Part shown: piece after piece, positions 1 through 64,000 of the stretch
Layout of the letters: each line of letters opens with the position of its first letter
Position numbering within the stretch: the first letter of the stretch is position 1
From: Paracandidimonas soli
Lineage (GTDB): Bacteria; Pseudomonadota; Gammaproteobacteria; Burkholderiales; Burkholderiaceae_B
NCBI RefSeq assembly: GCF_004342005.1
Contig: NZ_SMBX01000010.1
Coordinates: forward strand, 41,913-105,912
Direction of reading: 5' to 3'
DNA length: 64,000 nucleotides
Made by a program: the position numbers and the translations under genes
The notes under the pieces: generated by a model
Database searches by the model: none
What the model was told of the DNA's origin: nothing
Seen by the model: only the letters and a program-made list of their open reading frames with translations

Positions 1-2
1 AC

Positions 3-3000
3 ACGCTTGATGGCCGTGCGGCGCATGATGATGCCGCGGCAACGGGTGCGTCCGACCAGAAGCAGGATGACTTCGCGGTACGTGCGACGGACAGCGATGA
101 TGACGTGTCGCCGGAGGCGACGCTGAGCATCAGCATCAACGACGATGGTCCTGCGGCGAATGACTTTATTGGAGTAGGAGAAGTAACGGAAGACAGCGCA
201 GCAGCCAACAGTGTGGGTGGCAATCTGCGCACGGACGGTGGCAACACCTTCGGCGCGGACGATGCAGCTGCAGCGAATGCGCTGACGTACACGAACGTGC
301 AGGCGACGCTGAACGGCAACCCGGTTGATCTGGCTGACTACGGCACGCTGAGCGTGGATACGGCCACGGGCGAGTGGAGCTTCGTGCTGGATAACACGAA
401 GCCCAAGACGCAGGCGCTGGGCGCGGGCGAGACGGTGAACGTGTCGTTCGACTACACGCTGACGGACAAGGACGGCGATACGGACGGCGGCAAGGTCAAC
501 TTCGCGATCAATGGCCAGAATGATGAACCGGTTCTAGAAGCTCACACTAAGGAAATCCTTGAAGATAATATTGCTACTGGCAATGTGCTCGTTGGTGCGG
601 CGGATGCCGAGGACGATGATCTGAGCGTCACGCAGTTCACTGTGAACGGCACACCTTACGCCGCCGGTACGACGGCGATAATTGCCGGCATCGGCGAATT
701 CACCATTTCCTCAAATGGCGATTACATATTCACGCCGGCACAGGATTGGAATGGTGCCGTCCCACAGGTCACGTACGAGGTTTCGGACGGCACGGACACC
801 AGCAGTTCTACGCTGGACATCGATGTTCTGCCGGTCAACGATGCTCCGACATCCGAAGATGCTTCCGGCAACGTCACAGAGGGACTGACTTACGTCTTTG
901 GTGCAAGCGACTTCGCGTTTGAAGATGCGGTGGAAGGCGATGCCATGCAGTCCGTGATCATCGACTCACTGCCTTCCGGCGGCACGCTGCTGCTTGACGG
1001 TGTGGCGGTGACGCCGAATACGTCGATCAGCGCGGCTGACCTGGCTGCGGGCAAGCTGACGTTTGTGGCCGATGCAAACCCTGGCGAAAACGCCGAGTTT
1101 TCGTTCAACTTCCGAGTCCAGGACGCTGGTGGCATTGACAATGGTGGTGTTGATACTTCCGGCCAGCACACATTCACGTTGACTGTGGACCAGTTCATCA
1201 GTGGCAATAATCTGAACAACAACAATATCAAGGGCGGGGCGGGCGACGATGTGCTTCTGGGCGACCAGGGCGGTCTGCGCACGAACGTGGTGTCCGGCGC
1301 CAGCTACAACATCGCGTTGGTTCTGGATGTGTCGGGTTCGATGAACGATAAATGGGGTCCAGGTGCTCCTACTTGGCCTTGGCAGGCTGACAACAGGCCT
1401 ACCCGCCTGGATACGGCCAAGGCATCCCTGAAGGCGCTGCTGAGCAACCAGCTCCTGACGCACGATGGTGACATTAACGTCACGCTAATCACCTTCGGTG
1501 GAAGCAGCAGCACCAACCAGATATCGATTGAAGGCCTGAATGCCTCCAACATTGATAGCATCCTGGACAAGATCACGAGCCTGACGGCAAGCGGCAGCAC
1601 GCCTTATGGTTCTGGATTCAACTCGGCTAAGAGTTGGTTCGATTCTATGGGTAATAATAGCGACTATGATGATTACCAGAATTTGACCTTCTTCCTGACG
1701 GATGGTGCGCCTACTGATAACGCTAACAATCGGGATAACGCGTTCGACGCCCTGAGTAATGTCAGCATGGTGCATGGTATCGGCATCGGCAGCGGTATCT
1801 CTCAGAGCACACTTAATCGTTATGACAATACAGATGTGCAAAGCGTGGTGATCGATACCGGCAGGTCTGAAAATCATGCTAATTTTGATAACAACTCGGG
1901 TGTCAATAACGTCGACAACTGGGGGCATACAGGCAGCGGATCCGTCACCAAGAACGACAACGCCATGCGCATTGCGGACAACAATTCCGCAGCGAACCAG
2001 TCCTCTACCGTCACCATGGCGGAAGCGCACAAGATGGTCGTAGCGGATGGCCTGGGTGCGTTCTTCCGGTTCAGTGCGTCGACGGGTTCGTGGAGCAATA
2101 ATAACGATGTCTTTACATGGCGCTTGTTGAAGTGGGATGCCGATGCCAACAATGGGCAGGGAGATTGGGTGGTCGCACAGTCCGGTAACAACACTGGCAC
2201 TGTGACGACTTCGCATCACGGACCTGGTGAATACCTGCTGCAGTTCGATGTCAATAATCAATCCGACAATAATGCTCATGTCACCATCGACAATATCCGG
2301 ATCCACAAGACCATCAGTACGGGTCAGTCCCAGGTCGTGACTGATCCGTCGCAACTGGAAGCGGTTTTGGTCGGCGGTACTGAGTTCGATGAGCCGGCGC
2401 CCGTTGGTGACGATACGATCTTCGGTGGCGACGGCAAGGACATCATCTTTGGCGATGCCATTAACACGGACAGCCTGCCGTGGGGTGTGGACGGCAATCC
2501 TTCCAAGCCCGCCGATTACAGCCAGACCGGCCTCGACGCGCTCAAGGATTTTCTGGCGTTGAAACTCGGCCATGCAGCGACGGATGCCGACCTGTATGAG
2601 TACATCACAGAGAACCACGAACTCTTCAATGTGGTTGGCGACACGCATGGCGGTACCGATACCCTGCATGGCGGCAAGGGTGATGACATTCTCTATGGTC
2701 AGGGCGGCAACGATACCCTGATCGGTGGTGAGGGGGATGACATCCTGTATGGCGGCGAAGGCGACGACATCTTCAAGTGGGAAGAAGGAGATGCTGGCGT
2801 TGATGCAGTAGCGGTCGATACCATCATGGATTTTGGTGTTGGTAACGACAGCCTGGATCTGGCTGAGCTTCTGGTTGGTGAGAACAGTGGCAACCTGGAT
2901 CAGTTCTTGAGTCTCGAACAGATTGGTGCGGACACCGTCATCAAGGTCAGTACTGATGGAACTCTGGGCCAAGGCCATAATCAGGAGATCATCCTCAAGG

Positions 3001-3095
3001 GTGTTGACCTGAGCGACCTTACCGGAGGCGCCACTACGCAGGCCGATATGATCCAGAACCTGATCCAGCAGGGCAAGCTGAATGTCGATCAGTAA
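3..3095 (+). CDS. C-terminal part of a giant RTX/VCBS type I secreted adhesin (LapA-like), 5' end outside window
   Basis: The reading frame is open from the left edge, so the gene begins outside the window. The visible ~1030 residues hold, in order: VCBS/cadherin-like beta-sandwich repeats with calcium-type D-x-D loops; a von Willebrand A domain from about nt 1300 with the MIDAS motif DVSGS and a later DGAP; a first RTX patch (nt ~2405-2455); a second RTX block of GGxGxDxLxG nonapeptides (nt 2671-2780); and an acidic C-terminal region ending without Cys, as in type I secretion target domains. Such proteins are exported by an ABC/MFP/TolC system and act as surface adhesins. lapG and lapD homologues 6.4 kb downstream suggest that it is held at the surface and released by c-di-GMP-controlled cleavage. 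The N-terminal retention module and cleavage site are not visible here. Confidence 0.93.
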   Translation, partial: TLDGRAAHDDAAATGASDQKQDDFAVRATDSDDDVSPEATLSISINDDGPAANDFIGVGEVTEDSAAANSVGGNLRTDGGNTFGADDAAAANALTYTNVQATLNGNPVDLADYGTLSVDTATGEWSFVLDNTKPKTQALGAGETVNVSFDYTLTDKDGDTDGGKVNFAINGQNDEPVLEAHTKEILEDNIATGNVLVGAADAEDDDLSVTQFTVNGTPYAAGTTAIIAGIGEFTISSNGDYIFTPAQDWNGAVPQVTYEVSDGTDTSSSTLDIDVLPVNDAPTSEDASGNVTEGLTYVFGASDFAFEDAVEGDAMQSVIIDSLPSGGTLLLDGVAVTPNTSISAADLAAGKLTFVADANPGENAEFSFNFRVQDAGGIDNGGVDTSGQHTFTLTVDQFISGNNLNNNNIKGGAGDDVLLGDQGGLRTNVVSGASYNIALVLDVSGSMNDKWGPGAPTWPWQADNRPTRLDTAKASLKALLSNQLLTHDGDINVTLITFGGSSSTNQISIEGLNASNIDSILDKITSLTASGSTPYGSGFNSAKSWFDSMGNNSDYDDYQNLTFFLTDGAPTDNANNRDNAFDALSNVSMVHGIGIGSGISQSTLNRYDNTDVQSVVIDTGRSENHANFDNNSGVNNVDNWGHTGSGSVTKNDNAMRIADNNSAANQSSTVTMAEAHKMVVADGLGAFFRFSASTGSWSNNNDVFTWRLLKWDADANNGQGDWVVAQSGNNTGTVTTSHHGPGEYLLQFDVNNQSDNNAHVTIDNIRIHKTISTGQSQVVTDPSQLEAVLVGGTEFDEPAPVGDDTIFGGDGKDIIFGDAINTDSLPWGVDGNPSKPADYSQTGLDALKDFLALKLGHAATDADLYEYITENHELFNVVGDTHGGTDTLHGGKGDDILYGQGGNDTLIGGEGDDILYGGEGDDIFKWEEGDAGVDAVAVDTIMDFGVGNDSLDLAELLVGENSGNLDQFLSLEQIGADTVIKVSTDGTLGQGHNQEIILKGVDLSDLTGGATTQADMIQNLIQQGKLNVDQ

Positions 3096-3129
3096 TTTCC
3101 GCTAGCGGAGTTTTCTGCACGACACTCTT

Positions 3130-3179
3130 CCCCCGCCAGACAACCGTATCACATGGTTGTCTGGCGGGGGATTGTTTTT
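3130..3179 (+). terminator. Rho-independent terminator after the adhesin gene
   Basis: A perfect 16-bp inverted repeat (arms 3130-3145 and 3155-3170, CCCCCGCCAGACAACC and its complement) with a 9-nt loop is followed by ATTGTTTTT. It lies 35 nt after the adhesin stop codon. Confidence 0.92.
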
Positions 3180-3191
3180 CAGGGCTAAAGC

Positions 3192-3254
3192 GCTATGGCG
3201 GCAGTGCGGCCGCTCCCTGTGATATCGCAACGTTATATTCAGAATGTCTTTTGT
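3192..3254 (-). pseudogene. Relic of an IclR-type regulator C-terminus
   Basis: Read on the minus strand, this 63-bp stretch encodes DILNITLRYHRERPHCRHS. It matches the last residues of the intact IclR gene at 4577-5359 (SMLDMALQYHRERPYCGHE) and also shows DNA identity around the shared 'CGGCCG.TCCCTGTGATA' segment. No regulator body lies upstream on that strand. This is most simply the decayed tail of a second IclR copy, left by duplication or recombination flanking the Rpn pseudogene. The homology is seen directly; the history is inferred. Confidence 0.55.
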
Positions 3255-3391
3255 CAGTACTGTGGGCAGTTGCGGAGGCGTCGTCCCTTGGCAAGACAAT
3301 TGCATCATGCGTACTTCCCGATCTGACGTAAAAGCGAATGTTTCTGTAGAGTGATCGCATGTTCGATGCATTCCACAGGAAGCGCCGCCTT

Positions 3392-4503
3392 ATGTCCCAT
3401 ACGACATCTTCCGTGTCAGCAGCATTGCCCGTCTTTCGCTACGGCAGCGCCGTCTGGCGCAATGCCGTCTTCCGCCTGGCCGAGCCGTCCGCTGTCGACA
3501 GCATTCCTGACCAGCCCGCAGTCGACGGCGCAGCGGGCAAACCCGCCGCCAACGACTACGATTCCCCCTGGAAAGACGCGCTGGAACAATTCTTCGAACC
3601 CGCCATGGCCCTGCTGATGCCCGAGCTGCATGCGCGGGTGGACTGGTCGAAGCCGGTGGCGTTTCTCGACAAGGAATTCCAGGCCTTGTCGCACCACCTG
3701 CCAGCCGGGCGGCAAGTGGTGGACAAGCTGACGCGGGTGTCTGGCCTGGATGGCTCTCTCATGTTTATCCTGGTGCATATCGAAGTCCAGGGCGGGGCTG
3801 CGCGATTGTCGCTGTTGCGGCGTATGGCCGAGCGCATGGCGTTTTATGCGTTTCGCATCCGCGATGGTTTCCGGCCGGATTCCGCCAATGGCAATCTGGC
3901 CTTGTTCAGCATGGCGGTTCTGACCAACAGCCATCGTGGACCGCCGGTTTTGACGCGGGCGTGGGAGTTCCTGGGGTGCGCGTCGACGTTCCAGTGCCCG
4001 GTGGTTCATCTGGGCAATGGTGGGAGCGCTGGGAGGAACTGGAAGCCCTGGCGCGAACGAATCCATTTGCCGTTGTCGTCATGGCGCAGTTGCTGGCGCA
4101 CCGGCACAAGGGAGGGGATCGGCTCGTTCCGAAAACCTGGCTGGTTCGGCTGTTATACGAGTACAACTACTCCCGCGACGCTATACTTTCCGTATTGCGT
4201 CTGATCGACTGGATGCTGACGCTGCCGTCCGCGCTGGCGCCGGACTTTGAACAGGCCACGCGAGCCATCGAACAGGAGTACACCATGTCATTTGTCATGA
4301 GTTTCGAGCGCAATGCCGAGGCGCGTGGTAAAGCAGAGGGCATGCTTTCCATTCTGCAGTATCAGCTATCCCGAAAATTCGGTGCACTGCCCGATTGGGT
4401 CGATACACGCTTGAAGCAGGCCGATACCGATACCCTGGTGTTGTGGTCCGACCGTATTCTGTTTGCGGATACGCTGGAAGAGGTATTCGAGGTGCGGAAC
4501 TGA
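3392..4503 (+). pseudogene. Frameshifted Rpn-family nuclease/putative transposase with DUF4351
   Basis: Two overlapping frames together make one protein of the Rpn (recombination-promoting nuclease, PD-(D/E)xK) family. The first half has the typical opening (YDSPWKDALEQFF..., VDWSKPVAFLDKEFQ) and the catalytic-type strand HIEVQG. The second half continues with RWEELEALARTNPFAVVVMA and ends in a DUF4351-like segment (LSRKFGALPDWV...DTLEEVF). The frames meet at about 4012-4014: one extra G in the GGG run would restore HLGQWWERWEEL, so a single-base deletion (or sequencing error) breaks the gene. ATG 3392 is preferred over the upstream ATG 3359 because AGGAAG lies 9 nt before it. Rpn genes act on DNA in the cytoplasm and are not insertion sequences. 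Confidence 0.82.
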
Positions 4504-4576
4504 ACTGCGCCCAGCAGCCGCCTTAAACACTGAGCGGGCGTTGTCAATGTAACGGCGGTTTTCCCCGAACCTGCCG

Positions 4577-5359
4577 TTAATCCTCATGGCCGCAATACGG
4601 CCGTTCCCTGTGATACTGCAGCGCCATATCCAACATGCTTTGCGCCACTTCGCGTTGCCGCTGGGGCTGCATACGCGATTCGATGCTGGCAATGCTCAGT
4701 CCGGCGATGATGCGTTCGTTGGCATCGCGCAATACGATGCCGATGCCGATGACGCCGGGTACGGCATAGTTGCCGATGACGGCGTAACCGCGCTCCCGGC
4801 TTTCCGCGACTAATTCCATCAATGCAGTATCCGACAGACCGCCGTAATGGTGCAGCCGCCAGGCGTTGGCCTGTACCAGTTGCCGCGCCTGGGGCTCGGG
4901 CATTTGCGCGAGCATAGCCAAGCCGCCCGAGCCGACGCCGATAGGCTGGCGATTGCCGATGTCGATGGCCAGTGCCTGGATGGGGTAGGTTCCTATGGCG
5001 CGGGTCACGCATAGCGTGTCGAAGCCGCTGGGTACCACAAGGAATGTGGCATCGCCCAACTGCAGGGAAATCTTCAATAGCAGTGGGCGGAACCAGTCTT
5101 TGATGTCAGCGGGCGCCGCCAGGTGCTGCGCTAATTGCGCGCAGTAGCTTCCCAGGATGTAGCGGCGGTCTGATTCCCGCTGCTGAACCAGTCCCTCATC
5201 GATCAGGCTGGCCAGCAGGCGGTGCGTCGTCGGGCGTTCAATGCCGCTGACGTTCGCCAGGTCCAGCAGCCGCATGCCGCCTGGGTGGTGTGCGGCGATC
5301 AGCTTGAGCAGGGTGATGGCGCGCTGCACGCTTTGGGTGCGTGGGGTCGGTCTATCCAT
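4577..5359 (-). CDS. IclR family transcriptional regulator
   Basis: A 260-residue protein of normal family length. Residues ~10-70 form the winged helix-turn-helix (SVQRAITLLKLIAAHH..., LANVSGIERPTTHRLLASLIDEGLV). Residues ~80-250 are the GAF-like effector domain with the usual SGFDTLCVTR and GYAVIGNYAVPGVIGIGI segments. It is transcribed away from the thiolase/CoA ligase/Bug operon, and two near-identical palindromes lie in the shared intergenic region. It is therefore very likely the local regulator of that operon and of itself, responding to an acyl or aromatic acid ligand that cannot be read from the sequence. Its last residues resemble the relic at 3192-3254. Confidence 0.92.
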   Translation of the reverse strand: MDRPTPRTQSVQRAITLLKLIAAHHPGGMRLLDLANVSGIERPTTHRLLASLIDEGLVQQRESDRRYILGSYCAQLAQHLAAPADIKDWFRPLLLKISLQLGDATFLVVPSGFDTLCVTRAIGTYPIQALAIDIGNRQPIGVGSGGLAMLAQMPEPQARQLVQANAWRLHHYGGLSDTALMELVAESRERGYAVIGNYAVPGVIGIGIVLRDANERIIAGLSIASIESRMQPQRQREVAQSMLDMALQYHRERPYCGHED

Positions 5360-5383
5360 GGGTTTTTCCTCTATCGGTTCTTT

Positions 5384-5400
5384 AGTCCGTATATCGGACT
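5384..5400. promoter_or_regulatory. Palindromic operator, copy 1 (IclR side)
   Basis: AGTCCGTATATCGGACT has perfect 6-bp arms around TATAT, starts 25 bp upstream of the iclR start codon and shares its core with the copy at 5478-5496. It is inferred to be the binding site of the adjacent IclR regulator. Confidence 0.75.
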
Positions 5401-5477
5401 TTTATCTGATGTGTTGGGATTGACCCCTGTTTAGTCTATAAACATAATTGAAGTCAAGAATAATCGCCATGGATATA

Positions 5478-5496
5478 AAGTCCGTTATACGGACTT
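5478..5496. promoter_or_regulatory. Palindromic operator, copy 2 (thiolase side)
   Basis: AAGTCCGTTATACGGACTT has perfect 8-bp arms around TAT and ends 10 nt before the thiolase start codon. Bound protein here would block the promoter or the ribosome-loading region of the operon. The pair with 5384-5400 (centres about 95 bp apart) suits repression by a dimer or tetramer. Confidence 0.78.
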
Positions 5497-5506
5497 ATGG
5501 ATACAT

Positions 5507-6745
5507 ATGGATATTTTCATCACCGGGATCGCACAGACGGCCCTGGGCAAGCATCCCCAGTTGTCCGTCAAGGAATTGACGCGCATGGCGGTGGATTCCG
5601 CGCTGCAGGATGCCGGGTGCGCCGCGGACGATATCGAGGCGGCGTGGTATTCCAGCGTGCGGCAGGGCCAGATGGAAGGACAGAACTCCATCCGTGGGCA
5701 ATGCGCACTGGTGGATTACGGGTTCAGCGGCCTGCCCATCTTCAATGTCGAAAACGCCTGCGCCAGCAGCAGTTCAGGGCTGTTCCAGGCGTATTGCGCC
5801 ATACGCTCGGGAATGTTCCGCCAGGTGCTGGTGGTAGGCACGGAAAAAATGTTCTACCCCGACCGCAAGGAAGACATGATGCGCGCGTTTTTCGGGGGAA
5901 CGGACATCCATGAGCTGCAGTCCACCTGGGAGCGCCTGAAAGGGCTGGGGCAAGGAATCGGACCTCAGGCCAATGCGCCCGGAAAGTGGGATCAGCAGAG
6001 CTTCTTCATGGATGTGTATGCGGCCCTGGCCAGGGATCATATGCAGCGCTATGGCACGACGCAGCGCCAGATCGCGTTTGCGGCGGCGAAGAACCATGTG
6101 CATTCGACCATGAATCCTCTGGCGCAATACCGAACGCCGATGACGGTGGACGAAGTCATGGACAGCCCCCTTATCGCCTGGCCGCTGACACGCGCCATGT
6201 GCGCACCCATTTCCGATGGCGCCGCCGCTGCCGTGCTGACGGCGGGCAGCGCCATGACGCCGTCGCAGCGTGCGCGTGCCGTGCGTGTGCGCGGCATGGG
6301 CGTTTCCAGCACGGTGCATCGTGAGCCGCAGGATCTGGATCGCCACTGTGTGCTGCTGGCGGCGCAGCGGGCTTACGACATGGCGGGCATCCGCCCTGCG
6401 GATATCGATGTGGTGGAGGTACATGATGCGTCCAGCTTTGCGGAGATATTGCAGATAGAGAATCTCGGTCTTTGCGGCAGGGGCGAGGGCGGAGTCTATA
6501 CGGAGTCGGGCGCGACCAGCCTGGGAGGCGAGTGTCCGGTCAATGTGTCCGGCGGCCTGGTGTCCAAGGGGCACCCGATCGCGGCCACGGGGCTGATTCA
6601 ATGGCACGAGCTTTGCACGCAATTGCGCGGCGAGGCCGGGGAAAGGCAGGTTGGGGATTGCCGTGTCGCCGTCGCCGAGAATGGCGGCGGCTTCCTGCGG
6701 CATGAGGATGCCGCCGCTGTCGTGACCGTGCTGGACAGGGAGTGA
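5507..6745 (+). CDS. Thiolase family protein (SCP-x/acetyl-CoA acetyltransferase-like)
   Basis: 412 residues with a thiolase fold. The nucleophile region NACASSSSG (Cys85) and the C-terminal SKGHPIAATG (His356) are present. The usual final CxG motif is replaced by NGGGF, as in SCP2-type thiolases whose acyl-transfer chemistry is often unproven. It probably cleaves or condenses an acyl-CoA intermediate in the cytoplasm. It is the first gene of an operon with a CoA ligase (10 nt downstream) and a Bug solute receptor, pointing to uptake, CoA activation and thiolysis of an organic acid. The start at 5507 has no strong Shine-Dalgarno sequence; the operator at 5478-5496 occupies that place. Confidence 0.88.
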   Translation: MDIFITGIAQTALGKHPQLSVKELTRMAVDSALQDAGCAADDIEAAWYSSVRQGQMEGQNSIRGQCALVDYGFSGLPIFNVENACASSSSGLFQAYCAIRSGMFRQVLVVGTEKMFYPDRKEDMMRAFFGGTDIHELQSTWERLKGLGQGIGPQANAPGKWDQQSFFMDVYAALARDHMQRYGTTQRQIAFAAAKNHVHSTMNPLAQYRTPMTVDEVMDSPLIAWPLTRAMCAPISDGAAAAVLTAGSAMTPSQRARAVRVRGMGVSSTVHREPQDLDRHCVLLAAQRAYDMAGIRPADIDVVEVHDASSFAEILQIENLGLCGRGEGGVYTESGATSLGGECPVNVSGGLVSKGHPIAATGLIQWHELCTQLRGEAGERQVGDCRVAVAENGGGFLRHEDAAAVVTVLDRE

Positions 6746-6754
6746 GGCAAGATC

Positions 6755-8299
6755 ATGCGTCCGATTGATCTGTTTTATCGTGCGGCGCGGATGGCGCCCC
6801 AGGCCCTGGCGGTTGCTGGCTCAGTCAGCAAGCTCGCGCCGGACGGGAAGCTGAGCTATGCGGAACTGGAGCATCATGCGCAGGCGCTGGCGGCTGCACT
6901 GCAGAAGCTCGGCGGCAAGCCGCGCCCCGTCGTGGCGCTGCTGACGGAGAACAGCCCGGAGATGCTGGTCGCCATCCTGGCTATCTATGCCTGCCAGGGC
7001 GTGCTGGTGCCTTTGACGAGCAAGTATCCAGCGGCGGAGATCCACAAGCAGATTGCCACGGCGCAGCCCGATGTCATTGTCGCCAGTCCGAAGCTTGCCG
7101 GTGTCGTGCGGGATCTCTCCACGCGGGTGGTATGGACGGCCATGTCCGAGGATGCGCGCGAGGGCGATGCCTGCCTTGGAGATTTGCTGCGGGAATGGGA
7201 TGGCCGTGTTCCTGCCGAGACGGCCTACGATGCCGCCGATGTGGCTGCCATCAAGTTCACTGGGGGTTCGTCCGGCCAGCCCAAGGCCGTGCTGCAGTCG
7301 GCGCGTTGCCTGGTGACCATGGCGGTCAGCATGCAGCAGGTGTTCGGCCTGTCCGACGACGACCGCTTTTTGCTGGCGCCGCCCATGACGCATGGGGCGG
7401 GGACATTCGTCCTGCCGCTTCTGATGGCGGGTGGCTCGCTCATCATTGCCGATGGGCCGAAAGCGGATGTGCTGCTGGACCTGATGCAGGCGCACGATGC
7501 GACAGGCACGTGGGTGCCGCCTACCTTGCTGTACCGGATGCTGGATGCCCAGGAGGCCGTGCCGCGCTCCTTGCCGCGCCTGCGTCATCTGCTGTACGGC
7601 GGCGCCGGAATCGCGCCGGATCGGTTGGCGCAGGCGCAGTCCCTGTTTGGCCCCGTGGTGGGGGTCTGCTATGGCCAGACGGAAGCGCCGGTCATCATCA
7701 GCGGCATGGCGGGAGCGGAGGCTGCGCAGGACCATGCCAGGGGAAGCGTGGGCCGCGCCGCGCCGCTGACCCGGCTCGCCATCATGGCGGCGGACGGTGC
7801 GCTGCTGCCGCCGGGAGAAGAGGGTGAAGTAGTGGCTCGTGGCGATCTTCTGATGTCTGGCTACCTGAGCATGCCGGATGCCACCAGGGAAACGCTGAAG
7901 GACGGGTGGCTGCATACCGGCGACCTGGGCTATCTCAGTCCTCAGGGCTATCTGTTTCTCAAGGGCAGGCTCAAGGAAGTCATCATCAGCGGCGGCTTCA
8001 ATGTCTACCCGTCGGATGTGGAAGCGGCATTGTCCGAGCACGCCGCTGTGGCGGAAAGCTGCGTCTTCGGCTTGCCGGACCCTTTGTGGGGCGAGCGTGT
8101 GGAAGCGGCGGTCGAGCTGAAGCAGGAAGCGTGCGCCACCGAAGAGGAGCTGATCGGGTTCCTGAAAGAAAGAATCGGCGCGGTACGCACGCCGAAACGC
8201 ATCCATTTGTTTGAAAGCCTGCCACGCAGCGCGCTTGGAAAGATCCAGAAGCGCGAGCTGCGCGAAGGCTTGATGTCCGCGGCCAAGAGGGCCGGTTAG
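6755..8299 (+). CDS. AMP-dependent acyl-CoA synthetase/ligase
   Basis: 514 residues of the ANL superfamily. The P-loop TGGSSGQPK (~residue 169), the YGQTE adenylate motif (~304), DGWLHTGDLGY (~382) and the C-terminal catalytic lysine in LPRSALGKIQKRE (~495) are all visible. It adenylates a carboxylic acid and forms its CoA thioester. The substrate is not readable; the neighbouring thiolase and Bug receptor suggest an imported fatty or aromatic acid. It lies 9 nt after the thiolase stop, so it is probably co-transcribed under IclR control. Confidence 0.92.
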   Translation: MRPIDLFYRAARMAPQALAVAGSVSKLAPDGKLSYAELEHHAQALAAALQKLGGKPRPVVALLTENSPEMLVAILAIYACQGVLVPLTSKYPAAEIHKQIATAQPDVIVASPKLAGVVRDLSTRVVWTAMSEDAREGDACLGDLLREWDGRVPAETAYDAADVAAIKFTGGSSGQPKAVLQSARCLVTMAVSMQQVFGLSDDDRFLLAPPMTHGAGTFVLPLLMAGGSLIIADGPKADVLLDLMQAHDATGTWVPPTLLYRMLDAQEAVPRSLPRLRHLLYGGAGIAPDRLAQAQSLFGPVVGVCYGQTEAPVIISGMAGAEAAQDHARGSVGRAAPLTRLAIMAADGALLPPGEEGEVVARGDLLMSGYLSMPDATRETLKDGWLHTGDLGYLSPQGYLFLKGRLKEVIISGGFNVYPSDVEAALSEHAAVAESCVFGLPDPLWGERVEAAVELKQEACATEEELIGFLKERIGAVRTPKRIHLFESLPRSALGKIQKRELREGLMSAAKRAG

Positions 8300-8332
8300 C
8301 AATCACGATAAATAATAGAAGGAGACAACATC

Positions 8333-9313
8333 ATGAAACGTAGACAGATACTGCAAACCGCATTGCTTGCGGCCGGGGCCGGCATGTTGCCGCTGCGGGC
8401 GCTGGCTCAGGCGGGGGACTATCCGAACCGACCCATCCGGTTCATCGTGCCGTTCGCGCCGGGCGGCGTGACGGACTTCATGACCAGGCTGATGGCCAAG
8501 GAGTTCGGTGAAGCGCTGGGCCAGCCTGTGATTGTGGAAAACAAGGGTGGCAGCGGCGGCATGATCGGCAGCGACTTCGTGGCAAAGTCGGCTCCCGATG
8601 GCTACACCATTCTGCTGGGCACCAGCGCGACGCATGCGATGAATCCGCACATCTCGAATGTCAATTTCGATCCGATCAAGGATTTTGCGCCTGTCGGGCT
8701 GTATGGCGCCAATAATGCGGTGCTGGTGGTGAATCCGGATTTCCCGGTCAAGACCTTCCAGGAGCTGCTGGCGTACGTGAAAGAGCGGCCCGGTCAGTTG
8801 AGCTATGCCTCGCAGGGCGTGGGTACCTCCGGGCATCTGGCGGGCGAGTTGCTGAAGCAGCACGCTGGCCTGGATCTGGTGCATGTCCCGTACAAGGGCA
8901 GCGGCCCTGCGCTGACGGACGTGCTGGGCGGGCAGGTGCCGATGATGTTCGATAACGTGACGCCGTCGCTGCCGCATATCCGCGCGGGCAAATTGCGGCC
9001 TTTGGCCGTGACATCGCTCGATCGCTCGCCTCTGCTGCCCGATGTGCCGACGATGGCGGAATCCGGTTTGTCCGGCTTTGAGGTGGTGGGCTGGATCGCG
9101 ATCTTTGCTCCTGCGGGAACGCCGCCAGCCGTCATAGAGAAGTTGAACGCTGCCATGAAGACCGCGATCGATCGCCCCGAGATTCTGGAAAAACTGCGTG
9201 AGGCGGGAATCAAGCCTACGCTCAGCACGCCGGAAGATCTCGGGGATTATCTGGTGGCGCAACACGAAAAATGGGGCAAGGTCATTCGCCAGGCCGGAAT
9301 CCGCAACGGCTGA
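8333..9313 (+). CDS. Bug family periplasmic solute-binding protein (tripartite tricarboxylate transporter receptor)
   Basis: 326 residues. A Tat-like/Sec N-terminus (KRRQ...LPLRALAQA) is followed by the Bug signature YPNRPIRFIVPFAPGGVTDFMTR, the IVENKGGSGGMIGSDFVAKSAPDGYT segment and VPYKGSGPALTDVLGGQVP. It binds a small carboxylate in the periplasm and delivers it to a TctAB-type membrane module, which is not encoded nearby. GGAGA lies 8-10 nt before the ATG. It is the last gene of the IclR-linked operon and is followed by a strong hairpin. Confidence 0.93.
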   Translation: MKRRQILQTALLAAGAGMLPLRALAQAGDYPNRPIRFIVPFAPGGVTDFMTRLMAKEFGEALGQPVIVENKGGSGGMIGSDFVAKSAPDGYTILLGTSATHAMNPHISNVNFDPIKDFAPVGLYGANNAVLVVNPDFPVKTFQELLAYVKERPGQLSYASQGVGTSGHLAGELLKQHAGLDLVHVPYKGSGPALTDVLGGQVPMMFDNVTPSLPHIRAGKLRPLAVTSLDRSPLLPDVPTMAESGLSGFEVVGWIAIFAPAGTPPAVIEKLNAAMKTAIDRPEILEKLREAGIKPTLSTPEDLGDYLVAQHEKWGKVIRQAGIRNG

Positions 9314-9355
9314 TTGCTTTCTTTTCTTTAGGGCAGGCCTTGTTCTGCAATTCCA

Positions 9356-9390
9356 GGCGCTCCGGACGCAGGTCCGGAGCGCCGATTGTT
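9356..9390 (+). terminator. Terminator hairpin after the Bug gene
   Basis: A perfect 12-bp inverted repeat (GGCGCTCCGGAC, loop GCAG, complement) spans 9356-9383 and is followed by GATTGTTTA, a weak T-run. It separates the IclR operon from lapG. Confidence 0.8.
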
Positions 9391-9510
9391 TATGTGGAGC
9401 TTTGTGTTGGTATAAATACCTAAGGAATCCCCGCGTCCTGCCGTTAACGGTTACTGTTACGATTACCCAGATTTACGTCAGCTTGTATTGCAGCGGACAG
9501 GATCATATCT

Positions 9511-10200
9511 TTGAAATCAGCAACAGTACTGCCATCGCTTCTCAGCCGATGCCTGGGCATGCCATTGGCGTTGCTGGCATGCTGCCTGGCGACCGCCGTA
9601 TTCGCGCTGCAGTTCAATGCTTCCGCCATCCAGCAGCGGGCTCAGGCGTCGTACGGGGCGCGTGGCGTGTCGAATGTGACGGCCTGGCTGGAGATGCTGG
9701 CGCAGTCCCGGGATCTGCCTGAAGAGCAAAAGCTGCGCGTGGTCAACGATTTCTGGAACCGCCATGTCTATGGCTCGGAAGACAGCATCGTCTGGCGCCA
9801 GACTGATTACTGGGCCACGCCGCTCGAGAGCCTGGGCAAGGGCGCGGGCGATTGCGAGGATTTCGTCATCGGCAAGTATTTTTCGCTGGTGCATATGGGA
9901 GTGCCGCCGGAAAAACTGCGCCTGATCTATGTCCGGGCGCGGATCGGCGGCATGGGCAGCGCGGACTCGATTGCGCACATGGTGCTGGGCTATTACCCGA
10001 CGCCGGACGCCGAGCCGCTGGTGCTGGATAATATCTCCGGGACAATCATGCCGGCCGGCAGGCGCAGCGACCTGACGCCAGTGTTCAGTTTCAATGCGCA
10101 GGGCATCTACATGCCGGGCGCAAAACCCGCTTCCGCCGATCGCATCACCCGCTGGACGGGGCTGCTGACGCGTATGCGGGCCGAGGGGTTCGCCCCATGA
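9511..10200 (+). CDS. lapG: LapG-type periplasmic cysteine protease (transglutaminase-like, BTLCP)
   Basis: 229 residues with a signal peptide (hydrophobic stretch to ...AVFA). The bacterial transglutaminase-like cysteine protease triad is visible: Cys115 in GDCEDFV, His156 in AHMVLGYY and Asp173 in VLDNISG, with the typical ATPLESLGKGAGDCEDF context. LapG cleaves the N-terminal anchor of LapA-type adhesins in the periplasm and is held inactive by LapD. The frame starts with TTG at 9511 after CAGGAT; an internal ATG at 9559 lacks a ribosome site, so the TTG is favoured but not certain. lapD follows 30 nt downstream, and the adhesin at the left edge is the likely substrate. Confidence 0.92.
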   Translation: MKSATVLPSLLSRCLGMPLALLACCLATAVFALQFNASAIQQRAQASYGARGVSNVTAWLEMLAQSRDLPEEQKLRVVNDFWNRHVYGSEDSIVWRQTDYWATPLESLGKGAGDCEDFVIGKYFSLVHMGVPPEKLRLIYVRARIGGMGSADSIAHMVLGYYPTPDAEPLVLDNISGTIMPAGRRSDLTPVFSFNAQGIYMPGAKPASADRITRWTGLLTRMRAEGFAP

Positions 10201-10230
10201 TCGATGTGCAAGCTCAGGCCAGGGTGTGAA

Positions 10231-12210
10231 ATGTCTTTGCTAAAACAACTTCTGCTCAGCGTTACGATAGCGATTGCTGCCATTCTGACGGGCGTGCTGG
10301 CATTCAGTATCGATGCCGCGCGAACCTATCTCGACGGACAGCTGCAGTCGGAAAGCGACAATACGGCTTCCGCGCTGGCGCTGCTGCTGTCGCAGCCCGC
10401 CAACCAGGACGACACCACGCGCGAGCTGTTGATGATGGCAGTGTACGACAGCGGCCAGTTCAGCCAGATACGCTTGCGCGGGCCCGACGGCAAGCTGCTG
10501 TTCGAGCGCTCGCGGTCGGTCGAGCCGGCCGATGCCGGCACGGCGCCCGCCTGGTTTTCGCGCTGGCTGCCGCTGGAGCAGCCCCTGGCCGAGCGCCAGG
10601 TGAGCGACGGTTGGCGGCAGGTGGGCGTGGTGTCCGTCTCGGTGGACAACAGCTATGCGCGCGATGCGCTGTGGAAGAGTTCCGTGCGCATGCTGGTCCT
10701 GGTGCTTGCGGCCGGCGCCATATGGGCGCTGTTCGTCATCCTGCTGGTGCGCTGGCTCAAGCGCGCCCTGCGCGAAGAGATCGCGGCCCAAGTGCGGTCG
10801 ATCGGCGACAGCAATGCCCTGATGTCCGGCGCTGGCGCTTCCCCTGGCCCTGCGAAGTCGCGCGTGGCGGAGCTGACGCAGGTCGTGCAGGCGATTGCGG
10901 ATACGCGCGAGCGCGTGCGGGCGACGGCGCAGGAACAGACGGCGCGCATCGAATCGCTGCAGCTGGAGCTGCACCTCGATCCTGTCACGGGCATGGCCAA
11001 CCGCAAGTATTTCGTCAATGAGCTGCGACGGACGCTGCAGTCTTCCGCCGATGCCCAGGAAAGCGGCCAGTCGCACAGCGGCAGGGTGCTGATTTTCCGG
11101 CAGCGCGATCTGGCGGCCATCAATGCTTCCCTGTCGCGGGCGGCGGTGGACGAGTGGCTGCGTTCCGTCTGCGAGCGTATTTCCCAGGTGATCGAGGACG
11201 AGTCTGAGCCCCGGCCTCAGGTGGCGCGCCTGAACGGCTCGGACTTCGTGGTGTTCATGCCGGGCTACAGCGGTCCGCAGGCGACCAGGCTGGCCCAGAG
11301 GATACGGCAGGTGTTGCTGCCCGCCCGTGTGCTGACGAGCAGCGGCCACCTGTGCCGCTGGGCGTTCGCGCTGACCGATTTCACGCCGCAGTGCGATGTC
11401 AGCAGCGTACTGTCGCGCCTGGACCATGGGCTGATGGCGGCGGAAAGCGCGGGCCATGGCGATGTGGAATATGTGGCGCTGGATGCGGACCGCCGCGCGG
11501 GCGCGACGGAGTCCGAATGGCGCACGCTGCTCGACAACGCTCTGCGCCATGGAGACCTGGGGCTGGCCATCGAGCCCGATGGCTATCGCGGCGAGGATGG
11601 CGAAGTGGATGCGCAGCGCTATCAGGCTTCGCTGGTGCTGCACGATTGCGGGCAGGAGATGTCGGGCTACCTGTTCATGCCGGCCGCCGCGCGGCTGGGG
11701 CTGTCGGCCGATTGCGACCTGCGTGCGATCGAACTGGGCCTGGAGTGGCTGGGCCAGAACGAAGACAGCGAGCTGGTGGTGAAGGTGTCGCTGCCGTCGC
11801 TGATACAGCCCCAGTTCCTGCCCGAGATGCAGCGCCATCTGCAGGGCCTGATGGCGCATCCCACCCAGACCCAGCGCCTGCTGCTGGAGATCGATGCGCA
11901 CGGATTGGTCGCCTACGAGGGCGATGTGTGGACGTTCTGCCGGATGGCTGCCGAGGCCGGCGTGCGCGTCGGCCTGCGCCGCCTGGCGCAGCAGCCGGCG
12001 GCCATCATGCGGCTGCATCGCGTGCCGCTCGAGTACGTGAAGCTGGGCGGCGACTTCATCGAGTCCCTGCTGACGAGCCCGGGCTGCCAGCAGATGCTGT
12101 CCGCCATCGCGGCGACGGCAGGCGGGCTCGGCATCCGGGTGTATGCGGACGGAGCACAGGACGAGGAGATCGTTGCGCTGCTGTTGAAGCAGGGAGTGCT
12201 GGTCCGCTGA
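10231..12210 (+). CDS. lapD: LapD-type c-di-GMP receptor (degenerate GGDEF-EAL, inner membrane)
   Basis: 659 residues from ATG 10231. An N-terminal membrane helix, a periplasmic LapD/MoxY-type domain (~27-145), a second helix (~153-173) and a HAMP segment are followed by a GGDEF-like domain (~248-406) with NGSDF in place of GGDEF, and an EAL-like domain (~430-655) starting LAIEP in place of EAL. Loss of both active sites fits a c-di-GMP sensor, not an enzyme. Known LapD sequesters LapG in the periplasm when c-di-GMP is high, which keeps the adhesin on the surface. The order lapG-lapD with a 30-nt gap supports co-transcription, and a terminator follows at 12231. Confidence 0.93.
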   Translation: MSLLKQLLLSVTIAIAAILTGVLAFSIDAARTYLDGQLQSESDNTASALALLLSQPANQDDTTRELLMMAVYDSGQFSQIRLRGPDGKLLFERSRSVEPADAGTAPAWFSRWLPLEQPLAERQVSDGWRQVGVVSVSVDNSYARDALWKSSVRMLVLVLAAGAIWALFVILLVRWLKRALREEIAAQVRSIGDSNALMSGAGASPGPAKSRVAELTQVVQAIADTRERVRATAQEQTARIESLQLELHLDPVTGMANRKYFVNELRRTLQSSADAQESGQSHSGRVLIFRQRDLAAINASLSRAAVDEWLRSVCERISQVIEDESEPRPQVARLNGSDFVVFMPGYSGPQATRLAQRIRQVLLPARVLTSSGHLCRWAFALTDFTPQCDVSSVLSRLDHGLMAAESAGHGDVEYVALDADRRAGATESEWRTLLDNALRHGDLGLAIEPDGYRGEDGEVDAQRYQASLVLHDCGQEMSGYLFMPAAARLGLSADCDLRAIELGLEWLGQNEDSELVVKVSLPSLIQPQFLPEMQRHLQGLMAHPTQTQRLLLEIDAHGLVAYEGDVWTFCRMAAEAGVRVGLRRLAQQPAAIMRLHRVPLEYVKLGGDFIESLLTSPGCQQMLSAIAATAGGLGIRVYADGAQDEEIVALLLKQGVLVR

Positions 12211-12230
12211 CCTCGCATCAAAAACAGGGA

Positions 12231-12260
12231 CGCATGCCGCCGGGCATGCGCTTTGTTTTT
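12231..12260 (+). terminator. Terminator after lapD
   Basis: CGCATGCC, loop GCCG, GGCATGCG (12231-12250) followed by CTTTGTTTTT, 21 nt after the lapD stop codon. Confidence 0.85.
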
Positions 12261-12529
12261 GCGCAACGCTGATGTGCGGTCAGGCGCCGTCATTGCGCGC
12301 AGCATCATCGACAAGTGGAAAAATTCTTCGCTTGGGCGTACTCTAGCCGTTTCCATCCTATGTCAAAGCGCCAGCCTGTTCTCCGGAGCGAGGCCGGCGG
12401 AGCGGTTTCATTGTCGTTCAAGACGCCTGGGCATTGCGACGGAGTTGTTTCGGCTTTCGGGCCGGAACGCTTCATGGCATCGGTCGGCCGCCGCTTGTTC
12501 GCGAAGCGCGAATCCGAAGATTTTATTTT

Positions 12530-12551
12530 GGGGACAGACCCCGTTTTTTTT
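12530..12551 (+). other. GGGGACAGACCCC near-palindrome with T-tract
   Basis: The 361-nt gap between lapD and aspA holds the lapD terminator and, just before aspA, this GGGG-N5-CCCC element followed by a run of eight T. It resembles a short terminator or one of the small GGGGTCTGTCCCC-type repeats dispersed in beta-proteobacterial genomes. Only this copy is seen here, and its role is unknown. Confidence 0.45.
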
Positions 12552-12571
12552 GCCTCAACCCGGAAGACATT

Positions 12572-14029
12572 ATGTCCAACAATAATTTGCCTGAACCCGA
12601 TACGCCAGCAGCCTCCTTGCGGGGCGCGACGCGCCTGGAGCACGATCTGATCGGCAACCTGGAAATTCCCGATGCGGCCTACTATGGCATCCAGACGTAT
12701 CGCGCCATCCAGAATTTCCGTCTGTCGGATATCGTGCTGTCGGATTACCCCGCGCTGGTCAAGGCGCTGGCGGTGGTCAAGCACGCCGCCGCCGACGCCA
12801 ACCATGCCCTGGGCGGGCTGGAGCCCAAGCGGCACGAAGCTATCGTGCATGCTTGTGAGCGCATCGCCGCAGGCGAGTTCATCGACCAGTTTCCCGTGGA
12901 CATGATCCAGGGCGGCGCGGGCACATCGACCAACATGAACATGAACGAGGTCGTCGCCAATGTCGGCTTGGAGTATCTGGGGCATGCCAAGGGCGAATAC
13001 GCCTATCTGCACCCGAACAACGACGTGAACATGTCGCAGTCCACCAACGACGCCTATCCCACGGCGATCCGCCTGGGCCTGCTGATGGATCAGCAGACGC
13101 TGGTCGATAGTCTGGATCGCCTGATCCAGGCTTTGGCGGCCAAGAGCGCCGAGATGGCGGGCGTGGTCAAGATGGGCCGCACGCAATTGCAGGACGCAGT
13201 GCCCATGACACTGGGCCAGGAATTCCAGGCATTCGCCTCCACGCTGAGCGACGATGCCCGATATCTGCGCGAGGATGCGCCCAAGCTGCTGCATGAAGTG
13301 AACCTGGGCGGCACGGCGATCGGCACGGGCATCAATGCGCATCCGGACTACCCCCGCGTGGCGGTAGACCGCCTTGCCGCCATCAGCGGCCATCCCATGC
13401 GCCTCGCGCCGGACTTGATCGCGGCCACGTCCGACATGGGTTCGTTCGTGATGCTGTCGTCGGCGTTCAAACGCCTGGCCGTGCGCCTGTCGAAGATCTG
13501 CAACGACCTGCGCCTGCTGGCCAGCGGCCCGCGCACCGGCATCCAGGAAATCAATCTGCCCGCGCGCCAGCCCGGCAGCTCCATCATGCCCGGCAAGGTG
13601 AACCCCGTAATACCCGAGGCCGTGAATCAGGTCGCCTTCACTGTCATGGGCAACGACCTGGCCATCAACATGGCATCCGAAGCCGGCCAACTGCAGCTGA
13701 ACGTCATGGAGCCGCTGGTTGTGTTCAAGCTGTTCGAGTCGTCGCGCCTGCTGGCCCGCGCCATCGATATGCTGCGCGAGCTGTGCATCGAAGGCATTAC
13801 CGCCAACGAAGCGCACTGCCGCCATCTGGTCGAGCACTCCATCGGCCTGGTGACTGCGCTGAATCCGCTGATCGGATACGAGAATTCCACGCGCATCGCG
13901 GCCCAGGCATTGGCGACGGGGCGCGGCGTGGTCGAGCTGATCCGCGAAGAAAAGCTGCTGGATGACGCTACACTGGAAAAAGTGCTGAGCCCTGAAAGCA
14001 TGTTACGTCCGGGCGTGGCTGCGGCGTAA
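12572..14029 (+). CDS. aspA: Aspartate ammonia-lyase (aspartase)
   Basis: 485 residues of the fumarase/aspartase superfamily. TSTNMNMNEVVAN, the substrate-binding NNDVNMSQSTND and the signature GSSIMPGKVNPVIPEAVNQVAF are present. The PVIPE form of the last motif (fumarase has PTQCE) supports aspartase: L-aspartate to fumarate and ammonia in the cytoplasm. ATG 12572 is chosen because GGAAG precedes it by 5 nt and known aspartases start at this point; the frame remains open further upstream without homology. A type I asparaginase follows at 14280, so the pair can carry asparagine to fumarate. Confidence 0.95.
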   Translation: MSNNNLPEPDTPAASLRGATRLEHDLIGNLEIPDAAYYGIQTYRAIQNFRLSDIVLSDYPALVKALAVVKHAAADANHALGGLEPKRHEAIVHACERIAAGEFIDQFPVDMIQGGAGTSTNMNMNEVVANVGLEYLGHAKGEYAYLHPNNDVNMSQSTNDAYPTAIRLGLLMDQQTLVDSLDRLIQALAAKSAEMAGVVKMGRTQLQDAVPMTLGQEFQAFASTLSDDARYLREDAPKLLHEVNLGGTAIGTGINAHPDYPRVAVDRLAAISGHPMRLAPDLIAATSDMGSFVMLSSAFKRLAVRLSKICNDLRLLASGPRTGIQEINLPARQPGSSIMPGKVNPVIPEAVNQVAFTVMGNDLAINMASEAGQLQLNVMEPLVVFKLFESSRLLARAIDMLRELCIEGITANEAHCRHLVEHSIGLVTALNPLIGYENSTRIAAQALATGRGVVELIREEKLLDDATLEKVLSPESMLRPGVAAA

Positions 14030-14079
14030 GGTTCTGCAGGCCGTCCCCTTCGCCGCCGGTCGCGGCGAAACGAACTTCA

Positions 14080-14116
14080 GGCCCTTTGCCTTGTCTGGCG
14101 AAGGGCCTTGTTGTTC
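14080..14116 (+). terminator. Terminator after aspA
   Basis: GGCCCTTTGCC, loop TTGTCT, GGCGAAGGGCC, then TTGTTGTT. A second hairpin (TTCGCCGC...GCGGCGAA, 14049-14069) lies just before it. Nothing else was seen in the 250-nt gap to the asparaginase gene. Confidence 0.8.
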
Positions 14117-14279
14117 ACGTTGTTTGTCGTCGCGTGGTGGAGCGCACGTCTGCACAGCGTGGGGCCTTTCCAGACCGATCCGGGCTGATATGATTGCAGG
14201 CAGTCCGGATAGCCCGGGACTCGCGCAGCGGGCGAATGCCGCTTCACACTCCTTTTGACTCCCGTCCTGCCTGGCAACA

Positions 14280-15269
14280 ATGAAAAAACGGATTCTCGTC
14301 GTCTATACCGGCGGCACCATCGGCATGGTGATGACCGATGCGGGTTATGCGCCCGATAGCGGCTTCGAACGCAAGATGCGCGAGGCGCAGAATGACTGGC
14401 CCGAGGTCGGCGCCGCGCTCGACTGGTCCTGGCTGGCCGTCGAGCCGCCCATCGACAGCGCCGACATGACGCAGCGGCACTGGCTGGAGATGAGGGATCG
14501 TATTGTTGCCGCTTTGGCGCAGGAAGCGCATGACGGCGTGGTCGTGCTGCATGGGACGGATACGCTGGCCTACACGGCGTCGGCGCTTGCGTTCCTGCTG
14601 CGCGGCCTGCCCGCGCCCGTGGTGCTGACGGGCGCCATGCGGCCGGCGGGGCAGCCGGATACGGATGCCTGGGGCAATCTGTTCGGTTCCATGCTGGCGT
14701 ATCGCGAAGCCTTGTCGCCGGGCGTGCATGTGTATTTCCATGGCCGCCTGCTGCCCGGCGCCAGGGTGACCAAGCTGCATAGCGACCTGGATGACGCCTT
14801 CCATGTCCTGCGGCCTGAAAGCCTGCCCTTGCAGCCTCTGCGGCAGCAGATCCCCTTCGATTATCGAACCAGGGTGCAAGAGGTGAAGCTGGCAGTGGCG
14901 CCCTTGTATCCCGGCTTGCGGGCGGAGGTGCTGCGGGCGCTGCTGTCCGGTGGCGTGCAGGGGGCCGTGCTGGAATGTTATGGCACGGGTACGGGGCCGG
15001 CAGGCGATGCCACCCTGATGGATGTCCTGCGCCAGGCGGTGGCGCGCGGTGTCGTGATCGTCGGTATCAGCCAGTGCCCGGCCGGGCGCATGGCGCCGGG
15101 GCAGTATGCCGCGGGCAGCCTGCTGCGGCAGGCCGGCGTCCTGCCTTCGGGAGGCATGACGCGCGAAGCCGCGCTGGGCAAGCTGTTTTGCCTGCTGGGC
15201 GCGGGCGTGTCCGCCGCCGATATGGCGTTCTGGTGGGAGTGCAATCTGTGCGGGGAGCATGGGCAGTAA
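14280..15269 (+). CDS. Type I L-asparaginase
   Basis: 329 residues. The two asparaginase active-site signatures are clear: VVYTGGTIGM near the N-terminus (catalytic Thr) and VVVLHGTDTLAYTASALAF (second Thr-Asp). The conserved TKLHSDLDDAF region follows, and there is no signal peptide, so it is a cytoplasmic enzyme hydrolysing asparagine to aspartate and ammonia. It lies after aspA behind a terminator, so it probably has its own promoter, yet the two reactions are consecutive. The ribosome site before ATG 14280 is weak. Confidence 0.92.
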   Translation: MKKRILVVYTGGTIGMVMTDAGYAPDSGFERKMREAQNDWPEVGAALDWSWLAVEPPIDSADMTQRHWLEMRDRIVAALAQEAHDGVVVLHGTDTLAYTASALAFLLRGLPAPVVLTGAMRPAGQPDTDAWGNLFGSMLAYREALSPGVHVYFHGRLLPGARVTKLHSDLDDAFHVLRPESLPLQPLRQQIPFDYRTRVQEVKLAVAPLYPGLRAEVLRALLSGGVQGAVLECYGTGTGPAGDATLMDVLRQAVARGVVIVGISQCPAGRMAPGQYAAGSLLRQAGVLPSGGMTREAALGKLFCLLGAGVSAADMAFWWECNLCGEHGQ

Positions 15270-15380
15270 GATTTCTTTACCTGAATTGACACGGCACTTG
15301 TTGGCAAGCCGGGGACAAACTGCTGTAATTCCGGCAGGTTCGGCCCCGCCGCAATTTCTCATTCATAGAAGACCAGCGCC

Positions 15381-16001
15381 ATGAAACGACGTTTCCTGCA
15401 ATTATTCGCCCCTTTGCTCGCCCTGTTCCTGACAGGCTGCGGGTACAACGAAATCCAGCAGCTCGACGAGCAAGTGAAGGCCACCTGGTCCCAGGTGCTG
15501 AACCAGTACGAGCGTCGCGCCGAGCTGGTGCCCAAGCTGGTGAACTCGGTCAATGCGTACATGGTGAACGAGCGCACGGTCCTGACGGAAGTGACCGAGG
15601 CGCGCGCCAAGGTTGGCAGCATCCAGATCAGCGTCGATGACCTGGACAATCCCGAGCTGATGCAGCGCTTCGAGCAGGCGCAGAGCCAGCTGTCGTCGGC
15701 GTTGTCGCGTCTGCTGGCGGTTTCGGAGAATTATCCGCAACTGAAGGCGGACGGCCTGTTCCGCGACCTGATGACGCAGCTCGAAGGCACGGAAAACCGC
15801 ATTGCCACCGAACGCGGCCGCTATGTGGAAGCCATCCGGGCGTACAACGTGTTCATCCGCCAGTTCCCGACGCTGATCACCGCCAAGATCTTCGGCTACA
15901 GCGTCAAGGAAAACTACGGCGTGTCGCGCCAGGAAGAAATCATGCGCGATCCTGAAGTGCGCTTCGATGTGCCTTCGTCCGCCGCGCAGCCGGCGGGTTG
16001 A
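15381..16001 (+). CDS. LemA family lipoprotein
   Basis: 206 residues. A lipoprotein signal with lipobox LTGC (LLALFLTGCGYN) leads into the LemA domain (QLDEQVKATWSQVLNQYERRAELVPKLVN, VTEARAKV). It is an all-helical, probably membrane-anchored protein facing the periplasm. The family function is not established. It is followed after 6 nt by a TPM-domain gene, a common LemA partner in proteobacteria. Confidence 0.93.
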   Translation: MKRRFLQLFAPLLALFLTGCGYNEIQQLDEQVKATWSQVLNQYERRAELVPKLVNSVNAYMVNERTVLTEVTEARAKVGSIQISVDDLDNPELMQRFEQAQSQLSSALSRLLAVSENYPQLKADGLFRDLMTQLEGTENRIATERGRYVEAIRAYNVFIRQFPTLITAKIFGYSVKENYGVSRQEEIMRDPEVRFDVPSSAAQPAG

Positions 16002-16007
16002 GGCGGC

Positions 16008-16961
16008 ATGGACAGGCGCTTGCATACAGGGCCGGCAATCGGCAGCGGCGGCTTGCGGGGATGGAGCCGGTGGCTGCTGCCGCTGATGCTGCTGTGCCTG
16101 GCGTTGCTCGGAACGGCCGTGCGAGCGCAGCAGGTGGATGTCCCGAAGCTGACGCAGCGCGTCACCGACCAGACCGGCACGCTGGATGCGGCTACCCAGG
16201 CGCAATTGACGCAGCAGCTGGAAGCGCTGGAGCAACGCAAGGGCGCGCAAATCGCGGTGCTGATGGTGTCCAGCACGGGCGAGGACACCATTGAGAGCTA
16301 TGCACGGCGCGTATTCGATCAATGGCGCCTGGGGCGCAAGCAGGTCGATGACGGCATCCTGCTGCTGGTGGCCAAGGACGATCGCCGCTTGCGCATCGAG
16401 GTCGGTTATGGCCTGGAAGGCGCAGTGCCCGATCTTCTGGCGGGCCGCATCATCCGCGAGCAGATCACGCCGCAGTTCCGGCAGGGCGATTTTTCGGCCG
16501 GTGTGGTGGCTGGCGTGCAAAGCCTGATCAAGCTGGTCGATGGCGAAGAGCTGCCCGCGCCTGCACCTGCTCCGGCGGCGGGCGGCAGCGCCGATTACAG
16601 CGACGATACGCCTTACATCATGTTCCCCGCAGTAGCGCTCATGACGTATGTCATGCCTGCCGGCATGGCCATGCTGGTGGGCGGCGTGTTTACCTATCTT
16701 TTGACAGGCAGCGTGCTGCTCGGCATCCTGGGCGCGCTGGGAGGTCTTCTGCTCAGTCTCCTGGGCCGCGGATTCCGCCGCAAGAATGCGGAGCAGCTTG
16801 CCAGGGCGTCGCGCCGGGGAGGCGCCGTTGGCGGCTTCGGCGGCGGGTTCTCGGGCGGCAGGGGCAGCGGCGGCGGCTTTGGCGGAGGCTTCGGAGGGGG
16901 AGGCGGCTTCGGTGGTGGCGGCGGTAGCAGCGGAGGCGGCGGCGCCTCGGGCAGCTGGTAA
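16008..16961 (+). CDS. TPM domain membrane protein (YgcG-like) with Gly-rich tail
   Basis: 317 residues. A signal/anchor helix (~20-42) leads to a TPM (TLP18.3/Psb32/MOLO-1) domain (~45-170: VTDQTGTLDAATQAQL, QIAVLMVSSTGEDTIESYARRVFDQWRLG, VGYGLEGAVPD). A hydrophobic segment follows (~205-250), and the C-terminus is built almost entirely of Gly, Ser and Phe. The layout matches YgcG-type proteins found next to LemA. A role in cell-envelope homeostasis is assumed for the family but not proven. Confidence 0.9.
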   Translation: MDRRLHTGPAIGSGGLRGWSRWLLPLMLLCLALLGTAVRAQQVDVPKLTQRVTDQTGTLDAATQAQLTQQLEALEQRKGAQIAVLMVSSTGEDTIESYARRVFDQWRLGRKQVDDGILLLVAKDDRRLRIEVGYGLEGAVPDLLAGRIIREQITPQFRQGDFSAGVVAGVQSLIKLVDGEELPAPAPAPAAGGSADYSDDTPYIMFPAVALMTYVMPAGMAMLVGGVFTYLLTGSVLLGILGALGGLLLSLLGRGFRRKNAEQLARASRRGGAVGGFGGGFSGGRGSGGGFGGGFGGGGGFGGGGGSSGGGGASGSW

Positions 16962-17041
16962 GATCGCCTTCGGTCCCGCGAGAAGCGCGGGCCGGAATAC
17001 ATGGATGAGCTTGCGCCAGGGCGCGCAGCGATTGTTCAGGA

Positions 17042-17554
17042 GTGAATGTGGGGCGTAATCGCAGTATCTGGAAGGAATATACCGGCTGGGCCACCCTGGA
17101 AGGGCAATGGCTCAGGCGCAGGCATTTCACGCAAGAATGCCTGCAGCATATTGCGGGCCGCATCCAGGCGGCGGAGCAGCAGCATACCGGCGAACTGGTC
17201 ATCGCCATCGAGGCGGTGTCGCCCGGGCATGAGCGCAACAGCCATCTGCGCGCGCTGGAGGTCTTCGGCCGCCTGCGCGTATGGGATACGCCTTGGAATA
17301 CGGGCGTCCTGCTCTATCTGGCGCTCGACAGCCATAGTATAGAAATCATTGCGGATCGCGGCATCGCGGCTCCCAACCAGGCGTGGACGGATGTCTGCGA
17401 ACGCCTGCAGACGCGCTTGCGGGCAGGCGACTATGTCGATGGCGTGCTGTCGGCGATCGACGCGATCGAAACCCTGCTGGGCATGTATAGTCCGCCGGTG
17501 CCGCAAGGCGAGGCAAACCGCAACGATCTTCCGAACAAGCCGGTGCTGCTCTAG
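17042..17554 (+). CDS. Second TPM domain protein, short and soluble
   Basis: About 170 residues. TPM-domain features are HTGELVIAIEAVSPGHERNSHLRALEVFGRLRVWDTPWNTGVLLYLALDSHSIEIIADRGIA. There is no signal peptide. The third gene of the lemA-TPM-TPM group. GTG 17042 opens the frame, but CAGGAG at 17036-17041 is better spaced for GTG 17048, so the true start may be two codons later. Confidence 0.85.
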   Translation: MNVGRNRSIWKEYTGWATLEGQWLRRRHFTQECLQHIAGRIQAAEQQHTGELVIAIEAVSPGHERNSHLRALEVFGRLRVWDTPWNTGVLLYLALDSHSIEIIADRGIAAPNQAWTDVCERLQTRLRAGDYVDGVLSAIDAIETLLGMYSPPVPQGEANRNDLPNKPVLL

Positions 17555-17669
17555 CGAAGCCGCGCGGCGGGCAAGGTCGCTCCGGGCTTGTAAAGACCTC
17601 CTCCATCCCCATATGATCGGGAACAAGGGCGATAACATTCCTGTTCCGTCGCCCGATCCCGGAGCCCTC

Positions 17670-18050
17670 ATGAGCGTCATCGAACTCACCAAAGACACAT
17701 TCCAGGCCGCCACCAAGGCCGAGCAGCCCCTGATCATCGATTTCTGGGCGCCATGGTGCGGTCCCTGCCGCCAGTTCGGCCCGACCTTCGATGCCGCCTC
17801 CGAGCAGCATCCGGACGTCACCTTCGCCAAGATCAACACCGAAGAACAGCAGGAGCTGGCGGCGGCCCTGCGCATCCGCTCCATCCCGACCCTGATGGTC
17901 TTTCGCGAGAACGTGCTGCTGTTCCAGCAGGCCGGCGCGTTGTCCGCTTCGCAGCTGGAAGATCTCCTGACACAGGTGAAGGCAGTGGACATGGCCCAGG
18001 TCCATGCGGAAATCGCAGCCCAGGAAAAGGGCGGCGCGGCGGCTCACTGA
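17670..18050 (+). CDS. Thioredoxin family protein
   Basis: 126 residues with the redox motif WAPWCGPC at ~30-37 and the cis-proline SIPTLMVF at ~76, i.e. a complete thioredoxin fold plus a short C-terminal extension. It reduces disulfides in the cytoplasm. GGAG lies 5 nt before ATG 17670. It is convergent with the GTPase gene that ends at 18081. Confidence 0.93.
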   Translation: MSVIELTKDTFQAATKAEQPLIIDFWAPWCGPCRQFGPTFDAASEQHPDVTFAKINTEEQQELAAALRIRSIPTLMVFRENVLLFQQAGALSASQLEDLLTQVKAVDMAQVHAEIAAQEKGGAAAH

Positions 18051-18080
18051 CGGGCCAGGGCCCAAGCCCGCATTACAGGG

Positions 18081-19604
18081 TCAGGCGTCGATGGCGGGCT
18101 GCAGCAGGGCAGCCATGGCGCGCACGGCCTGTTCCCGGCGGCTGTCGGGCGAGTGTTCGGCCGACATGCTGCTCCAGCCGGGCTGGACGCGGGCGGCCTG
18201 CAGCGGTTCCGGAAGCGCTCCTTTGCGCAGTTCCGCAGGCAGCAGCGCATCCGCCTGCGCATGACCGTTGCAGTCTTCCTTGTCTGCCCGTTCAGTCGTT
18301 TGTCCGCCTTCCAGGCGGATGGGCGTTTGCGCGGCATGGCCGCGCTGCTCCAGGGCCTTGACCAGGGCCAACTGCCGCGCCGCCAGCAGGCGGATGACGG
18401 CATCGTCTACGCTCAGCTCCCGGTAGCCTTTCAGCTTGCCGCCGATGCGCTTGCCCCAGTGTTCCATGCCTTGCCAGAGACCGCCCGCGGTCGCGCCGAT
18501 GAGCGTCGCCGCGCCCAGGCTCAGGCCCGCCATGAACAGATCCATGGTCGCGCCCGCCATGGCGCCCGCCGCCATGCCTTTGCCCAGTTGCAGGCCCATG
18601 TCCTTCAGGGCCTGGGGATGGAACAGGTCCATGCCCCAGCGCTCACCCTCCAGCGGCAGCTGGGTGTGGGGGAAGTCGCGCAGACTGAACTGGTAGCGGC
18701 GCAGCAGGGCGCGCACGCAGCGCTGCTCGCGCTCGCGCATGGCCTGGCGCAGTCTGTCGCCGGCGGCGGCGATGGAGTCGTTGTCGGGCAGGCAACTAAC
18801 GCGCCATGCGGCGGCGTCGATCAGCAGGTCGGCGATCAACTGGCTGGCGTCGTGGCGGCGCAGCGCGCGCTGGCGCGCGACATCGTCTTTCAGGGCATGA
18901 AGCGCGGGCGCATGGTGGTCCAGCATCAGCGCCAGTTTTTCATACAGCTGTGTTTCTCCGTCCAGCGCGGGCGCGACGGTGTCGAATTCGATGCTGGCGT
19001 GCAGGCCCAGGCGGGACAGGGCTTCGCGCCATTGCTGCGTGCGGGTCTCGGGACTATGCACGAAATTCAGGACGGGCAGCAGCGGATGGCCGCATAGGGA
19101 CAGCGCGTGCAGTTCGTCGCGGTGCTTGCCCAGCACCGGATCGCGCACGTCGATGACATAGAGCGCGGCATCGCAGGCCAGCAGCTTGCGCAGCACGCGC
19201 GCTTCCTGCTCGAAGCGTCGCTGGCTTTCCGGGCTGTCCAGAAAGCGGCGGATGCGGTCGGGGCCATCAATCCGTTCGCCCGGCTTGGCCAGCGTGTCCA
19301 GGTAGTCCATCAGGGCGACGCCGTCTTCCATGCCCGGCGTATCGAACAGTTCCAGGACGACTTCGCCGTCGACAAGCAGGCGCGCGCCCTCCACCTGCCG
19401 TGTGGTGCCGGGCTGGTCCTGCACCACGCCGAATTCCGGGTCGCGCAGCAGGGTGCGCAGCAATGAGGTCTTGCCGGTGTTGGTATGTCCCACGACCGCG
19501 ATGCGCAGGATGGAGGAGGTCTGCCTGGCCGTATCCGGCTGTCGCGGCGCGTTGTTGTCCAGGCGTTCGTCCTGGCCGGCGGACGGATGCGGATCCATGC
19601 TCAT
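18081..19604 (-). CDS. GTPase with DUF3482 domain
   Basis: 507 residues. Residues ~34-220 form a TRAFAC-type G domain: P-loop VVGHTNTGKTSLLRTLL, switch region QPGTTRQVEG, and DTPGMEDG (G3). The C-terminal half (DUF3482) contains a Gly/Ala-rich hydrophobic hairpin (AAGAMAGATMDLFMAGLSLGA...). The gene overlaps the DUF2868 gene upstream by 4 nt (ATGA), so the two are translationally coupled and probably work together at the membrane. Function is unknown. Confidence 0.88.
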   Translation of the reverse strand: MSMDPHPSAGQDERLDNNAPRQPDTARQTSSILRIAVVGHTNTGKTSLLRTLLRDPEFGVVQDQPGTTRQVEGARLLVDGEVVLELFDTPGMEDGVALMDYLDTLAKPGERIDGPDRIRRFLDSPESQRRFEQEARVLRKLLACDAALYVIDVRDPVLGKHRDELHALSLCGHPLLPVLNFVHSPETRTQQWREALSRLGLHASIEFDTVAPALDGETQLYEKLALMLDHHAPALHALKDDVARQRALRRHDASQLIADLLIDAAAWRVSCLPDNDSIAAAGDRLRQAMREREQRCVRALLRRYQFSLRDFPHTQLPLEGERWGMDLFHPQALKDMGLQLGKGMAAGAMAGATMDLFMAGLSLGAATLIGATAGGLWQGMEHWGKRIGGKLKGYRELSVDDAVIRLLAARQLALVKALEQRGHAAQTPIRLEGGQTTERADKEDCNGHAQADALLPAELRKGALPEPLQAARVQPGWSSMSAEHSPDSRREQAVRAMAALLQPAIDA

Positions 19605-21061
19605 GCCGGCTCCTTGGCGTCTGCGTTCAGCCAGTCCGCGGCGGCTTGCGGCGCATCATGGATTTGCGCATCGGTAAAGCCGGCGGCGGTGAGCTTCTGG
19701 CGCCATTGCCGCTGCCGTGGCGCGGCTTGCGAAGCGGAAGAGGCATTTCCGGCCGGGAGTGCGTCTGTCCGGGGGCCGATGAGCGCGACCGCCGGCTGTT
19801 GCGCCAGTCCGGCCAGGTCGGCGATGAGCGCAATGGTGCCGCGATCCGGCGTCTGTCGCGCGTCGCAGACGATAAGCAGTTTTTCCGCCCGGTGTTTCTG
19901 CAGATGGTCGAGCACATGATGGCGCTGCGCGCGGGTATCGATGATGCCCAGGTCGGTGCACGAAGCAAGCGGCGCTGGCGGCCAGGGCGTGTCGGGCGCC
20001 AGCTCGATGCCGACGATGGCCGATGCGACCGCCATGGAAAGGGCATTGGGCGAGGAAGCGGTGGACGGCAGGAATTCGGGCGCCAGCGGGCTGTCTATGC
20101 CGGTGCGTTCGCTGGACGGCATCAGGCGGTAGCGCAGGTCGGCATACGATGGCAGCGCATCGTCCAGCGTCAGGCTGGACAGGTTCAGGCGCGCCAGCAG
20201 GATGCTGACGATAAAGGCCAGCAGACGCGGCAGAAGGCCGTAGGTGACGATGCAGCCGATCAGCCAGCTGGTCCATAAAGCGTGGACGTAGGCCGGGGCG
20301 GAGCCGGCATTGCGGCTGGCGCGGATCATGCTTTCCGTCGGCATCTGGAAGCCGAGTTGCGAGGGCAGCCATCCCAGGATGCCGGTCAGCGAGACGAAGG
20401 CCTCGTCCGGCAGGATGGTCGTTTCCCAGTGGAATGTATGGCTGCGGGTGGCCAGCAGTGCCGTCAGCGCCAGCAGCATGCTGATCAGCAGTACCAGCCA
20501 CAATAGATGGCTGATGCTGCCCAGCCCCCAGCGCAGGCTGCTGTTGCGGCCAAGCAGGGAGACCAGCGCGGTGGGCGCCAGGGCCGCATCGGGGCCGCGG
20601 GCGAGCTTGCGTGTCAGCCACAGCCAGGCTTCGCCCAGCCATGCGCCGCCCTGGCCGCGGCCGATGGCCAGGCTGAAGAGCCACAGCAGCAGTGTGAAGC
20701 TATGGATGCCCAGGGTGGTGGCCAGCGCGATGTTCAGGTTGATGGAGCGGGCGCCGTCGCCCAGTGCGGAAAGCGCCGTGCCGATGCCGGCCAGCGCGGC
20801 GGCGGCCAGCATGGCCAGCAGCGCGAGGCGGGCGACGCGCTGCCACTGCCGCAGCACCTTGTCCAGGGACTCGCGCCTGGCCAGCAGGCGTGCGCGCAGC
20901 AGCAGGCGCTGGACAAAGCCATGGCCTTCGGCGCGCGCCTGGCGCACTTCGGCGCTGTCCTCCAGCGGCCCCCAAAGAGCCTCGCGCAGGCGTATGGTTT
21001 CCGCCGTCCAGAGGTCTGTCAAGGAGCCGGCGCCGCCGGTCGGACTGGGGGGCTGCCGCAT
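19601..21061 (-). CDS. DUF2868 membrane protein
   Basis: 486 residues. An N-terminal helical region (TDLWTAETIRLREALWGPL) is followed by several membrane helices at ~85-110, ~120-150, ~195-220 and ~275-300, then a C-terminal soluble domain. DUF2868 proteins usually sit next to DUF3482 GTPases, as here. It lies between the YkvA-like gene (3-nt gap) and the GTPase (4-nt overlap), so all three form one operon. Function is unknown. Confidence 0.87.
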   Translation of the reverse strand: MRQPPSPTGGAGSLTDLWTAETIRLREALWGPLEDSAEVRQARAEGHGFVQRLLLRARLLARRESLDKVLRQWQRVARLALLAMLAAAALAGIGTALSALGDGARSINLNIALATTLGIHSFTLLLWLFSLAIGRGQGGAWLGEAWLWLTRKLARGPDAALAPTALVSLLGRNSSLRWGLGSISHLLWLVLLISMLLALTALLATRSHTFHWETTILPDEAFVSLTGILGWLPSQLGFQMPTESMIRASRNAGSAPAYVHALWTSWLIGCIVTYGLLPRLLAFIVSILLARLNLSSLTLDDALPSYADLRYRLMPSSERTGIDSPLAPEFLPSTASSPNALSMAVASAIVGIELAPDTPWPPAPLASCTDLGIIDTRAQRHHVLDHLQKHRAEKLLIVCDARQTPDRGTIALIADLAGLAQQPAVALIGPRTDALPAGNASSASQAAPRQRQWRQKLTAAGFTDAQIHDAPQAAADWLNADAKEPA

Positions 21062-21064
21062 GCG

Positions 21065-21466
21065 TCAGGATCGATGGTGTTCCGGCTGGCTGACCGCCGT
21101 GGAGCCGGTATCGCCGGCATCCTTGTCGAACCATTGCGCCAGTTTTTCGTGGGCCTGGGCCTTGACGTCGGGTGTAATGTAGAACGCGACGGTCGCCAGC
21201 GCGGCGGCCATCACACTGGCGTCATCCGTGTATCCGATGAGGGGCGCCAGGTCGGGGATCATGTCCAGCGGGAAGATGAAGTAGCCAAGCGCGCCATAGA
21301 TGACGCGCTTGGCCCATTTGGGCGTGTTTTCGTTCTGCACCGCATAGTAGAGGTACAGGGCTTTTTCCAGGACGCCGCGGCCGACAGACTTGCCGCGCAC
21401 GGCGATTTTCTTCCAGAAGTCGGTACTGGAGAAGAAGCGCTGGTAGCGAGAGGTGTCAGTTTCCAT
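21065..21466 (-). CDS. YkvA family (DUF1232) membrane protein
   Basis: 133 residues from ATG 21466, preceded by a perfect AGGAGG 6 nt upstream; the frame extends further but without a ribosome site. The DUF1232 core is WAKRVIYGALGYFIFPLDMIPDLAPLIGYTDDASVMAAAL, with a hydrophobic hairpin. It is first in the operon with DUF2868 and the GTPase. Function is not established. Confidence 0.9.
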   Translation of the reverse strand: METDTSRYQRFFSSTDFWKKIAVRGKSVGRGVLEKALYLYYAVQNENTPKWAKRVIYGALGYFIFPLDMIPDLAPLIGYTDDASVMAAALATVAFYITPDVKAQAHEKLAQWFDKDAGDTGSTAVSQPEHHRS

Positions 21467-21560
21467 CAGGCCTCCTGGACGATATGCATCAGGGTATTGT
21501 ACCGGTACGTCGGGCCAGGAGAACGGCAAGGCGGCATGCGACGCCGCCTTGCCGGCTTAC

Positions 21561-21809
21561 TCAGCGTTTCTTCGTGATCAGCCCGTAGATGAACAGCACG
21601 ATGATGGCGCCCACGATGGAGCCGATGAAGCCTGCTCCCTGGCCTGCCTGGTAAAGCCCCAGCGCGCCGCCGAGAAAGCCCGCGACGACGGAGCCGACGA
21701 TACCAAGAAGCACTGTCAGGATGAAACCGAGCTTCTGATCTCCCGGCATGATGGCGCGAGCCAGAAGACCAACGATGAAGCCGATGATGATCATGCTGAT
21801 GATGGCCAT
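21561..21809 (-). CDS. GlsB/YeaQ/YmgE family small membrane protein
   Basis: 82 residues from ATG 21809, with AAGGAGG 8 nt upstream. Three short Gly-rich membrane helices (IIIGFIVGLLARAIMPG, ILTVLLGIVGSVVAGFLGG, FIGSIVGAIIVLFIYGLI) match the transglycosylase-associated/YeaQ family, often stress-induced. Monocistronic in appearance. Confidence 0.92.
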   Translation of the reverse strand: MAIISMIIIGFIVGLLARAIMPGDQKLGFILTVLLGIVGSVVAGFLGGALGLYQAGQGAGFIGSIVGAIIVLFIYGLITKKR

Positions 21810-22015
21810 GCTGCTGTCCTCCTTCAAGGGCGATAAGAAGCTTCATCATAGGGATGTCCCGTGACAGTGTCCATCGCAGCGACATGCATTTTGTTTCAGG
21901 TTGTTATTGCAATGCTACTGACCATGCGCCCATGTACAAGCCCGGACTTCAGTCCCAGGTCAAACGAGGGTAGTTTTGTTGCGGCGGGGTGCGGCGCGCG
22001 GCGAAGCCGGAGCGA

Positions 22016-22303
22016 TCAGGCGTGCGGATGATGGCGCCTGTCGCGCACGCGCCGCATGACCAGGGAAGCGCTGAAGGCAATGACGGACGAGAACATGAAC
22101 GTGGCGATGACGATCAGCCCGATGAAGCCGTCAGTCTGCACGGACTGCGCCAGGAACAGGATGATGGCTGCCAGGACGGCCCCCAGAAGCAGGCAGGCCG
22201 TCAGACTGGCGCGTATGGTGGAGGCGCGGCTGGCCGCCCAGCCGCCGGCGATGGCGGTCAGGACGACGAAGGCGAGTGCCATGAAAAAAGAATCGTAGGA
22301 CAT
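22016..22303 (-). CDS. Small inner-membrane protein, hypothetical
   Basis: 95 residues starting MSYDSFF at 22303, with GGAGGAG 7 nt upstream (an in-frame ATG at 22321 sits inside that ribosome site). Three hydrophobic helices are followed by a short basic, His-rich tail (RRVRDRRHHPHA). No family is recognised. Confidence 0.8.
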   Translation of the reverse strand: MSYDSFFMALAFVVLTAIAGGWAASRASTIRASLTACLLLGAVLAAIILFLAQSVQTDGFIGLIVIATFMFSSVIAFSASLVMRRVRDRRHHPHA

Positions 22304-22414
22304 GATGTGAGTCTCCTCCATTGGGAGCGAATGCGCAAGCCGCCAGGCTGCGCGGCGCCTGCTTTTCGTCCGGCCCGTTTTGCGGCTCCCTTGCCGCCTG
22401 ACGGACGGCGGCGC

Positions 22415-23932
22415 TCAGGAAAACTCGCTGGTCTGCTTCTGTATGGGCGGTTCCTGGTGCGCGGGTTCGTGGCCATCGGCGGATTCCAGCGCGGTGGCCA
22501 CGGCTTCCAGTATCTTCAGCCTTGCCATGCGCTTGTCGTCCGCCGGGATGCAATGCCAGGGTGCGTGGTGTGTGCTGGTGCGTTCCAGCATGCTCTGGCT
22601 GGCATTGCGATAGGCGTTCCATTTGGTGCGGTTGCGCCAGTCGTCCTGCGTGAGCTTGAAGCTTTTGAAGGGCGAGGTTTCCCTTTCCTTGAAGCGGCGC
22701 AATTGCTCGGCTTTCGAGACTTCCAGCCAGAACTTGAGGACTTGCGTGCCGTTGGCGCATAGCTGGGCCTCGAAGTCGTTGATTTCATCGTAGGCGCGCT
22801 GCCAGGTCGCGGGCGTGGCCAGCCGTTCTACGCGCTCGACCAGCACGCGTCCGTACCAGGAGCGGTCGAAGATGGCGATCTTTCCGTGCGGCGGCAGCTT
22901 GCGCCAGAAGCGCCACAGATAGGGGCGGGAACGTTCATACGCGTTGGGGGCGGAAACCGGATGGATGTCGAAACTGCGCACGTCCAGCGCGGCCGTGATG
23001 CGGCGGATGGCGCCGCCCTTGCCGGCGGCATCCTGCCCCTCGAACACCAGTACCAGGGAGCGCTCGGAAAACGCCCTGGATCGCATGGCCTGGGCGATCC
23101 GGCCCTGCCAGTGCGCCAGCTGGGCCTCGTAGACGTCCTTGCCGATGCGTTCGGGCGGCGCGGCCCGGCGCTCCGGCGCGGGCAGGCATTGCACCGGCAA
23201 GGGCGTGTCGGCAACGATCCGCGTGGCGGGCGGCTGTTCGAGCGCCTGCAGGACGGCGTCCGCGGTGTGGATCGCGCGGGTATCGTCGTTCGCGCTGGGG
23301 ATGATGTACCAGGGGGCGTGCGGACGCAGCGTCTGCGTGATGGCGATTTCCCCGGCGCGGCGCAGGCGGTGGAAGCGCTTTTGCGCCTTCAGGTCGGCGC
23401 GGCTGACGCGCCATGCGGTTTCCGGGTTTTGCAGCAGACGCTCCGTGCGTTCTTTGTGCGCCTCGCGCGACAAGTGGAACCAGAGCTTCACCACCTGCAC
23501 GCCTTCGGCTGCCAGCATGGCCTCGAACCGGTTGATGATCCGGGCGTACTGCGCCATCTTTTCCGTATCGGGATGCTTGCGCTGCGCTTCGGCCAGCAGG
23601 GCGCCATACCAGGATCCGAAGACGATCCCGGTCTGTCCCTTGGGCGGCAGGGAGTTCCAGTAGCGCCACATGGCGGGACGCATGGCTTCGCGTTTGTTCA
23701 GCTTTCCAAAGGCCAGCGTGTGGACATGGCGCGGATCCATCCAGGTGTTGAGCAGGTTGATTGCCGAGCCTTTGCCTGCGCCGTCGATGCCTGCCACGAC
23801 GATCAGCAGCGTCTGTTCCGCCTGCTGCAGCCTGCGGTACTGGTGCTGCAGCAGGCGGATGCGCAAGTCGGCCTCCAGCTCCCTGGCTTCGTCCTTGTCG
23901 ATGACGGGATCCGTTTCGGCGTGGGAAAACAT
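22415..23932 (-). CDS. pap: Polyphosphate:AMP phosphotransferase (tandem PPK2 domains)
   Basis: 505 residues from ATG 23932 (MFSHAETDP, matching the MFESAE-type start of known PAP proteins; no strong ribosome site). Two PPK2 domains each carry a Walker A (GIDGAGKGS ~48, GQDAAGKGG ~300) and a GSWYG/DRSWYGRVL lid motif. Class II PPK2 uses polyphosphate to phosphorylate AMP to ADP in the cytoplasm. The gene stands alone between two small genes. Confidence 0.93.
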   Translation of the reverse strand: MFSHAETDPVIDKDEARELEADLRIRLLQHQYRRLQQAEQTLLIVVAGIDGAGKGSAINLLNTWMDPRHVHTLAFGKLNKREAMRPAMWRYWNSLPPKGQTGIVFGSWYGALLAEAQRKHPDTEKMAQYARIINRFEAMLAAEGVQVVKLWFHLSREAHKERTERLLQNPETAWRVSRADLKAQKRFHRLRRAGEIAITQTLRPHAPWYIIPSANDDTRAIHTADAVLQALEQPPATRIVADTPLPVQCLPAPERRAAPPERIGKDVYEAQLAHWQGRIAQAMRSRAFSERSLVLVFEGQDAAGKGGAIRRITAALDVRSFDIHPVSAPNAYERSRPYLWRFWRKLPPHGKIAIFDRSWYGRVLVERVERLATPATWQRAYDEINDFEAQLCANGTQVLKFWLEVSKAEQLRRFKERETSPFKSFKLTQDDWRNRTKWNAYRNASQSMLERTSTHHAPWHCIPADDKRMARLKILEAVATALESADGHEPAHQEPPIQKQTSEFS

Positions 23933-24061
23933 GTGTCTGCGGGCTGCGTGCAGCCGGGGATGGTGGCTGATGACACGATTATGCATCACGGACGAAAAAG
24001 CGCGAAACGCCTCGTCGGCGATGAGCGAGGCGTTTACCAGGATGGAGTAAAGATCCGCTTT

Positions 24062-24367
24062 CTATTGCGCGGGCTTCTCCACCAGCGCGAAGTGTTCGAC
24101 AGCCGGGGGCGCCGTGAAGAACGGGCCGACGATGGCGCGCCATTTCGGGAACAGCTCCGACTCGCGGAAGCCGACGGTGTGGTCTTCCAGGGTAGCCCAC
24201 TGGATCCTCAGCAGGTAGCGCTCCGGCGTTTCGGCGCTGCGGCTGACGCTGTAGCCCTGGAATCCCTTGGCATTGGCGATGACAGTCGTGACGCCCTTGT
24301 GGATGGCGGCTTCGAATGCCTGCTGCTGGCCCGGCTGGATGCGCAGGTCGGCGACTTCTTCAATCAT
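24062..24367 (-). CDS. ABM-type monooxygenase-like protein
   Basis: 101 residues. A ferredoxin-like ABM/Dabb fold (MIEEVADLRIQPGQQQAFEAAI, FQGYSVSRSAETPERYLLRIQWATLEDHTVGFRES) with the conserved late WATLEDH...F pattern. GGAGA precedes the ATG. It probably acts on a small quinone-like or aromatic catabolite. Last gene of the catabolic operon that starts at 29614. Confidence 0.85.
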   Translation of the reverse strand: MIEEVADLRIQPGQQQAFEAAIHKGVTTVIANAKGFQGYSVSRSAETPERYLLRIQWATLEDHTVGFRESELFPKWRAIVGPFFTAPPAVEHFALVEKPAQ

Positions 24368-24431
24368 GCTTGTCTCCTGGTTTGTGAATGGGACAATGCC
24401 CCCACGCTGCGCAGGCTGACGCCCGCTTGCT

Positions 24432-24455
24432 GCCCCCCAAGGGGGCGCTTTTTAC
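24432..24455. repeat. GCCCCCCAAGGGGGC hairpin repeat
   Basis: GCCCCC/GGGGGC arms with a CAA loop are followed by GCTTTTTACC on the plus strand, inside the 113-nt gap between the tautomerase and ABM genes. This C-rich/G-rich hairpin with a trailing GCTTTTTACCTTGGGGCGG tail looks like a dispersed beta-proteobacterial intergenic element. It may weaken read-through within the operon. Confidence 0.5.
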
Positions 24456-24480
24456 CTTGGGGCGGCCCGGCGGTAAAAAA

Positions 24481-24666
24481 TCAGCGCTCGCTGTAGAGTA
24501 CACCGCCGCGAGATTTATGGTCGGGATCCGCTTCGACGATCTGCACGATGACACGGTCGCCATCGATGCCGAAGCTTTCGACGACCGCTTGCGTGATTTT
24601 CTGCATGAGCATTTTCTTCTGCTCGCGGGAACGGCCTTTGACGGCGTAGACGACGACTTCGGGCAT
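24481..24666 (-). CDS. 4-oxalocrotonate tautomerase-like enzyme
   Basis: 61 residues, the usual size. Pro after the initiator Met (MPEVVVYAVKGRS) becomes the catalytic N-terminal proline. QKKMLMQKITQAVVESFGI and VIVQIVEADPDHKSRGGV follow the family pattern. It catalyses keto-enol tautomerisation of a dicarbonyl or related intermediate. It sits between the Bug and ABM genes in the catabolic operon. Confidence 0.9.
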   Translation of the reverse strand: MPEVVVYAVKGRSREQKKMLMQKITQAVVESFGIDGDRVIVQIVEADPDHKSRGGVLYSER

Positions 24667-24720
24667 GATGGATTCCTGTGTCAGTTATGGGAAAGAGGGC
24701 TTGGTCTTTGTGGCAAAGCG

Positions 24721-25701
24721 TCAGTTTGCACTGATATCCGCGCTTTTGACAACGGCCGCCCAGCGCTCGGACTCCCTGGAAATGAATTTGCCGAAATCCT
24801 CGGGCGTGCCGGGAACGGTGACGGATCCCAGCTGGGTAAAGCGCTCCCTGGTTTCGGGCTCTTCCAGGACGAGATTGACCTGCTCGTTGAGGTAAGCGAC
24901 GATGGCGGCCGGTGTTCCGCTGGGAGCCATGAGGCCATACCATGCGGGCGCGTCGAATTCGGCATAGCCCGCTTCGGTGAAGGTGGGCACGTCGGGCAGC
25001 GCTTCAAGCCTGGCCTTGCCCGTGACGGCCAGCGGTACGACTTTGCCTCCTTTCACCTGGGGAACGGCGGAGGGCGCCGTGTCGAAGATGGCCTGGATCT
25101 GCCCGCCGATCAGGTCCATCATGGCGGGACCGCTGCCCTTGTAGGGGACATGGGTCATGTCCAGCTTGGCAATGGAGTTGAACAGGTGGCCCGCCAGATG
25201 GACGGAAGTGCCCGAGCCGCCGGAACCGTAGTTCACCATGCCTGGATTCTTTTTGGCGTAATCGACGAGCTCCGCGACGGTCTTGACGCCGGTGTGCTGG
25301 CTGGTCAGCAGCACGGTCGGAGAGCTGGCGAGGTGGGCGACGGGCGTGAAGTCCTTTTGCACGTCGTAGCGCAGGTCCTTGTAGATATGCGGATTGATCG
25401 CCAGCGTCACCTGGGCGAACAGAAGCGTGTATCCGTCGGGATTCGCCTGCGCGGCAAGGCCGTTGCCGATGTTGGTGCCGGCGCCTGCGCGGTTTTCCAC
25501 GATGATCGTTCCGTTCGTGCGTTCGTGCAGGCGCGAGGCGATATAGCGCGCGATATTGTCGCTGCCGCCGCCGGGAGCGAAGGGAACGATGATCGTCACC
25601 GGGCGGTCCGGATAGTTGTCGGGGCCATTGCCGGCCAGGGCGGGCGTGATGGGCGCGGAAAGTGCGGCGATGAATGCGATCGTGCGGGTAAGGCGGAACA
25701 T
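24721..25701 (-). CDS. Bug family periplasmic solute-binding protein
   Basis: 326 residues from ATG 25701 (GGAGA 8 nt upstream). A Sec signal (FRLTRTIAFIAALSAPITPALA) precedes the Bug signature YPDRPVTIIVPFAPGGGSDNIAR, IIVENRAGAGTNIGNGLAAQANPDG and VPYKGSGPAMMDLIGGQI. It delivers the substrate of this operon across the periplasm. Confidence 0.93.
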   Translation of the reverse strand: MFRLTRTIAFIAALSAPITPALAGNGPDNYPDRPVTIIVPFAPGGGSDNIARYIASRLHERTNGTIIVENRAGAGTNIGNGLAAQANPDGYTLLFAQVTLAINPHIYKDLRYDVQKDFTPVAHLASSPTVLLTSQHTGVKTVAELVDYAKKNPGMVNYGSGGSGTSVHLAGHLFNSIAKLDMTHVPYKGSGPAMMDLIGGQIQAIFDTAPSAVPQVKGGKVVPLAVTGKARLEALPDVPTFTEAGYAEFDAPAWYGLMAPSGTPAAIVAYLNEQVNLVLEEPETRERFTQLGSVTVPGTPEDFGKFISRESERWAAVVKSADISAN

Positions 25702-25792
25702 GAGTTGTCTCCTCGATGTGGTGGATGTCGCACTGGCTGGTCCCCGCGGGGCGGCTGCCAGTGCCGGTTGTCCGGGTTTTGCGGGAAATGCG

Positions 25793-26869
25793 TTATTGCT
25801 GTGCTTCGATGTGCGCGATGACGGCTGCGCTGAATGCTTTCGTGCCGATCGCGCCCTTGAGGTCCGGCGTGCGCGTGCCGGGGTTCGCCAGCGTTGCTTC
25901 GACGGCGGCATGGATGGCTTGTCCCGCAAGGCTGCAGGCGGCAAGCCGGCGGTGTTCGCCCAGCCATTCCAGCAGCATGGCGGCTGACAGGATCATGGAC
26001 GTTGGATTCGCCTTGTCCTGGCCCTGGATGTCGGGGGCGGAGCCGTGCTGCGCCTGGGCGCAGCACAGGTCGTCGCCGGCCATGACCGAGCCGGCAAGAC
26101 CGAGACTGCCGGACAGCTCGCTGGCCAGGTCGGACAGGATGTCGCCATAGAAATTCTCGGCGACCAGCACGTCGAATTGCTCCGGATTGCGGACCAGGTA
26201 GGCGGTCGAGGCGTCGACCAGCAGGTCGTTGAACGCGACTTCGGGGAAGTCCGCGGCCACCTTGCGCGCGCACTCCAGGAACAGGCCGTCCGTCATATGG
26301 AAGCTGTTGGCCTTGTGGATGGCCGTGACCTTCTTCCCGCGCTTCATGGCGAGCTCGAAGGCGCGCCGGGCGATGCGCTCGCTGCAGTGGCGCGTGATCT
26401 TGCGCACGGAAATGGCCATGTCCGGCGACGGCATCATCTCTCCCCAGCCGCGCGACATGTTGCGGTCGGGATAGAAGCCTTCGGTCGCCTCGCGCATGAT
26501 GACCAGGTCCATGGTCTTGCCCGCGCTCAGGTTGCTGGGCAGGAACGGCCGGGTGCGGGCCGGGCGGACGTTGGCATACAGGTCCAGCCCGACGCGGAAT
26601 GCGCCGGAGATATTGCGGCCGCCCTGCTCGGGAGCAGGGTAGTCTGCGTGGGACTGCGTTCCCAGCAGGATGCCGTCGAACTGGCGGGCGCCCTGCAGTA
26701 CGTCTTCGCGCAGCGTGGTGCCGTGTTTTTTGAGGCTGGCGAAGCCGATGTCTTCGTAGGTGAATGCAATGTCCAGGCCGAACCGGCGGTCGGCCGCTTT
26801 CAGGACGTCGACCGCCGACGACACGATTTCGGGGCCGATGCCGTCTCCGGGGAGTACGAGAAATTTCAT
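25793..26869 (-). CDS. Isocitrate/isopropylmalate dehydrogenase family enzyme
   Basis: 358 residues of the beta-decarboxylating dehydrogenase family. VLPGDGIGPEIV, the substrate-binding arginine region LYANVRPARTRPFL, the Lys of IHKANSFHMTDGLF and NDLLVDASTAYLV / VAENFYGDILSDLASE are all seen. It oxidises a 2-hydroxyacid (isopropylmalate, tartrate or a similar substrate) with NAD(P). The catabolic context and the deviation from LeuB (no leuCD nearby) favour a degradative tartrate-dehydrogenase-like role. Confidence 0.88.
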   Translation of the reverse strand: MKFLVLPGDGIGPEIVSSAVDVLKAADRRFGLDIAFTYEDIGFASLKKHGTTLREDVLQGARQFDGILLGTQSHADYPAPEQGGRNISGAFRVGLDLYANVRPARTRPFLPSNLSAGKTMDLVIMREATEGFYPDRNMSRGWGEMMPSPDMAISVRKITRHCSERIARRAFELAMKRGKKVTAIHKANSFHMTDGLFLECARKVAADFPEVAFNDLLVDASTAYLVRNPEQFDVLVAENFYGDILSDLASELSGSLGLAGSVMAGDDLCCAQAQHGSAPDIQGQDKANPTSMILSAAMLLEWLGEHRRLAACSLAGQAIHAAVEATLANPGTRTPDLKGAIGTKAFSAAVIAHIEAQQ

Positions 26870-26905
26870 GATGGTTCCAACGGGAAAGAGGTTGCCTGCA
26901 AGGGA

Positions 26906-27319
26906 TCAGGTGTTGTGCTCGGCGGCGATGGGGCGTGTTTCTCCCGTTTCCACCAGCGTGCGGTTGGCATCGGGAGAACCGTAGATCCACATGATCTTCA
27001 TGGGCTCGGTTTCCGACGCGTTGCGGAAGCGATGGGGCACGCCCGCGGGAATGAAGGTGACGTCCTGCGGGTTGACCTCGAACTCTTCGCCGTCGATATC
27101 GAAGAGTGCGTTGCCTTCCAGCAGCAGTACGCTTTCCTCGCAGTTGTGATAGTGGAAGGGGATCTTTGCGCCGCCCTTGAATTCCGTATAGCCCGTGATG
27201 AATACGGATGCGCCCAGCCCCTTGGTAACGAGCGGCGTCGTGCTGGCGCCGCCGCCGCGATCATGCTTTTTCAAAGTGCCGGGCTTCAGGAGAACCGAGT
27301 TGGATTTGGTCTTGATCAT
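26906..27319 (-). CDS. Cupin domain protein
   Basis: 137 residues from ATG 27319. The cupin motifs are IPFHYHNCEESVLLLEGNALFDIDGEEF (His-x-His, Glu) and VTFIPAGVPHRFRN (His), forming a metal-binding beta-barrel. It may be a small isomerase, dioxygenase or metabolite sensor within the catabolic operon; a C-terminal charged tail follows. Confidence 0.88.
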   Translation of the reverse strand: MIKTKSNSVLLKPGTLKKHDRGGGASTTPLVTKGLGASVFITGYTEFKGGAKIPFHYHNCEESVLLLEGNALFDIDGEEFEVNPQDVTFIPAGVPHRFRNASETEPMKIMWIYGSPDANRTLVETGETRPIAAEHNT

Positions 27320-27344
27320 CGGAGTGAGTCCTTGAAAGAGGTGC

Positions 27345-28715
27345 TTAGCGGGCAGGCCCGATCCACAGGGTCTTGATGTTGGTGAATTCGCGAATGCCGA
27401 ACTCGCCGAGTTCGCGTCCGTAGCCGGATTGCTTGATGCCGCCGAAGGGAAGCCGCGCGTCGGAGGCGACCATGCCGTTGACGAATACCGCGCCGGCCTC
27501 GATACGGCGCACGAGCGTTTCGGCGGCCGACAGGTCGCTGGTCCAGAGCGCGGCGCCCAGGCCGAACTCCGTCGCATTGGCGATGCGGATGGCGTCTTCG
27601 GTATCGGCTGCGCGGATGATGGCGGCGACCGGGCCGAAGGTTTCCTCGGTGGCGGCGGTCATGTCCGGCGTGACGTGATCCAGGACCGTGGGTTCATAGA
27701 AATAGCCGAGGCCCGCGACGGGCTTGCCGCCCAGCAGCAGGCGCGCGCCTTCTTGCAGGGATTTCTCGACCTGGGCGTGGATGTCGTCCCGCAGGTTTGC
27801 GCGGGCCATGGGGCCGATGGTCGTGTCGCGGTCCTCCGGATTGCCTGTCTTCAGCGTTGTGGCGGCCTCGCAGAAGGCGGCGACGAACTGGTCGGCCACC
27901 GAGGCGTCCACGATGAAGCGCTTGGAGGAGATGCAGCTCTGGCCTGTGTTGGAGAAGCGCGCCTTGACCGCAGCCTTTGCGGCGGCGGGGATGTCGGCAT
28001 CGGCCAGGACAACGAAAGGATCGGATCCGCCAAGTTCCAGCACCTGTTTCTTCATGAGCTGGCCCGCCTGCGCGGCCACCAGCTTGCCTACGGAGGTGGA
28101 GCCGGTCAGCGTGACCGCCGCGATACGTTCGTCCGCCAGTACGGCGGCGACGTCGGAGGCTTCAATCAGCAGCGTGGCGACCAGACCGTCGGGAGTGCCT
28201 GCCTCCTGGAATGCCTGCTCCAGGGCCAGGGCGCAACCCGGAACATTGTTGGCATGCTTCAGCAAGGCGCCGTTTCCGGCGGCCAGCGCGGGAGCGGCGA
28301 AACGGATGAACTGCCAGAACGGGTAGTTCCAGGGCATGATGGCCAGCACGACGCCCAGCGGATCGAACACGACGCGGCTGTCGCTGGCGTTGCTGGCAAC
28401 GGGCGTGTCCGCCAGGAACACGGGCGCCGTCCTGGCATAGAACTCGCAGGTGACTGCCGATTTCTCGATCTCGGCTTCGGCTTCCGTGATGGGCTTGCCC
28501 ATTTCCCGGGTGATCAGCAGGGCATAGGCTGCGCTGTTGCGCCGCAGGACGGTGGCAAGGGACAGCAGCAGCGATGCGCGTTCTTCGACGGGCTTCAGCG
28601 CCCAGTTCTTCTGGGCCTTCGCGGCATTTGCCAGCTTTTGCCCAACCTGTGCAGGCGTGTGCAAGTCGTAGCTGGCGATGCGCTGTTCGGTTGCGGGGTT
28701 GATGGCGTGGATCAT
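27345..28715 (-). CDS. NAD(P)-dependent aldehyde dehydrogenase (succinate-semialdehyde type)
   Basis: 456 residues. ALDH motifs are MPWNYPFWQFIRFAAPALAAGN, TGSTSVGKLVAAQAG, the general-base Glu in LELGGSDPFVV, the catalytic Cys in NTGQSCISSKRFIV, and the C-terminal FGGIKQSGYGRELGEFGIREFTNIK. The close match to the GabD/SSADH group is in the motif style; the exact substrate is not readable. Its start overlaps the amidohydrolase stop by 4 nt (ATGA). Confidence 0.92.
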   Translation of the reverse strand: MIHAINPATEQRIASYDLHTPAQVGQKLANAAKAQKNWALKPVEERASLLLSLATVLRRNSAAYALLITREMGKPITEAEAEIEKSAVTCEFYARTAPVFLADTPVASNASDSRVVFDPLGVVLAIMPWNYPFWQFIRFAAPALAAGNGALLKHANNVPGCALALEQAFQEAGTPDGLVATLLIEASDVAAVLADERIAAVTLTGSTSVGKLVAAQAGQLMKKQVLELGGSDPFVVLADADIPAAAKAAVKARFSNTGQSCISSKRFIVDASVADQFVAAFCEAATTLKTGNPEDRDTTIGPMARANLRDDIHAQVEKSLQEGARLLLGGKPVAGLGYFYEPTVLDHVTPDMTAATEETFGPVAAIIRAADTEDAIRIANATEFGLGAALWTSDLSAAETLVRRIEAGAVFVNGMVASDARLPFGGIKQSGYGRELGEFGIREFTNIKTLWIGPAR

Positions 28716-29614
28716 GAGAGGACACCTTTGGAGGAAGCGGTGGATGGCTGGAAGCCGTAGAGCTGCGCGGGGTTGTCGACGAGGATGGCGTGCAGCCGGG
28801 CGGAATCACCCGCCCAGCGCGCCAGGCGGGCAAGCGCCTGCAGGGCGTCTTCCCGCCGGAATGGTTCGATGGCCTGGCTGTCCGCGTTTCGTACGCCGTT
28901 GCCGCCTGTATGCGGCCAGTCCGATGCCCAAAGCAGTTTTTCGGACGCCAGCGACAGATAACGCTGCGTGGCCCGGGCGAGGTCTGCGTACTCCGGCTGT
29001 GTGGATACCCGGTATGGCGCGGACAGCTTGACCCAGGTATTGCCGGCGAGAAGCAGGTCCGACACCAGGTCGACGGCGCTGGCGCCTCCGCCGAAGTGAT
29101 CCAGCACCAGAGGGACGTTCAGCGCTTCCAGCATCGACGCCAGGCGTGCGAGCAGGGCGGCGTCCAGGTGCAGCTGCAGATGCCAGCCCAGCGGGCGGAT
29201 GCGGTCGGAGGATTGACGGCACAGGCGGACGATGCGATCCAGGCCGCCGGCGTCTTCGGGCTGCACGCGCAGGTTCAGGCGCAGGCCGCGCACGCCGCTG
29301 TCGTGGAGATGGCGCAGGGCCTCATCGGTAATGGATGCTGGATCGATGACGGCGATGCCGCGCGCCGCGCCGGTGCCCAGTGCTGCCAGCGCGGAGAGCA
29401 TGGCGGCGTTGTCGGTGCCGTAGCAACTGGGCTGGACCAGCACGGTGCGCCCGGTTCCCAGGCGCCTGCGCAGCTCGAGCAGCTCGCCGATGGTCGCGGC
29501 CGGAGGGGTATAGCTGCGGCTGGTGGCATACGGAAACTGCTCGGGCAGGAAGACATGGACATGGCAGTCGCATGCGTCCGGCGGAATGGAAAAAGGGCTG
29601 GTCGGGCTGTTCAT
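28712..29614 (-). CDS. Amidohydrolase family protein (PDC-lactonase-like)
   Basis: 300 residues. The metal-binding CDCHVHVF opens a TIM barrel, and LVQPSCYGTDN, RGIAVIDPASI, LVLDHFGGG and LWASDWPHTGG follow the 2-pyrone-4,6-dicarboxylate lactonase branch of COG3618. It probably hydrolyses a lactone or ring intermediate. First gene of the operon: the ATG lies 10 nt from the GntR operator, has no Shine-Dalgarno sequence, and a TATACT box 6 nt upstream would place transcription start at or near the ATG. Confidence 0.9.
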   Translation of the reverse strand: MNSPTSPFSIPPDACDCHVHVFLPEQFPYATSRSYTPPAATIGELLELRRRLGTGRTVLVQPSCYGTDNAAMLSALAALGTGAARGIAVIDPASITDEALRHLHDSGVRGLRLNLRVQPEDAGGLDRIVRLCRQSSDRIRPLGWHLQLHLDAALLARLASMLEALNVPLVLDHFGGGASAVDLVSDLLLAGNTWVKLSAPYRVSTQPEYADLARATQRYLSLASEKLLWASDWPHTGGNGVRNADSQAIEPFRREDALQALARLARWAGDSARLHAILVDNPAQLYGFQPSTASSKGVLS

Positions 29615-29624
29615 GCGGCTAGTA

Positions 29625-29654
29625 TATGGTACTTTGTTTAATCAAAATACCATA
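29625..29654. promoter_or_regulatory. 30-bp operator palindrome of the GntR regulator
   Basis: TATGGTACTTTG (29625-29636), 6-nt spacer, CAAAATACCATA (29643-29654): 12-bp arms with one mismatch. It lies between the amidohydrolase start (29614) and the divergent gntR (29784). The amidohydrolase -10-like TATACT overlaps its left edge. It is most simply the site where the adjacent GntR protein represses the catabolic operon. Confidence 0.75.
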
Positions 29655-29783
29655 AAGATCAAAAAATAAGGGAAAACACCTAACGGGTTGCCGATGGCAG
29701 CACCGCCGTCGATACCATGTCTGGTGGGGTCGGGAGCGGGCGCGTTACCATAGCGGCTCGCCGCGATCGTCGATGAGTTCCGC

Positions 29784-30662
29784 ATGCCAAACACACTGCC
29801 GTCACAACTGGTCCGGGATATCCTGCAGCATATCCGCGTGAATGCGCTGGAGGCCGGCACGCGCCTGCCCGAGCGCGGCCTGGCCGAGGCGCTGCGCGTA
29901 TCGCGCTCGCCCGTCAGGGCGGCCTTGCAGCAGATGGCGCGGCAGACCTTGATCGAGCGCCATCCGGACGGCGGCTTCATGGTGGGAGAGCGTTCGCACG
30001 AGCAGCCTGTCCTGCCGGAGGAGACGGAGTCTCCGATGGAGAGCATCTATCTCCAGATCGCGCAGGATAGGCTCGCGGGCCTGCTGCCGGACAGGATCAC
30101 CGAGAATGAGCTGATGCGGCGCTATGGCGTGACGCGCTCGCAGCTGTCGGATATCTTGCGGCGCATCGTCCAGGAAGGCTGGATCGAACGCTTGCCCGGC
30201 CACGGCTGGCTTTTCATCGAGGCGATGACATCGCCGGATGCGTATGCCCAGGGCTATCGCTTCCGTTTGCTGATCGAGCCGGCGGGAATCCTGGAGCCGG
30301 GCTTCACGCTGGATGTGCCCCGGCTGCTGCAATGCCGCGAAGAACAGCGGGTCCTGACCGAAGGCATGGTCAACGTGGTGTCGCCCGCGCAGATTTTCGA
30401 TGCCAATACCCGGCTGCATGAAACCATCGCGGCCTGTTCCGGCAATACCTTTATCCTGGATTCGCTGCGTCGCCTGAACCGCATCCGCCGGCTGATGGAA
30501 TATCAGAAGGCAGTGGATCGCGAGCAGGCCTTGCGGCGCTGCAAGGAGCACCTGGTGCTGATCGACCTGTTGCTGGAGCGGCGCACCGTGGAAGCGGCGG
30601 AATTCATGCGGCAGCATCTGCAGAGTGCGGCGCGCGAGAAGCAGTTGTCGGCGGCGGGATGA
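29784..30662 (+). CDS. GntR family regulator with two winged-helix domains and an FCD-like C-terminus
   Basis: 292 residues. Residues ~5-65 are a GntR winged helix (LVRDILQHIRVNALEAGTRLPERGLAEALRVSRSPVRAALQQM). A second GntR-like winged helix occupies ~85-150 (SIYLQIAQDRLAGLLPDRITENELMRRYGVTRSQLSDILRRIVQEGWIERLPGHGW). A helical FCD-like ligand domain follows (IEPAGILEPGF, ANTRLHETIAACSGN). The tandem DNA-binding halves are unusual for FadR-type regulators. It is divergent from the catabolic operon and probably its repressor. The stop overlaps the YchJ start (ATGA). Confidence 0.9.
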   Translation: MPNTLPSQLVRDILQHIRVNALEAGTRLPERGLAEALRVSRSPVRAALQQMARQTLIERHPDGGFMVGERSHEQPVLPEETESPMESIYLQIAQDRLAGLLPDRITENELMRRYGVTRSQLSDILRRIVQEGWIERLPGHGWLFIEAMTSPDAYAQGYRFRLLIEPAGILEPGFTLDVPRLLQCREEQRVLTEGMVNVVSPAQIFDANTRLHETIAACSGNTFILDSLRRLNRIRRLMEYQKAVDREQALRRCKEHLVLIDLLLERRTVEAAEFMRQHLQSAAREKQLSAAG

Positions 30663-31051
30663 AGGAGGCCGTCGGTATTTGTCCTTGCGGCAGCGGGCGG
30701 GCCTATGCGTCCTGCTGCGGACGCTGGCATGATGGACCGCAATACCTGCAGGCGCCGGATGCGCCGCACCTGATGCGGTCGCGCTACAGCGCATTCGTGC
30801 TGGGCCTGGCGGATTATCTGCTGGAGACCTGGCATCCGAGTACCCGTCCGGCGGCGCTGGAGCCCGACCCGCCGGGTTTGAAGTGGCTTGGCCTGCAGGT
30901 GCGAGGCAGCAGGCAGGAGACGGAGGATGCAGCGTTCGTCGAGTTCGTGGCGCGCACGCGCCTGAACGGCAGGGCGCAACGCCTGCATGAGGTGAGCCGT
31001 TTCGTCAGGGAGCAGGGCCGCTGGTTTTATGTGGATGGCGAGTTCCGTTGA
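30659..31051 (+). CDS. YchJ family protein (SEC-C zinc motif)
   Basis: 130 residues of the UPF0225/YchJ family. The SEC-C-type zinc motif is CPCGSGRAYASCCG at the N-terminus, and the C-terminal NTF2-like half includes LMRSRYSAFVLG and ADYLLETWHPSTRP. Function is unknown in the family. Coupled by a 4-nt overlap to gntR. Confidence 0.92.
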   Translation: MKEAVGICPCGSGRAYASCCGRWHDGPQYLQAPDAPHLMRSRYSAFVLGLADYLLETWHPSTRPAALEPDPPGLKWLGLQVRGSRQETEDAAFVEFVARTRLNGRAQRLHEVSRFVREQGRWFYVDGEFR

Positions 31052-31092
31052 ATCCCGCCGGGATTCGCGGCAGATAGCAGAGAGGAGTGCCG

Positions 31093-31374
31093 ATGGATGA
31101 AGAGGTGGCTACCGTTACGGTAGTAGTGACAGGAAAAGTGCAGGGCGTCGGCTACCGCCACGCAACCGTCCGGCAGGCGCACGCGCTTGGTGTCAAGGGA
31201 TGGGTGCAGAATATGGAAGACGGCAGCGTGCACGCATTGCTGCAGGGAAGCCTGGATAGCATAGACCGCATGCTCGCCTGGATGCGCATCGGCCCGCCTC
31301 GTGCCCGCGTGGACGATGTCGCGCACCAGGATTCCGACACGGAAAAACGCTATGCGTTCTTCCAGCAGGTCTGA
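31093..31374 (+). CDS. acyP: Acylphosphatase
   Basis: 93 residues from ATG 31093 (GAGAGGAG 4-8 nt upstream). The acylphosphatase signatures GKVQGVGYRHATVRQAHALGVKGWVQN (catalytic Arg) and EDGSVHALLQG are present. It hydrolyses acyl phosphates in the cytoplasm. The DNA glycosylase gene starts within its last codons. Confidence 0.94.
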   Translation: MDEEVATVTVVVTGKVQGVGYRHATVRQAHALGVKGWVQNMEDGSVHALLQGSLDSIDRMLAWMRIGPPRARVDDVAHQDSDTEKRYAFFQQV

Positions 31375-31879
31375 CGTTCCTGAGGCCGCCAGCTTCCCTC
31401 CCGTCGTCGGACACGATCCGGGCATCCTGGTGCTGGGTTCGATGCCGGGCGTCAGGTCGCTGGAACGGCAGCAGTATTACGCGCATCCGCGCAATGCGTT
31501 CTGGCCGGTGATGGCCGAGGTGTTCGGCTTCGATGCCGCCCTGCCTTACGAAGCGCGGCTGGCGCAACTGGCAGCGCATGGCGTGGCGCTGTGGGACGTG
31601 CTGGCTCAGTGCCGCCGTCCGGGCAGCCTGGATGCTGCCATTGAAAGGGACAGCATCGTCTGCAACGATTTTTCCGCTTTTCTTGCACGGCATGGCGGTA
31701 TCCGTCGCATCTGCTTCAACGGCGCGACGGCCGAGCAGCTGTTCCGGCGCCACGCCTTGCCTGGCCTGGCGGAACGGCAGTTGCCGGAACTGGTGCGCCT
31801 GCCGTCGACCAGCCCGGCGCATGCGGGCATGGTGTTCGAGGAGAAGCTGCGGCAGTGGCGCGCAGCGCTGGCGGTGTAG
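31352..31879 (+). CDS. DNA-deoxyinosine glycosylase (uracil-DNA glycosylase superfamily)
   Basis: About 175 residues. LVLGSMPGVRSLERQQYYAHPRNAFWPVMAEVFG is the UDG-superfamily active-site loop (GSMPG...HPRN), and RICFNGATAEQLF and LPSTSPAHAG complete the hypoxanthine-DNA glycosylase pattern. It removes deaminated adenine from DNA. The start is taken at ATG 31352, overlapping acyP by 23 nt; an upstream in-frame start at 31301 has no homology. Confidence 0.88.
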   Translation: MRSSSRSDVPEAASFPPVVGHDPGILVLGSMPGVRSLERQQYYAHPRNAFWPVMAEVFGFDAALPYEARLAQLAAHGVALWDVLAQCRRPGSLDAAIERDSIVCNDFSAFLARHGGIRRICFNGATAEQLFRRHALPGLAERQLPELVRLPSTSPAHAGMVFEEKLRQWRAALAV

Positions 31880-31929
31880 GGTGCATTGCGAGTCGCCTCG
31901 CAATGCCTGCGCGCCAGTGCGGCCGGACC

Positions 31930-32913
31930 TCAGTTGCTGAGCGAAATCCCGGCCTGGGTTGCGACACGCTTCCATTTGGCGATGTCATTGCGCATGACCT
32001 CGCGGAATTCTTCGGGGGTGCTGGCGACAACCGTACCGCCGATCGATGCGAATGTTGCCACCATCGCAGGATCCTTGAGCGCCTGGACTGATGCCTCGTG
32101 CAGGCGGGCCTGGACGGCTTCGGGAATGCCTTTTGGAGCAAGCAGGCCGTTCCAGGCTTGCGCATCGTAGTTCTCGATGCCCGCTTCCTTGAATGTCGGC
32201 ACGTCGGGCAGCTCCGTCGAGCGCTCATTCGAGGCGATGGCAATGGGCTTGAGCTGGCCGTTGCGGATGAAAGGCAGCTCCGCCGCGATGGGTTCCCAGA
32301 TCATGGAAACCTCTCCGCTGATGACGTCGGTGAAGGCCGGGCCCGCACCCTTATAGGGAATATGCAGGATGGAAACGCCGGCGCTGGACTTGAACAATTC
32401 CATGGCGAGATTTCCCAGGCCGCCCGCGCCGGACGATGCATAACTATAGGCATCCGGCTTGGACTTGAGCGTCGCGATCAGGCCCGCCATGTCATCGGCG
32501 GGAAACGATGCGGTGACGCTCAGCACGCCGGGGATGGTTTCCATCAGTGTGATTGGCGTAAAGTCTTCCACGGGATCGTATGGCAGGTTCGTGTAGACGG
32601 CCGGGTTGGAGCCGTGCGTGCTGGAAGAGGCAAGCAGCAGGGTATAGCCGTCGGCGGGGGCGTCCGCGACAAAGCGCGTGCCGATCGAACCGCCCGCGCC
32701 GGCCTTGTTTTCCACGATGATGGTTTGCTGCAGCGCCTGGCCCAGCTTGTCGGCGAACAACCTGCCGATGATGTCGGCCGTTCCGCCGGGAGCGAACGGT
32801 ACGATCAGCCGTATGGGCTTTTCAGGGTAGTCCGCGGCGGCGGGCAACGCGGCAGTGACGCCGAGGGCTCCTGCAAAGGCGATCAGCCATCTGGAAAGGG
32901 GGTGTGCAATCAT
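31930..32913 (-). CDS. Bug family periplasmic solute-binding protein
   Basis: 327 residues from ATG 32913. A signal peptide (LSRWLIAFAGALGVTAALPAAA) precedes YPEKPIRLIVPFAPGGTADIIGR, IIVENKAGAGGSIGTRFVADAPADGYT and IPYKGAGPAFTDVISGEV. It follows a hydrolase gene by 26 nt on the same strand, so the pair may import and hydrolyse an ester. A LysR gene diverges from the pair. Confidence 0.93.
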   Translation of the reverse strand: MIAHPLSRWLIAFAGALGVTAALPAAADYPEKPIRLIVPFAPGGTADIIGRLFADKLGQALQQTIIVENKAGAGGSIGTRFVADAPADGYTLLLASSSTHGSNPAVYTNLPYDPVEDFTPITLMETIPGVLSVTASFPADDMAGLIATLKSKPDAYSYASSGAGGLGNLAMELFKSSAGVSILHIPYKGAGPAFTDVISGEVSMIWEPIAAELPFIRNGQLKPIAIASNERSTELPDVPTFKEAGIENYDAQAWNGLLAPKGIPEAVQARLHEASVQALKDPAMVATFASIGGTVVASTPEEFREVMRNDIAKWKRVATQAGISLSN

Positions 32914-32939
32914 GTCTTTTCTCCGTGGTTCTGGTTTGT

Positions 32940-33890
32940 TTATGCCAGTTGTGCGTGCAGCCACTGGCACATGAGGTCGGCGATCTGCCGGGTATTACGG
33001 TCGAGCATCAAAAAGTGGGAATTGCCGTGGATCTCCTGCCGGGGCAGATCGATCAGCGCCGTATGGGTCGTCTGGCCGAGGCTCTGCCAGAATGCATCCG
33101 CCGTCTTGCGGTATGACTGCCACAAGGGGCTGTGTTCGATGTGGTCGCCCCAGATGGCAAGATGGGGAGCTTGCGAGCAGTGGCTGGTATCGGGCATGCC
33201 GGTCGGCTCCAGGGCAACCACGGCTTTCACATGGGATGGCAGCCGTTGCGCGACTCTCAGTGCGTAGCCGCCGCCCTGGCTGTGGCCGATGAGAATGCAA
33301 GGGCCTATGCGGGACACCAGGGCTTCGTAGGCTTGCTGTTCCAAGGCCATGTGATCCGTCCAGCGCGGCACGAACTGCTTGCTGAAGTCGTCGAATGCGT
33401 CGCAAGGAAATTGCTGGCCGGCAAAAGCGTTGCGCTGTGCGGGTTCGGCGGCATAGCCGCCGGCGGGACCAATGCGGAAAAGCGACCAGGCTTCTTCCTT
33501 GCTGCGGTAAACCGGCAGGTCGTCCTGCGAGGCCAGCAGCCAGGACGAGCGGCCGCGTTCGGGGCCATCGGCGATCATGACGTCGAAGCCGCTTTGCAGC
33601 AGCAGCCATAGCCAGCCATCTTGCTGGTCGGGCGTCGCTTCCCACTGGCTGCCGCACATGCCGCCTCCGTGCCAGAGGAGGACGGGATACGGATGGCGCG
33701 GATTTGCCAGTCGGTATTCCTGCACATAGATTTGTCCGACGGTATAGCTGCCGTTCATATCGATGGCGCGTGGTTCCGCGTCCGGCACGACGTGCCGCGT
33801 CTCTATGGGGGTATTACGGATCTGGTGCGGAGATCCTCCGACATAGAAGCTGCGGATAGAGCGAAGGGACAAGGGTGCGGTGGACGGCAT
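32940..33890 (-). CDS. Alpha/beta hydrolase (esterase)
   Basis: 316 residues from ATG 33890 (MPSTAPLSLRS; weak ribosome site, start uncertain). The oxyanion region LLWHGGGMCGSQW, the nucleophile elbow IGHSQGGG (Ser), and late Asp/His (EIHGNSHFLML) form the alpha/beta-hydrolase triad. No signal peptide. Probably an esterase working on the ligand of the neighbouring Bug receptor, under the divergent LysR. Confidence 0.85.
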   Translation of the reverse strand: MPSTAPLSLRSIRSFYVGGSPHQIRNTPIETRHVVPDAEPRAIDMNGSYTVGQIYVQEYRLANPRHPYPVLLWHGGGMCGSQWEATPDQQDGWLWLLLQSGFDVMIADGPERGRSSWLLASQDDLPVYRSKEEAWSLFRIGPAGGYAAEPAQRNAFAGQQFPCDAFDDFSKQFVPRWTDHMALEQQAYEALVSRIGPCILIGHSQGGGYALRVAQRLPSHVKAVVALEPTGMPDTSHCSQAPHLAIWGDHIEHSPLWQSYRKTADAFWQSLGQTTHTALIDLPRQEIHGNSHFLMLDRNTRQIADLMCQWLHAQLA

Positions 33891-33970
33891 GGATGGCAAA
33901 TGCAGGAAGAATGGCCAGTCTTGAATCGTAGGGATATTCTTTGCCGGGATTGGTCTTTTTTTGGCATCAC

Positions 33971-33987
33971 TGTGCCAGAATGGCACA
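33971..33987. promoter_or_regulatory. Palindrome in the LysR/hydrolase divergent region
   Basis: TGTGCCAGAATGGCACA has perfect 7-bp arms around GAA. It lies 27 bp before the LysR start codon and 80 bp from the hydrolase start. The dyad fits a LysR-type recognition site (T-N11-A core). Confidence 0.68.
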
Positions 33988-34013
33988 ATACGTAAGGTAC
34001 TGGAGGAGGCGGG

Positions 34014-34910
34014 ATGCAGATCAAATGGCTGGAGGACTTTGTCGTGCTGTCGCGTTCAACGACTTTTCTGCGGGCGGCCCAGGAGCGCAACGTCACGCAC
34101 CCCGCGTTCGGCAGAAGAATCAAGGCGCTTGAGTCATGGGTTGGCATGCCGCTGCTGGAGCGGGGCATACATCATGTGGAACTGACGCCTGCCGGACGCA
34201 TATTCCTGGCATCGGCAGTGGAGATACTGGCGGTCCTGAAAGATACGAAGGCGATTCTCCATGAGCCGGAACGGCAGCGCACGCGGCGGATCTCCATTGC
34301 TTCGGGGCGCACCTTGTCTCACTCCGTCCTGCCGGCACTGATTTCACGGGTGCGTCGGATATATCCCAGGCTGCACGTGAGCGTGACGACCACCAGCCTG
34401 TCGTATGGCATCGATATGCTGGTGGATGGCAAGGTCGATATGCTGCTATGCCATGCGCACGATACGCTGCCGGACAGGATCGATACGCAGGATTACGTTT
34501 ATCACAGAGTCGGCAGGGACCGGCTGGTGGCGGTCAGCGCCGCAATAACCGGCGGGCATCCCCGCTACCGGGTTCCAAGACAGCCGGGCGATCCCATTGT
34601 GCCATTTCTGGACTTCGCTCCCTCCATGTCCATGAGCCGCATTCTGCGCAGCCGTTTGCATAGCGTGTGCATTCAGGACCGCCTGGATCTGGTCTATGAG
34701 TCTGATCTGGCCGAGGCGATCCACGCCATGGTCAAGGAGGGCGTGGGGCTGGCATGGTTGCCGTTTTCTCTGGTTGGCCGGGATATCGAAGCCGGAAGCC
34801 TGGTGCGGGCGGATGCGGCCAGTTCCGATATAGAGATGGAGATCCGCCTGTATCGCGCCCGGAAAAGTCCGAAAAGCCTTTTGCAGGAAATCTGGGAGCA
34901 TTGGAGCTGA
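34014..34910 (+). CDS. LysR family transcriptional regulator
   Basis: 298 residues. An N-terminal winged helix-turn-helix (MQIKWLEDFVVLSRSTTFLRAAQERNVTHPAFGRRIKALESWVG) and a LysR substrate-binding domain (~90-295). The recognition helix has HPAFGRRIKALE in place of the common QPAVSRQIRALE, typical of a YbeF/YdcI-like branch. It is divergent from the hydrolase-Bug pair, with a palindrome between them. An intact regulator, unlike the LysR copy just downstream. Confidence 0.92.
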   Translation: MQIKWLEDFVVLSRSTTFLRAAQERNVTHPAFGRRIKALESWVGMPLLERGIHHVELTPAGRIFLASAVEILAVLKDTKAILHEPERQRTRRISIASGRTLSHSVLPALISRVRRIYPRLHVSVTTTSLSYGIDMLVDGKVDMLLCHAHDTLPDRIDTQDYVYHRVGRDRLVAVSAAITGGHPRYRVPRQPGDPIVPFLDFAPSMSMSRILRSRLHSVCIQDRLDLVYESDLAEAIHAMVKEGVGLAWLPFSLVGRDIEAGSLVRADAASSDIEMEIRLYRARKSPKSLLQEIWEHWS

Positions 34911-34947
34911 ATGCGGGGCGGAGAGCCACAGCTTGCTGCTGTTGCCG

Positions 34948-35739
34948 TCAGAACTTGACCTGGCCCAGCGCATCCAGGACGTGCCCGTAGAAAAGCTGGC
35001 CCGCCGGGCTGAGGGATCGCCGCGCCAGGGTCAGGATGCCGATGCTGCGTGTGACTATGGGATTCGCCAGGGGAATGTAGCGCAATTCTTCCGTGGCCCC
35101 CGACGACAGGACTAGCTGGGGAAGAATGGTGATGCCCATATTGGCCTGCACCACCGCCAGCAGGGATGTCGTGTTGGGAAAATAGAACCGGTCGTGCTGG
35201 TCGATCGCTTCGCGCGCGCGGCCCCTGATGATATCCATGGTGCCGTTGCCGATGAGGCGCTCGTTTTTCAGATGCTTCCAGGTGGCCTGCTTCAGGTTCG
35301 CCAGGGGATGGCGCTTGCTGCACACGATGCCCATCCGGTCGTGGAAGATTTCCTTGTAGACGAGCCTGTTGTCCGGCTCGCTTTCCCCGCAGAAACCGAA
35401 ATCTACATCGCCCGACAGCACCGACTTTCTGACGAACGCGGTGTCGCCGTCGCTCATGTGTATGTCCACATCGGGATGCCGCGCCACGAACGGTTCTATT
35501 GCGTAAGGCAGCACTGCTCGCGCCAGCGAGGGAACCGATGCGAAGCGGATCGACCCTTTGCGCCCGTCCGCCAGTTCGGCCATCGCCTGCACGGACCGCT
35601 GGTATTCATCCAGGAGCTGATGGGCGATCCTGCAGACAGATTCGCCATAGGGAGTCAGCTGGGATCCCGTTCCTTTCTCGAACAGCGCAACCCCCAATGT
35701 CTTTTCCAGCTCCTTGACCGCAATGGAAACGGCGGGCTG
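34948..35739 (-). pseudogene. LysR family regulator lacking its N-terminal ~28 residues
   Basis: On the minus strand the frame reads from QPAVSIAVKELEKTLGVALFEKG through a full LysR effector domain (GSIRFASVPSLARAVLPYAIEPF, DFGFCGESEPDNR, SLLAVVQANMGITILPQL). The family pattern before QPAVS (MxLRQLxxFxxVAExxSFSRAAxxLxxS) is missing: at 35740 the sequence switches to the interior of a Bug gene on the other strand. The start codon, first HTH helix and promoter are therefore gone, so the protein cannot bind DNA normally even if expressed from the internal TTG at 35697. Confidence 0.85.
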
Positions 35740-36551
35740 TGGGCCAGAATATCGGCCAGCCCCTGGTCATCGAAAACAAGGCTGGGGCCAGCGCGGCCAT
35801 CGGCACCGAATACGTTGCGCGCTCGCCCGCCGATGGCTACACCCTGCTGTTGGCCAATCTTCCCGTCATGGCCATCAACGAGCTGCAGTTTCCCAAGCTG
35901 CCCTACAACGCGAAAAAGGATCTCGAGCCCGTCGTCATGCTGGCCGACCAGCCCTACATCATCGCGGTGCATCCGTCGACAGGGGTGAAGACGCTCGGTG
36001 AATTCATCGATCTGGCCAAGAAGAGCCCCGACAAGTTCACCTTCGGCTCGGCCTCCAGTTCGACATACCTGGCCGGCGAGCTGTTCAAGATACGCGCAGG
36101 CATTCAGATGACGCACGTTCCCTACAAGGGGAGCGCCCCGGCCATCAACGATCTCCTGGGCGGGCACATCACGCTCCTGCAGGATCCCGTCATTACGCTT
36201 CTGCCGCACGTGAAGGCGGACAAGGTGGTCGCCCTGGCCGTTACGGCGCCCAAGCGTGTGGATATCGCGCCCGAGATTCCCAGCTATACGGAAGCCGGCC
36301 TGGTCGACATGAACATCACGTCCTGGCAGGGCATCGTGGCGCCCGCAGGCACGCCCAAAGAGATCGTGGAAAAGCTGAACGCCGAATTCAACAAGGCGCT
36401 GCAGGACTCTTCCGTCATCGAGCAATTGCAGAAGCAGGGCGTGACTCCGGTGGGAGGATCAGCGCAGCAGTTCGCCGATTTCGTGCAGCAGGAGCGCGAG
36501 CGCTGGAGCGACATTGCCAGGCAGGCCAATTTCAAGCCGGAGTCGATGTGA
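35739..36551 (+). pseudogene. Bug family receptor lacking signal peptide and first ~60 residues
   Basis: The frame begins inside the Bug fold at GQNIGQPLVIENKAGASAAIGTEYVARSPADGYT and is then complete (VPYKGSAPAINDLLGGHI, EIPSYTEAGLVDMN, QQERERWSDIARQANF). The signal peptide and the YPxKPIRLIVPxxPGG segment are absent, and upstream sequence is the truncated LysR on the other strand. Without the signal the product cannot reach the periplasm. Both genes evidently lost their divergent 5' ends in one deletion. Confidence 0.85.
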
Positions 36552-37033
36552 GCCTGATCGAGGATGCAGCCGTGCGGCGGCTGCAAGCCCTGGGACATGA
36601 GCTGCCTGCTCCCACGGGCACGCAATTCGACTACCTGCCGGCCAGCCGGCATGGGCGGACGGTGTATGTCGCCGGACAGATCCCGAAAGTGGCGGAACGC
36701 CGTCTGCTTGCCTACGGCATCCTGGGGAAGGAAGTGGATCAGGACCTGGCGATCCGGTCCACGCAGTTGTGCGTCCTGCATGCGCTGGCCTGGGTGCGCA
36801 GCCTTGTCGGCAGCCTGGACGAGAATGTGGAGCGCATCCTGCGGGTCAACTTCTTCTTTCAGGTGCCCGAGGAAACATTCGGCAGCATGTCGGAGATAGC
36901 GGACGCGGGTTCCCGCCTGCTGGTGGCGGCGCTGGGAGAGGAGCGCGGCCGCCATCCGCGCAGCGTCATCGGGGTGCGGGAACTGCCGCGCAATGCGCCG
37001 GTCCTGGTCGATATGGATGTTGCGGTGCGCTGA
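36548..37033 (+). CDS. RidA family protein
   Basis: 161 residues from GTG 36548, overlapping the Bug pseudogene stop by 4 nt (GTGA). RidA/YjgF features are TVYVAGQIPKV, LCVLHALAWVRSLVGSLDENVERILRVNFFFQVPEETF and the C-terminal RSVIGVRELPRNAPVLVDMDVAVR with the conserved Arg. It probably deaminates imine or enamine intermediates. Its upstream gene is broken, so its expression may have been lost or may rely on a new promoter. Confidence 0.88.
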   Translation: MSLIEDAAVRRLQALGHELPAPTGTQFDYLPASRHGRTVYVAGQIPKVAERRLLAYGILGKEVDQDLAIRSTQLCVLHALAWVRSLVGSLDENVERILRVNFFFQVPEETFGSMSEIADAGSRLLVAALGEERGRHPRSVIGVRELPRNAPVLVDMDVAVR

Positions 37034-37103
37034 CGGAATGCAAGCTCGGGCAGTATAAAGTTCCGGTTTTCCGCTGTTGTGCGGCTGGGCAGTAGTAAAA
37101 TAA

Positions 37104-37122
37104 AATGAAAATGATTTGCATT
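37104..37122. promoter_or_regulatory. Fur box upstream of the ECF sigma gene
   Basis: AATGAAAATGATTTGCATT is a 19-bp dyad with a single mismatched pair and closely follows the Fur consensus GATAATGATAATCATTATC. It lies 61 bp before the sigma gene in an AT-rich patch, as in FecI-type iron-starvation systems. Confidence 0.82.
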
Positions 37123-37182
37123 TGATAATATGCTTTATCTGATGCATTCTTTCATTGTCATTTTCTCTTCCTGCCTGCTGCT

Positions 37183-37725
37183 ATGCCTGCCAATGAATCC
37201 ATGGCGCCTGAAGCCGCCAATGCGGATGCCGCGCCAGAATCGCTATTGACGGCGCTGGTGGCGCACTACGATGAGCTGGTGGATCATGTCTATCGCCGAT
37301 TTGGGCGCAAATCCATGGCGCATGAAGTCGTGCATGAGGCCTGGATCCAGATCCAGATGCGCAAGACCGCCAGGGCCATTCATTCGCCGTTGGGGTTGCT
37401 GCGCCGAATTTTGCATCATCTTGCCGTCGATCACTGCCGTCGTTCCGATACCAGGCAGGCCTTGGCCTGCTGCATGGAGGCGTTGCCCGATGCGCCCTCG
37501 GACCAGCCCAGCGTGGAACGGGTGCTGGATGCCAGGCGGGAATTGCTGATGCTGGCCGAGGCCATCCAGAATCTTCCGCCGCGCTGCAGGGAGGTGTTCA
37601 TCCTGCATAAAATACATGGGCTTTCCCAACGAGAGGTTGCGGAGATTCAGCAGGTTTCCCTGAAGACGGTGGAAAAACACCTGCGTCTTGGCATGCGGGC
37701 GTGCCGTTCCTGCCTGCCAGCCTGA
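37183..37725 (+). CDS. ECF RNA polymerase sigma factor (FecI-like)
   Basis: 180 residues. Sigma region 2 (LVAHYDELVDHVYRRFGRKSMAHEVVHEAWIQI) and region 4 (AIQNLPPRCREVFILHKIHGLSQREVAEIQQVSLKTVEKHL) match FecI-type ECF sigmas. A Fur box lies upstream and fecR plus a TonB receptor lie downstream. It would direct transcription of the receptor when the iron chelate is bound outside and the signal passes through FecR. Confidence 0.92.
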   Translation: MPANESMAPEAANADAAPESLLTALVAHYDELVDHVYRRFGRKSMAHEVVHEAWIQIQMRKTARAIHSPLGLLRRILHHLAVDHCRRSDTRQALACCMEALPDAPSDQPSVERVLDARRELLMLAEAIQNLPPRCREVFILHKIHGLSQREVAEIQQVSLKTVEKHLRLGMRACRSCLPA

Positions 37726-37779
37726 CCGCGGGCTTGCGCTGCGCAGGGACTTCTCCCGTCAATTTCTATTGATTCCCTC

Positions 37780-38682
37780 ATGACTGATCCATTGTCTCGC
37801 CCCGAACATGATGAGCCGGACTGCGGCGCCGCCGATGCACGCCCCGGACGACGTGTCGATGGGCGTCTGGCCAGGCATAGCGAGGAGTTGCAGGAGCTGT
37901 TTCCAATGCCCGATCTGGCGCAGTTGCGGGCGCAGGCCCAGGCGCGAGCGGACAAGCGGCGCGGCCGAAAGCGTTTGGCGGGCGGCCTGGGAGCGTTGGC
38001 TGTTGCCGCGCTGCTTTGGCAGGATCCCGCGTATCGTACGGAAACCTGGACGACGGCCAGGGGCGAGCAGCAGAGACTGTCGCTGAGGGATGGCTCTGCG
38101 TTGATGCTTGATTCCGGCTCGGAAATTCGCGTGTCCTGGCATCTGCGCAGCAGGCGTGCGCAATTGCGGCAGGGGCGCGCTTTTTTCGATGTGGCCAAGG
38201 CCGTATACCGCCCTTTTGCCGTGCAGGCCGGATCCGCGCAGGTCGATGTGGTCGGGACGGCGTTCGATATCGGCAGAATGGGAGAGGATGTCAGTGTGCG
38301 GCTGTACCGGGGGGCGGTTGATGTGTCGCTGCCGGTGGAAACGCCGGCGAATGTTCGGACCTATCGCCTGGAGCCCGGCATGGCGATTGATGTTGCTTCG
38401 GGGAAGATACTGAGACGGCAAGGTCTGGCCGAAGGTATTCCCGACTGGGCCCAGGGGCAATTGGTATTCGAGCGGCAAACCTTGGCGCAGGCGCTGGTTG
38501 CCATCCGGAGATACCGTCCGGAAACTATTGTGCTGGAGGATCCGTCGCTGGCCGAATTGCGTGTGTCGGGGGTATTCCAGATAGCGCGGCTGGATCAACT
38601 GTTCGATCTGCTGCCGCAGATATGGCCTGTACAGGTCCGCCGGGATGGCGATGCCATTCATATCGGCAAGGCTGGCGGCTGA
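37780..38682 (+). CDS. FecR family anti-sigma/signal relay protein
   Basis: 300 residues. The cytoplasmic N-terminal part (~1-65) is followed by one membrane helix (~70-85: GGLGALAVAALLW) and the periplasmic FecR domain (TARGEQQRLSLRDGSALMLDSGSEIRV, GRAFFDVAK, VDVVGTAFDI, YRLEPGMAIDV), and a STN-contacting C-terminus. It carries the iron signal from the TonB receptor to the sigma factor encoded 54 nt upstream. Confidence 0.92.
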   Translation: MTDPLSRPEHDEPDCGAADARPGRRVDGRLARHSEELQELFPMPDLAQLRAQAQARADKRRGRKRLAGGLGALAVAALLWQDPAYRTETWTTARGEQQRLSLRDGSALMLDSGSEIRVSWHLRSRRAQLRQGRAFFDVAKAVYRPFAVQAGSAQVDVVGTAFDIGRMGEDVSVRLYRGAVDVSLPVETPANVRTYRLEPGMAIDVASGKILRRQGLAEGIPDWAQGQLVFERQTLAQALVAIRRYRPETIVLEDPSLAELRVSGVFQIARLDQLFDLLPQIWPVQVRRDGDAIHIGKAGG

Positions 38683-38780
38683 TTTGAAATAAATTGTATC
38701 TTCAGGGTGGGGTTTTCGGCTTGCCAAACGGCAGAGGGTGCATGTCATCCGTTTTCACTGTTTCCAGGGGACCCTCTGCC

Positions 38781-41330
38781 ATGAATCTGACGCATCGCCA
38801 TATCCGCGGTTACCGCCTGCTGCCCGCCATTGCGCTTGGCATCGGCCTGGCCACCTCGGTGCATGGCCAGGCTGCCAGGATGGAGTTCAACCAGCCAGCC
38901 ATTGCGCTTGACTCCGCCATCAACCAGGTTGCCCGGCAGTCCGGCGTACAGGTGTTGTTCGATAGCGACCATGCCAGCCGCCTGATGGCCCCCGCGCTGC
39001 AGGGAAGCTACACGGCAGACGAAGCGCTGCAACGCTTGCTGGCGCGCTCCGGCCTGGTTCTCGAGGCCCGGGGCGCAGGCACATATGTCATTGTCCGCGA
39101 TACGGCTGTCGGCCAGCCTGTGCAGTCCGCCGGTGCGATATCTGGCGTGGACACTCTGCCAATGGTGACTGTCGTAGCTTCGCGAGCGCCGCGCTCCATC
39201 GATGAGACGCCGAACACGGTCTGGGTCATCGAGCGTGAGCAGATCGAGGCCCAGGCAAGGGCGGGGGTGCCCTTGAAGGAAATGCTGGGCCAATTGGTGC
39301 CGGGCCTGGACATGGGCGGCCAGATGCGGACCAACTTCGGGCAAAACCTGCGTGGGCGTCCGGCCCAGGTCATGATCGACGGTATTTCCCTGAATGGTTC
39401 GCGCCTGCTGAGCCGCCAGTTCGACTCCATCGATCCGTTCAATATCGAGCGTATCGAAGTGCTGTCAGGCGCGACTGCGATCTATGGCGGCAACGCCACG
39501 GGCGGCATCATCAATATCATCACCAAGCGGGCCGATGCGTCGGCGCCGACCTTCACCAGCGAGGCCGGCATTCGTACCGGCGGCCGGGGATCGGATGATT
39601 TCAGCTGGCACGGCGCGCAATCCATCCAGGGCGGCAATGATGTGGCGCAGGGAAGGCTGGCGATAGCCTATAGCCGCAATGGCGGTTCATACGATGGCAA
39701 TGGCGATCGAGTATTGCCGGATATTACGCAGACCGACCTGCAATGGAACCAGTCCATCGACGTGCTGGGAACCGCGGACATCGATCTGCAGGAGTGGGGA
39801 ACGCTGAAGCTGCTGGCCCAGTACTACGACTCCGGATATAAACCAGGCAAGGCGCTGTGGATGCAGCCAGGGCCGGGCAACAACATCCTGAACCCGTCCG
39901 ACCTGGACGTCCGCGATGGGTTTTCCTCGGACGTTGAGCCCAATACCAGGCGGCATCTGCTGGCGGCCGATTATCACAAGCCCGGCGTGTTGGGAGGACA
40001 GGAACTGTACCTGAAGGCTTATCACCGCGACGAGTCTTTGAAGTTCTATCCATTTCCCGGCGCGGATGCGAATCCGCTTGGCGGCGCTCGTGTCCCCTAT
40101 TGGAGCACGTCGACCCAGGAAACGACGACGTATGGTTTCAAGGCCATGCTGCTGAAGGACTGGTCACGCCTGCGCTTGAGTTATGGCGTGGATTACGACC
40201 ATGAAAAATTCAAGGCGAACCAGACGATGTTCGACGTGAATCGCGCTATAGGCAGCGGTGGCTTGCAATTCAGGGAAATGTCGAGTCTTGGGCGTTATCC
40301 AGGTTTCGAGACGGATATCTGGAGCGCCTATGCGCAGGCGGATGCCAAGCTGACGGATCAGTTGACTTTCAGTGCGGGCATACGCCACCAGAAGGTGGAT
40401 ATCGAAGTGGCGGACTTTGCGCAAGTGGCCCAGCAGCGTCTGGTTGCCGCGGGATATGGTGTTGCGGCGCAGGCCATACCCGGAGGCAAGAACGATTATT
40501 CCACGACATTGATCAATGCCGGCCTCGTCTACCGGCTGACTCCCGCCCAGCAAGTCTGGATCAATTATTCCGAAGGCTTCGAACTTGCTGATCCGGCCAA
40601 ATACTACGGCACTGGCGCGACCTACAAGCCGCTGGCCGGGGCGAATTCCGTCTGGGAGCTGGATCGCTATCTGAGCGTTTCGGGCACGAGCATGGCGGCA
40701 ATAAAGACCAAGTCCATGGAGGTGGGGTGGCGCTTCAACCAGGGCGGCTGGCATGCGCAGGCGGCGCTGTTCCATTCCCAGTCCGACAAGTCGATAGCGG
40801 TGGATCGGTCCACATTGACGATTCAATTGAACGAATCGAAAGTCCGCAATTATGGATTGGAAGGGCAGGTCGACTATCGCTGGGACAGCGGGTGGTTCGT
40901 CGGCAGCTCATTCCTGTTGCTGCGCACGGAGCAGCAAGATGACGGCACATGGAACCGGCGAGGCGTCTATTACGCCAGCCCCTCGAAGGCGACGCTGTAT
41001 GCGGGACGCCAGACGGACCGGTGGGGCGTTCGCCTGCAGGCTGCGCATAGCCTGCGCCTGAACAGCGATGTACCGAGTTTCGGTACCGGCCCGGGCGAGA
41101 GCCTGCCCAGCCTGACTCTGTTCGACCTGATGGCAAACTACCGCATGAAGCACGGCAATGGCGCTAGGGGCACGATCAGCCTGGGCGTGCAGAATCTGTT
41201 CGATAAAACGTATGCCACGCGTTGGAGCGAACAGGCCAAGCTGGCCTATGCCTCGTCGATTGCGCCTTCCGTCCTGGACTTCAAGGGGCAGGGCCGTACG
41301 TTCGCGCTGACATACACCCTGGAGTACTGA
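38781..41330 (+). CDS. TonB-dependent siderophore receptor with N-terminal STN signalling domain
   Basis: 849 residues from ATG 38781 (AGGGGAC upstream). A signal peptide leads to the STN domain (MEFNQPAIALDSAINQVARQSGVQVLFDS), the TonB box region (LPMVTVVA), the plug (LGQLVPGLDMGGQMRTNFGQNLRGRPAQVMIDG, IERIEVLSGATAIYGGNATGGIINIITK) and a 22-strand barrel ending FALTYTLEY. The STN domain passes ligand occupancy to FecR. The plug style resembles hydroxamate/citrate-hydroxamate receptors (IutA/RhtA group), but the ligand cannot be fixed. Confidence 0.92.
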   Translation: MNLTHRHIRGYRLLPAIALGIGLATSVHGQAARMEFNQPAIALDSAINQVARQSGVQVLFDSDHASRLMAPALQGSYTADEALQRLLARSGLVLEARGAGTYVIVRDTAVGQPVQSAGAISGVDTLPMVTVVASRAPRSIDETPNTVWVIEREQIEAQARAGVPLKEMLGQLVPGLDMGGQMRTNFGQNLRGRPAQVMIDGISLNGSRLLSRQFDSIDPFNIERIEVLSGATAIYGGNATGGIINIITKRADASAPTFTSEAGIRTGGRGSDDFSWHGAQSIQGGNDVAQGRLAIAYSRNGGSYDGNGDRVLPDITQTDLQWNQSIDVLGTADIDLQEWGTLKLLAQYYDSGYKPGKALWMQPGPGNNILNPSDLDVRDGFSSDVEPNTRRHLLAADYHKPGVLGGQELYLKAYHRDESLKFYPFPGADANPLGGARVPYWSTSTQETTTYGFKAMLLKDWSRLRLSYGVDYDHEKFKANQTMFDVNRAIGSGGLQFREMSSLGRYPGFETDIWSAYAQADAKLTDQLTFSAGIRHQKVDIEVADFAQVAQQRLVAAGYGVAAQAIPGGKNDYSTTLINAGLVYRLTPAQQVWINYSEGFELADPAKYYGTGATYKPLAGANSVWELDRYLSVSGTSMAAIKTKSMEVGWRFNQGGWHAQAALFHSQSDKSIAVDRSTLTIQLNESKVRNYGLEGQVDYRWDSGWFVGSSFLLLRTEQQDDGTWNRRGVYYASPSKATLYAGRQTDRWGVRLQAAHSLRLNSDVPSFGTGPGESLPSLTLFDLMANYRMKHGNGARGTISLGVQNLFDKTYATRWSEQAKLAYASSIAPSVLDFKGQGRTFALTYTLEY

Positions 41331-41331
41331 T

Positions 41332-42504
41332 ATGCGCTCCCTGACGATGCGTATCGGTCGTTCCAGGCGTCTGCTGGCGGCAGCATGTCTGGCATGCTTC
41401 CCGCTTGCGCAGGCCATGGCCGCTGCCGCCGCATTGCCTGCAGAACAGGCCGGACATGCGATATGCGGGACCGCCGGCAATACCGTGCGCGATATCGGCG
41501 CGGGACTCTACGAGCTTGCATACAGCCCTCGCCAGAATCTGCTGTATGCGGCTGTTTCCGGAGGTTTTGCCGAAGAGGCGCCGCCCAGTCGTATTGCCGT
41601 GCTGGATCCGGAAACGCTGGAGGAAAAAGCGGGCATTCTGCTGCCGTACAAGGCCTTTGGTCTGGCGCTGGATGATGAAAGCGGGCGTTTGTATGTCGGG
41701 CATTCCCTGCATGGCCGGATCAGCGTCATCGATACTGCGAGGCGTCGCAGCGTCGGAGAAATCGTGCTCAGCCAGCCTCGCCCAGACGGTAAGCGCTATC
41801 GGCATGATCTCAGAGGCCTGCTGCTGGACCCGTCGGCGCGACGCTTGTACGCGCCTGGGCTTGCCGCGGGAAACAGCGTGCTGTTTGTGATCGGACTGGA
41901 TAGCCTTGCGTTGGAGAAGACGGTGCATGGACTGGGCTTCTATCCGACGGGCATGGCGCTGGACGATGTGCGCGGACGCTTGTTTGTGTCGACAATGGCT
42001 GGCGAGATCCTGGTCCTGGATACGGCGACGCTGAAGGTCGTCCGGCACTGGAAGCATGCGGGAGTCGAACAGCCGGTCAGCCTGTCTTACGATAGCGGAA
42101 CGGATCGGCTGTATGTCGCTGATCAAGGGATGGAAACGATCCGGAAATGGCAGCAGCGCCTGCTTCCGGACTTCACGTCCCGCCATCCCGGCAATCGCGT
42201 AGCCGTGCTGGACGGCGGTTCTGGCAGCCTGGCGGCTTCCGTCGATGTCGGGGAGAATCCCTTGGCGATGTGGCTGGATCCCGGAGCGCAACGACTGTAT
42301 CTGACGGAGCGGGGAGGCGGTCATGTCGCCATGCTGGATGCCCGGACGCTGGAGCGCTTGGAGGACTGGTCCGTGGATGGCTTGCCCAACAGCCTGGCTG
42401 TCAGTCCCGGGCAGGGCGCCCTGTGGATTTCGGTGAAGAATCCTCCCGGGCAGGACAAGCTGGCAGAGGAAAAACTGGCGAAAATATGCCTGACTGAATT
42501 CTGA
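41332..42504 (+). CDS. YncE-like periplasmic beta-propeller protein
   Basis: 390 residues. A signal peptide (RRLLAAACLACFPLAQAMAAA) is followed by seven-bladed YVTN-type propeller repeats (NLLYAAVSGGF, GRLYVGHSLHGRISVIDT, RLFVSTMAGEILVLDT, RLYVADQG, RLYLTERGGGHVAMLDA). E. coli YncE is also iron-regulated and lies beside a TonB receptor gene. It starts 2 nt after the receptor stop with GGAG 8 nt before the ATG, so it is part of the Fur-controlled operon. Confidence 0.87.
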   Translation: MRSLTMRIGRSRRLLAAACLACFPLAQAMAAAAALPAEQAGHAICGTAGNTVRDIGAGLYELAYSPRQNLLYAAVSGGFAEEAPPSRIAVLDPETLEEKAGILLPYKAFGLALDDESGRLYVGHSLHGRISVIDTARRRSVGEIVLSQPRPDGKRYRHDLRGLLLDPSARRLYAPGLAAGNSVLFVIGLDSLALEKTVHGLGFYPTGMALDDVRGRLFVSTMAGEILVLDTATLKVVRHWKHAGVEQPVSLSYDSGTDRLYVADQGMETIRKWQQRLLPDFTSRHPGNRVAVLDGGSGSLAASVDVGENPLAMWLDPGAQRLYLTERGGGHVAMLDARTLERLEDWSVDGLPNSLAVSPGQGALWISVKNPPGQDKLAEEKLAKICLTEF

Positions 42505-42527
42505 AATCAAGCTATAATTCCAAGTTC

Positions 42528-42603
42528 GCCGGCTTAGCTCAGTTGGTAGAGCAGCGCACTTGTAATGCGAAGGTCGTCAGTTCGATTCCGACAGTCGGCA
42601 CCA
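42528..42603 (+). tRNA. tRNA-Thr (anticodon TGT), CCA encoded; prophage insertion site
   Basis: A 76-nt cloverleaf: acceptor GCCGGCT/AGTCGGC with discriminator A and encoded CCA, D-arm GCTC..GAGC, anticodon stem GCGCA/TGCGA-type around CTTGTAA (TGT at 42561-42563), and T-arm GTCAG-TTCGATT-CCGAC. The prophage integrase gene begins 16 nt beyond its 3' end, so this is very probably the attachment site. Confidence 0.96.
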
Positions 42604-42618
42604 AATTTTAGTTATAAA

Positions 42619-43707
42619 TCAAGCTACTAGCGCCTCCTTGTCGGGAGGCGTTTCTTTTTCCGATTCCGGGATTGACCAAAAGTTGACCGTACCGGCATGG
42701 GCGGCGATGTGGCTCGGCGCCAGGTGTGCGTACTTCTGCACCATTTCGATCGTCTCCCAGCCGCCGAGGTCCTTGAGTACCATCAGCGGAGTGCTGGTGC
42801 CGGTCATGATGCCCTGGACATGCCAGCTCGCCCATGTGTGACGCAGGTCGTGCCAGTGAAAATCCGTGATGCCGACAGCTTCGCATGCTCTTGCGAACAC
42901 GCGCCGGTCATGCTGGCCGATGCGCCTTCCGTCGCCGTTGTCCCGCGTGAATACCCATTTTGCGGGGCGTTTTAACCGGCGCTCGAACACCGCATAGGCA
43001 TCATCGTTGAGCGGAACAGCGCGACCGCGCTTGGATTTTGCTGTATCGTGCGTCACCCATGTGTGTCGCTGGGCAAGCATGACTTGGCCAGGAGCTAGGC
43101 TGAACTGCTCCGTTTCGCGCATGCCGGTCATTACGGCAACAATCACCGCATCGCGCATCCAGGGAACGGTTATGGCGTCGACCATGGCCATAATTCGATG
43201 GGGTGGTTCCCATCGTATGCGGGCAACCGGCTCATCGAACCTGGGCAGCTTCGGTGCTCGATCCAGCCATTCCCACTCGACGCAGAGATTGAGCAGGCGC
43301 CGAATCGTGGCGATGTACTTATTTTTCGTGCCGTTGGCCAGCGTGTTGCACGGCTTACCTTTGATCACGCGGTGCGTAGGCAGGCCGTCGAGGATTTCGT
43401 TCGCTGTTAAAGAGCAAAGTTCGCGACCGGCGAATAGAGACCGCCAATACGCTACGTGCAGCTGCTTCGTTGCATAGTCACGTTGTCCTGCGCACAGCTT
43501 GAGGAAGCGAACGGCAGCCTCCTCGAAAATATAGTTGGGCTTATCGCCCAACATGCCTTGACGCCAGTACTGTGCTCTTAGGCGGTCGTGATATTCCTGG
43601 GCCTGGACTTTGTCTTTCGTCCGAGCAGAGCCTCTAACTCTTTCACCGCTTGGCGTGTAGAAGTCGACGTGATAGACGCCGGTTTTTTTATCTTTGCGGA
43701 TTGGCAT
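42619..43707 (-). CDS. int: Tyrosine recombinase integrase
   Basis: 362 residues. An N-terminal arm-binding part and a SAM-like domain (~55-155) precede the catalytic domain with Arg197 (GMRETE), Lys225 (TAKSKRGR), His286-x-x-Arg289 (HDLRH), Trp317 (GGWETIE) and the nucleophile Tyr326 (VQKYAHL). It catalyses integration and excision at the adjacent tRNA-Thr. Its start lies inside the excisionase gene (130-nt overlap), so the two are translationally linked. Confidence 0.96.
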   Translation of the reverse strand: MPIRKDKKTGVYHVDFYTPSGERVRGSARTKDKVQAQEYHDRLRAQYWRQGMLGDKPNYIFEEAAVRFLKLCAGQRDYATKQLHVAYWRSLFAGRELCSLTANEILDGLPTHRVIKGKPCNTLANGTKNKYIATIRRLLNLCVEWEWLDRAPKLPRFDEPVARIRWEPPHRIMAMVDAITVPWMRDAVIVAVMTGMRETEQFSLAPGQVMLAQRHTWVTHDTAKSKRGRAVPLNDDAYAVFERRLKRPAKWVFTRDNGDGRRIGQHDRRVFARACEAVGITDFHWHDLRHTWASWHVQGIMTGTSTPLMVLKDLGGWETIEMVQKYAHLAPSHIAAHAGTVNFWSIPESEKETPPDKEALVA

Positions 43708-43910
43708 TCATCATCTCCACCGACCCGCAGCGATAGCCGGGTCACATTGTTCCTTGGTTTTGTGAGCTCCGCAAGTCGCGACGGCCATACTCGCCAGACC
43801 CTTGATCCTGGCAACTGAAATCCGATCTGTTTCCGTTTGGCGAATATGGTGCTGTATGACAGGCCTAGCTGCTCTGCGACCTCGCGTAGGCTGAGGGCTT
43901 TTTCGTCCAT
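43578..43910 (-). CDS. Excisionase-like HTH protein
   Basis: 110 residues. An N-terminal helix-turn-helix of the MerR/Xis (HTH_17) kind (ALSLREVAEQLGLSYSTIFAKRKQIGF) with a winged strand (RVWRVWPSRL), then a basic tail. It overlaps int by 130 nt in another frame. GGAGG lies 6 nt before the ATG. By position and fold it is the likely directionality factor. Confidence 0.78.
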   Translation of the reverse strand: MDEKALSLREVAEQLGLSYSTIFAKRKQIGFQLPGSRVWRVWPSRLAELTKPRNNVTRLSLRVGGDDECQSAKIKKPASITSTSTRQAVKELEALLGRKTKSRPRNITTA

Positions 43911-43920
43911 CGCTGCCTCC

Positions 43921-44049
43921 TCATCCCCCGGGTAACCGCCGGTTCAGCCAGCGCAGGGCTATCTCGCATGCGTCACGTGCCAGCATCAGCGGCCCCATGA
44001 TCAGCACACGGGCCGCGATTCCGATGATCCATTTCGCGTTCAGTTTCAT
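43921..44049 (-). CDS. Small 42-residue membrane-associated protein
   Basis: ATG 44049 (AAGGAG 5 nt upstream) opens a 42-codon frame, MKLNAKWIIGIAARVLIM..., ending RWLNRRLPGG. One amphipathic or membrane helix. It overlaps the gene upstream by 4 nt (ATGA). Too short for family assignment. Confidence 0.65.
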   Translation of the reverse strand: MKLNAKWIIGIAARVLIMGPLMLARDACEIALRWLNRRLPGG

Positions 44050-44516
44050 CGCTGCTCCTTCGCGGCAGCGCGGACTGCCTCTAGCAGCATGCGTTCAGCC
44101 TTTGCCCATTGGTGTTCATCCAGTACTGTCGCTAACCATGCGCCTAGATGGCGTAGTGGCTCTGGCGAACTGCCGATTGCCGCCTGAATTAACTGCTCGC
44201 TGGGCAGGGCGGGAGCGGTGTAGGCAAGCTCGATATGGCCGCCATACCATGCTGACCGTTCATTGGGTGCTGGCGCACCATCAATCCAATCGGTCAGCGG
44301 CCTCCCGTCACTATCGACAGTGCGCCATGCGGCAATGCGTGCCGGACGCTGCGCCTGGGCGGCGACGTTGTTCCGCTCGATTTTCCGGCCTGCGGTGATG
44401 CCGTCGTGCCAGGCATCCTGAATTTCAAGCTCTTTCTGGCTGCGTCCCTCGTCCAGCCCGGCATGCCATGCGGCTTGTTCTGCCGACGTGATTTGTTCGC
44501 TTGATTTGCCAGTCAT
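44046..44516 (-). CDS. Hypothetical phage protein
   Basis: 156 residues from ATG 44516 (GGGGG upstream). N-terminal helices rich in Glu and Gln (SSEQITSAEQAAWHAGLDEGRSQKELEIQDAW) and a mixed C-terminus (LGAWLATVLDEHQWAKAERMLLEAVRAAAKE). No family is recognised. It overlaps both neighbours by 4 nt. Confidence 0.72.
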   Translation of the reverse strand: MTGKSSEQITSAEQAAWHAGLDEGRSQKELEIQDAWHDGITAGRKIERNNVAAQAQRPARIAAWRTVDSDGRPLTDWIDGAPAPNERSAWYGGHIELAYTAPALPSEQLIQAAIGSSPEPLRHLGAWLATVLDEHQWAKAERMLLEAVRAAAKEQR

Positions 44517-44617
44517 AATGCCCCCGATGCATGTAGGATCCCTGCGATAAGAGCGGGGATGGTGATTACGAAAATGCAGATAAGTGCAGCCCATACCGTT
44601 CGTTTTTTGAGCTTCAT
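44513..44617 (-). CDS. 34-residue single-span membrane peptide
   Basis: MKLKKRTVWAALICIFVI... is a basic start followed by a ~20-residue hydrophobic helix and GILHASGAL. ATG 44617 overlaps the ParB-like stop (ATGA) and its own stop overlaps the next ATG in the same way. Coupled translation supports it as real. Function is unknown. Confidence 0.62.
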   Translation of the reverse strand: MKLKKRTVWAALICIFVITIPALIAGILHASGAL

Positions 44618-46386
44618 GCCGCCGCCTCGATCTCGTTGTTTTGTTCTGTGGCCGTGGGTTCGGTCGCTCTGGTGGCGGGAGTGGGTACTAGGAAATCGTC
44701 GCGGGATTGGCCGCTTTCTTCTGCGGCTACAATCCAGCGCGGCGGCTTGCCACGGCCCGTCCAGGTATCTCCGGTTTCCGGGTGTTGGTAGCGGACGGCA
44801 GGTAGGTTTGTTTTTTTGGCTGCCGGTTTTTTTACAGGTGCTTTCTTGGCGGGTGCGGGCTGCATCTTGCGTTTGATGGCCTTGGGGTCAATCCCGTACC
44901 GCTCGCACGCCAGTAGCAGGTCGGTCGGCTTTGAGCCGTCAACCGAGTATTGGCTGACGTAGGTTTCCGGAGCGAGGGCGCAACTGAGCATCAACAGTGC
45001 GAGCTCGGCGGGTTCCATGCCGTCGATCTGCTGCTGCGCGGTATCGACTTCTCTGTTCGGCCATCCCCATAAATCGGCAACCGCAGGGCGCCAATCATGA
45101 GCGAGGTCGCGGTACATTTTTTGAGCGATCAGGCGCATTTCATCGACGGAAAGTGTCGTGCCGCCTTCGAGTTTGGTGCGTGCTGCCTGGTGTATCTGTG
45201 CAAGCAGTTGGCGGCGGTACTCGCGTTCCGCCTTGGCTTTTTTCATCTTCTCCCTCTCGGAAGCGGAAGAGGACGAGCTGGCGCGGCTGATCGTGATGCC
45301 TTTCGCTTTGAGCGCTTCCTTTGCCTTGTCTTCCGGGATGGCCTCGATCAGGTCGCCCTTGTGGGGGCATTCAATCAGGACGGTTTCCGGCATGTCTTTG
45401 CCCAGGACCTTCTTTAGGCTTTTATCGCTACCCATCCACCAGGGGGAGTCATTGGTTGGGATGTAGCCTTTCATGTCGCCGTATTGGTAGGGGCGGATCT
45501 TCTGCGCTTCTTTGCCGGTAATCACTTTTTTTCCGGACTCGACGGCAGCGGCGCGGATCCTGTCTCGATGCAATGTGACCTTTTGGTTGTAGCAAGTCGG
45601 GTCCGTGCATACGTCTGCACGGCTCACGTCGCTGAATAGATCCGGGTTCGCCCCGGTACGCTTCGGGCAGCTGGAACATGCGCCAGCTGCGGGGTGCAGT
45701 GTTTCGTCTGATGGCTTGAACGGGGCCTGGTCCAGGCGAGTCATGTAGTTGTCCTGGACATGGCGGGCGGCCTCGCGGTAGGACATGGGGCCGCTGTTTC
45801 CCCAACGGCCTTGCGTGACTTCTTTTAGTGCTTGCTCCTGCAGTGCCGGCACAGGAATGCGCGCCAGCAGCAGGGCGACGGAAGGACTGATTTTGTCTTC
45901 GTAAAATGCGGTGCGGGCTTTCGGCTGCAGGGCGCATAGCTTCAGACGTGCGTAGATAAAGGCGCGGCTTTTGCCAAGCTTTGCCGCTACCTGGTCAACG
46001 GAGTAATCGGGATCGTCTTTGTGCTGCGCCAGCAAGCTCTCGTAGCTTTCGGCTTCCTCCAGAGGATGAATGTCTTCACGTTGCAGGTTTTCGATGATCT
46101 GCATTTCGAGCATCTGCAGGTCGTCGACTGCGATGATGTTCGCGGGTATGTGCTCTAGTCCTGCGGCCACGCTGGCGCGCCAGCGACGCTCGCCGGCAAT
46201 GATTTCGTACCATACCGTTCCATCAGGGTCTGTGCGTTCGCGCGCCAGAATAGGCTGCAGCACGCCGTGCGTTTTGATACTTTCCTTTAGCTCGTCCAGG
46301 CTCGCCTGATTGAATGTTTTGCGAGGATTGGTTTTTGATGGCCGGGTACTGGCTGTCAGGATCAATGGGTAGTTGCTTTCGCTCAT
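44614..46386 (-). CDS. ParB-like protein with a C-terminal H-NS-type DNA-binding motif
   Basis: 590 residues. Residues ~15-110 are a ParB/Srx nuclease-like domain (NPRKTFNQASLDELKESIKTHGVLQPI, IIAGERRWRASVAAG), followed by a ParB HTH (~125-165: SVDQVAAKLGKSRAFIYARLKLC). A four-Cys cluster (CSSCPKR...VCTDPTC) may bind zinc. After a Lys/Ala/Pro linker, residues ~527-566 read YQHPETGDTWTGRGKPPRW, the H-NS C-terminal DNA-binding motif. It is not paired with a ParA and the phage integrates, so a role in replication, gene silencing or host modulation is more likely than plasmid partition. Confidence 0.87.
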   Translation of the reverse strand: MSESNYPLILTASTRPSKTNPRKTFNQASLDELKESIKTHGVLQPILARERTDPDGTVWYEIIAGERRWRASVAAGLEHIPANIIAVDDLQMLEMQIIENLQREDIHPLEEAESYESLLAQHKDDPDYSVDQVAAKLGKSRAFIYARLKLCALQPKARTAFYEDKISPSVALLLARIPVPALQEQALKEVTQGRWGNSGPMSYREAARHVQDNYMTRLDQAPFKPSDETLHPAAGACSSCPKRTGANPDLFSDVSRADVCTDPTCYNQKVTLHRDRIRAAAVESGKKVITGKEAQKIRPYQYGDMKGYIPTNDSPWWMGSDKSLKKVLGKDMPETVLIECPHKGDLIEAIPEDKAKEALKAKGITISRASSSSSASEREKMKKAKAEREYRRQLLAQIHQAARTKLEGGTTLSVDEMRLIAQKMYRDLAHDWRPAVADLWGWPNREVDTAQQQIDGMEPAELALLMLSCALAPETYVSQYSVDGSKPTDLLLACERYGIDPKAIKRKMQPAPAKKAPVKKPAAKKTNLPAVRYQHPETGDTWTGRGKPPRWIVAAEESGQSRDDFLVPTPATRATEPTATEQNNEIEAAA

Positions 46387-46388
46387 GG

Positions 46389-47699
46389 TTATCTCCGATG
46401 GGTTTTTGATGTGGCGGCCCAGCAGCTGGGGCCGGTGTGCTTGAGTGCAGCCTCGTATGAGGCAAGGGATTCGGAGCGGTCAATGCCTTGCGTCTCGTGT
46501 TGACGGAGGCGGTGCAAATATCGGCTGCGCAGATACCGACCGGCGGATATATGTGTTGGCCAGACCACGTAGCCGAGGAAGGGGATGCCGGCGTTGGCCG
46601 GCGCCAGGCGTATCTTCTTGGGGTGCACGACAAGGCCCTCGGCGCTCAGGCGCTCGATGATCTTTTCCTTGGCCTCCAGCAGCTCGTCGCGTGACTTGGC
46701 GAGGAACACCATGTCGTCGACGTAACGGATATAGCAGCGCGCGCGTAGGTCCTGCTTTACCCAGTGATCTGTGTCGTTCAGGTAGATATTGGCGAACCAT
46801 TGCGACAGCAGGCCGCCGATGGGCATGCCTTTGGCTTGGGTCAGTCGGTACGGGCTGTCTGGTGCAAACAGTTCGTCGAACAGGCCGTCTGTTTCGAACG
46901 ACCTGATGAGAGAACTCAGCAGCTGCCTGATGTCGTGGTCGCCGATGTATCGCAGCGCACGTGGCAGTAGCTGTTCATGCTGGACGGAATAAAAATACTT
47001 CGATATATCCAGCTGCAGCGCATACTGCGCATGCTCGCGCCTGGCGAACTGGGCCAGGCGGTGGACGGCGGCATGCGTGCCTCGGCCTGGAATGTTGCCG
47101 TAGTTATCGTGGATGAATCTCGGCTGCCAGATCGGCAGCATGTACCGATACAACATCCAATGCACGATGCGGTCCTTCATTGGGGCATCGACAACATGCC
47201 GGAATTTCTTCTCCTGCACGGTGAATGTCTTGTATGGACCGAAGGTGTACCGTCGTTCCCTCAGCCTCTGCTGGATTGACACCAGGTAGCGGAGCGCGTC
47301 GTCATCGAACCGCTGGATTCTCGGATGACTGGCCTTGCCTCTGCGGGCGTAGAGCCAGCACTGGTAGAGGTTTTCCAGGCTGGTGATCCGGATGAAATCA
47401 GATTGCTGCCTGACTTCCGTTGCGGCGCCCGTAGGCCCCGCAACGGTTGCCAGATTGGCCGATGGCCGTGCTTTCGGGGATGGTTCCCCGGGAGAACTTC
47501 GACCAAGAATAAGCTTCCCGTGGGCATGCCCAGCGTCCAAGCGTGAAATTATTGGGTCAGCGGAACCCGACGTTGTCGTACTCGTTGTCGGGCCAGTCGT
47601 TGTCGAGGTTGAAGACGCCGGCGTTCTCGTGCGAGTTGAAGCAGCCCCCGCGTATGAGCGCGTTGCCAGACCTCCAAGAAGTTCCCCCTTGTGGGTCAT
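46389..47699 (-). CDS. Diversity-generating retroelement reverse transcriptase
   Basis: 436 codons from ATG 47699, which has AGGAGG 7 nt upstream and overlaps the Avd-fusion stop (ATGA). Reverse transcriptase homology begins near residue 100 (FIRITSLENLYQCWLYARRGK). RT motifs: catalytic Asp231 (LDISKYFYSV), PIGGLLSQ (~294-300, the GxxxSQ form typical of DGR reverse transcriptases in place of QGxxSP) and YVDDM (326-329), then the thumb (FLGYVVWPTH). It copies the template repeat RNA with errors opposite adenine. The first ~95 residues run in frame through the template repeat and are Ser/Thr-rich, so the mature N-terminus is uncertain; the enzyme may start further down at a non-ATG codon. Confidence 0.93.
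   Translation of the reverse strand: MTHKGELLGGLATRSYAGAASTRTRTPASSTSTTTGPTTSTTTSGSADPIISRLDAGHAHGKLILGRSSPGEPSPKARPSANLATVAGPTGAATEVRQQSDFIRITSLENLYQCWLYARRGKASHPRIQRFDDDALRYLVSIQQRLRERRYTFGPYKTFTVQEKKFRHVVDAPMKDRIVHWMLYRYMLPIWQPRFIHDNYGNIPGRGTHAAVHRLAQFARREHAQYALQLDISKYFYSVQHEQLLPRALRYIGDHDIRQLLSSLIRSFETDGLFDELFAPDSPYRLTQAKGMPIGGLLSQWFANIYLNDTDHWVKQDLRARCYIRYVDDMVFLAKSRDELLEAKEKIIERLSAEGLVVHPKKIRLAPANAGIPFLGYVVWPTHISAGRYLRSRYLHRLRQHETQGIDRSESLASYEAALKHTGPSCWAATSKTHRR
47558..47672 (-). repeat. DGR template repeat (TR)
   Basis: 115 nt matching the variable repeat at 48624-48738. On the minus strand it carries many AAC and GAC codons (e.g. GVFNLDNDWPDNEYDNVGFR when read in the target frame). 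Fifteen positions differ from the variable repeat and all fifteen are A in the TR; no other base differs. It lies inside the 5' part of the reverse transcriptase frame. Confidence 0.96.
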
Positions 47700-48541
47700 T
47701 GTGCAGCCTCCTGGGCGTTGATGAGACCGCCCACGACTTGCCCAAGCCCCACGGATAAGGTGACTGCGCTTTCGAAGGAAATTTGCAGATTGTTTATCTT
47801 TGAGGCCTGCGTCAGGTGGTACTTGATGACATCGACATCGGCAGAGATATCGAGCAGAAGGGTGTACTTGTTGCGAGCCTTGCCGTAGGCAAAGACGTTG
47901 CGAATGATGCGGGCCAGGCAGGCGCGCAGGTTTTCGCCATATACGGCGCGGACGTCCCGTGGCATGCGGATGATCTTGTGCATCAGCAGCGTTTCGAGAT
48001 CCAGCGCTTTGGTTTTCAGATCGAATTCCGACCCGCTTGGATTGGCCAGCAGCTTCTTCGTGGCGGCGACGTTGACGGAGTTGATCTGCTGCAGGTCCAG
48101 GATGACCTGGTGCACGATGTCGTCCGTGACTGCGCCCAGCACCGATGCATTGCCTTCATTCTTCTTTGATCCGTAGGTCTGATATCCGTCCTTCTGGTTG
48201 CCGAGGGCGACAACGTACGGGATATCGAATTCGTTCATGATCGACCACAGGCGGCGCTCGGCTCGGCCTGCGGGGAACCCTATGCGCAGATGCGGGGCGC
48301 TTGTCGTTCCGACCAGCTTGAGCTTGTATTTTTTCAGTACATGCAAGGCGTATGCCGTCTTGTCGAAACCATGCAGAAAGGTGCCGGCCTGGATGAGTAC
48401 CAGGTGGCCGGGGTGTTGCTGCGCGATCTTGGCCGCGAGCTCGGCTAGCGGTTCGGCCTGGCCCAGGGCGACATCAATGCCGCGATACGCCGAAATGGCG
48501 TAGGTGGATTGCTCTTGTCCGGTTGGCTGTTTTGCTTTCAT
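47696..48541 (-). CDS. MutS-like domain fused to Avd (DGR accessory protein)
   Basis: 281 residues. The C-terminal ~100 residues (180-276: LETLLMHKIIRMPRDVRAVYGENLRACLARIIRNVFAYGKAR...GQVVGGLINAQ) follow the Avd/bAvd four-helix pattern, the accessory factor that forms a pentamer and binds DGR reverse transcriptase and TR RNA. Residues ~45-115 (LVLIQAGTFLHGFDKTAYALHVLKKYKLKLVG...GFPAGRAERRLWSIMNEFDIPYVVALG) resemble MutS domain I (the GxFYExYxxDA...GFP pattern). MutS-like (MSL) genes are known DGR accessories. Here the two functions appear on one chain. Family assignments are by eye. Confidence 0.82.
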   Translation of the reverse strand: MKAKQPTGQEQSTYAISAYRGIDVALGQAEPLAELAAKIAQQHPGHLVLIQAGTFLHGFDKTAYALHVLKKYKLKLVGTTSAPHLRIGFPAGRAERRLWSIMNEFDIPYVVALGNQKDGYQTYGSKKNEGNASVLGAVTDDIVHQVILDLQQINSVNVAATKKLLANPSGSEFDLKTKALDLETLLMHKIIRMPRDVRAVYGENLRACLARIIRNVFAYGKARNKYTLLLDISADVDVIKYHLTQASKINNLQISFESAVTLSVGLGQVVGGLINAQEAAQ

Positions 48542-48570
48542 TGGGGTGCCTGCTGTATTAGGAGGGGGAG

Positions 48571-48595
48571 GGGACGCCGCTGCGCGGCGCCCGGG
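48571..48595 (-). other. GC-rich hairpin just after the variable repeat (DGR target hairpin)
   Basis: On the minus strand GGG-CGCCGC-GCA-GCGGCG-T-CCC forms a 9-bp stem with one bulged T, 29 nt beyond the 3' end of the variable repeat and 13 nt after the target gene stop. A hairpin or cruciform at this place is required for efficient retrohoming in the Bordetella phage DGR. Confidence 0.72.
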
Positions 48596-48607
48596 ACCAG
48601 TGACCCG

Positions 48608-49321
48608 TTACCTGGGCTTGGTGCAGCGGAACCCGACGTTGGCGCACTCGAGGTCGGGCCAGACGACGACGAGGCAGAAGACGCCGGCGTACTCGAGCGA
48701 GTAGAAGCAGCCCCCGCGTATGAGCGCGCCGCCAGACCCGTCTGCGCCAGCCTTCGGGTACCAGCCCATGCCTTTTTCCAGACGTGGATATGGTGCTGTT
48801 GCGATGGATGGGGATCCGGCGATGAATGGCTTGTTGACCAGGCCGGTCTTGGGGTCGCCCTCGATGTCGGCCACGACCCACGAGAACAGGTGGCCGGCAA
48901 CGTCATAGATCCGCTCGCCGGACGGCAGGACGAACCAGCGGCGCTCGTCGGGATCGCTGGGCTCGTAGTCGTTGGCCTGAGCAGCGAGCACGCTACCTTT
49001 GCGCAGGCCCTGGCGCAGGCTGCCTTCGCCTACGGCTCCGCCAGTCCAGTTTTCGGAGGTTTCGGCGATGAGCTGGGCGATGGCCAGGTACTGCAGGTTT
49101 GTGATCAGCTCGAAACCGGCCTGGTGGCAAGCTTCGCGGCTGTCGTAGAAATTGATGCGGGTCGTCGGCTTTTCGGTGGCCGAGATATAGGCTGCTCCGG
49201 TGTCATCCTTGCAGGCCAAGTACCGCGACACCAGGAAGGGCGCAACAATGACTTCGCTTCCGCGTAAGGTTGTTTCGGGGATCTCGACGAAAAGCGAGGT
49301 GTCGGTCGTTGTGGTTTGCAT
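48608..49321 (-). CDS. DGR target: variable protein with FGE/C-type-lectin fold
   Basis: 237 residues, no signal peptide. The middle and end follow the formylglycine-generating-enzyme-like C-lectin pattern (SREACHQAGFELITNLQYLAIAQLI, GERIYDVAGHLFSWV, LIRGGCFYS...NVGFRCTK). The last ~40 residues are the variable repeat: 11 of the positions encoded by Asn/Asp/His/Tyr in the template differ here. The solvent-exposed loop of such folds is a ligand-binding site. It sits in the early operon between ssb and the Avd fusion, not with the tail genes. AGGA precedes the ATG. Confidence 0.93.
   Translation of the reverse strand: MQTTTTDTSLFVEIPETTLRGSEVIVAPFLVSRYLACKDDTGAAYISATEKPTTRINFYDSREACHQAGFELITNLQYLAIAQLIAETSENWTGGAVGEGSLRQGLRKGSVLAAQANDYEPSDPDERRWFVLPSGERIYDVAGHLFSWVVADIEGDPKTGLVNKPFIAGSPSIATAPYPRLEKGMGWYPKAGADGSGGALIRGGCFYSLEYAGVFCLVVVWPDLECANVGFRCTKPR
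48624..48738 (-). repeat. DGR variable repeat (VR)
   Basis: 115 nt at the 3' end of the target gene, residues ~195-233. Identical to the TR except at 15 TR adenines: two-base changes in four AAC codons (to GGC, TGC, GTC, CTC) and single changes in seven others. The 3' end AACGTCGGGTTCCGCTG is unchanged and probably contains the initiation-of-mutagenic-homing site. Confidence 0.96.
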
Positions 49322-49379
49322 AGTGGTGTCCTATGGATAGTCGGGTGGGGTGGTAAATCGGATGCAGGCCCGGGCCGGG

Positions 49380-49841
49380 CTAGCCGAATGGGTTGTCATC
49401 ATCAGGATCAACATGGCTGCCGCCGGCAGTGGCAGCTGCGTATGTGTTCTGAGTGGGTTGCTGGGCTGGCGCAGCGGTCCGCGGCTGCTGGCTGTCATCG
49501 CTGTCGCGACCGCCCAGCATTTGCATCTGATCGGCGATGACTTCGGTGATGTAGCGCTCCTGGCCGGTGTTCCTGTCTTGCCATTTGCGCGTCTTGAGGC
49601 GCCCCTCGACGTAGACCGAGCGGCCCTTGCGCAGGTACTCGCCAGCGATCTCGGCCAGGCGGTTGTGAAACACCACGCGATGCCATTCGGTATCCTCGCG
49701 GCGCTCGCCGGTCTTGCGGTCCTTCCAGGCGCTGGTGGTGGCAATGGAAATAGCGCAGATGGCAGCGCCGTCCGGGCTGTAGCGCACTTCGGGATTGCGG
49801 CCCAGGTTGCCGACCAGGATGACCTTGTTAACGGATGCCAT
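49380..49841 (-). CDS. ssb: Single-stranded DNA-binding protein
   Basis: 153 residues from ATG 49841 (GGAGG 7 nt upstream). OB fold: [76 protein letters not shown]. The acidic C-terminal tip DPDDDNPFG is the site that recruits partner proteins. A phage-encoded SSB for replication or recombination, in the leftward early operon. Confidence 0.95.
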
Positions 49842-50076
49842 ATTCGGCCTCCGCCTCTTGCTGGTAGAACTCTTTGGCGAGCTCGTCGGTGGCCTGCTCC
49901 AGCTGGCCGAATGCATCCACGATTTGCGTTTCGTCGATCGCTGCATCCTTCGGACTGAGGGCGCGGGTCTGCGCCAGCGTGATCAGGCGACGCGCAGCGG
50001 CGAGCTGGCGCTTGATGGTGATGCGTGTGATCACCTGGTAGGCCGGCTTGGCGGCGGGGATTGATGGTTGAGGCAT
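49828..50076 (-). CDS. Hypothetical phage protein
   Basis: 82 residues from ATG 50076, mostly helical ([55 protein letters not shown]). It overlaps ssb by 14 nt and the upstream gene by TGATG. No family is recognised. Confidence 0.75.
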
Positions 50077-50354
50077 CACGATGTTTCCTTGTCGAGATCC
50101 CCGGCGCGTAGCCTCGCAAAGTCTGTCGTGCCGGCCATCGATAGCAGCCGGCGCGCCCATGCCAGCTCCCGCGAATCGGTTGATTGCGGGGCTGTTGTCG
50201 CGTCAGGGGTGTGGCGCTGCATGGCCTGGGCTGTGAGCCGCAGACAGCGAGCGATGGTTGGGTTTGCCAGCGCGTCGTCCAGGCTGAGGCGGCAGCCGGA
50301 CGCAATGAGCGCCTGCTGCAGCTGTTGCCGGTCGATTTGCTGGGCGGCGGGCAT
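50076..50354 (-). CDS. Hypothetical phage protein
   Basis: 92 residues from ATG 50354 (MPAAQQIDRQQLQQALIASGCRLSLDDALANPTIARCLRLTAQAM). Helical, soluble. The stop overlaps the next ATG (TGATG). No family is recognised. Confidence 0.75.
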   Translation of the reverse strand: MPAAQQIDRQQLQQALIASGCRLSLDDALANPTIARCLRLTAQAMQRHTPDATTAPQSTDSRELAWARRLLSMAGTTDFARLRAGDLDKETS

Positions 50355-50356
50355 GG

Positions 50357-50632
50357 TCAGAATCCAGCGGCGACGGCGACGTGCGTAAAGGCCACGGCCA
50401 GGGCAACGACTGCAATCACCATCAGCCAGGCGCAAGGCCATCCGCAGGACGGCTTATCGCTGCCTGGCGCATAGCCAGAGACGGGTTGCCGATAGCCTGT
50501 GATTGTGTGTGCCGGTCGGCTCTTGCGACGATCTTTCCTTCGTGCGAGCCAGCTTGCGGCGGCGATGGCGACGAGGGCTGTCAGGCCGCACGCCAGGATC
50601 GTGTTTGCAAACGTATGCACAGTCATAGTCAT
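50357..50632 (-). CDS. Small two-helix membrane protein
   Basis: 91 residues from ATG 50632 (GGAGG 6 nt upstream). One hydrophobic helix near the N-terminus (ILACGLTALVAIAAASWLA), a basic middle, and a second near the end (WLMVIAVVALAVAFTHVAVA). Coupled by ATGA to the leader frame upstream. Confidence 0.75.
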   Translation of the reverse strand: MTMTVHTFANTILACGLTALVAIAAASWLARRKDRRKSRPAHTITGYRQPVSGYAPGSDKPSCGWPCAWLMVIAVVALAVAFTHVAVAAGF

Positions 50633-50685
50633 GGCTGGCCTCCGGGTTCAAGTGCCGCCAGCCTTGGTATGTGCTTGTATTTCAT
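50629..50685 (-). CDS. 18-residue leader peptide of the leftward operon
   Basis: AGGAGG stands 5 nt before ATG 50685, opening MKYKHIPRLAALEPGGQP and a stop that overlaps the next start (ATGA). It is the first frame after the OL-like operators. A translated leader that delivers ribosomes to the next gene is the simplest reading. Confidence 0.55.
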   Translation of the reverse strand: MKYKHIPRLAALEPGGQP

Positions 50686-50725
50686 CTCGTCCTCCTGGGC
50701 CGCGTAATGCGGGGACGACGAAATA

Positions 50726-50739
50726 TTACCTGTAGGTAA
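50726..50739. promoter_or_regulatory. Phage operator, left pair copy 1
   Basis: TTACCTGTAGGTAA (6-bp arms). It lies 41 bp before the leftward leader frame and is shared with 50751-50764 and 51370-51383, so it is a repressor site controlling the leftward early operon. Confidence 0.85.
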
Positions 50740-50750
50740 ACACAATATCA

Positions 50751-50764
50751 ATACCTGTAGGTAA
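50751..50764. promoter_or_regulatory. Phage operator, left pair copy 2
   Basis: ATACCTGTAGGTAA differs from copy 1 in the first base and is centred 25 bp (about 2.4 helical turns) from it, suiting side-by-side dimers. Confidence 0.83.
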
Positions 50765-50939
50765 ACTTTTTTTCTTATGAGCAGGCCAAACTGCCGGGCG
50801 GCAAGTGGCACGAGATGTCTTTTTGTTGGGGGAATAGGGGTGGAGGGCTGTGTTTAAATCAAATGTAAATCAATTCTTAATTAGATACATTTAATCTAAA
50901 AAAACTCCGTCGGACCAAATCAGCTTGAGCTTAGTTGTC

Positions 50940-51299
50940 TCAGGCGGCTTGCTCTTTGCTTTTGGTCGGCAATGCGCCCGCGATGTATGCCTTAACCATG
51001 ATGTCTAGCTCGTGTTTCTTGGTGTCATCGAGTCCATCGTATAGCTCATACGGGGCGGAGAATGGCCAGTTTCCAGAGGAGTTCATTCCATCAAACCAAT
51101 AGTCCGGCTTCTTCAGTGACTCTTCAAACTCGCGGACCAGGTCTTCGCCCAGTTGTTTGGAGCCATTGAGAATGCGCGAAATGTAGTTCGCTGGCCTTCC
51201 TACTGCGTTGGCGATGGCAGCCTGTTTCCCGCCAAAGTCTTCATTCATGACTTGGCGAAACCTAACCAGGCGAATTGCGTAGATCCTTTCCATTTTCAT
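50940..51299 (-). CDS. CI-like phage repressor (XRE HTH)
   Basis: 119 residues from ATG 51299 (start 51293 also possible; ribosome site weak). N-terminal XRE helix-turn-helix: MNEDFGGKQAAIANAVGRPANYISRILNGSKQLGEDLVREFEE. A short helical C-terminus (DTKKHELDIMVKAYIAGAL) takes the place of a peptidase domain, so cleavage by RecA is unlikely. It is flanked by the operators at 50726-50764 and 51370, divergent from the Cro-like gene, the classical immunity layout. Confidence 0.87.
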   Translation of the reverse strand: MKMERIYAIRLVRFRQVMNEDFGGKQAAIANAVGRPANYISRILNGSKQLGEDLVREFEESLKKPDYWFDGMNSSGNWPFSAPYELYDGLDDTKKHELDIMVKAYIAGALPTKSKEQAA

Positions 51300-51369
51300 T
51301 CTTGAATTTTTGCCCGGCTTTATCCTTGGGTAAATGCACTCAAGGTAAACAATTCTCTTGCCTAAAAAA

Positions 51370-51383
51370 TTACCTACAGGTAA
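51370..51383. promoter_or_regulatory. Phage operator between repressor and Cro-like gene
   Basis: TTACCTACAGGTAA, the same dyad as the left pair with the central two bases inverted, 11 bp before the Cro-like ATG. AAGGTAAAC at about 51344 may be an extra half-site. Confidence 0.85.
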
Positions 51384-51393
51384 AGTACGCGGC

Positions 51394-51693
51394 ATGAAGA
51401 CCAATTCAATTACTCAACATCGTCGCGTAGAGCCGCTGCTTCGTTGGTTGCGCGAGACTCCAAAGGATGAGGCGAAGCGTAGGTGTGCTGAGCGTGGCAC
51501 GTCTATCGGTTACTTGCGTCAAATTGCATACGGGTACAAGCAGGCGGGGCTCAATGGTGCGGAGATTGAGGCGATTACAGGTAATGCTGTGACTCGCCGT
51601 GACCTCCGGCCTGATGATTGGGAGCGGATCTGGCCGGAACTGGCCGGGAAAGTCGAGCCCCCGAAAGGGCCTGCCGAGGTCGACTATGTGTGA
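51394..51693 (+). CDS. Cro-like regulator (YdaS type)
   Basis: 99 residues from ATG 51394. HTH-like LLRWLRETPKDEAKRRCAERGTSIGYLRQIAYGYKQAGLNGAEIEAITGNAVTRRDLRPDDWERIWPEL is typical of YdaS/Cro proteins of phages. It is divergent from the repressor with the operator directly upstream. No Shine-Dalgarno sequence is seen. Confidence 0.85.
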   Translation: MKTNSITQHRRVEPLLRWLRETPKDEAKRRCAERGTSIGYLRQIAYGYKQAGLNGAEIEAITGNAVTRRDLRPDDWERIWPELAGKVEPPKGPAEVDYV

Positions 51694-51697
51694 TGTC

Positions 51698-51946
51698 TCA
51701 ATGCAGTGTTCGAATCGGTTCGTCCAGCGGTGCATCCGATCGCAAGCAAACCTCTCGGAATACCGCCAGCACAGCAGTCTCGCTCGGGCGCTCCAGTGCA
51801 TCAATCGACACCGCCATAGCTCCGCGCAGCAGGCGCGCGGTCGTAATCATCGCGGCCTTTTCCTCCGCCTCGGCTCCCCAGGTGTCGGCATCCTGCAGCC
51901 AGCGCTCCAGGCGTGGGCCGATGAGTTCGGAGTTGCTGTCGTCCAT
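51698..51946 (-). CDS. Hypothetical phage protein (antisense-facing)
   Basis: 82 residues, MDDSNSELIGPRLERWLQDADTWGAEAEEKAAMITTARLLRG. GGGGGA 7 nt before the ATG supports it. It faces the Cro-like gene in a small leftward pair with 52094-52336. Acidic and helical; family unknown. Confidence 0.65.
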   Translation of the reverse strand: MDDSNSELIGPRLERWLQDADTWGAEAEEKAAMITTARLLRGAMAVSIDALERPSETAVLAVFREVCLRSDAPLDEPIRTLH

Positions 51947-52093
51947 GATTTTCCCCCGATTGTTTTTTCAGATGACGCATTGTCCGCTGCGTGCGGCGTG
52001 CGCGCTATGTCAACGAGGACAAATAAATGACATCACATTGCTATCGGATGCGGGGCGTGTCGACTGCATGCTCCAGTCAGGGCGGTTCTTATC

Positions 52094-52336
52094 TTAGTGC
52101 CTTGGACCTTCGGGGGCTTGCTCGGGTGAGTTTTCCAGCCTTTCAAGTGCCGACTGCATTTTCTGTATCAGCTCACGAAGTTGAGCGGGGGTTAATGCGT
52201 AGTAGCGCCCCTCGTTTGCCTCTTCCGGCTTCTGGAGTGGGTGAGTAAGGAAATCAAATTTGATGGTTGCTAGGCCAAGTTTAGGTATTGGGCCAACGGC
52301 CCATCCTGCAACAGGAAACAAAGAAATATCGCTCAT
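52094..52336 (-). CDS. Small protein resembling BssS-type regulators
   Basis: 80 residues. FPVAGWAVGPIPKLGLATIKFDFLTHPLQ...YYALTPAQLRELIQKMQSALERLE follows the layout of BssS-like phage/biofilm proteins (GW-xx, LRL strand, LTPEQA helix). AAGGA lies 9 nt before the ATG. The match is by eye only. Confidence 0.6.
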   Translation of the reverse strand: MSDISLFPVAGWAVGPIPKLGLATIKFDFLTHPLQKPEEANEGRYYALTPAQLRELIQKMQSALERLENSPEQAPEGPRH

Positions 52337-52423
52337 GGTCGGGTCCTTGTGAATGGTTTGAAGATATGGGAATCAGCATTCTGTCACAAGCGAGCCCGAC
52401 CGCCAATTTGTGTAGGAAGGTGT

Positions 52424-52675
52424 ATGTCGAACTTGAGAAATGTCCGTCAGCCAGCAGTATCTCTCGTATATATCGAGAACGGTTCTCGTTTGATTTTACC
52501 TAGCGGCCAGACCGCTAAGTTTGTTCGCTGGCGTGTCCGCCCTGTTAAGCGCGGCGATGCGGCCCAGGGGGAAGAGCGTGTGGCCGTCGTGCGTGTTGAT
52601 GGCTTGCTTGAGGACACGGAGTTCTCCGTGTCATTTATGCGAGCAGTGACAGTGTTTGCCGGACCGGAGGTGTAA
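52424..52675 (+). CDS. Hypothetical phage protein
   Basis: 83 residues from ATG 52424 (AGGAAGG 4 nt upstream). Beta-rich (VSLVYIENGSRLILPSGQTAKFVRWRVRPVKRGD, ERVAVVRVDGLLEDTEFSVSF), probably a small barrel. It is followed at once by the CII-like gene. No family is recognised. Confidence 0.68.
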   Translation: MSNLRNVRQPAVSLVYIENGSRLILPSGQTAKFVRWRVRPVKRGDAAQGEERVAVVRVDGLLEDTEFSVSFMRAVTVFAGPEV

Positions 52676-52677
52676 GT

Positions 52678-53139
52678 ATGCCAACAATGACATTCGAACA
52701 GGCTGCGCTTGGTACGGCGGCTGACTATCCTGGCGGTGCTCGCGGCCTGGCGGCTGCTATCGGGATGAATGGCTCCGTCCTTGCGCACAAGGTCAGCCTG
52801 ACTGATCGGGCAAACCAACTGACAGTTCCCCAAGCTCGCACAATCATGCTCGCTACCGGGGACTATCGCATGCTGCATGGGCTGGCGGGTGATCTCGATC
52901 ATGTCTGCGTGCGCGTGACCGGACTTGGCGATAGTGAGTGTGTGGGGAAGTCGATATCAGAGACCGCCCGGGAGTTCGGCGAGTTTCTGACAGCCGTGAC
53001 AGTAGCAGTTGCGGACGACGACGTGATCCCGAATGAGATGCGCCGCATCGACCGCGAGCTGACCGAGATGATTGCCGCCGCAAACCATCTGCGGGCATTG
53101 TGCGCAGCAATGGGGCGGCGGCGCGGAGGTCGTAAGTGA
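52678..53139 (+). CDS. Phage regulatory CII-like protein
   Basis: 153 residues. MTFEQAALGTAADYPGGARGLAAAIGMNGSVLAHKVSLTDRANQLTVPQARTIMLATGDYRMLHGLA is the phage_CII-type HTH (the fold binds the establishment promoters). A coiled helical tail follows. GGAGGTG 6 nt upstream. It lies in the rightward early operon after the Cro-like gene. Confidence 0.85.
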   Translation: MPTMTFEQAALGTAADYPGGARGLAAAIGMNGSVLAHKVSLTDRANQLTVPQARTIMLATGDYRMLHGLAGDLDHVCVRVTGLGDSECVGKSISETAREFGEFLTAVTVAVADDDVIPNEMRRIDRELTEMIAAANHLRALCAAMGRRRGGRK

Positions 53140-53172
53140 CTGGTTACGCGATTTCCGTGTGTGGAGGGTTGT

Positions 53173-53421
53173 ATGGCTAGACCGTTGGGCGAAATTGCGC
53201 GGGCGGCTCTGTCGCTGCTGGAGGAAGAGCAGTTGACGGCGCGGCAAATGGCGGAGCGCCTGCGGGTGCCTGAGCGCACGATTAAAGACACGTTCTACAA
53301 CCTGAAGGCTACTGGCCGCGTTGGTGTTGTCGATCGGGAGAAAGGCAATGCTCGAAGGCCGGTGGCTGTTTATACCGCTCGGCAAGCGGATGCCTGCAGC
53401 TTGGAGGCGATATGGGGTTGA
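53173..53421 (+). CDS. Winged-helix regulator
   Basis: 82 residues from ATG 53173 (GGAGG upstream). ALSLLEEEQLTARQMAERLRVPERTIKDTFYNLKATGRVGVVDREKG is a winged helix-turn-helix. Probably another early regulator or a replication-origin binding factor. Confidence 0.75.
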   Translation: MARPLGEIARAALSLLEEEQLTARQMAERLRVPERTIKDTFYNLKATGRVGVVDREKGNARRPVAVYTARQADACSLEAIWG

Positions 53422-53554
53422 CCCCTTTGCGATGTCGCCCTGGGCGTTTCAAGCCGCCCTGATCTGTTTCTGATTTTTCCTTCTGTTTTTCGTTGACCGG
53501 CGCGCCTGACTGATTGGCGTGCGGGACTTTTTTTGTCTGCAAAAAGGAGAGCGC

Positions 53555-54043
53555 ATGAACGCGCGGCCACTATTTGCGGATGCCGGCACTGGCTCGCCTG
53601 ATGCGCGTGAGCTGGTGGGTAAGTGCATCCCTACATTCGATGAGTTTTGGTCGGCCTGGCCCAAAAGGGAGGCTAAGAAAGACGCCCGGCGAGCCTGGGA
53701 CAAGCTGCGACCGCAGGACAGGATCGCTGCACTGGCGGCAGTGCCGGCGCACATTGCGCGTTGGAAGCGTGAGGGGCGAGCTCGAAACCATATTCCCCAT
53801 CCTGCGACCTGGCTGAATGGTGAGCGCTGGGAGGACGAGTTGGGCGAGATCTTTGCGCCAACGCAGCCGCAGCGCCCTGCACAATCGGGGCCGGCTTGGT
53901 GGACGTCTCACACGCTGATGGAACGCAAGGGCAGAGAGGTGGGCATAGGCCCGGCTCGGCCCGGCGAGTCATCCGACCAATACCGGGCGCGTATCCAGGC
54001 AGCGATCGAGGACCAGCAGCGCTACGCAGCAGCGAGCGGCTGA
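53555..54043 (+). CDS. Replication-associated phage protein
   Basis: 162 residues from ATG 53555 (AAGGAG 5 nt upstream). FDEFWSAWPKREAKKDARRAWDKLRPQDR...HIPHPATWLNGERWEDEL is the conserved C-terminal module of phage O/DnaT-like replication proteins, here without the usual N-terminal winged helix, which may be supplied by the gene at 53173. It probably recruits host helicase. Confidence 0.7.
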   Translation: MNARPLFADAGTGSPDARELVGKCIPTFDEFWSAWPKREAKKDARRAWDKLRPQDRIAALAAVPAHIARWKREGRARNHIPHPATWLNGERWEDELGEIFAPTQPQRPAQSGPAWWTSHTLMERKGREVGIGPARPGESSDQYRARIQAAIEDQQRYAAASG

Positions 54044-54107
54044 CAGCGGGACGAGGGCTCCCGCGCACGTAACAGGGCCTGAATGGGCTGGCAGGAGCGA
54101 ATACACA

Positions 54108-54270
54108 GGGTCGACCGTGTGACCCGATCACAACCACGGTACCGGTAAGCGCGTGAGCGCTAGGGGTGCAATTCCCCGAATAGTCCGGCGAGCTGGCCGT
54201 ATCCACAGGCTCGGGGGCAGGCGGTATGCCTGAAGTGTGGATCCCGCGTAAGCGGGGCGGAAGGCCGGTC
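54108..54270 (+). ncRNA. Candidate structured RNA between replication gene and late regulator
   Basis: This stretch has no plausible gene but many consistent helices: GGGTC/GACCC (54108-54112 with 54121-54125); AGCGC-GTGA-GCGCT (54148-54161) and CCCGC-GTAA-GCGGG (54243-54256), both with GNRA tetraloops; GGGG/CCCC (54163-54177); a long-range ATCCACA/TGTGGAT pair (54201-54207 with 54236-54242) enclosing CAGGC-GGTAT-GCCTG (54218-54232); and ACCGG/CCGGT (54141-54145 with 54265-54269) closing the whole. The nested helix abuts the second GNRA hairpin, allowing coaxial stacking. The 313-nt gap holds nothing else. Class unknown; no intron core or retron features recognised. Confidence 0.55.
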
Positions 54271-54356
54271 CTCCCTGCCTCCTGGCGCGTCATGGCGCTG
54301 GGGGGTAGGGGGGGCCTTTGGCGGAAGTAATCAACTGCTTTAAGAGGAGTAAATCA

Positions 54357-54794
54357 ATGTCTCAACCCATTTTCGGCCAAAAACCGGCGAGACCGGCTGT
54401 GCAAAACTTTCGGCGGATCCCTGAAATCCAGCGTCGGCTCGACCTGTGGGCAGAGTGGCGGTTAAACCAGGGCGGCGGTGGAGGTGGCGGCGGCTCGGTC
54501 CTTGGCTATCTGGTGGATGTGGCTGCGGGGCGTCGGGTTGATGGTGACGCGGATAGCCCAAGGTCAATTGTCCCTGTCGATAGTATCGAGTGCTCGATCA
54601 CTGATGATGCTGTGATGGCGCTGCCCGATGAACTACGCAAGGCGGTGAAGGCGTGGCATTGTGCATCGAGCGGGACGCTTGATGAGATTGCTCGGGAGCT
54701 GGGGGTGGTGCGCGGCACTCTGCATCGACGGTTGTGCCATGCGGATATTCGTATTCGGGAGTGGTTGCGGGCAAGGCGTAAGGCAGTTTCGTAA
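54357..54794 (+). CDS. Possible late-gene regulator (antiterminator Q-like)
   Basis: 145 residues from ATG 54357 (AAGAGGAG upstream). RRIPEIQRRLDLWAEWRLNQ, a Gly8 run, then DDAVMALPDELRKAVKAWHCASSGTLDEIARELGVVRGTLHRRLCHADIRIREWLRARRKA, a sigma-region-4-like HTH as in phage Q/RinA-type late activators. It lies just before the packaging and structural genes, the usual place for that role. Confidence 0.68.
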   Translation: MSQPIFGQKPARPAVQNFRRIPEIQRRLDLWAEWRLNQGGGGGGGGSVLGYLVDVAAGRRVDGDADSPRSIVPVDSIECSITDDAVMALPDELRKAVKAWHCASSGTLDEIARELGVVRGTLHRRLCHADIRIREWLRARRKAVS

Positions 54795-54878
54795 CATTTA
54801 GAATTATGCGACATATACTGGATTGGCTAATATCTGGCATATTCCGGAGGTAGTCGCGTCAGGGGACGCGGCGACAAG

Positions 54879-54909
54879 GCCCGACAGCTCGCGTTGTTGG
54901 GCTTTTTTT
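54879..54909 (+). terminator. Terminator after the late regulator
   Basis: GCCCGACA, 8-nt loop, TGTTGGGC, then TTTTTTT. If the upstream protein is an antiterminator, this is a candidate site of action. Confidence 0.88.
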
Positions 54910-54969
54910 ATGGGTGCTCTATCGGGCTTAGTGCGGCATAATCCCCTTTGCTAATTTTTGGGGTGGAGC

Positions 54970-55440
54970 ATGAAGAACCTGTATGCATTTGGTCTTGGCG
55001 CGGTTGCGGTACTGTGTGCTGCGAATGTGTCTGCCATGCAGCTGACGAAGGATCAGCTGGATAAGGGGGTAAAGCAGTACATCAAGGAGATCCCGCAGTG
55101 TGTTGCGCTTCAGGTCACGAGGGATCAGCAAGTTGGCAGGGCGTGGTTCTACGAGCTCAAGGGTAATGCCACAATTGAAATTGTGGCTCGGCTTGGTGAT
55201 AGTTCGGTTGATTCAATTGAGGTTGTGAGCTCCGCTAAAAATGATGGTGCCATGCGAGACATGATGTGCGTGACGGTGGCATTGATGCGTGGCATCCAGC
55301 CTGAGTACATCACGGTGGACGAGGCCATCAAGGATGCGGCCCATTTATGGGAGAATGCGGCGCAGAAGCCATTCAAGAAGGCGTTTTTCTTCGATACCTT
55401 CACGGCTAAGCTGACGCCGCTGAGCTTGGTTGTTCAGTAA
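54970..55440 (+). CDS. Exported hypothetical protein (cargo/moron candidate)
   Basis: 156 residues from ATG 54970 (GGTGGAG 3 nt upstream). A Sec signal (MKNLYAFGLGAVAVLCAANVSA) with cleavage at VSA. The mature part is alpha/beta, with three or four Cys (PQCVAL, MMCVTV) that could form a disulfide. The flanks are a terminator before (54879) and two after (55465, 55526), so it is a self-contained unit, as for lysogenic-conversion genes. Confidence 0.75.
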   Translation: MKNLYAFGLGAVAVLCAANVSAMQLTKDQLDKGVKQYIKEIPQCVALQVTRDQQVGRAWFYELKGNATIEIVARLGDSSVDSIEVVSSAKNDGAMRDMMCVTVALMRGIQPEYITVDEAIKDAAHLWENAAQKPFKKAFFFDTFTAKLTPLSLVVQ

Positions 55441-55464
55441 GAAAAGTAATTGATGTAGTGACAG

Positions 55465-55498
55465 GGCCTGGTAGCTTAGCTTACCGGGCCTTTTCTTT
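55465..55498 (+). terminator. Terminator after the exported protein
   Basis: GGCCTGGTA, 8-nt loop, TACCGGGCC, then TTTTCTTTT. Confidence 0.82.
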
Positions 55499-55525
55499 TG
55501 GTGCTGATTGTCCTTGGGGGGATTG

Positions 55526-55559
55526 CCCGCCGCTCTATTGCAGGGTGGCGGGTTTTTTT
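55526..55559 (+). terminator. Second terminator before the HNH gene
   Basis: CCCGCC, 15-nt loop, GGCGGG, then TTTTTTT. Confidence 0.72.
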
Positions 55560-55570
55560 GTGGGTACGAC

Positions 55571-55933
55571 ATGGGGCTATTCGATGACCGGATGAGCGCG
55601 GCGCGGCGTGGTTATGACTCGCGCTGGCGGCGGGCGCGGGATCGCTATCTTGCGTTGCATCCGTTTTGCGTGGAATGCCGAAAGCGGGGCCGAGGGGTGT
55701 CCGCGACCGTGGTCGATCACATTACGCCGCCACGGATGGCCGAGGCCATTCGGTCAGGGGATGCGGCAAAGCTGAAGCTGGCGCGGGCGCTGTTCTGGGA
55801 TCAGGGGAACTGGCAGTCGCTATGCAAGACATGCCATGACGGATTCAAGCAGCAGCTGGAGCGCAGCGGCGTGGTGCGTGGTTGTACGGCGGATGGCTTG
55901 CCGGTCGATCGGTCGCACCATTGGAACACGTGA
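55571..55933 (+). CDS. HNH endonuclease (terminase-associated)
   Basis: 120 residues from ATG 55571 (weak ribosome site; ATG 55592 also possible). FCVECRKRGRGVSATVVDHITPPRMAE...NWQSLCKTCHDGFKQQLE is a complete HNH motif with two CxxC pairs. HNH proteins beside P27/terminase genes are known partners in cohesive-end packaging. Confidence 0.9.
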   Translation: MGLFDDRMSAARRGYDSRWRRARDRYLALHPFCVECRKRGRGVSATVVDHITPPRMAEAIRSGDAAKLKLARALFWDQGNWQSLCKTCHDGFKQQLERSGVVRGCTADGLPVDRSHHWNT

Positions 55934-55955
55934 GGCGTGTGGAAGCAGAGGCGGC

Positions 55956-55988
55956 GGGAGGGTCCAGCGGGTAGAGGCTGGCCCTCCC
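55956..55988 (+). other. Strong hairpin upstream of terS (possible packaging site)
   Basis: GGGAGGG-T-CCAGC / GCTGG-CCCTCCC: 12 paired bases with one bulged T, in the 166-nt gap between HNH and the small terminase. There is no T-run, so it is not a typical terminator. A cos/pac element or an mRNA structure is possible. Confidence 0.5.
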
Positions 55989-56099
55989 GAAATATAGGGG
56001 GGGGGTGGGTAAATCCCTGCAGGGGGTCGTCACTGAGACCGATCGCCTATAGCTCTGTGTTTCACCGGGAAAAATGGAGGGGGGGTATCCCCGATTGGT

Positions 56100-56663
56100 A
56101 TGGCAGGCAATCAGAATTCAGGGCGGAAGGCTTTGCCTTCGGTAGTGCATTTGGTGCGTGGAAATCCCAGCAAGAAGGACCTGGGGGCAGACGTCGGCGG
56201 TATCGACTGGAGCCAAGTGCATGACGCTCCCGTCTGTCCTGCGCACCTGACGGAGTATGCACGGGAAGAGTGGGACCGGCTCGCGCCAGACCTCTTCATG
56301 ATTGGCTTAATCAACAAGCTGGACCAGGGCGAGCTGGCCGTGTACTGCCAAGCGTACGGAGACTGGCGGCATGCGCGCGAAATGATGGCTGACCTCCAGC
56401 AGCGTCACAGTGATCAGATGCAGCGGCTGCAGATGGATGGTCGGCCCAGCGCTGGATTCGTGGATGTGACGCCCAGCGGATACAAGCAAATCAGTGTCTG
56501 GATGCAGATCGCAAATCGGGCGGAAGAGCGCATGCGTTCAGCGGGGTCGGCGTTTGGCCTGAACCCGTCGTCCAGGTCGAGGATTACCCTGCCTGCAGGA
56601 TCGGGACAGGGTCAGCTGTTCCCGGGAGATGAAAGGGATGTCGCAAACCGATATTTCAGTTGA
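56100..56663 (+). CDS. Terminase small subunit (P27 family)
   Basis: 187 residues. AGNQNSGRKALPSVVHLVRGNPSKK is the P27 N-terminal signature; PAHLTEYAREEWDRLAPDLF and PSGYKQISVWMQIANRAEERMRSAGSAFGLNPSSRSR follow. It recognises phage DNA and loads the large subunit. It overlaps terL by 26 nt. Confidence 0.93.
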   Translation: MAGNQNSGRKALPSVVHLVRGNPSKKDLGADVGGIDWSQVHDAPVCPAHLTEYAREEWDRLAPDLFMIGLINKLDQGELAVYCQAYGDWRHAREMMADLQQRHSDQMQRLQMDGRPSAGFVDVTPSGYKQISVWMQIANRAEERMRSAGSAFGLNPSSRSRITLPAGSGQGQLFPGDERDVANRYFS

Positions 56664-58380
56664 TGAAGATCGCGCGACACTTTACGCCCGGGCTGTTTGC
56701 GAGGGGCGGGAGATTGCCGGCCCGCAGGTGCGCGATGCATGTGCGCGTCATCTGCGGGATCTGGAACATGGCGCTGAGCGCGGCTTGGTGTATGACCAGC
56801 AAGGCGCAGCCAGGGCAATCGGCTTCTTTGAGGATGTGCTGTGCTTGAACGGCGGGCGCTTTGAGGGAAAGCCGTTCAAGGTGCTGGGCTGGCAGGCGTT
56901 CGTCCTGGGCAGCCTGTTCGGCTGGAAGCATGAGGCCGATGGGCTGCGGCGGTTTCGTGTGGCATATATAGAGACAGCGAAGGGCAGCGGTAAGTCTCCC
57001 CTGGCGGCCGGAATCGGGTTGTACGGGTTAACGGCGGACGGAGAGCCGCGCGCCGAAATCTACTCTGGCGCCACGAAGAAGGACCAGGCGCAGATCCTGT
57101 TCCGGGATGCGGTTGCAATGGTCGACCAGTCGCCCCTACTGCGCCGGATGGTCGAGAAGAGCGGCGCGCCCGGCAAGGAATGGAATCTGGCGTTTCAGCG
57201 GACGGCCAGCTTTTTCCGGCCGATCAGTGCTGATGAAGGGCAGTCCGGCCCCAGGCCGCATATCGGGCTGCTGGATGAGATCCACGAGCATCGCAACGCG
57301 ATGGTGGTAGAAATGATGCGCGCTGGCACGAAATCGCGTGACCAGGCGCTGATCTTCATGATCACGAACAGCGGTAGTGACCGGCGTGGCGTTTGCTACG
57401 ACTACCACGAGTATTCCGAAAAAGTCGCTGCCGGCCAGCTTGAAGATGACAGCTTCTTCGGCTTTGTGTGCGGACTGGATGAGAGCGACGATCCGCTGAA
57501 TGATGAGGCATGCTGGGCGAAGGCAAATCCCAGCCTGCAGGAGGCCGGCATACCAGGGTTGCGCTACCTGCGAGAGCAGGTAACGCAGGCTCGGGGGATC
57601 CCCGCAAAAGAGGCGCTGGTGAAGCGCCTTAATTTTTGTGTGTGGACGGAATCGTCGTCGCCCTGGATTACTGCCGATGTGTGGCTGGCCGCGCGTGAGG
57701 CGACCGAGATCCCGTGGGAGGCCTACTACGGTCGGCGCTGCTACGGTGGGCTGGACTTGTCGAGTACGCAGGATCTGACCTCACTGGTGCTGCTGTTTGA
57801 ACCAGACGAGTCGGATCCGTACTGGCGGCTGAAGCCCTGGTTCTGGCTGCCGGGCGATGACCTGAAGCGCAAGGAAGACCTGGATCGTGTGCCGTATACG
57901 TTGTGGCGGAGTCGCGGTTATCTGGAGGCTCTGCCTGGCCGCGCCATAGATAAGCTGGCGATTCTTCGGCGGCTGTTGGAAATATCGGAAGTGGTCGACT
58001 TGGCCGGGCTGGCGTATGACCGTTGGCGGATCCAGGACTTGATCATGTTGGCGCAGGCCCAGGGCATTGAGCTGCCGCCGATGACGCCGTTTGGTCAGGG
58101 CTTCAAGGAAATGGCCCCGGCCCTGGATGTGTTTGAGCAGCTGCTGCTCAATGAACAACTGCGGCACGATGGAAATCCGGTCATGACCTGGTGTGCGTCC
58201 AACGCGGTAACGATGTCGGATCCGGCGGGAAACCGCAAAGTCAGCAAAGAGCGCGCGCGCGGTCGTGTGGACGGCATCGTGGCATCGATCATGGCGGCGG
58301 GCATGTCCGCGCCCATGCATTCGCAGCGGGAGTGGTCCCTACTGGAGTCGCTCAGCGACGATGACATATTGGTGATGTGA
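56638..58380 (+). CDS. Terminase large subunit
   Basis: About 580 residues. An ATPase with Walker A ETAKGSGKSPLAA (~120), Walker B IGLLDEIHEH (~215), the coupling motif FMITNSG (~240), and a C-terminal nuclease domain (GLDLSSTQDLTSLVLLFEP, with Asp). It packages DNA into the HK97-type prohead. ATG 56638 is preferred (GGGAG 9 nt upstream); ATG 56629 is also possible. Confidence 0.94.
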   Translation: MSQTDISVDEDRATLYARAVCEGREIAGPQVRDACARHLRDLEHGAERGLVYDQQGAARAIGFFEDVLCLNGGRFEGKPFKVLGWQAFVLGSLFGWKHEADGLRRFRVAYIETAKGSGKSPLAAGIGLYGLTADGEPRAEIYSGATKKDQAQILFRDAVAMVDQSPLLRRMVEKSGAPGKEWNLAFQRTASFFRPISADEGQSGPRPHIGLLDEIHEHRNAMVVEMMRAGTKSRDQALIFMITNSGSDRRGVCYDYHEYSEKVAAGQLEDDSFFGFVCGLDESDDPLNDEACWAKANPSLQEAGIPGLRYLREQVTQARGIPAKEALVKRLNFCVWTESSSPWITADVWLAAREATEIPWEAYYGRRCYGGLDLSSTQDLTSLVLLFEPDESDPYWRLKPWFWLPGDDLKRKEDLDRVPYTLWRSRGYLEALPGRAIDKLAILRRLLEISEVVDLAGLAYDRWRIQDLIMLAQAQGIELPPMTPFGQGFKEMAPALDVFEQLLLNEQLRHDGNPVMTWCASNAVTMSDPAGNRKVSKERARGRVDGIVASIMAAGMSAPMHSQREWSLLESLSDDDILVM

Positions 58381-58535
58381 TGAAAACTATCGTGCGCGAT
58401 CTGGTGGCGTTGACTGGTGCTGGCTGCTTGGCGGCGGGGCTTTATCTGCAGTATGGCGCTGGTGTGGCGCTGATGACGATGGGCAGCCTGTTGCTTGGGC
58501 TGTCTGTGCTATCGGCTTGGCTTGGGGGGCGGTGA
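58380..58535 (+). CDS. 51-residue membrane peptide between terL and portal
   Basis: ATG 58380 overlaps the terL stop (TGATG) and the stop overlaps the portal ATG the same way. MKTIVRDLVALTGAGCLAAGL...LGLSVLSAWLGGR holds two hydrophobic helices. Coupled translation supports it as real; similar tiny genes occur here in related phages. Function unknown. Confidence 0.7.
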   Translation: MKTIVRDLVALTGAGCLAAGLYLQYGAGVALMTMGSLLLGLSVLSAWLGGR

Positions 58536-59764
58536 TGTTGCTTGACTTGATGTTTGAGCGCCGCTCGCTGGAGAACCCCAACGTTCCGCTGACCGGCCAG
58601 AACCTGCAGGAGTACTTGCATGGCGATGGCCGTGGTGCGCAGGTGACGCCTACGGCTGGCTGGCGGCTGGCGGCGGTGTATTCGTGCATCTATGTCCTGG
58701 CGAGCTCGATTGCGCAGCTGCCCGTGGCGGTGTTGCGAAAGCAGGGAAACCGGATAGAGCCAGGCTCTGACCATCCCGCGCACTACCTGTTGCATGACGC
58801 TCCCAACGATTGGCAAACGTCATACAAGTGGCGCGAGACCATGATGGGGCATGTGCTTGGGTGGGGTAACGGGTACTCCCGCCTGTTGCGATCCCGCAGG
58901 GGGGAGCTGCTGGCTATCGATCGTCTGCTGCCTCAGGAAACGACGCTGGTAAAGATTGGTGGGCGATGGGTGTATGCATCGCTCAGTGATGGGGGGACGG
59001 CAATCGCGATTCCTCCTGAGGACATGCTGCACATCAGGGCGCTGGGCCGAGACGGCCGTATCGGAATCAGCCCGATCATGCAGAACGCCGAGGCGATAGG
59101 TCTGGGCCTGGCTGCGCAGCGCTACGGGAAACAGTTTTTCGATGGTGGAGGGCAGCCGACGGGTGTTCTTACCGTCAAGGGTGAGTTGGGTAAGGATGCT
59201 TGGGAGCGGCTGAAGGAATTCTGGAAGAAGGCTGTTGCGCGGCTGCGGTCTGAGGACAACAAAACGCTGCTGCTGCCGGCGGATCTGGATTTCAAGAAGC
59301 TGACCATCGAGCCAGAGGCGGCGCAGTTCATTGAGTCACGCAAGCTGAGCCGCTCGGAGATCGCCGGCCTGTTCAATGTTCCGGCGCACATGATCAATGA
59401 CCTGGACAAGGCCACATTCTCGAATATCAGTGAACAAGCCATTCAGTTCGTCCGGCACACGATCATGCCCTGGGTCCAGAACTGGGAACAGGAGCTGAAT
59501 CGGCGCATCTTTACCCGGTTCGAGCGTGAGGCAGGCTATTACATCAAGTTCAACCTGGGCGGTTTGCTGCGCGGTACAGCGAAAGAGCGTGCTGAGTTCT
59601 ACCACTATGCGATCACGGATGGCTGGATGACGCGCAACGAGGTGCGTTTGTTCGAGGACATGAACCCGGTTGATGGGCTCGACGAGATGCTGATCAGCGT
59701 CAATGCGCGTCCCATCAGCCAACAGCAGGCACTGCCTGGCCCGACTGATCCACAGAACCAATAG
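58535..59764 (+). CDS. HK97-family portal protein
   Basis: 409 residues from ATG 58535. FERRSLENPNVPLTG, WRLAAVYSCIYVLASSIAQLPVAV, ETMMGHVLGWGNGYSRLL, GLAAQRYGKQFFDGGGQPTGVLTVKG and NVPAHMINDLDKATFSNISEQAIQFVRHTIMPWVQNWEQELNR are HK97-portal hallmarks. It forms the dodecameric DNA channel of the head. Confidence 0.95.
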   Translation: MLLDLMFERRSLENPNVPLTGQNLQEYLHGDGRGAQVTPTAGWRLAAVYSCIYVLASSIAQLPVAVLRKQGNRIEPGSDHPAHYLLHDAPNDWQTSYKWRETMMGHVLGWGNGYSRLLRSRRGELLAIDRLLPQETTLVKIGGRWVYASLSDGGTAIAIPPEDMLHIRALGRDGRIGISPIMQNAEAIGLGLAAQRYGKQFFDGGGQPTGVLTVKGELGKDAWERLKEFWKKAVARLRSEDNKTLLLPADLDFKKLTIEPEAAQFIESRKLSRSEIAGLFNVPAHMINDLDKATFSNISEQAIQFVRHTIMPWVQNWEQELNRRIFTRFEREAGYYIKFNLGGLLRGTAKERAEFYHYAITDGWMTRNEVRLFEDMNPVDGLDEMLISVNARPISQQQALPGPTDPQNQ

Positions 59765-59772
59765 GAGTTTCG

Positions 59773-60378
59773 ATGAAAGACATCGAGAAACGCACGCTGG
59801 TCAGCCAGCCGTGTGAGCTTCGTGCTGCCAGCGACGGACAGCCCGCGACGATTGTTGGCTACGGCGCCGTCGTCAATGAGCGCAGCGCTCTGCTGTTTGG
59901 CAGCTTTTACGAAGAAATCGTACCCGGCGCGTTTGATGACGTGATGGGCGATGACGTGCGCGCCTTGTTCAACCATGACCGCAATTTCGTGCTGGGCCGC
60001 ACGCGCAGCGGCACGCTGCAGCTATCGCTTGATAGCCGCGGCCTGGCGTACACCATCACGCCGCCCGATACCCAGATGGTGCGAGATCTGGTGCTCACGC
60101 CTCTGGCGCGAGGTGATGTGACCGGCAGCAGCTTCGCCTTTCGTGTGGCTGATGACGGTGACGAGTGGCGGCGAGAGGGGGACTTCGTTGTGCGCACCAT
60201 TCATCGCATAGCGGAGCTGCGCGATGTGTCTCCAGTGACCTATCCAGCGTATGACGGCGCTCATGCCGCTCAGCGCTCGCTTGATGCCTGGCAGCAGGCG
60301 GAGGGGCAGCGTATGGCCTCAAAAGCTGTAACTGAGCGTCGCGCCCGCGAACGCTTTCTTGATCTTCTCAACCTGTGA
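59773..60378 (+). CDS. HK97-family prohead protease
   Basis: 201 residues. GYGAVVNERSALLFGSFYEEIVPGAFDD, the catalytic His in FNHDRNFVLGRTRSGTLQL and Ser in TGSSFAFRV, then SPVTYPAYDGAHAAQRS fit the U35 family. It trims the capsid protein scaffold domain during head maturation. It ends 11 nt before the capsid gene. Confidence 0.95.
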   Translation: MKDIEKRTLVSQPCELRAASDGQPATIVGYGAVVNERSALLFGSFYEEIVPGAFDDVMGDDVRALFNHDRNFVLGRTRSGTLQLSLDSRGLAYTITPPDTQMVRDLVLTPLARGDVTGSSFAFRVADDGDEWRREGDFVVRTIHRIAELRDVSPVTYPAYDGAHAAQRSLDAWQQAEGQRMASKAVTERRARERFLDLLNL

Positions 60379-60389
60379 GGAAAAAAACC

Positions 60390-61628
60390 ATGACTTTGGC
60401 AGAACTGCAACAAAAGCGTGCGCGGCTTGCAACGGAAATGCGCACTTATCACGACGCCCAGGGCGATGCCGATTGGGGCGATGAACAGCGCTCGAAGTGG
60501 GCCGCCATGCGGGCCGATATCAAAAAGCTGGATGACCAGATCGAGCGAGAGCAAGAACTGCGGGACCAGGAGCAGCGTCACGTTGAAGACAACGCCGATG
60601 ACATTGCTGGTCGTGCTGCTGCAGCTGGCGGCGAGCTGTCCGAGGACGAGCAGCGCGCTCAGGCGTTCGGCGCGTTCCTGAGTGGTGGCATGGCCTCGCT
60701 GACATCGGAGCAGCGCGCACTGGCGCGGCAGGACGAGCAACGTGCGCAGGCAGCTGGCGTCAATGACAAGGGGGGCTATACGGTACCGCCATCGTTCATT
60801 GCTCAGGTGCATGAGTTGATGGCTGCCTATGGCGGCATTGCGAGCGTGGCCCGTGTCCTGGTAACTGATAAAGGCAATGCTATCGAGTGGCCAACCAGTG
60901 ATGGGGCCACCGAAGAAGGCGAGCTGGTTGGGGAGAACACTGAGACAGGCGAGGCGGATGTGACCTTCGGCATGGACTCGCTGGGTGCGCATAAGGTCTC
61001 GTCCAAGATCATTCGCGTCTCGAATGAGTTGCTGACGGACACTGCGGTCAACATGGAACAGTTCCTGGCGGGCCGCGTTGCCAGTCGCATCGGTCGCACA
61101 GAGGCGCGACTGATTGTTCAGGGTACGGGTGCCGGTACGCCTCGTCAGCCTAAGGGGCTGGCGGCCTCGGCTGATATCGGCAAGGTGACGGCGTCGGCGA
61201 CTGCCTTCACCTGGAAGGAGGTGAATGGACTCATCCATTCGATTGATCCGGCATATCGTATGGCGCCGAAGTTTCGCCTGGCGTTCAACGATGCCACGCT
61301 GCAGCTGCTGGAGGAAATGGAAGATGGTCAGGGGCGCCCGCTCTGGTTGCCTGGTGTTGCCAATGGTCCGCCTGCCACGATTCTGAACCGTCAATACGTG
61401 ATCGATCAGGCGATTGCAGATATCGGTGCAGGCAACAAATTCATGTTTGCTGGCGACTTCGACCAGTTCGTGATTCGTCGTGTCCGCTACATGGTTCTGC
61501 GCCGCCTGACCGAGCGTTATGCTGAGTTCGATCAGACTGCCTTCCTGGCGTTCCATCGCTTCGGCTGCGTGCTGCAGGACATGAGCGCGATTCGCGCACT
61601 GCAGGGTAAGCCTGCTGGTGGTGGCTGA
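60390..61628 (+). CDS. HK97-type major capsid protein
   Basis: 412 residues from ATG 60390 (GAGGA upstream). The N-terminal ~100 residues are a coiled-coil delta/scaffold domain (AELQQKRARLATEMRTYH... Glu/Arg-rich), followed by the HK97 fold (GGYTVPPSFIAQVHELM, VSNELLTDTAVNMEQFLAGRV, FLAFHRFGCVLQDMSAIRALQ). Confidence 0.95.
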   Translation: MTLAELQQKRARLATEMRTYHDAQGDADWGDEQRSKWAAMRADIKKLDDQIEREQELRDQEQRHVEDNADDIAGRAAAAGGELSEDEQRAQAFGAFLSGGMASLTSEQRALARQDEQRAQAAGVNDKGGYTVPPSFIAQVHELMAAYGGIASVARVLVTDKGNAIEWPTSDGATEEGELVGENTETGEADVTFGMDSLGAHKVSSKIIRVSNELLTDTAVNMEQFLAGRVASRIGRTEARLIVQGTGAGTPRQPKGLAASADIGKVTASATAFTWKEVNGLIHSIDPAYRMAPKFRLAFNDATLQLLEEMEDGQGRPLWLPGVANGPPATILNRQYVIDQAIADIGAGNKFMFAGDFDQFVIRRVRYMVLRRLTERYAEFDQTAFLAFHRFGCVLQDMSAIRALQGKPAGGG

Positions 61629-61939
61629 TGATTTCTCTCGATCTGATCCGGGAGCACTGCCGGGCAGATCCGGAGGATGTGAGCGAGGGATTGCTCACAT
61701 CCTATCGAGACGCGGCGGTCCGGCTATTTGAACGGCGTACAGGTCGTGTGCTTGTTGTGGATGTTTCCTCAGGCGCATCGGCAAACGCCCTGAAAGTCGA
61801 AGGAGATGTGCTGGTGGCGCTGCTGATGTTGATTGACCACTGGGTTTCCCATAAGGGCGTGGCGACCGATGTTCAGCTGATGGAAGTGCCAATGGGGGCG
61901 AAGCAGGTCATGGATCTGTACCGCTCGTTCTTCGAGTAG
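61628..61939 (+). CDS. Head-tail connector (gp6-like)
   Basis: 103 residues. MISLDLIREHCRADPEDVSEGLLTSYRDAAVRLFERRTGRVLV...LLMLIDHWVSHKGVA is the phage gp6/Phage_gp6 helical connector pattern. Its ATG overlaps the capsid stop. Confidence 0.9.
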   Translation: MISLDLIREHCRADPEDVSEGLLTSYRDAAVRLFERRTGRVLVVDVSSGASANALKVEGDVLVALLMLIDHWVSHKGVATDVQLMEVPMGAKQVMDLYRSFFE

Positions 61940-61946
61940 GCGGCAT

Positions 61947-62315
61947 ATGAAATCAAGAAGCGGTGTTTCGTTTCCGTTCCCTGAGTCGGGTGAGCTGGAT
62001 CGCAAGGTGTTGATCCGGCTGCGCTCTGACCGTCCGTCGGGATATGCCTCGCTGGTCGCAGAGTACCCGGATAACGTGCGCCGTTGGGCCAGCTTGAGGC
62101 CGGTCGGGACGGCGGTTTGGTCGGCATCCGTGCAGACGGATGAGAGGGTGACGCATCGCTGCATCGTTCGCTACATGCAGGGGATTACCACGGATCATGA
62201 GGTGGTAAGCCGGGGGCGTTTGTATGCGGTTCGGCGATGCGCCGATCTTCAGGGTGCTGGGGAATTCCTTGTGATGGATGTGGAAGAAATCGGGGATGCG
62301 GAGGTTCTGACATGA
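61947..62315 (+). CDS. Head-tail adaptor (stopper)
   Basis: 122 residues. ELDRKVLIRLRSDRPSGYASLVAEYPDNVRRWASLRPVGTAVW...THRCIVRYMQGITTDHEVV is the SPP1 gp16/phage head-closure barrel. Stop overlaps the next ATG. Confidence 0.87.
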   Translation: MKSRSGVSFPFPESGELDRKVLIRLRSDRPSGYASLVAEYPDNVRRWASLRPVGTAVWSASVQTDERVTHRCIVRYMQGITTDHEVVSRGRLYAVRRCADLQGAGEFLVMDVEEIGDAEVLT

Positions 62316-62719
62316 GCGGACTGGATGCAAGGATGGAGCTTGAGGGCTTCAACAACATCCCTCGTCGGCTATTCAAGCGAGGGCCTTTGCGTCGGGCGTT
62401 TCGTCGATCAGGGCAGGTCGTGGCGAAGGAGGCGCGCAAGCGGATTTCGGCGCGTGGCCCAGGGGTTGGTGAATATCCGCTCAAGCGCTCCGGTCGGCTG
62501 CAAAAGTCGATCAAGGTGCGCGTCAGCAAGGCTGGCCTGCTGGTCAAGGTGTTCCACGAAAAGCGCCAGGACATGAAGGATTTCTACCCGGCTTTTCTGC
62601 ACTACGGTACATCCCGAGGCCTTGCGTCAAGGGGGAACTGGATAGCGGACGCTCTGCGTAGTAAAGAGGCTGAAGTGCGTCGGACGTTGACGCAGGGCAT
62701 GGATGAGGCGCTGTCATGA
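62312..62719 (+). CDS. HK97 gp10-type tail completion protein
   Basis: 135 residues from ATG 62312. LEGFNNIPRRLFKRGPLRRAFRRSGQVVAKEARKRISARGPGVGEYPLKRSGRLQKSIKVRV...FYPAFLHYGTSRGLASRGNWIADALRSKE follows the gp10 neck protein pattern. 4-nt overlaps on both sides. Confidence 0.87.
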   Translation: MSGLDARMELEGFNNIPRRLFKRGPLRRAFRRSGQVVAKEARKRISARGPGVGEYPLKRSGRLQKSIKVRVSKAGLLVKVFHEKRQDMKDFYPAFLHYGTSRGLASRGNWIADALRSKEAEVRRTLTQGMDEALS

Positions 62720-63315
62720 GGATCTCTGATGTGGTGGCGCATCTGCGCCAGTATTGCCCCTCGTTCGGGGAGCGTGTGGGCGTCGCTTTGAATTTCCAGC
62801 CTGAGCGCGGCCAGGTCAAGTTGCAGACGCCGGCGGCGGTGGTCTTCCCGGCAGGGGACGAGGCGGAGCCCAGCACGGCGCAGAACGCGACAGTGCAGCC
62901 GGTTGTTGACCAATTTGCGGTTGTGTTGATCCTGAGCACGGCGGATCCTCGGCGTGGAGAGCATACGGCTGATCTGCTGCATTTGTTGCGTGCGGAGGTC
63001 TGGCGTGCATTGATTGGCTGGACGCCTGGCGCTGGGTATGAGCCTATCGAATACCTGAGTGGAGAGGTGACGGAGATGGATCGGAGCGTGACGTATTACA
63101 CGCTCCTGTTTTCTGCGGAACTGACTGTGGGGCATTACCAGGGTACGGGCGATGGGCGAGAGCCGGAAACCTGGCAGGAATACGAGCTGGCCGGCTTGCC
63201 TGTGCTGGAAGCCTTGGATGCGGAGGTGGACGTGATTGATCCGATCGCGGATCCAAATCTGCAAAAGCCCGGCCCGGATGGACGGGTGGAATTTCAACTG
63301 GGAGTGAGTGAATGA
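62716..63315 (+). CDS. Tail terminator-like protein
   Basis: 199 residues. MRISDVVAHLRQYCPSFGERVGVALNFQ...PAAVVFPAGDEAEP...FAVVLILSTADPRRGEHTADLLHLLRAEVWRALIGWTP is the Gp37/tail-terminator pattern of Mu-like myoviruses. It closes the tail tube at the head side. Confidence 0.8.
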   Translation: MRISDVVAHLRQYCPSFGERVGVALNFQPERGQVKLQTPAAVVFPAGDEAEPSTAQNATVQPVVDQFAVVLILSTADPRRGEHTADLLHLLRAEVWRALIGWTPGAGYEPIEYLSGEVTEMDRSVTYYTLLFSAELTVGHYQGTGDGREPETWQEYELAGLPVLEALDAEVDVIDPIADPNLQKPGPDGRVEFQLGVSE

Positions 63316-63509
63316 AAACGATGCGAGTGCGGCCTGTTTCTGGCCGTATGGTGCCGGATCCGGATCGAGGTGATGTATTGCCCGAAGGGGGCCGGGTGGT
63401 GCCTAAGAGCCAGTGGTGGATGCGGCGTCTGGGTGATGGCGATGTTGTCGAGGTCCCGGAGCGGGCGATGAGCCAGGCGCCGGTAGCCAATAAAAAGGGG
63501 GCTGATTGA
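63312..63509 (+). CDS. DUF2635 protein (Mu gp38-like)
   Basis: 65 residues. MRVRPVSGRMVPDPDRGDVLPEGGRVVPKSQWWMRRLGDGDVVEV is the DUF2635 pattern found just before Mu-type sheath genes. 4-nt overlap before, 1-nt overlap after. Confidence 0.9.
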   Translation: MKTMRVRPVSGRMVPDPDRGDVLPEGGRVVPKSQWWMRRLGDGDVVEVPERAMSQAPVANKKGAD

Positions 63510-64000
63510 TGTCAGTGAGCATGAGCCAAATTCCCGCTGATCTGCGGGTTCCACTCTTCTATGCGGAGATGGACAATTCCCAGGCAAACAGCGGCGCAAC
63601 TCAGTTGCGCCGTTTGCTTATTGGCCTGGTCAATGATGACGTGACAGCGCCTACGGAACTGGTTCTGGCGGCAACGTCCTCGGAGGTTGCGGCGCTGGCC
63701 GGTGCGGGATCGGTCCTGCACGATATGCATGTTGCGCATCGGCGCAATGACCCGATGGGCGAAACCTGGGTGCTGCCGGTCAAGATCGAGGCCGGCGCCA
63801 AGGCCAGCGGCACGATCTCATTCACGGGTTCGGCTACGGCTTCCGGGGTGGTGTCGGTCTATGTGGGTAACGTGCGCGTGACGGCGGCTGTGTCCTCCGG
63901 GCAGGCGGCGGCTGATGTCGGTGAGGCGGTCGCGCAGGCGGTCAATGCGGCTGTGTTGCCGGCGACGGCTGTGTCAGCTGAGGGTGTGGTGACGGTCACG
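63509..64000 (+). CDS. Tail sheath protein (Mu gpL-like), 3' end outside window
   Basis: ATG 63509 opens a frame that runs to the right edge (164 codons seen). SQIPADLRVPLFYAEMDNSQANSG is the characteristic start of Mu-type sheath proteins, followed by LLIGLVNDD and a small beta domain. It forms the contractile sheath, so the phage is a myovirus-like particle. Confidence 0.93.
   Translation, partial: MSVSMSQIPADLRVPLFYAEMDNSQANSGATQLRRLLIGLVNDDVTAPTELVLAATSSEVAALAGAGSVLHDMHVAHRRNDPMGETWVLPVKIEAGAKASGTISFTGSATASGVVSVYVGNVRVTAAVSSGQAAADVGEAVAQAVNAAVLPATAVSAEGVVTVT

Follow-up and report, generated by a model that had tools for sequence, protein, structure and literature searches.

The window analysed here, a 64,000-nucleotide stretch of a Paracandidimonas soli contig, carries a prophage with an integrase gene at 42619-43707 and terminase, portal, protease and capsid genes running rightward from 56 kb. 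A diversity-generating retroelement (DGR) is found in the leftward early block of this prophage, together with a regulator, SSB, a ParB/H-NS protein and the integrase, and away from the tail genes. Its gene order on the minus strand is a variable protein (VP) with the variable repeat (VR) at its 3′ end, an accessory protein, the template repeat (TR) and the reverse transcriptase (RT), and every part expected of a DGR is present and intact (Table 1). Directly downstream of the RT, at 44614-46386 on the same strand, lies a gene for a ParB-type protein with an H-NS C-terminal DNA-binding domain.

Table 1. Positions of the retroelement features within the window
Feature	Position	Strand	Evidence or remark
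DGR reverse transcriptase ORF, 436 aa	46389..47699	-	RVT_1; PHROG 1423, E 1.5e-97
Conserved structured RNA: TR 3′ end and spacer (Sp), inside RT ORF	47409..47572	-	covariance model match, 171.6 bits
Template repeat (TR)	47558..47672	-	alignment; nested in RT ORF
ATGA, overlap of accessory stop and RT start	47696..47699	-	in all 55 distinct relatives
Accessory protein, 281 aa	47696..48541	-	MutS domain I fused to Avd four-helix domain
Hairpin after VR, GGGCGCCGC - GCA - GCGGCGTCC (target-site hairpin/cruciform)	48572..48592	-	
Four degenerate heptamers, AGGTAAC GGGTCAC TGGTCCC GGGCGCC	48586..48613	-	just after VR, overlapping VP stop codon
Variable protein (VP), 237 aa, target gene	48608..49321	-	ORF; VR in last 43 codons
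Variable repeat (VR)	48624..48738	-	repeat search and alignment

The RT translation displays the YVDD and IGGLLSQ motifs, the second of which has the IGxxxSQ form that marks DGR-clade reverse transcriptases, and its best match among PDB structures is bRT of the BPP-1 DGR RNP (8ub7, E 1.5e-41). The accessory protein matches bAvd/Avd profiles; Foldseek relates its N-terminal part to MutS and its C-terminal part to Avd (4dwl/8ub7), and the Pfam MutS_I domain was found in 7 of 14 homologues, so that an Avd domain and MutS-I are both present in this DGR accessory protein. The VR spans about codons 195-233 of the 237 in VP and thus occupies the 3′ end of a C-lectin/FGE-like gene, the usual position in a DGR. 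VP itself matches the PHROG sulfatase-modifying-factor family, with Pfam FGE-sulfatase found in three of six homologues, while its best fold match, a weak one from a low-confidence model, is the DGR variable protein TaqVP; VP would function as the diversified protein of the element. Among named phages and plasmids, no close relatives of the accessory protein and no close DNA relatives of the locus were found. PADLOC returned no match for the accessory protein or VP and only generic RT matches for the RT, on which ground classification as a defence system was rejected.

Adenine-directed differences between the repeats

Ungapped recomputation of the TR/VR alignment on the coding strand (offset 1066) gave 115 aligned bases with 15 mismatches, and the template base is adenine at all 15 (8 A>T, 5 A>G and 2 A>C). 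The initial annotation had reported the same 115 bases and 15 mismatches, all at template adenines, at these coordinates, together with 11 altered codons, which we identify as N198G, N207Y, H209L, N211Y, N216C, D218V, N219V, D220V, N224L, Y226C and D227A. Adenine accounts for 24 of the 115 template bases, giving a hypergeometric probability of 5.5e-13 for mismatches confined to A by chance, and the 91 non-A template positions are all identical between the repeats. An A-only signature is a textbook property of DGRs, and the 15/15 result is by itself unsurprising, being ordinary for any such element. The repeat search also recovered this pair, with a length of 121 nt and 86% identity; the whole genome holds one TR and one VR, and a search for a second VR elsewhere in it found none. 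An A-tolerant extension adds one A mismatch at each edge (117 nt with 17 mismatches, computed on locus L032, the sequence of which is the same as the window). Because the mismatch at the 3′ edge, TGA in the TR and TGC in the VR, is present in nearly all relatives and so looks like a fixed difference at the TR/VR boundary, 15 is the better count.

Relatives were collected by an RT-core scan (69 viral loci) and an accessory scan (26 viral loci). Two IMG/VR loci, L004 and L032, are the window sequence and were not counted as independent evidence of conservation, L032 standing for the window among 55 loci with distinct spacer sequences. In this DNA, divergence from the nearest independent relative is ~27%. 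The A-tolerant repeat search revealed A-directed TR/VR pairs in most relatives, with one to three VRs each. The 92 such pairs lying beside a DGR RT contain 1482 mismatches at template adenines and 62 elsewhere, a ratio that is biased upward by the A-tolerant search from which the pairs came. Comparison of one VR against another is a better test than this ratio, and three loci (L040, L041 and L073) are identical in the TR, the 900 bases after it, the flanks and the first VR. At the second VR, L040 departs from L041 and L073 at eight sites, all eight at template adenines, and six other close VR comparisons place every difference at such a position (15/15, 15/15, 23/23, 18/18, 15/15 and 18/18). 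Variation in near-identical contigs thus falls in the VR at TR adenines only while the TR stays constant, which is the outcome the initial annotation had predicted for related strains and which indicates DGR activity in these near-identical relatives.

The proposal that the two repeats arose by ordinary duplication, their differences being due to chance or otherwise biased mutation unrelated to the RT, accounts for two similar copies 1 kb apart; we regard it as refuted, with a negligible residual probability, by the A-only pattern and its 5.5e-13 chance, by the same pattern in the relatives' pairs next to a DGR RT, and by the match of the RT to bRT. The reading of the repeats as products of adenine-directed mutagenic retrohoming is well supported, and the window is best taken as a record of past retrohoming recent enough that none of the 91 non-A positions has diverged since. 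The earlier statement that the element has been active "since the last copy event" is loosely worded, since the copying itself makes the A changes. A decayed element, one that diversified VP in the past and no longer does so in this prophage, is quite unlikely. Such decay would suit a dataset holding a single genome of the genus, in which activity is seen only in relatives, but all ORFs and RT motifs are intact, the non-A positions of the repeats are identical even though the nearest independent relative is so divergent, and those relatives do show activity.

Several related phages (L033, L053, L059, L077 and L088) carry two or three DGR targets each, with VPs that differ at the N-terminus, and a 'DYFVLDLTHD' module is common to some of these VPs.

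The template and spacer within the RT reading frame

The RT start lies upstream of the TR, such that the RT ORF runs through the TR and the spacer into the RT core, which begins near 47402 (SDF) and is preceded by ~99 codons of leader, TR and spacer. This nesting was absent from the initial annotation and emerged in the present analysis. The TR occupies about codons 9-47 of the 436 in the RT ORF, in a frame that differs from the one used in VP. Across the 55 distinct loci the ATGA is always about 25 bases before the TR, and in 54 of them a long accessory ORF ends at its TGA. In the spacers of these related loci, the stop counts of which are not independent events, the RT frame has 0 stops and the two remaining frames have 59 and 18. 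RT-core peptides served to find the loci, and hence the spacer was not selected for openness, whereas openness of the TR is partly selected by the start-search procedure. Dinucleotide shuffling leaves a frame open in about 31% of spacers.

The spacer nevertheless varies as RNA rather than as protein, with variation at the three codon positions of 0.28/0.30/0.33 as opposed to 0.26/0.19/0.52 in the RT core. A covariance model was built from 42 sequences, including the L032 copy of the window sequence. At the 32 predicted pairs, 95.5% of cells can pair, against 37-43% in slid controls; 20 of the 32 show double changes, and covariation is 0.392 as compared with below 0.1 when slid. The covariation, the lack of codon periodicity and the open frame together mark the spacer as a folded RNA, in keeping with a DGR template RNA, that at the same time stays free of stops in one frame. 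The GACC at the TR 3′ end is linked to the spacer motif TTGGTCGA by invariant pairs, which a primer-positioning role of the spacer would predict; covariation gives no proof of these particular pairs, since they do not vary. Searching Rfam with the spacer yielded chance-level matches only and no known RNA family, and the spacer RNA model found no credible match in other DGR clades. Since codon periodicity is absent, we rejected the N-terminal extension as a conserved protein domain. Leader and spacer are unconserved as amino acids, and the 99-codon extension, which would be translated as part of the RT, may have no function of its own.

Among 46 fused RTs, 18 have no ATG, GTG or TTG between the TR and the RT core, and the remainder have no start codon at a conserved place in this interval. 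Some contigs have additional genes (N6_N4_Mtase, PAPS_reduct, D12 methyltransferase, Dam, H-NS-like and unknowns) inserted between spacer and RT. All of them continue the frame of the TR-spacer leader, mostly without an ATG of their own: GTA, TTA or another non-start codon mostly stands where the ATG of the insert is expected, and in some of them translation could begin at a GTG located a few codons upstream. Methyltransferase and PAPS-reductase-like inserts occur at L007:6810-7820, L086:4658-6001, L087:4760-6001, L088:5060-6124 and L090:4862-5641, and in L071 an H-NS-like gene is fused to the leader.

The frame is not constrained in all DGRs. Spacer stops, counted with the RT frame first, are 28/17/27 in a Vibrio clade, 62/64/76 in an Aeromonas clade and 25/34/57 in the BPP-1 clade, but 0/33/56 in 49 distinct loci of a clade resembling Burkholderia phage Magia, where the TR is inside the RT ORF in 69 of 71 cases. 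The nested layout is therefore a property of particular clades, and the BPP-1, Vibrio and Aeromonas clades led us to reject read-through of the TR in the RT frame as a general DGR trait.

These comparisons bear on whether the RT is instead translated from a weak non-ATG start of its own after the spacer, the open frame being a by-product of high GC and of history. Several observations would agree with this: the spacer lacks codon periodicity, in some relatives translation could start at a GTG just ahead of the RT core or insert, the separate RTs of L007-like loci begin with their own ATG at SDF, and the RT frame of BPP-1 likewise extends far upstream without a stop even though brt starts at an ATG of its own. 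We nonetheless judge it unlikely, given the stop-free RT frame of all 55 spacers, the shuffling result, the lack of a conserved start codon, the in-frame joining of inserts from different families without an ATG, and the Vibrio and Aeromonas clades, which show no such frame bias. We favour translation of the RT through its template: because the accessory stop and RT start overlap and the RT frame continues through TR and spacer, a single RNA very likely serves as RT mRNA and as the template for mutagenesis.

Heptamers and hairpin following the variable repeat

The hairpin after the VR has a 9-bp stem and can be drawn as a hairpin or cruciform of the kind found at DGR target sites, with a 3-nt GCA loop here in place of GRNA. 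A hairpin after the VR has been described for BPP-1 (PMC3240598). In the clade studied here each VR is followed by three to five degenerate heptamers (NGGTCNC) and then by the hairpin. Over 88 VRs of relatives, identity in the sequence after the VR is 0.61 at lag 7 and 0.59 at lag 14, compared with 0.14-0.30 at other lags, and at least three heptamer units are present in 95% of real but 0.25% of shuffled sequences. The heptamers were looked for and found to be absent in BPP-1 relatives, lag-7 identity is weaker in the Vibrio (0.37) and Aeromonas (0.41) clades, and the tract after the VR in the Magia clade has a period of 8 (0.39). A literature search that covered few subscription papers found no published report of the 7-nt tract, which probably marks the target site together with the hairpin; we infer this function for the heptamers. 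Tandem periodicity of 7 or 8 nt just after the VR was also observed in loci of other clades (L193-L218, L299-L378 and L219-L298).

A proposed mechanism and comparison with known systems

Taken together, the sequence comparisons lead us to propose, with a probability of roughly 0.85, that this is an intact temperate-phage DGR in which one RNA would be both RT mRNA and template. A single leftward transcript would carry VP, the MutS-I/Avd accessory gene, TR, spacer and RT. By analogy with BPP-1, a complex of RT and accessory protein would take the folded TR-spacer RNA as template, making cDNA with errors opposite A, and this cDNA would replace the VR in VP at a site marked by the hairpin on its 3′ side and, probably, by the heptamers. 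Ribosomes making the RT would have to pass through the template, and the supply of RT would in this way be coupled to the template in cis. That the locus is a real DGR is the firmer part of this proposal, translation through the template being its conditional part. The unusual features are the putatively coding template, the genes captured in frame, the MutS-I/Avd fusion and the heptamer tract.

The BPP-1 DGR (mtd, avd, TR, brt) shares with this element the order VP-accessory-TR-RT, A-directed change, a VR at the 3′ end of a C-lectin-type gene, a structured spacer after the TR and the hairpin after the VR. It differs in that brt is provided with a separate ATG downstream of the spacer, that Avd lacks a MutS domain, that no 7-nt tract follows the VR, and that it adjoins tail genes, whereas the DGR described here adjoins SSB, ParB and integrase genes. 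The BPP-1 type of cassette, with a non-coding TR and an RT start after the spacer, is thus not the type found here, and in 12 of 39 BPP-1 relatives the spacer is interrupted by stops in the RT frame. The native BPP-1 operon has no clear ribosome binding site before brt (PMC12875486, 2026).

A TR overlapping the RT ORF was tabulated earlier, from annotation only, as DiGReF structural group 3 (PMC3521204), in a paper that also infers separate transcription of RT and TR RNAs. The present element fits this group in that its TR overlaps an end of the RT ORF; here, conservation of the frame among relatives was examined. DGRs with an MSL (MutS-like) accessory protein (PF01624) are named in PMC10053308 and, compared by name and domain only, share MutS domain I with the accessory protein described here, a single polypeptide joining MutS-I to Avd.

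The clade of Burkholderia phage Magia (L122) is similar in its TR nested in the RT ORF, its lack of RT-frame spacer stops, its early-region position near the integrase and its lectin-fold target. It differs in that the RT is only about a third identical, the TR starts about 94 nt after the ATG, the spacer RNA model finds no match and the Avd is plain.

To our knowledge, DGRs are the fastest targeted protein diversifiers known, and they are being adapted as tools. We consider the chances evenly balanced for a broader proposal in which the DGR guide RNA would itself be coding in both this and the Magia-like lineage, tying enzyme to template in cis, the leader would capture methyltransferase and PAPS-reductase-like genes in frame, and the 7-nt tract would be an unnoticed target-site element recurring in several clades. 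If the template is also an RT reading frame, translation and templating would compete for one RNA, which would suggest a simple control of mutation rate and recruitment of the RT in cis, and it would show that an RNA constrained by covariance can stay stop-free in one frame. The 7-nt tract would extend, in a direct and testable way, the target-site rules by which DGR retargeting is limited.

In BPP-1 itself (L101:1756-3060) the brt frame is open through the spacer and TR and into avd, and relatives break it. L122 (Magia) and L219-L298 form a second, distant DGR clade with a nested TR.

What the first reader, a model, noticed from the sequence alone, without database searches (positions are those of the whole stretch)
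54108..54270. Multi-helix structured RNA candidate in the phage early-late junction
A non-coding stretch has at least seven helices, two capped by GNRA tetraloops (GTGA, GTAA), a nested hairpin within a 7-bp long-range stem, and an outer closing helix. This density is beyond what isolated repeats would give and suggests a folded RNA, e.g. a regulatory or phage-encoded ncRNA, or a replication origin.
Basis: partly seen in the sequence, partly recalled or inferred. Interest (0 to 1): 0.72.

Follow-up and report, generated by a model that had tools for sequence, protein, structure and literature searches.

The report
Self-matching structured phage RNA
A dormant virus in this bacterial genome carries an intricately folded RNA, shared with more than two hundred environmental viruses of bacteria, in which two short pieces repeat the DNA just beyond it, suggesting an RNA that grips its own DNA, perhaps to start copying it.

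Summary
The feature is real and larger than reported: a structured RNA at about 54057-54327 (+). A covariance model built from 31 environmental phage sequences without the window finds it as the only match in 64 kb (E 8.6e-24). Among 100 aligned homologs, compensatory changes far exceed shuffles (737 cells against 216 +- 12) and support a pseudoknot. It matches no Rfam family. In the wider family it has its own sigma-70-type promoter, sits beside phage replication genes, and in some phages points into the end of an opposite-strand terminase gene, so it is not an mRNA leader there.

Unexpected: two internal segments, R1 (GGNN) and R2 (6-11 nt), are repeated in the DNA just after the 3' G-run. 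R1 matches in 97 of 100; R2 shares at least 7 nt in 94 of 122, with 63 different words. No complementary partner lies nearby, so the natural partner is the template strand of its own flank.

Best guess: an R-loop-forming origin or primer RNA working like ColE1 RNA II. Function is unproven; no promoter was found for the window's own copy.

The parts
54057..54098 (+). P1 (54057-54061 GCTCC / 54094-54098 GGAGC) enclosing P2 (54076-54079/54086-54089); conserved 5' motif GGGCCTGAATGGGCTGGCAGG at 54075-54095
   Evidence: read by eye; P1 changes in step in relatives (L003 CTCCC/GGGAG, L006 GTCC/GGAC, L005 GTCCC/GGGAC); 5' motif pattern found 9 viral contigs
54108..54140 (+). hairpin 54108-54112/54121-54125 whose loop ACCGTG (54114-54119) pairs with CACGGT (54135-54140): pseudoknot PK1
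   Evidence: by eye: L013 ACCGCG/CGCGGT, L006 CTGGGT/ACCCGG, L009 GTCGT/ACGAC; not part of model R1, not counted statistically
54142..54188 (+). P3 (54142-54145/54185-54188) enclosing P4 (54148-54161, GTGA loop) and P5 with T-loop-like loop TGCAATT (54163-54177)
   Evidence: P3: all 5 model pairs with changes on both sides, 89.5% of cells paired; P4 3 of 3; two of three P5 pairs invariant
54189..54213 (+). P6 (54189-54193/54209-54213); its loop holds the 5' strand of P7: pseudoknot PK2
   Evidence: 3 of 5 pairs with changes on both sides, 90-94% of cells paired
54195..54198 (+). R1, GGCC, repeated at 54313-54316
   Evidence: dinucleotide after GG identical to the flank copy in 97 of 100 homologs; permuted 23.4 +- 3.9
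54201..54242 (+). P7 (54201-54207/54236-54242) with P8 (54218-54222/54228-54232) nested
   Evidence: 7 of 7 P7 pairs and 5 of 5 P8 pairs with changes on both sides
54243..54256 (+). P9, GTAA-capped hairpin directly after P7
   Evidence: 5 of 5 pairs with changes on both sides, 76% of cells paired
54256..54263 (+). R2, GGCGGAAG, repeated at 54320-54327
   Evidence: shared word of 7 nt or more in 94 of 122 homologs against 2.5% with shuffled tails; 63 distinct words
54270..54313 (+). P10: pyrimidine strand 54270-54282 with G-run GGGGGTAGGGGGG 54301-54313
   Evidence: 85.5% of cells paired, mostly through G-U changes on the pyrimidine strand; a G-run of the form G3+ T1-3 A G3+ in 24 of 25 loci found without using it
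54313..54327 (+). 3' flank (tail): R1' GGCC, TTT, R2' GGCGGAAG
   Evidence: no second site like the tail in 122 loci (7 hits, reversed-word control 7)

Best explanation
A stand-alone structured phage RNA that works like the ColE1 RNA II pre-primer. It is transcribed through P1-P10 into the tail. The folded core, with its P6/P7 pseudoknot and P9 directly after P7, holds R1 and R2 side by side, and they pair with the template DNA strand at R1'-TTT-R2'. Together with the conserved G-run on the C-rich template, this makes a stable RNA-DNA hybrid (R-loop) that opens the phage DNA and supplies a primer, so the locus acts as, or helps, the phage replication origin. Shown: the RNA fold, the family, the two repeats, the replication-gene neighbourhood, and a promoter in part of the family. 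Inferred: pairing with the template strand, R-loop formation, priming, origin function.
For: Covariation and pseudoknot; independent model hit. Direct repeats R1 and R2 in order, no complement of the tail from -700 to +600, no second target site. Own promoter on the RNA strand: 9/12 matches in 18% of loci at -250..-200 against about 2% background; strong score in 38% of 117 against 7% shuffled. Convergent terminase or PAPS reductase genes, so no downstream message in those phages. Neighbours: primase families in up to 19 of 76 upstream proteins, initiator families in up to 10 of 88 downstream; none among the 25 families shown for 79 proteins 4-9 kb away. ColE1 RNA II opens its origin by a persistent hybrid without an initiator (PMC5043065, passages read).
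Against: No transcript, R-loop or replication data. The skew change at the RNA is explained by gene orientation. The window copy has no detectable promoter of its own and lies next to a replication-initiator-like gene, so its phage may start replication otherwise. Many members have a terminator-like hairpin and T-run between promoter and core. The opposite strand shows no clear antisense-RNA promoter inside the RNA. R2 is short for a stable hybrid by itself.
Confidence: 0.33

Rival explanations
1. A split guide RNA: R1 and R2 direct an unknown protein, or the RNA itself as a ribozyme, to the DNA strand opposite the tail, leaving the 3-nt AAA unpaired between two short helices, to nick or mark the phage's own DNA.
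For: Bipartite match with a constant short gap; RNA segments brought together by P7/P9; the only match is in cis. The G-run TA motif next to the site is conserved.
Against: No nuclease or recombinase gene is a constant neighbour; no second target site; guides of 4 and 7 nt are short.
Confidence: 0.15
2. A cis-acting transcription element: the RNA acts on the polymerase that made it, P10 and the tail forming a pause, with R1/R2 competing for the template under the polymerase to terminate or modify transcription.
For: P10 hairpin followed by NNTTT; downstream genes are mostly co-directional (75-81% plus-strand coding in the first 2 kb); terminator-like leader.
Against: In the terminase clade nothing co-directional lies downstream.
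Confidence: 0.2
3. A trans-acting phage RNA for host takeover or regulation, with the tail repeats serving RNA processing or 3' end formation.
For: Own promoter, stand-alone position; tRNA-like material grafted on P4 in several phages, as GOLLD RNAs carry tRNAs (PMC12286853, passages read).
Against: Does not explain why the repeats must equal each other while varying between phages.
Confidence: 0.2
4. A 5' UTR riboswitch-like leader of the next gene.
For: In the window a good ribosome site and gene start at 54342-54357 follow.
Against: The next gene differs between phages and is on the opposite strand in the terminase clade.
Confidence: 0.05
5. A DNA-level signal (cruciform or single-strand origin) rather than an RNA.
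For: Replication-gene neighbourhood.
Against: P10 rests on many G-U pairs, which are mismatches in DNA; the promoter is oriented with the RNA.
Confidence: 0.04

Closest known systems
ColE1 RNA II replication pre-primer
   Same: Non-coding RNA from its own promoter, upstream of the site where it would hybridise with its template; G-rich RNA opposite C-rich template; needs a specific fold (mechanism from PMC5043065, passages read; the G-rich-loop detail is recalled)
   Different: No sequence or Rfam relationship; phage not plasmid; split R1/R2 match; no antisense RNA I seen; priming untested
GOLLD and ROOL phage RNAs
   Same: Large, pseudoknotted RNAs of phages with unknown function; tRNA material attached in some (PMC12286853, passages read)
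   Different: No Rfam match to either; much shorter; beside replication genes rather than tRNA islands; own-flank repeats
Group I introns
   Same: A pseudoknot with a hairpin between its two 3' strands recalls the P3/P7/P8 order (recalled)
   Different: No Rfam match; P7 has no fixed sequence; the P4-P6 domain is not between the strands; no interrupted gene in the window
IS110 bridge RNAs and OMEGA RNAs (recalled)
   Same: Short guide segments matching DNA beside the RNA gene
   Different: No recombinase or nuclease partner; both segments have the same sense; no mobile element ends seen

Membership tests
ColE1 RNA II-type primer RNA | own promoter upstream of the hybrid site | tested here: inconclusive
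   met for the family, not found in the window
ColE1 RNA II-type primer RNA | upstream RNA segment able to pair with the template near the 3' end | tested here: met
   R1 and R2 repeats by sequence only; pairing itself not shown
ColE1 RNA II-type primer RNA | antisense RNA I from the opposite strand | tested here: not met
   no peak of opposite-strand promoters inside the RNA; 7% at +150..+200 against about 2% is only a hint
ColE1 RNA II-type primer RNA | RNase H processing and DNA synthesis from the RNA | not testable with these tools
   needs experiment
GOLLD / ROOL (and every Rfam 15 family) | covariance model match at gathering score | tested here: not met
   none in the window or 20 whole loci except tRNAs; best sub-threshold hit on the RNA 15.6 bits to the tymovirus tRNA-like element (gathering 40); none plausible in L188 or L099
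Group I intron | Rfam model match and interruption of a gene | tested here: not met
   intergenic in the window
mRNA leader / riboswitch | constant downstream gene in the same direction | tested here: not met
   convergent terminase large subunit in 4 of 10 proteins scanned and PAPS reductase in 1; varied downstream families

The most novel reading that the evidence does not exclude
A previously undescribed, widespread class of phage RNA that recognises its own 3' DNA flank through a split, pseudoknot-held guide and primes phage DNA replication there without a protein initiator.
Probability: 0.27. Interest if true: 0.93.

Novelty: categorically new. Interest (0 to 1): 0.82.

Why it matters
An intricate RNA found in at least 248 extracted regions, mostly from environmental phage contigs, absent from Rfam 15, with a split segment that tracks its own DNA flank, points to an RNA-DNA recognition mechanism not catalogued here. 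If it primes replication, it would explain how phages that show a primase and helicase but no obvious initiator start copying their DNA, and the R2/R2' swap makes that directly testable.

Tried and rejected
Single-sequence energy as proof: not significant. GenBank phages: no blastn match for five RNA queries (one search gave only a short Gordonia lysin match). Relatives of the neighbouring primase (Acidovorax AP1, Paracoccus Shpa, Xanthomonas FoX1, E. coli ep3, two spring metagenome phages) carry no R1-model match in the stretches fetched. GC and AT skew as an origin test: confounded by gene orientation. A complementary partner for the tail: none. Trans target sites: none above control. Hosts: besides the window's genome, R1-model matches in 5 of 397 phylum-sampled genomes are weak (21-24 bits), about what chance gives over so many genomes; one of them (L291) looks like coding sequence by eye and the other four were not inspected. 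DNA search found 2 relatives among 267 other family genomes. Genome-contig pattern: 1 of 16 loci (L035) is a homolog by eye. Rows dropped: 258 pattern loci became 248 regions (12 at contig edges and 2 without the G-run dropped, 4 added); 122 non-redundant at 80%; 11 divergent ones set aside and the first 100 of the remaining 111 given to R1, all 100 matched. Most of the set-aside ones score from E 2e-13 to 1, L089 and L082 not at all. The T-loop and G-run were in the search patterns, so their conservation is partly selected; 24 of 25 loci found without the G-run still have it.

Full report
What is there. The window lies in a bacterial genome (G000) and holds a prophage; the same prophage is contig IMGVR_UViG_2802428855_000005, identical over the RNA. 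The RNA sits between a replication-initiator-like gene (53555-54043, phrog_270) and an unnamed 145-aa gene at 54357 with a likely helix-turn-helix near its end (my reading; no PHROG or Pfam match). HNH and terminase genes follow.

Homologs. blastn in relatives found L002 (76%) and L003 (71%) covering the stretch and beyond. In all 258 loci carry a pattern, 248 regions were extracted, and 122 remain below 80% identity to each other.

Structure. Model R1 was built from 31 of these sequences, none from the window. It finds the window once, 54139-54326, 81 bits, E 8.6e-24, and all 100 loci given. On that alignment 87.9% of cells are paired, 737 cells have changes on both sides (shuffled 216 +- 12; partners slid by 1-3 columns at most 133), covariation score 0.479 against 0.179. 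The alignment was fitted to the model, which favours the nested helices, but P6 was not in the model and still shows changes on both sides in 3 of 5 pairs. Since P7's 5' strand lies in P6's loop, this is a pseudoknot. A MAFFT alignment not fitted to any model gives the same picture with 31 sequences (168 cells, shuffled 58 +- 6). P1, P2 and a second pseudoknot (PK1) upstream were read by eye.

The self-match. After P10's G-run each homolog carries GGNN, about three T-rich bases, then a 6-11 nt word. GGNN repeats the segment between P6 and P7 (97 of 100; permuted 23.4 +- 3.9; misses L123, L163, L133). The word repeats the segment after P9: mean shared length 7.18 against 5.08 +- 0.09 with tails swapped between homologs (n = 122); 94 of 122 share 7 or more, 112 share 6 or more, 63 different words. 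The identity ends sharply on both sides of the word. Six regions from -700 to +600 hold no complement above swapped controls, and no other region holds a direct copy. In the window the repeats are GGCC 54195/54313 and GGCGGAAG 54256/54320. Such pairs that vary together but stay equal are expected if both must match one partner strand, and the template strand of the tail is the only one that is always at hand. That inference is mine.

Genes and transcription. Upstream neighbours include primase families (up to 19 of 76 proteins), RusA (9) and initiators (3); downstream, initiator families (10 of 88) and DnaB or primase-helicase families (5 each; the counts overlap). Proteins 4-9 kb away in the same loci show mainly terminase, endolysin and HNH, with no primase, helicase or initiator family among the 25 listed (79 scanned). 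Gene calls were mechanical longest-ORF calls. In L045, L075, L154 and L059 the next large gene is terminase large subunit on the other strand; in L261 it is PAPS reductase. Sigma-70-like promoters peak 200-250 nt upstream of the T-loop on the RNA strand only (18% against about 2%). The stretch between is a long hairpin in the examples folded, with a T-run in 60 of 117 loci (opposite-strand control 6). The window has no such promoter.

Known or not. No Rfam 15 family matches. Paper searches for structured phage RNAs, for the motifs as strings, for R-loop primers and for phage ncRNA families found no description (listings only, passages of three papers); the library lacks most subscription journals, so this is not proof of novelty.

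Verdict. A real, widespread, previously uncatalogued structured phage RNA (confidence about 0.97) whose split segments track its own DNA flank (about 0.95 that the match is selected). The mechanism, an R-loop primer or origin RNA working like ColE1 RNA II, is the best of several open readings at about 0.33.

Noticed in passing
L170, L175, L180, L211, L214, L228, L241, L244, L247, L254, L265, L267 (upstream of the T-loop): In 12 of 248 regions P4 seems to be extended by a long stem (GTGATTGATGATG/CATCATCAATCAC); several inserts look like a tRNA (for example L180 and L214), grafted onto the RNA.
   Followed up: partly
about 100-200 nt upstream of the RNA core in environmental phages, e.g. L181, L188, L199: The promoter-proximal leader folds into a long near-perfect hairpin ending in a T-run, like a terminator or attenuator before the core RNA.
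   Followed up: partly
Acidovorax phage AP1 OM049504.1, 11815-12115 (L292): A non-coding gap after the primase begins with GGGGCCTGCACGGGCC, resembling the 5' motif, but has no G-run or model match; possibly a diverged relative.
   Followed up: no
window 54876-54905: Strong intrinsic-terminator-like hairpin after the 54357 gene; weak resemblance to STnc310 (25.1 bits, gathering 40).
   Followed up: no
L103 4776-7151 and the RNA-like site 7294-7459: A contig with a very diverged member (11.6 bits, E 0.14) beside a 792-aa protein without PHROG match.
   Followed up: no
opposite strand, 150-200 nt past the T-loop in about 7% of 122 loci: Small excess of promoter-like sites pointing back into the tail, a possible antisense transcript.
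   Followed up: no
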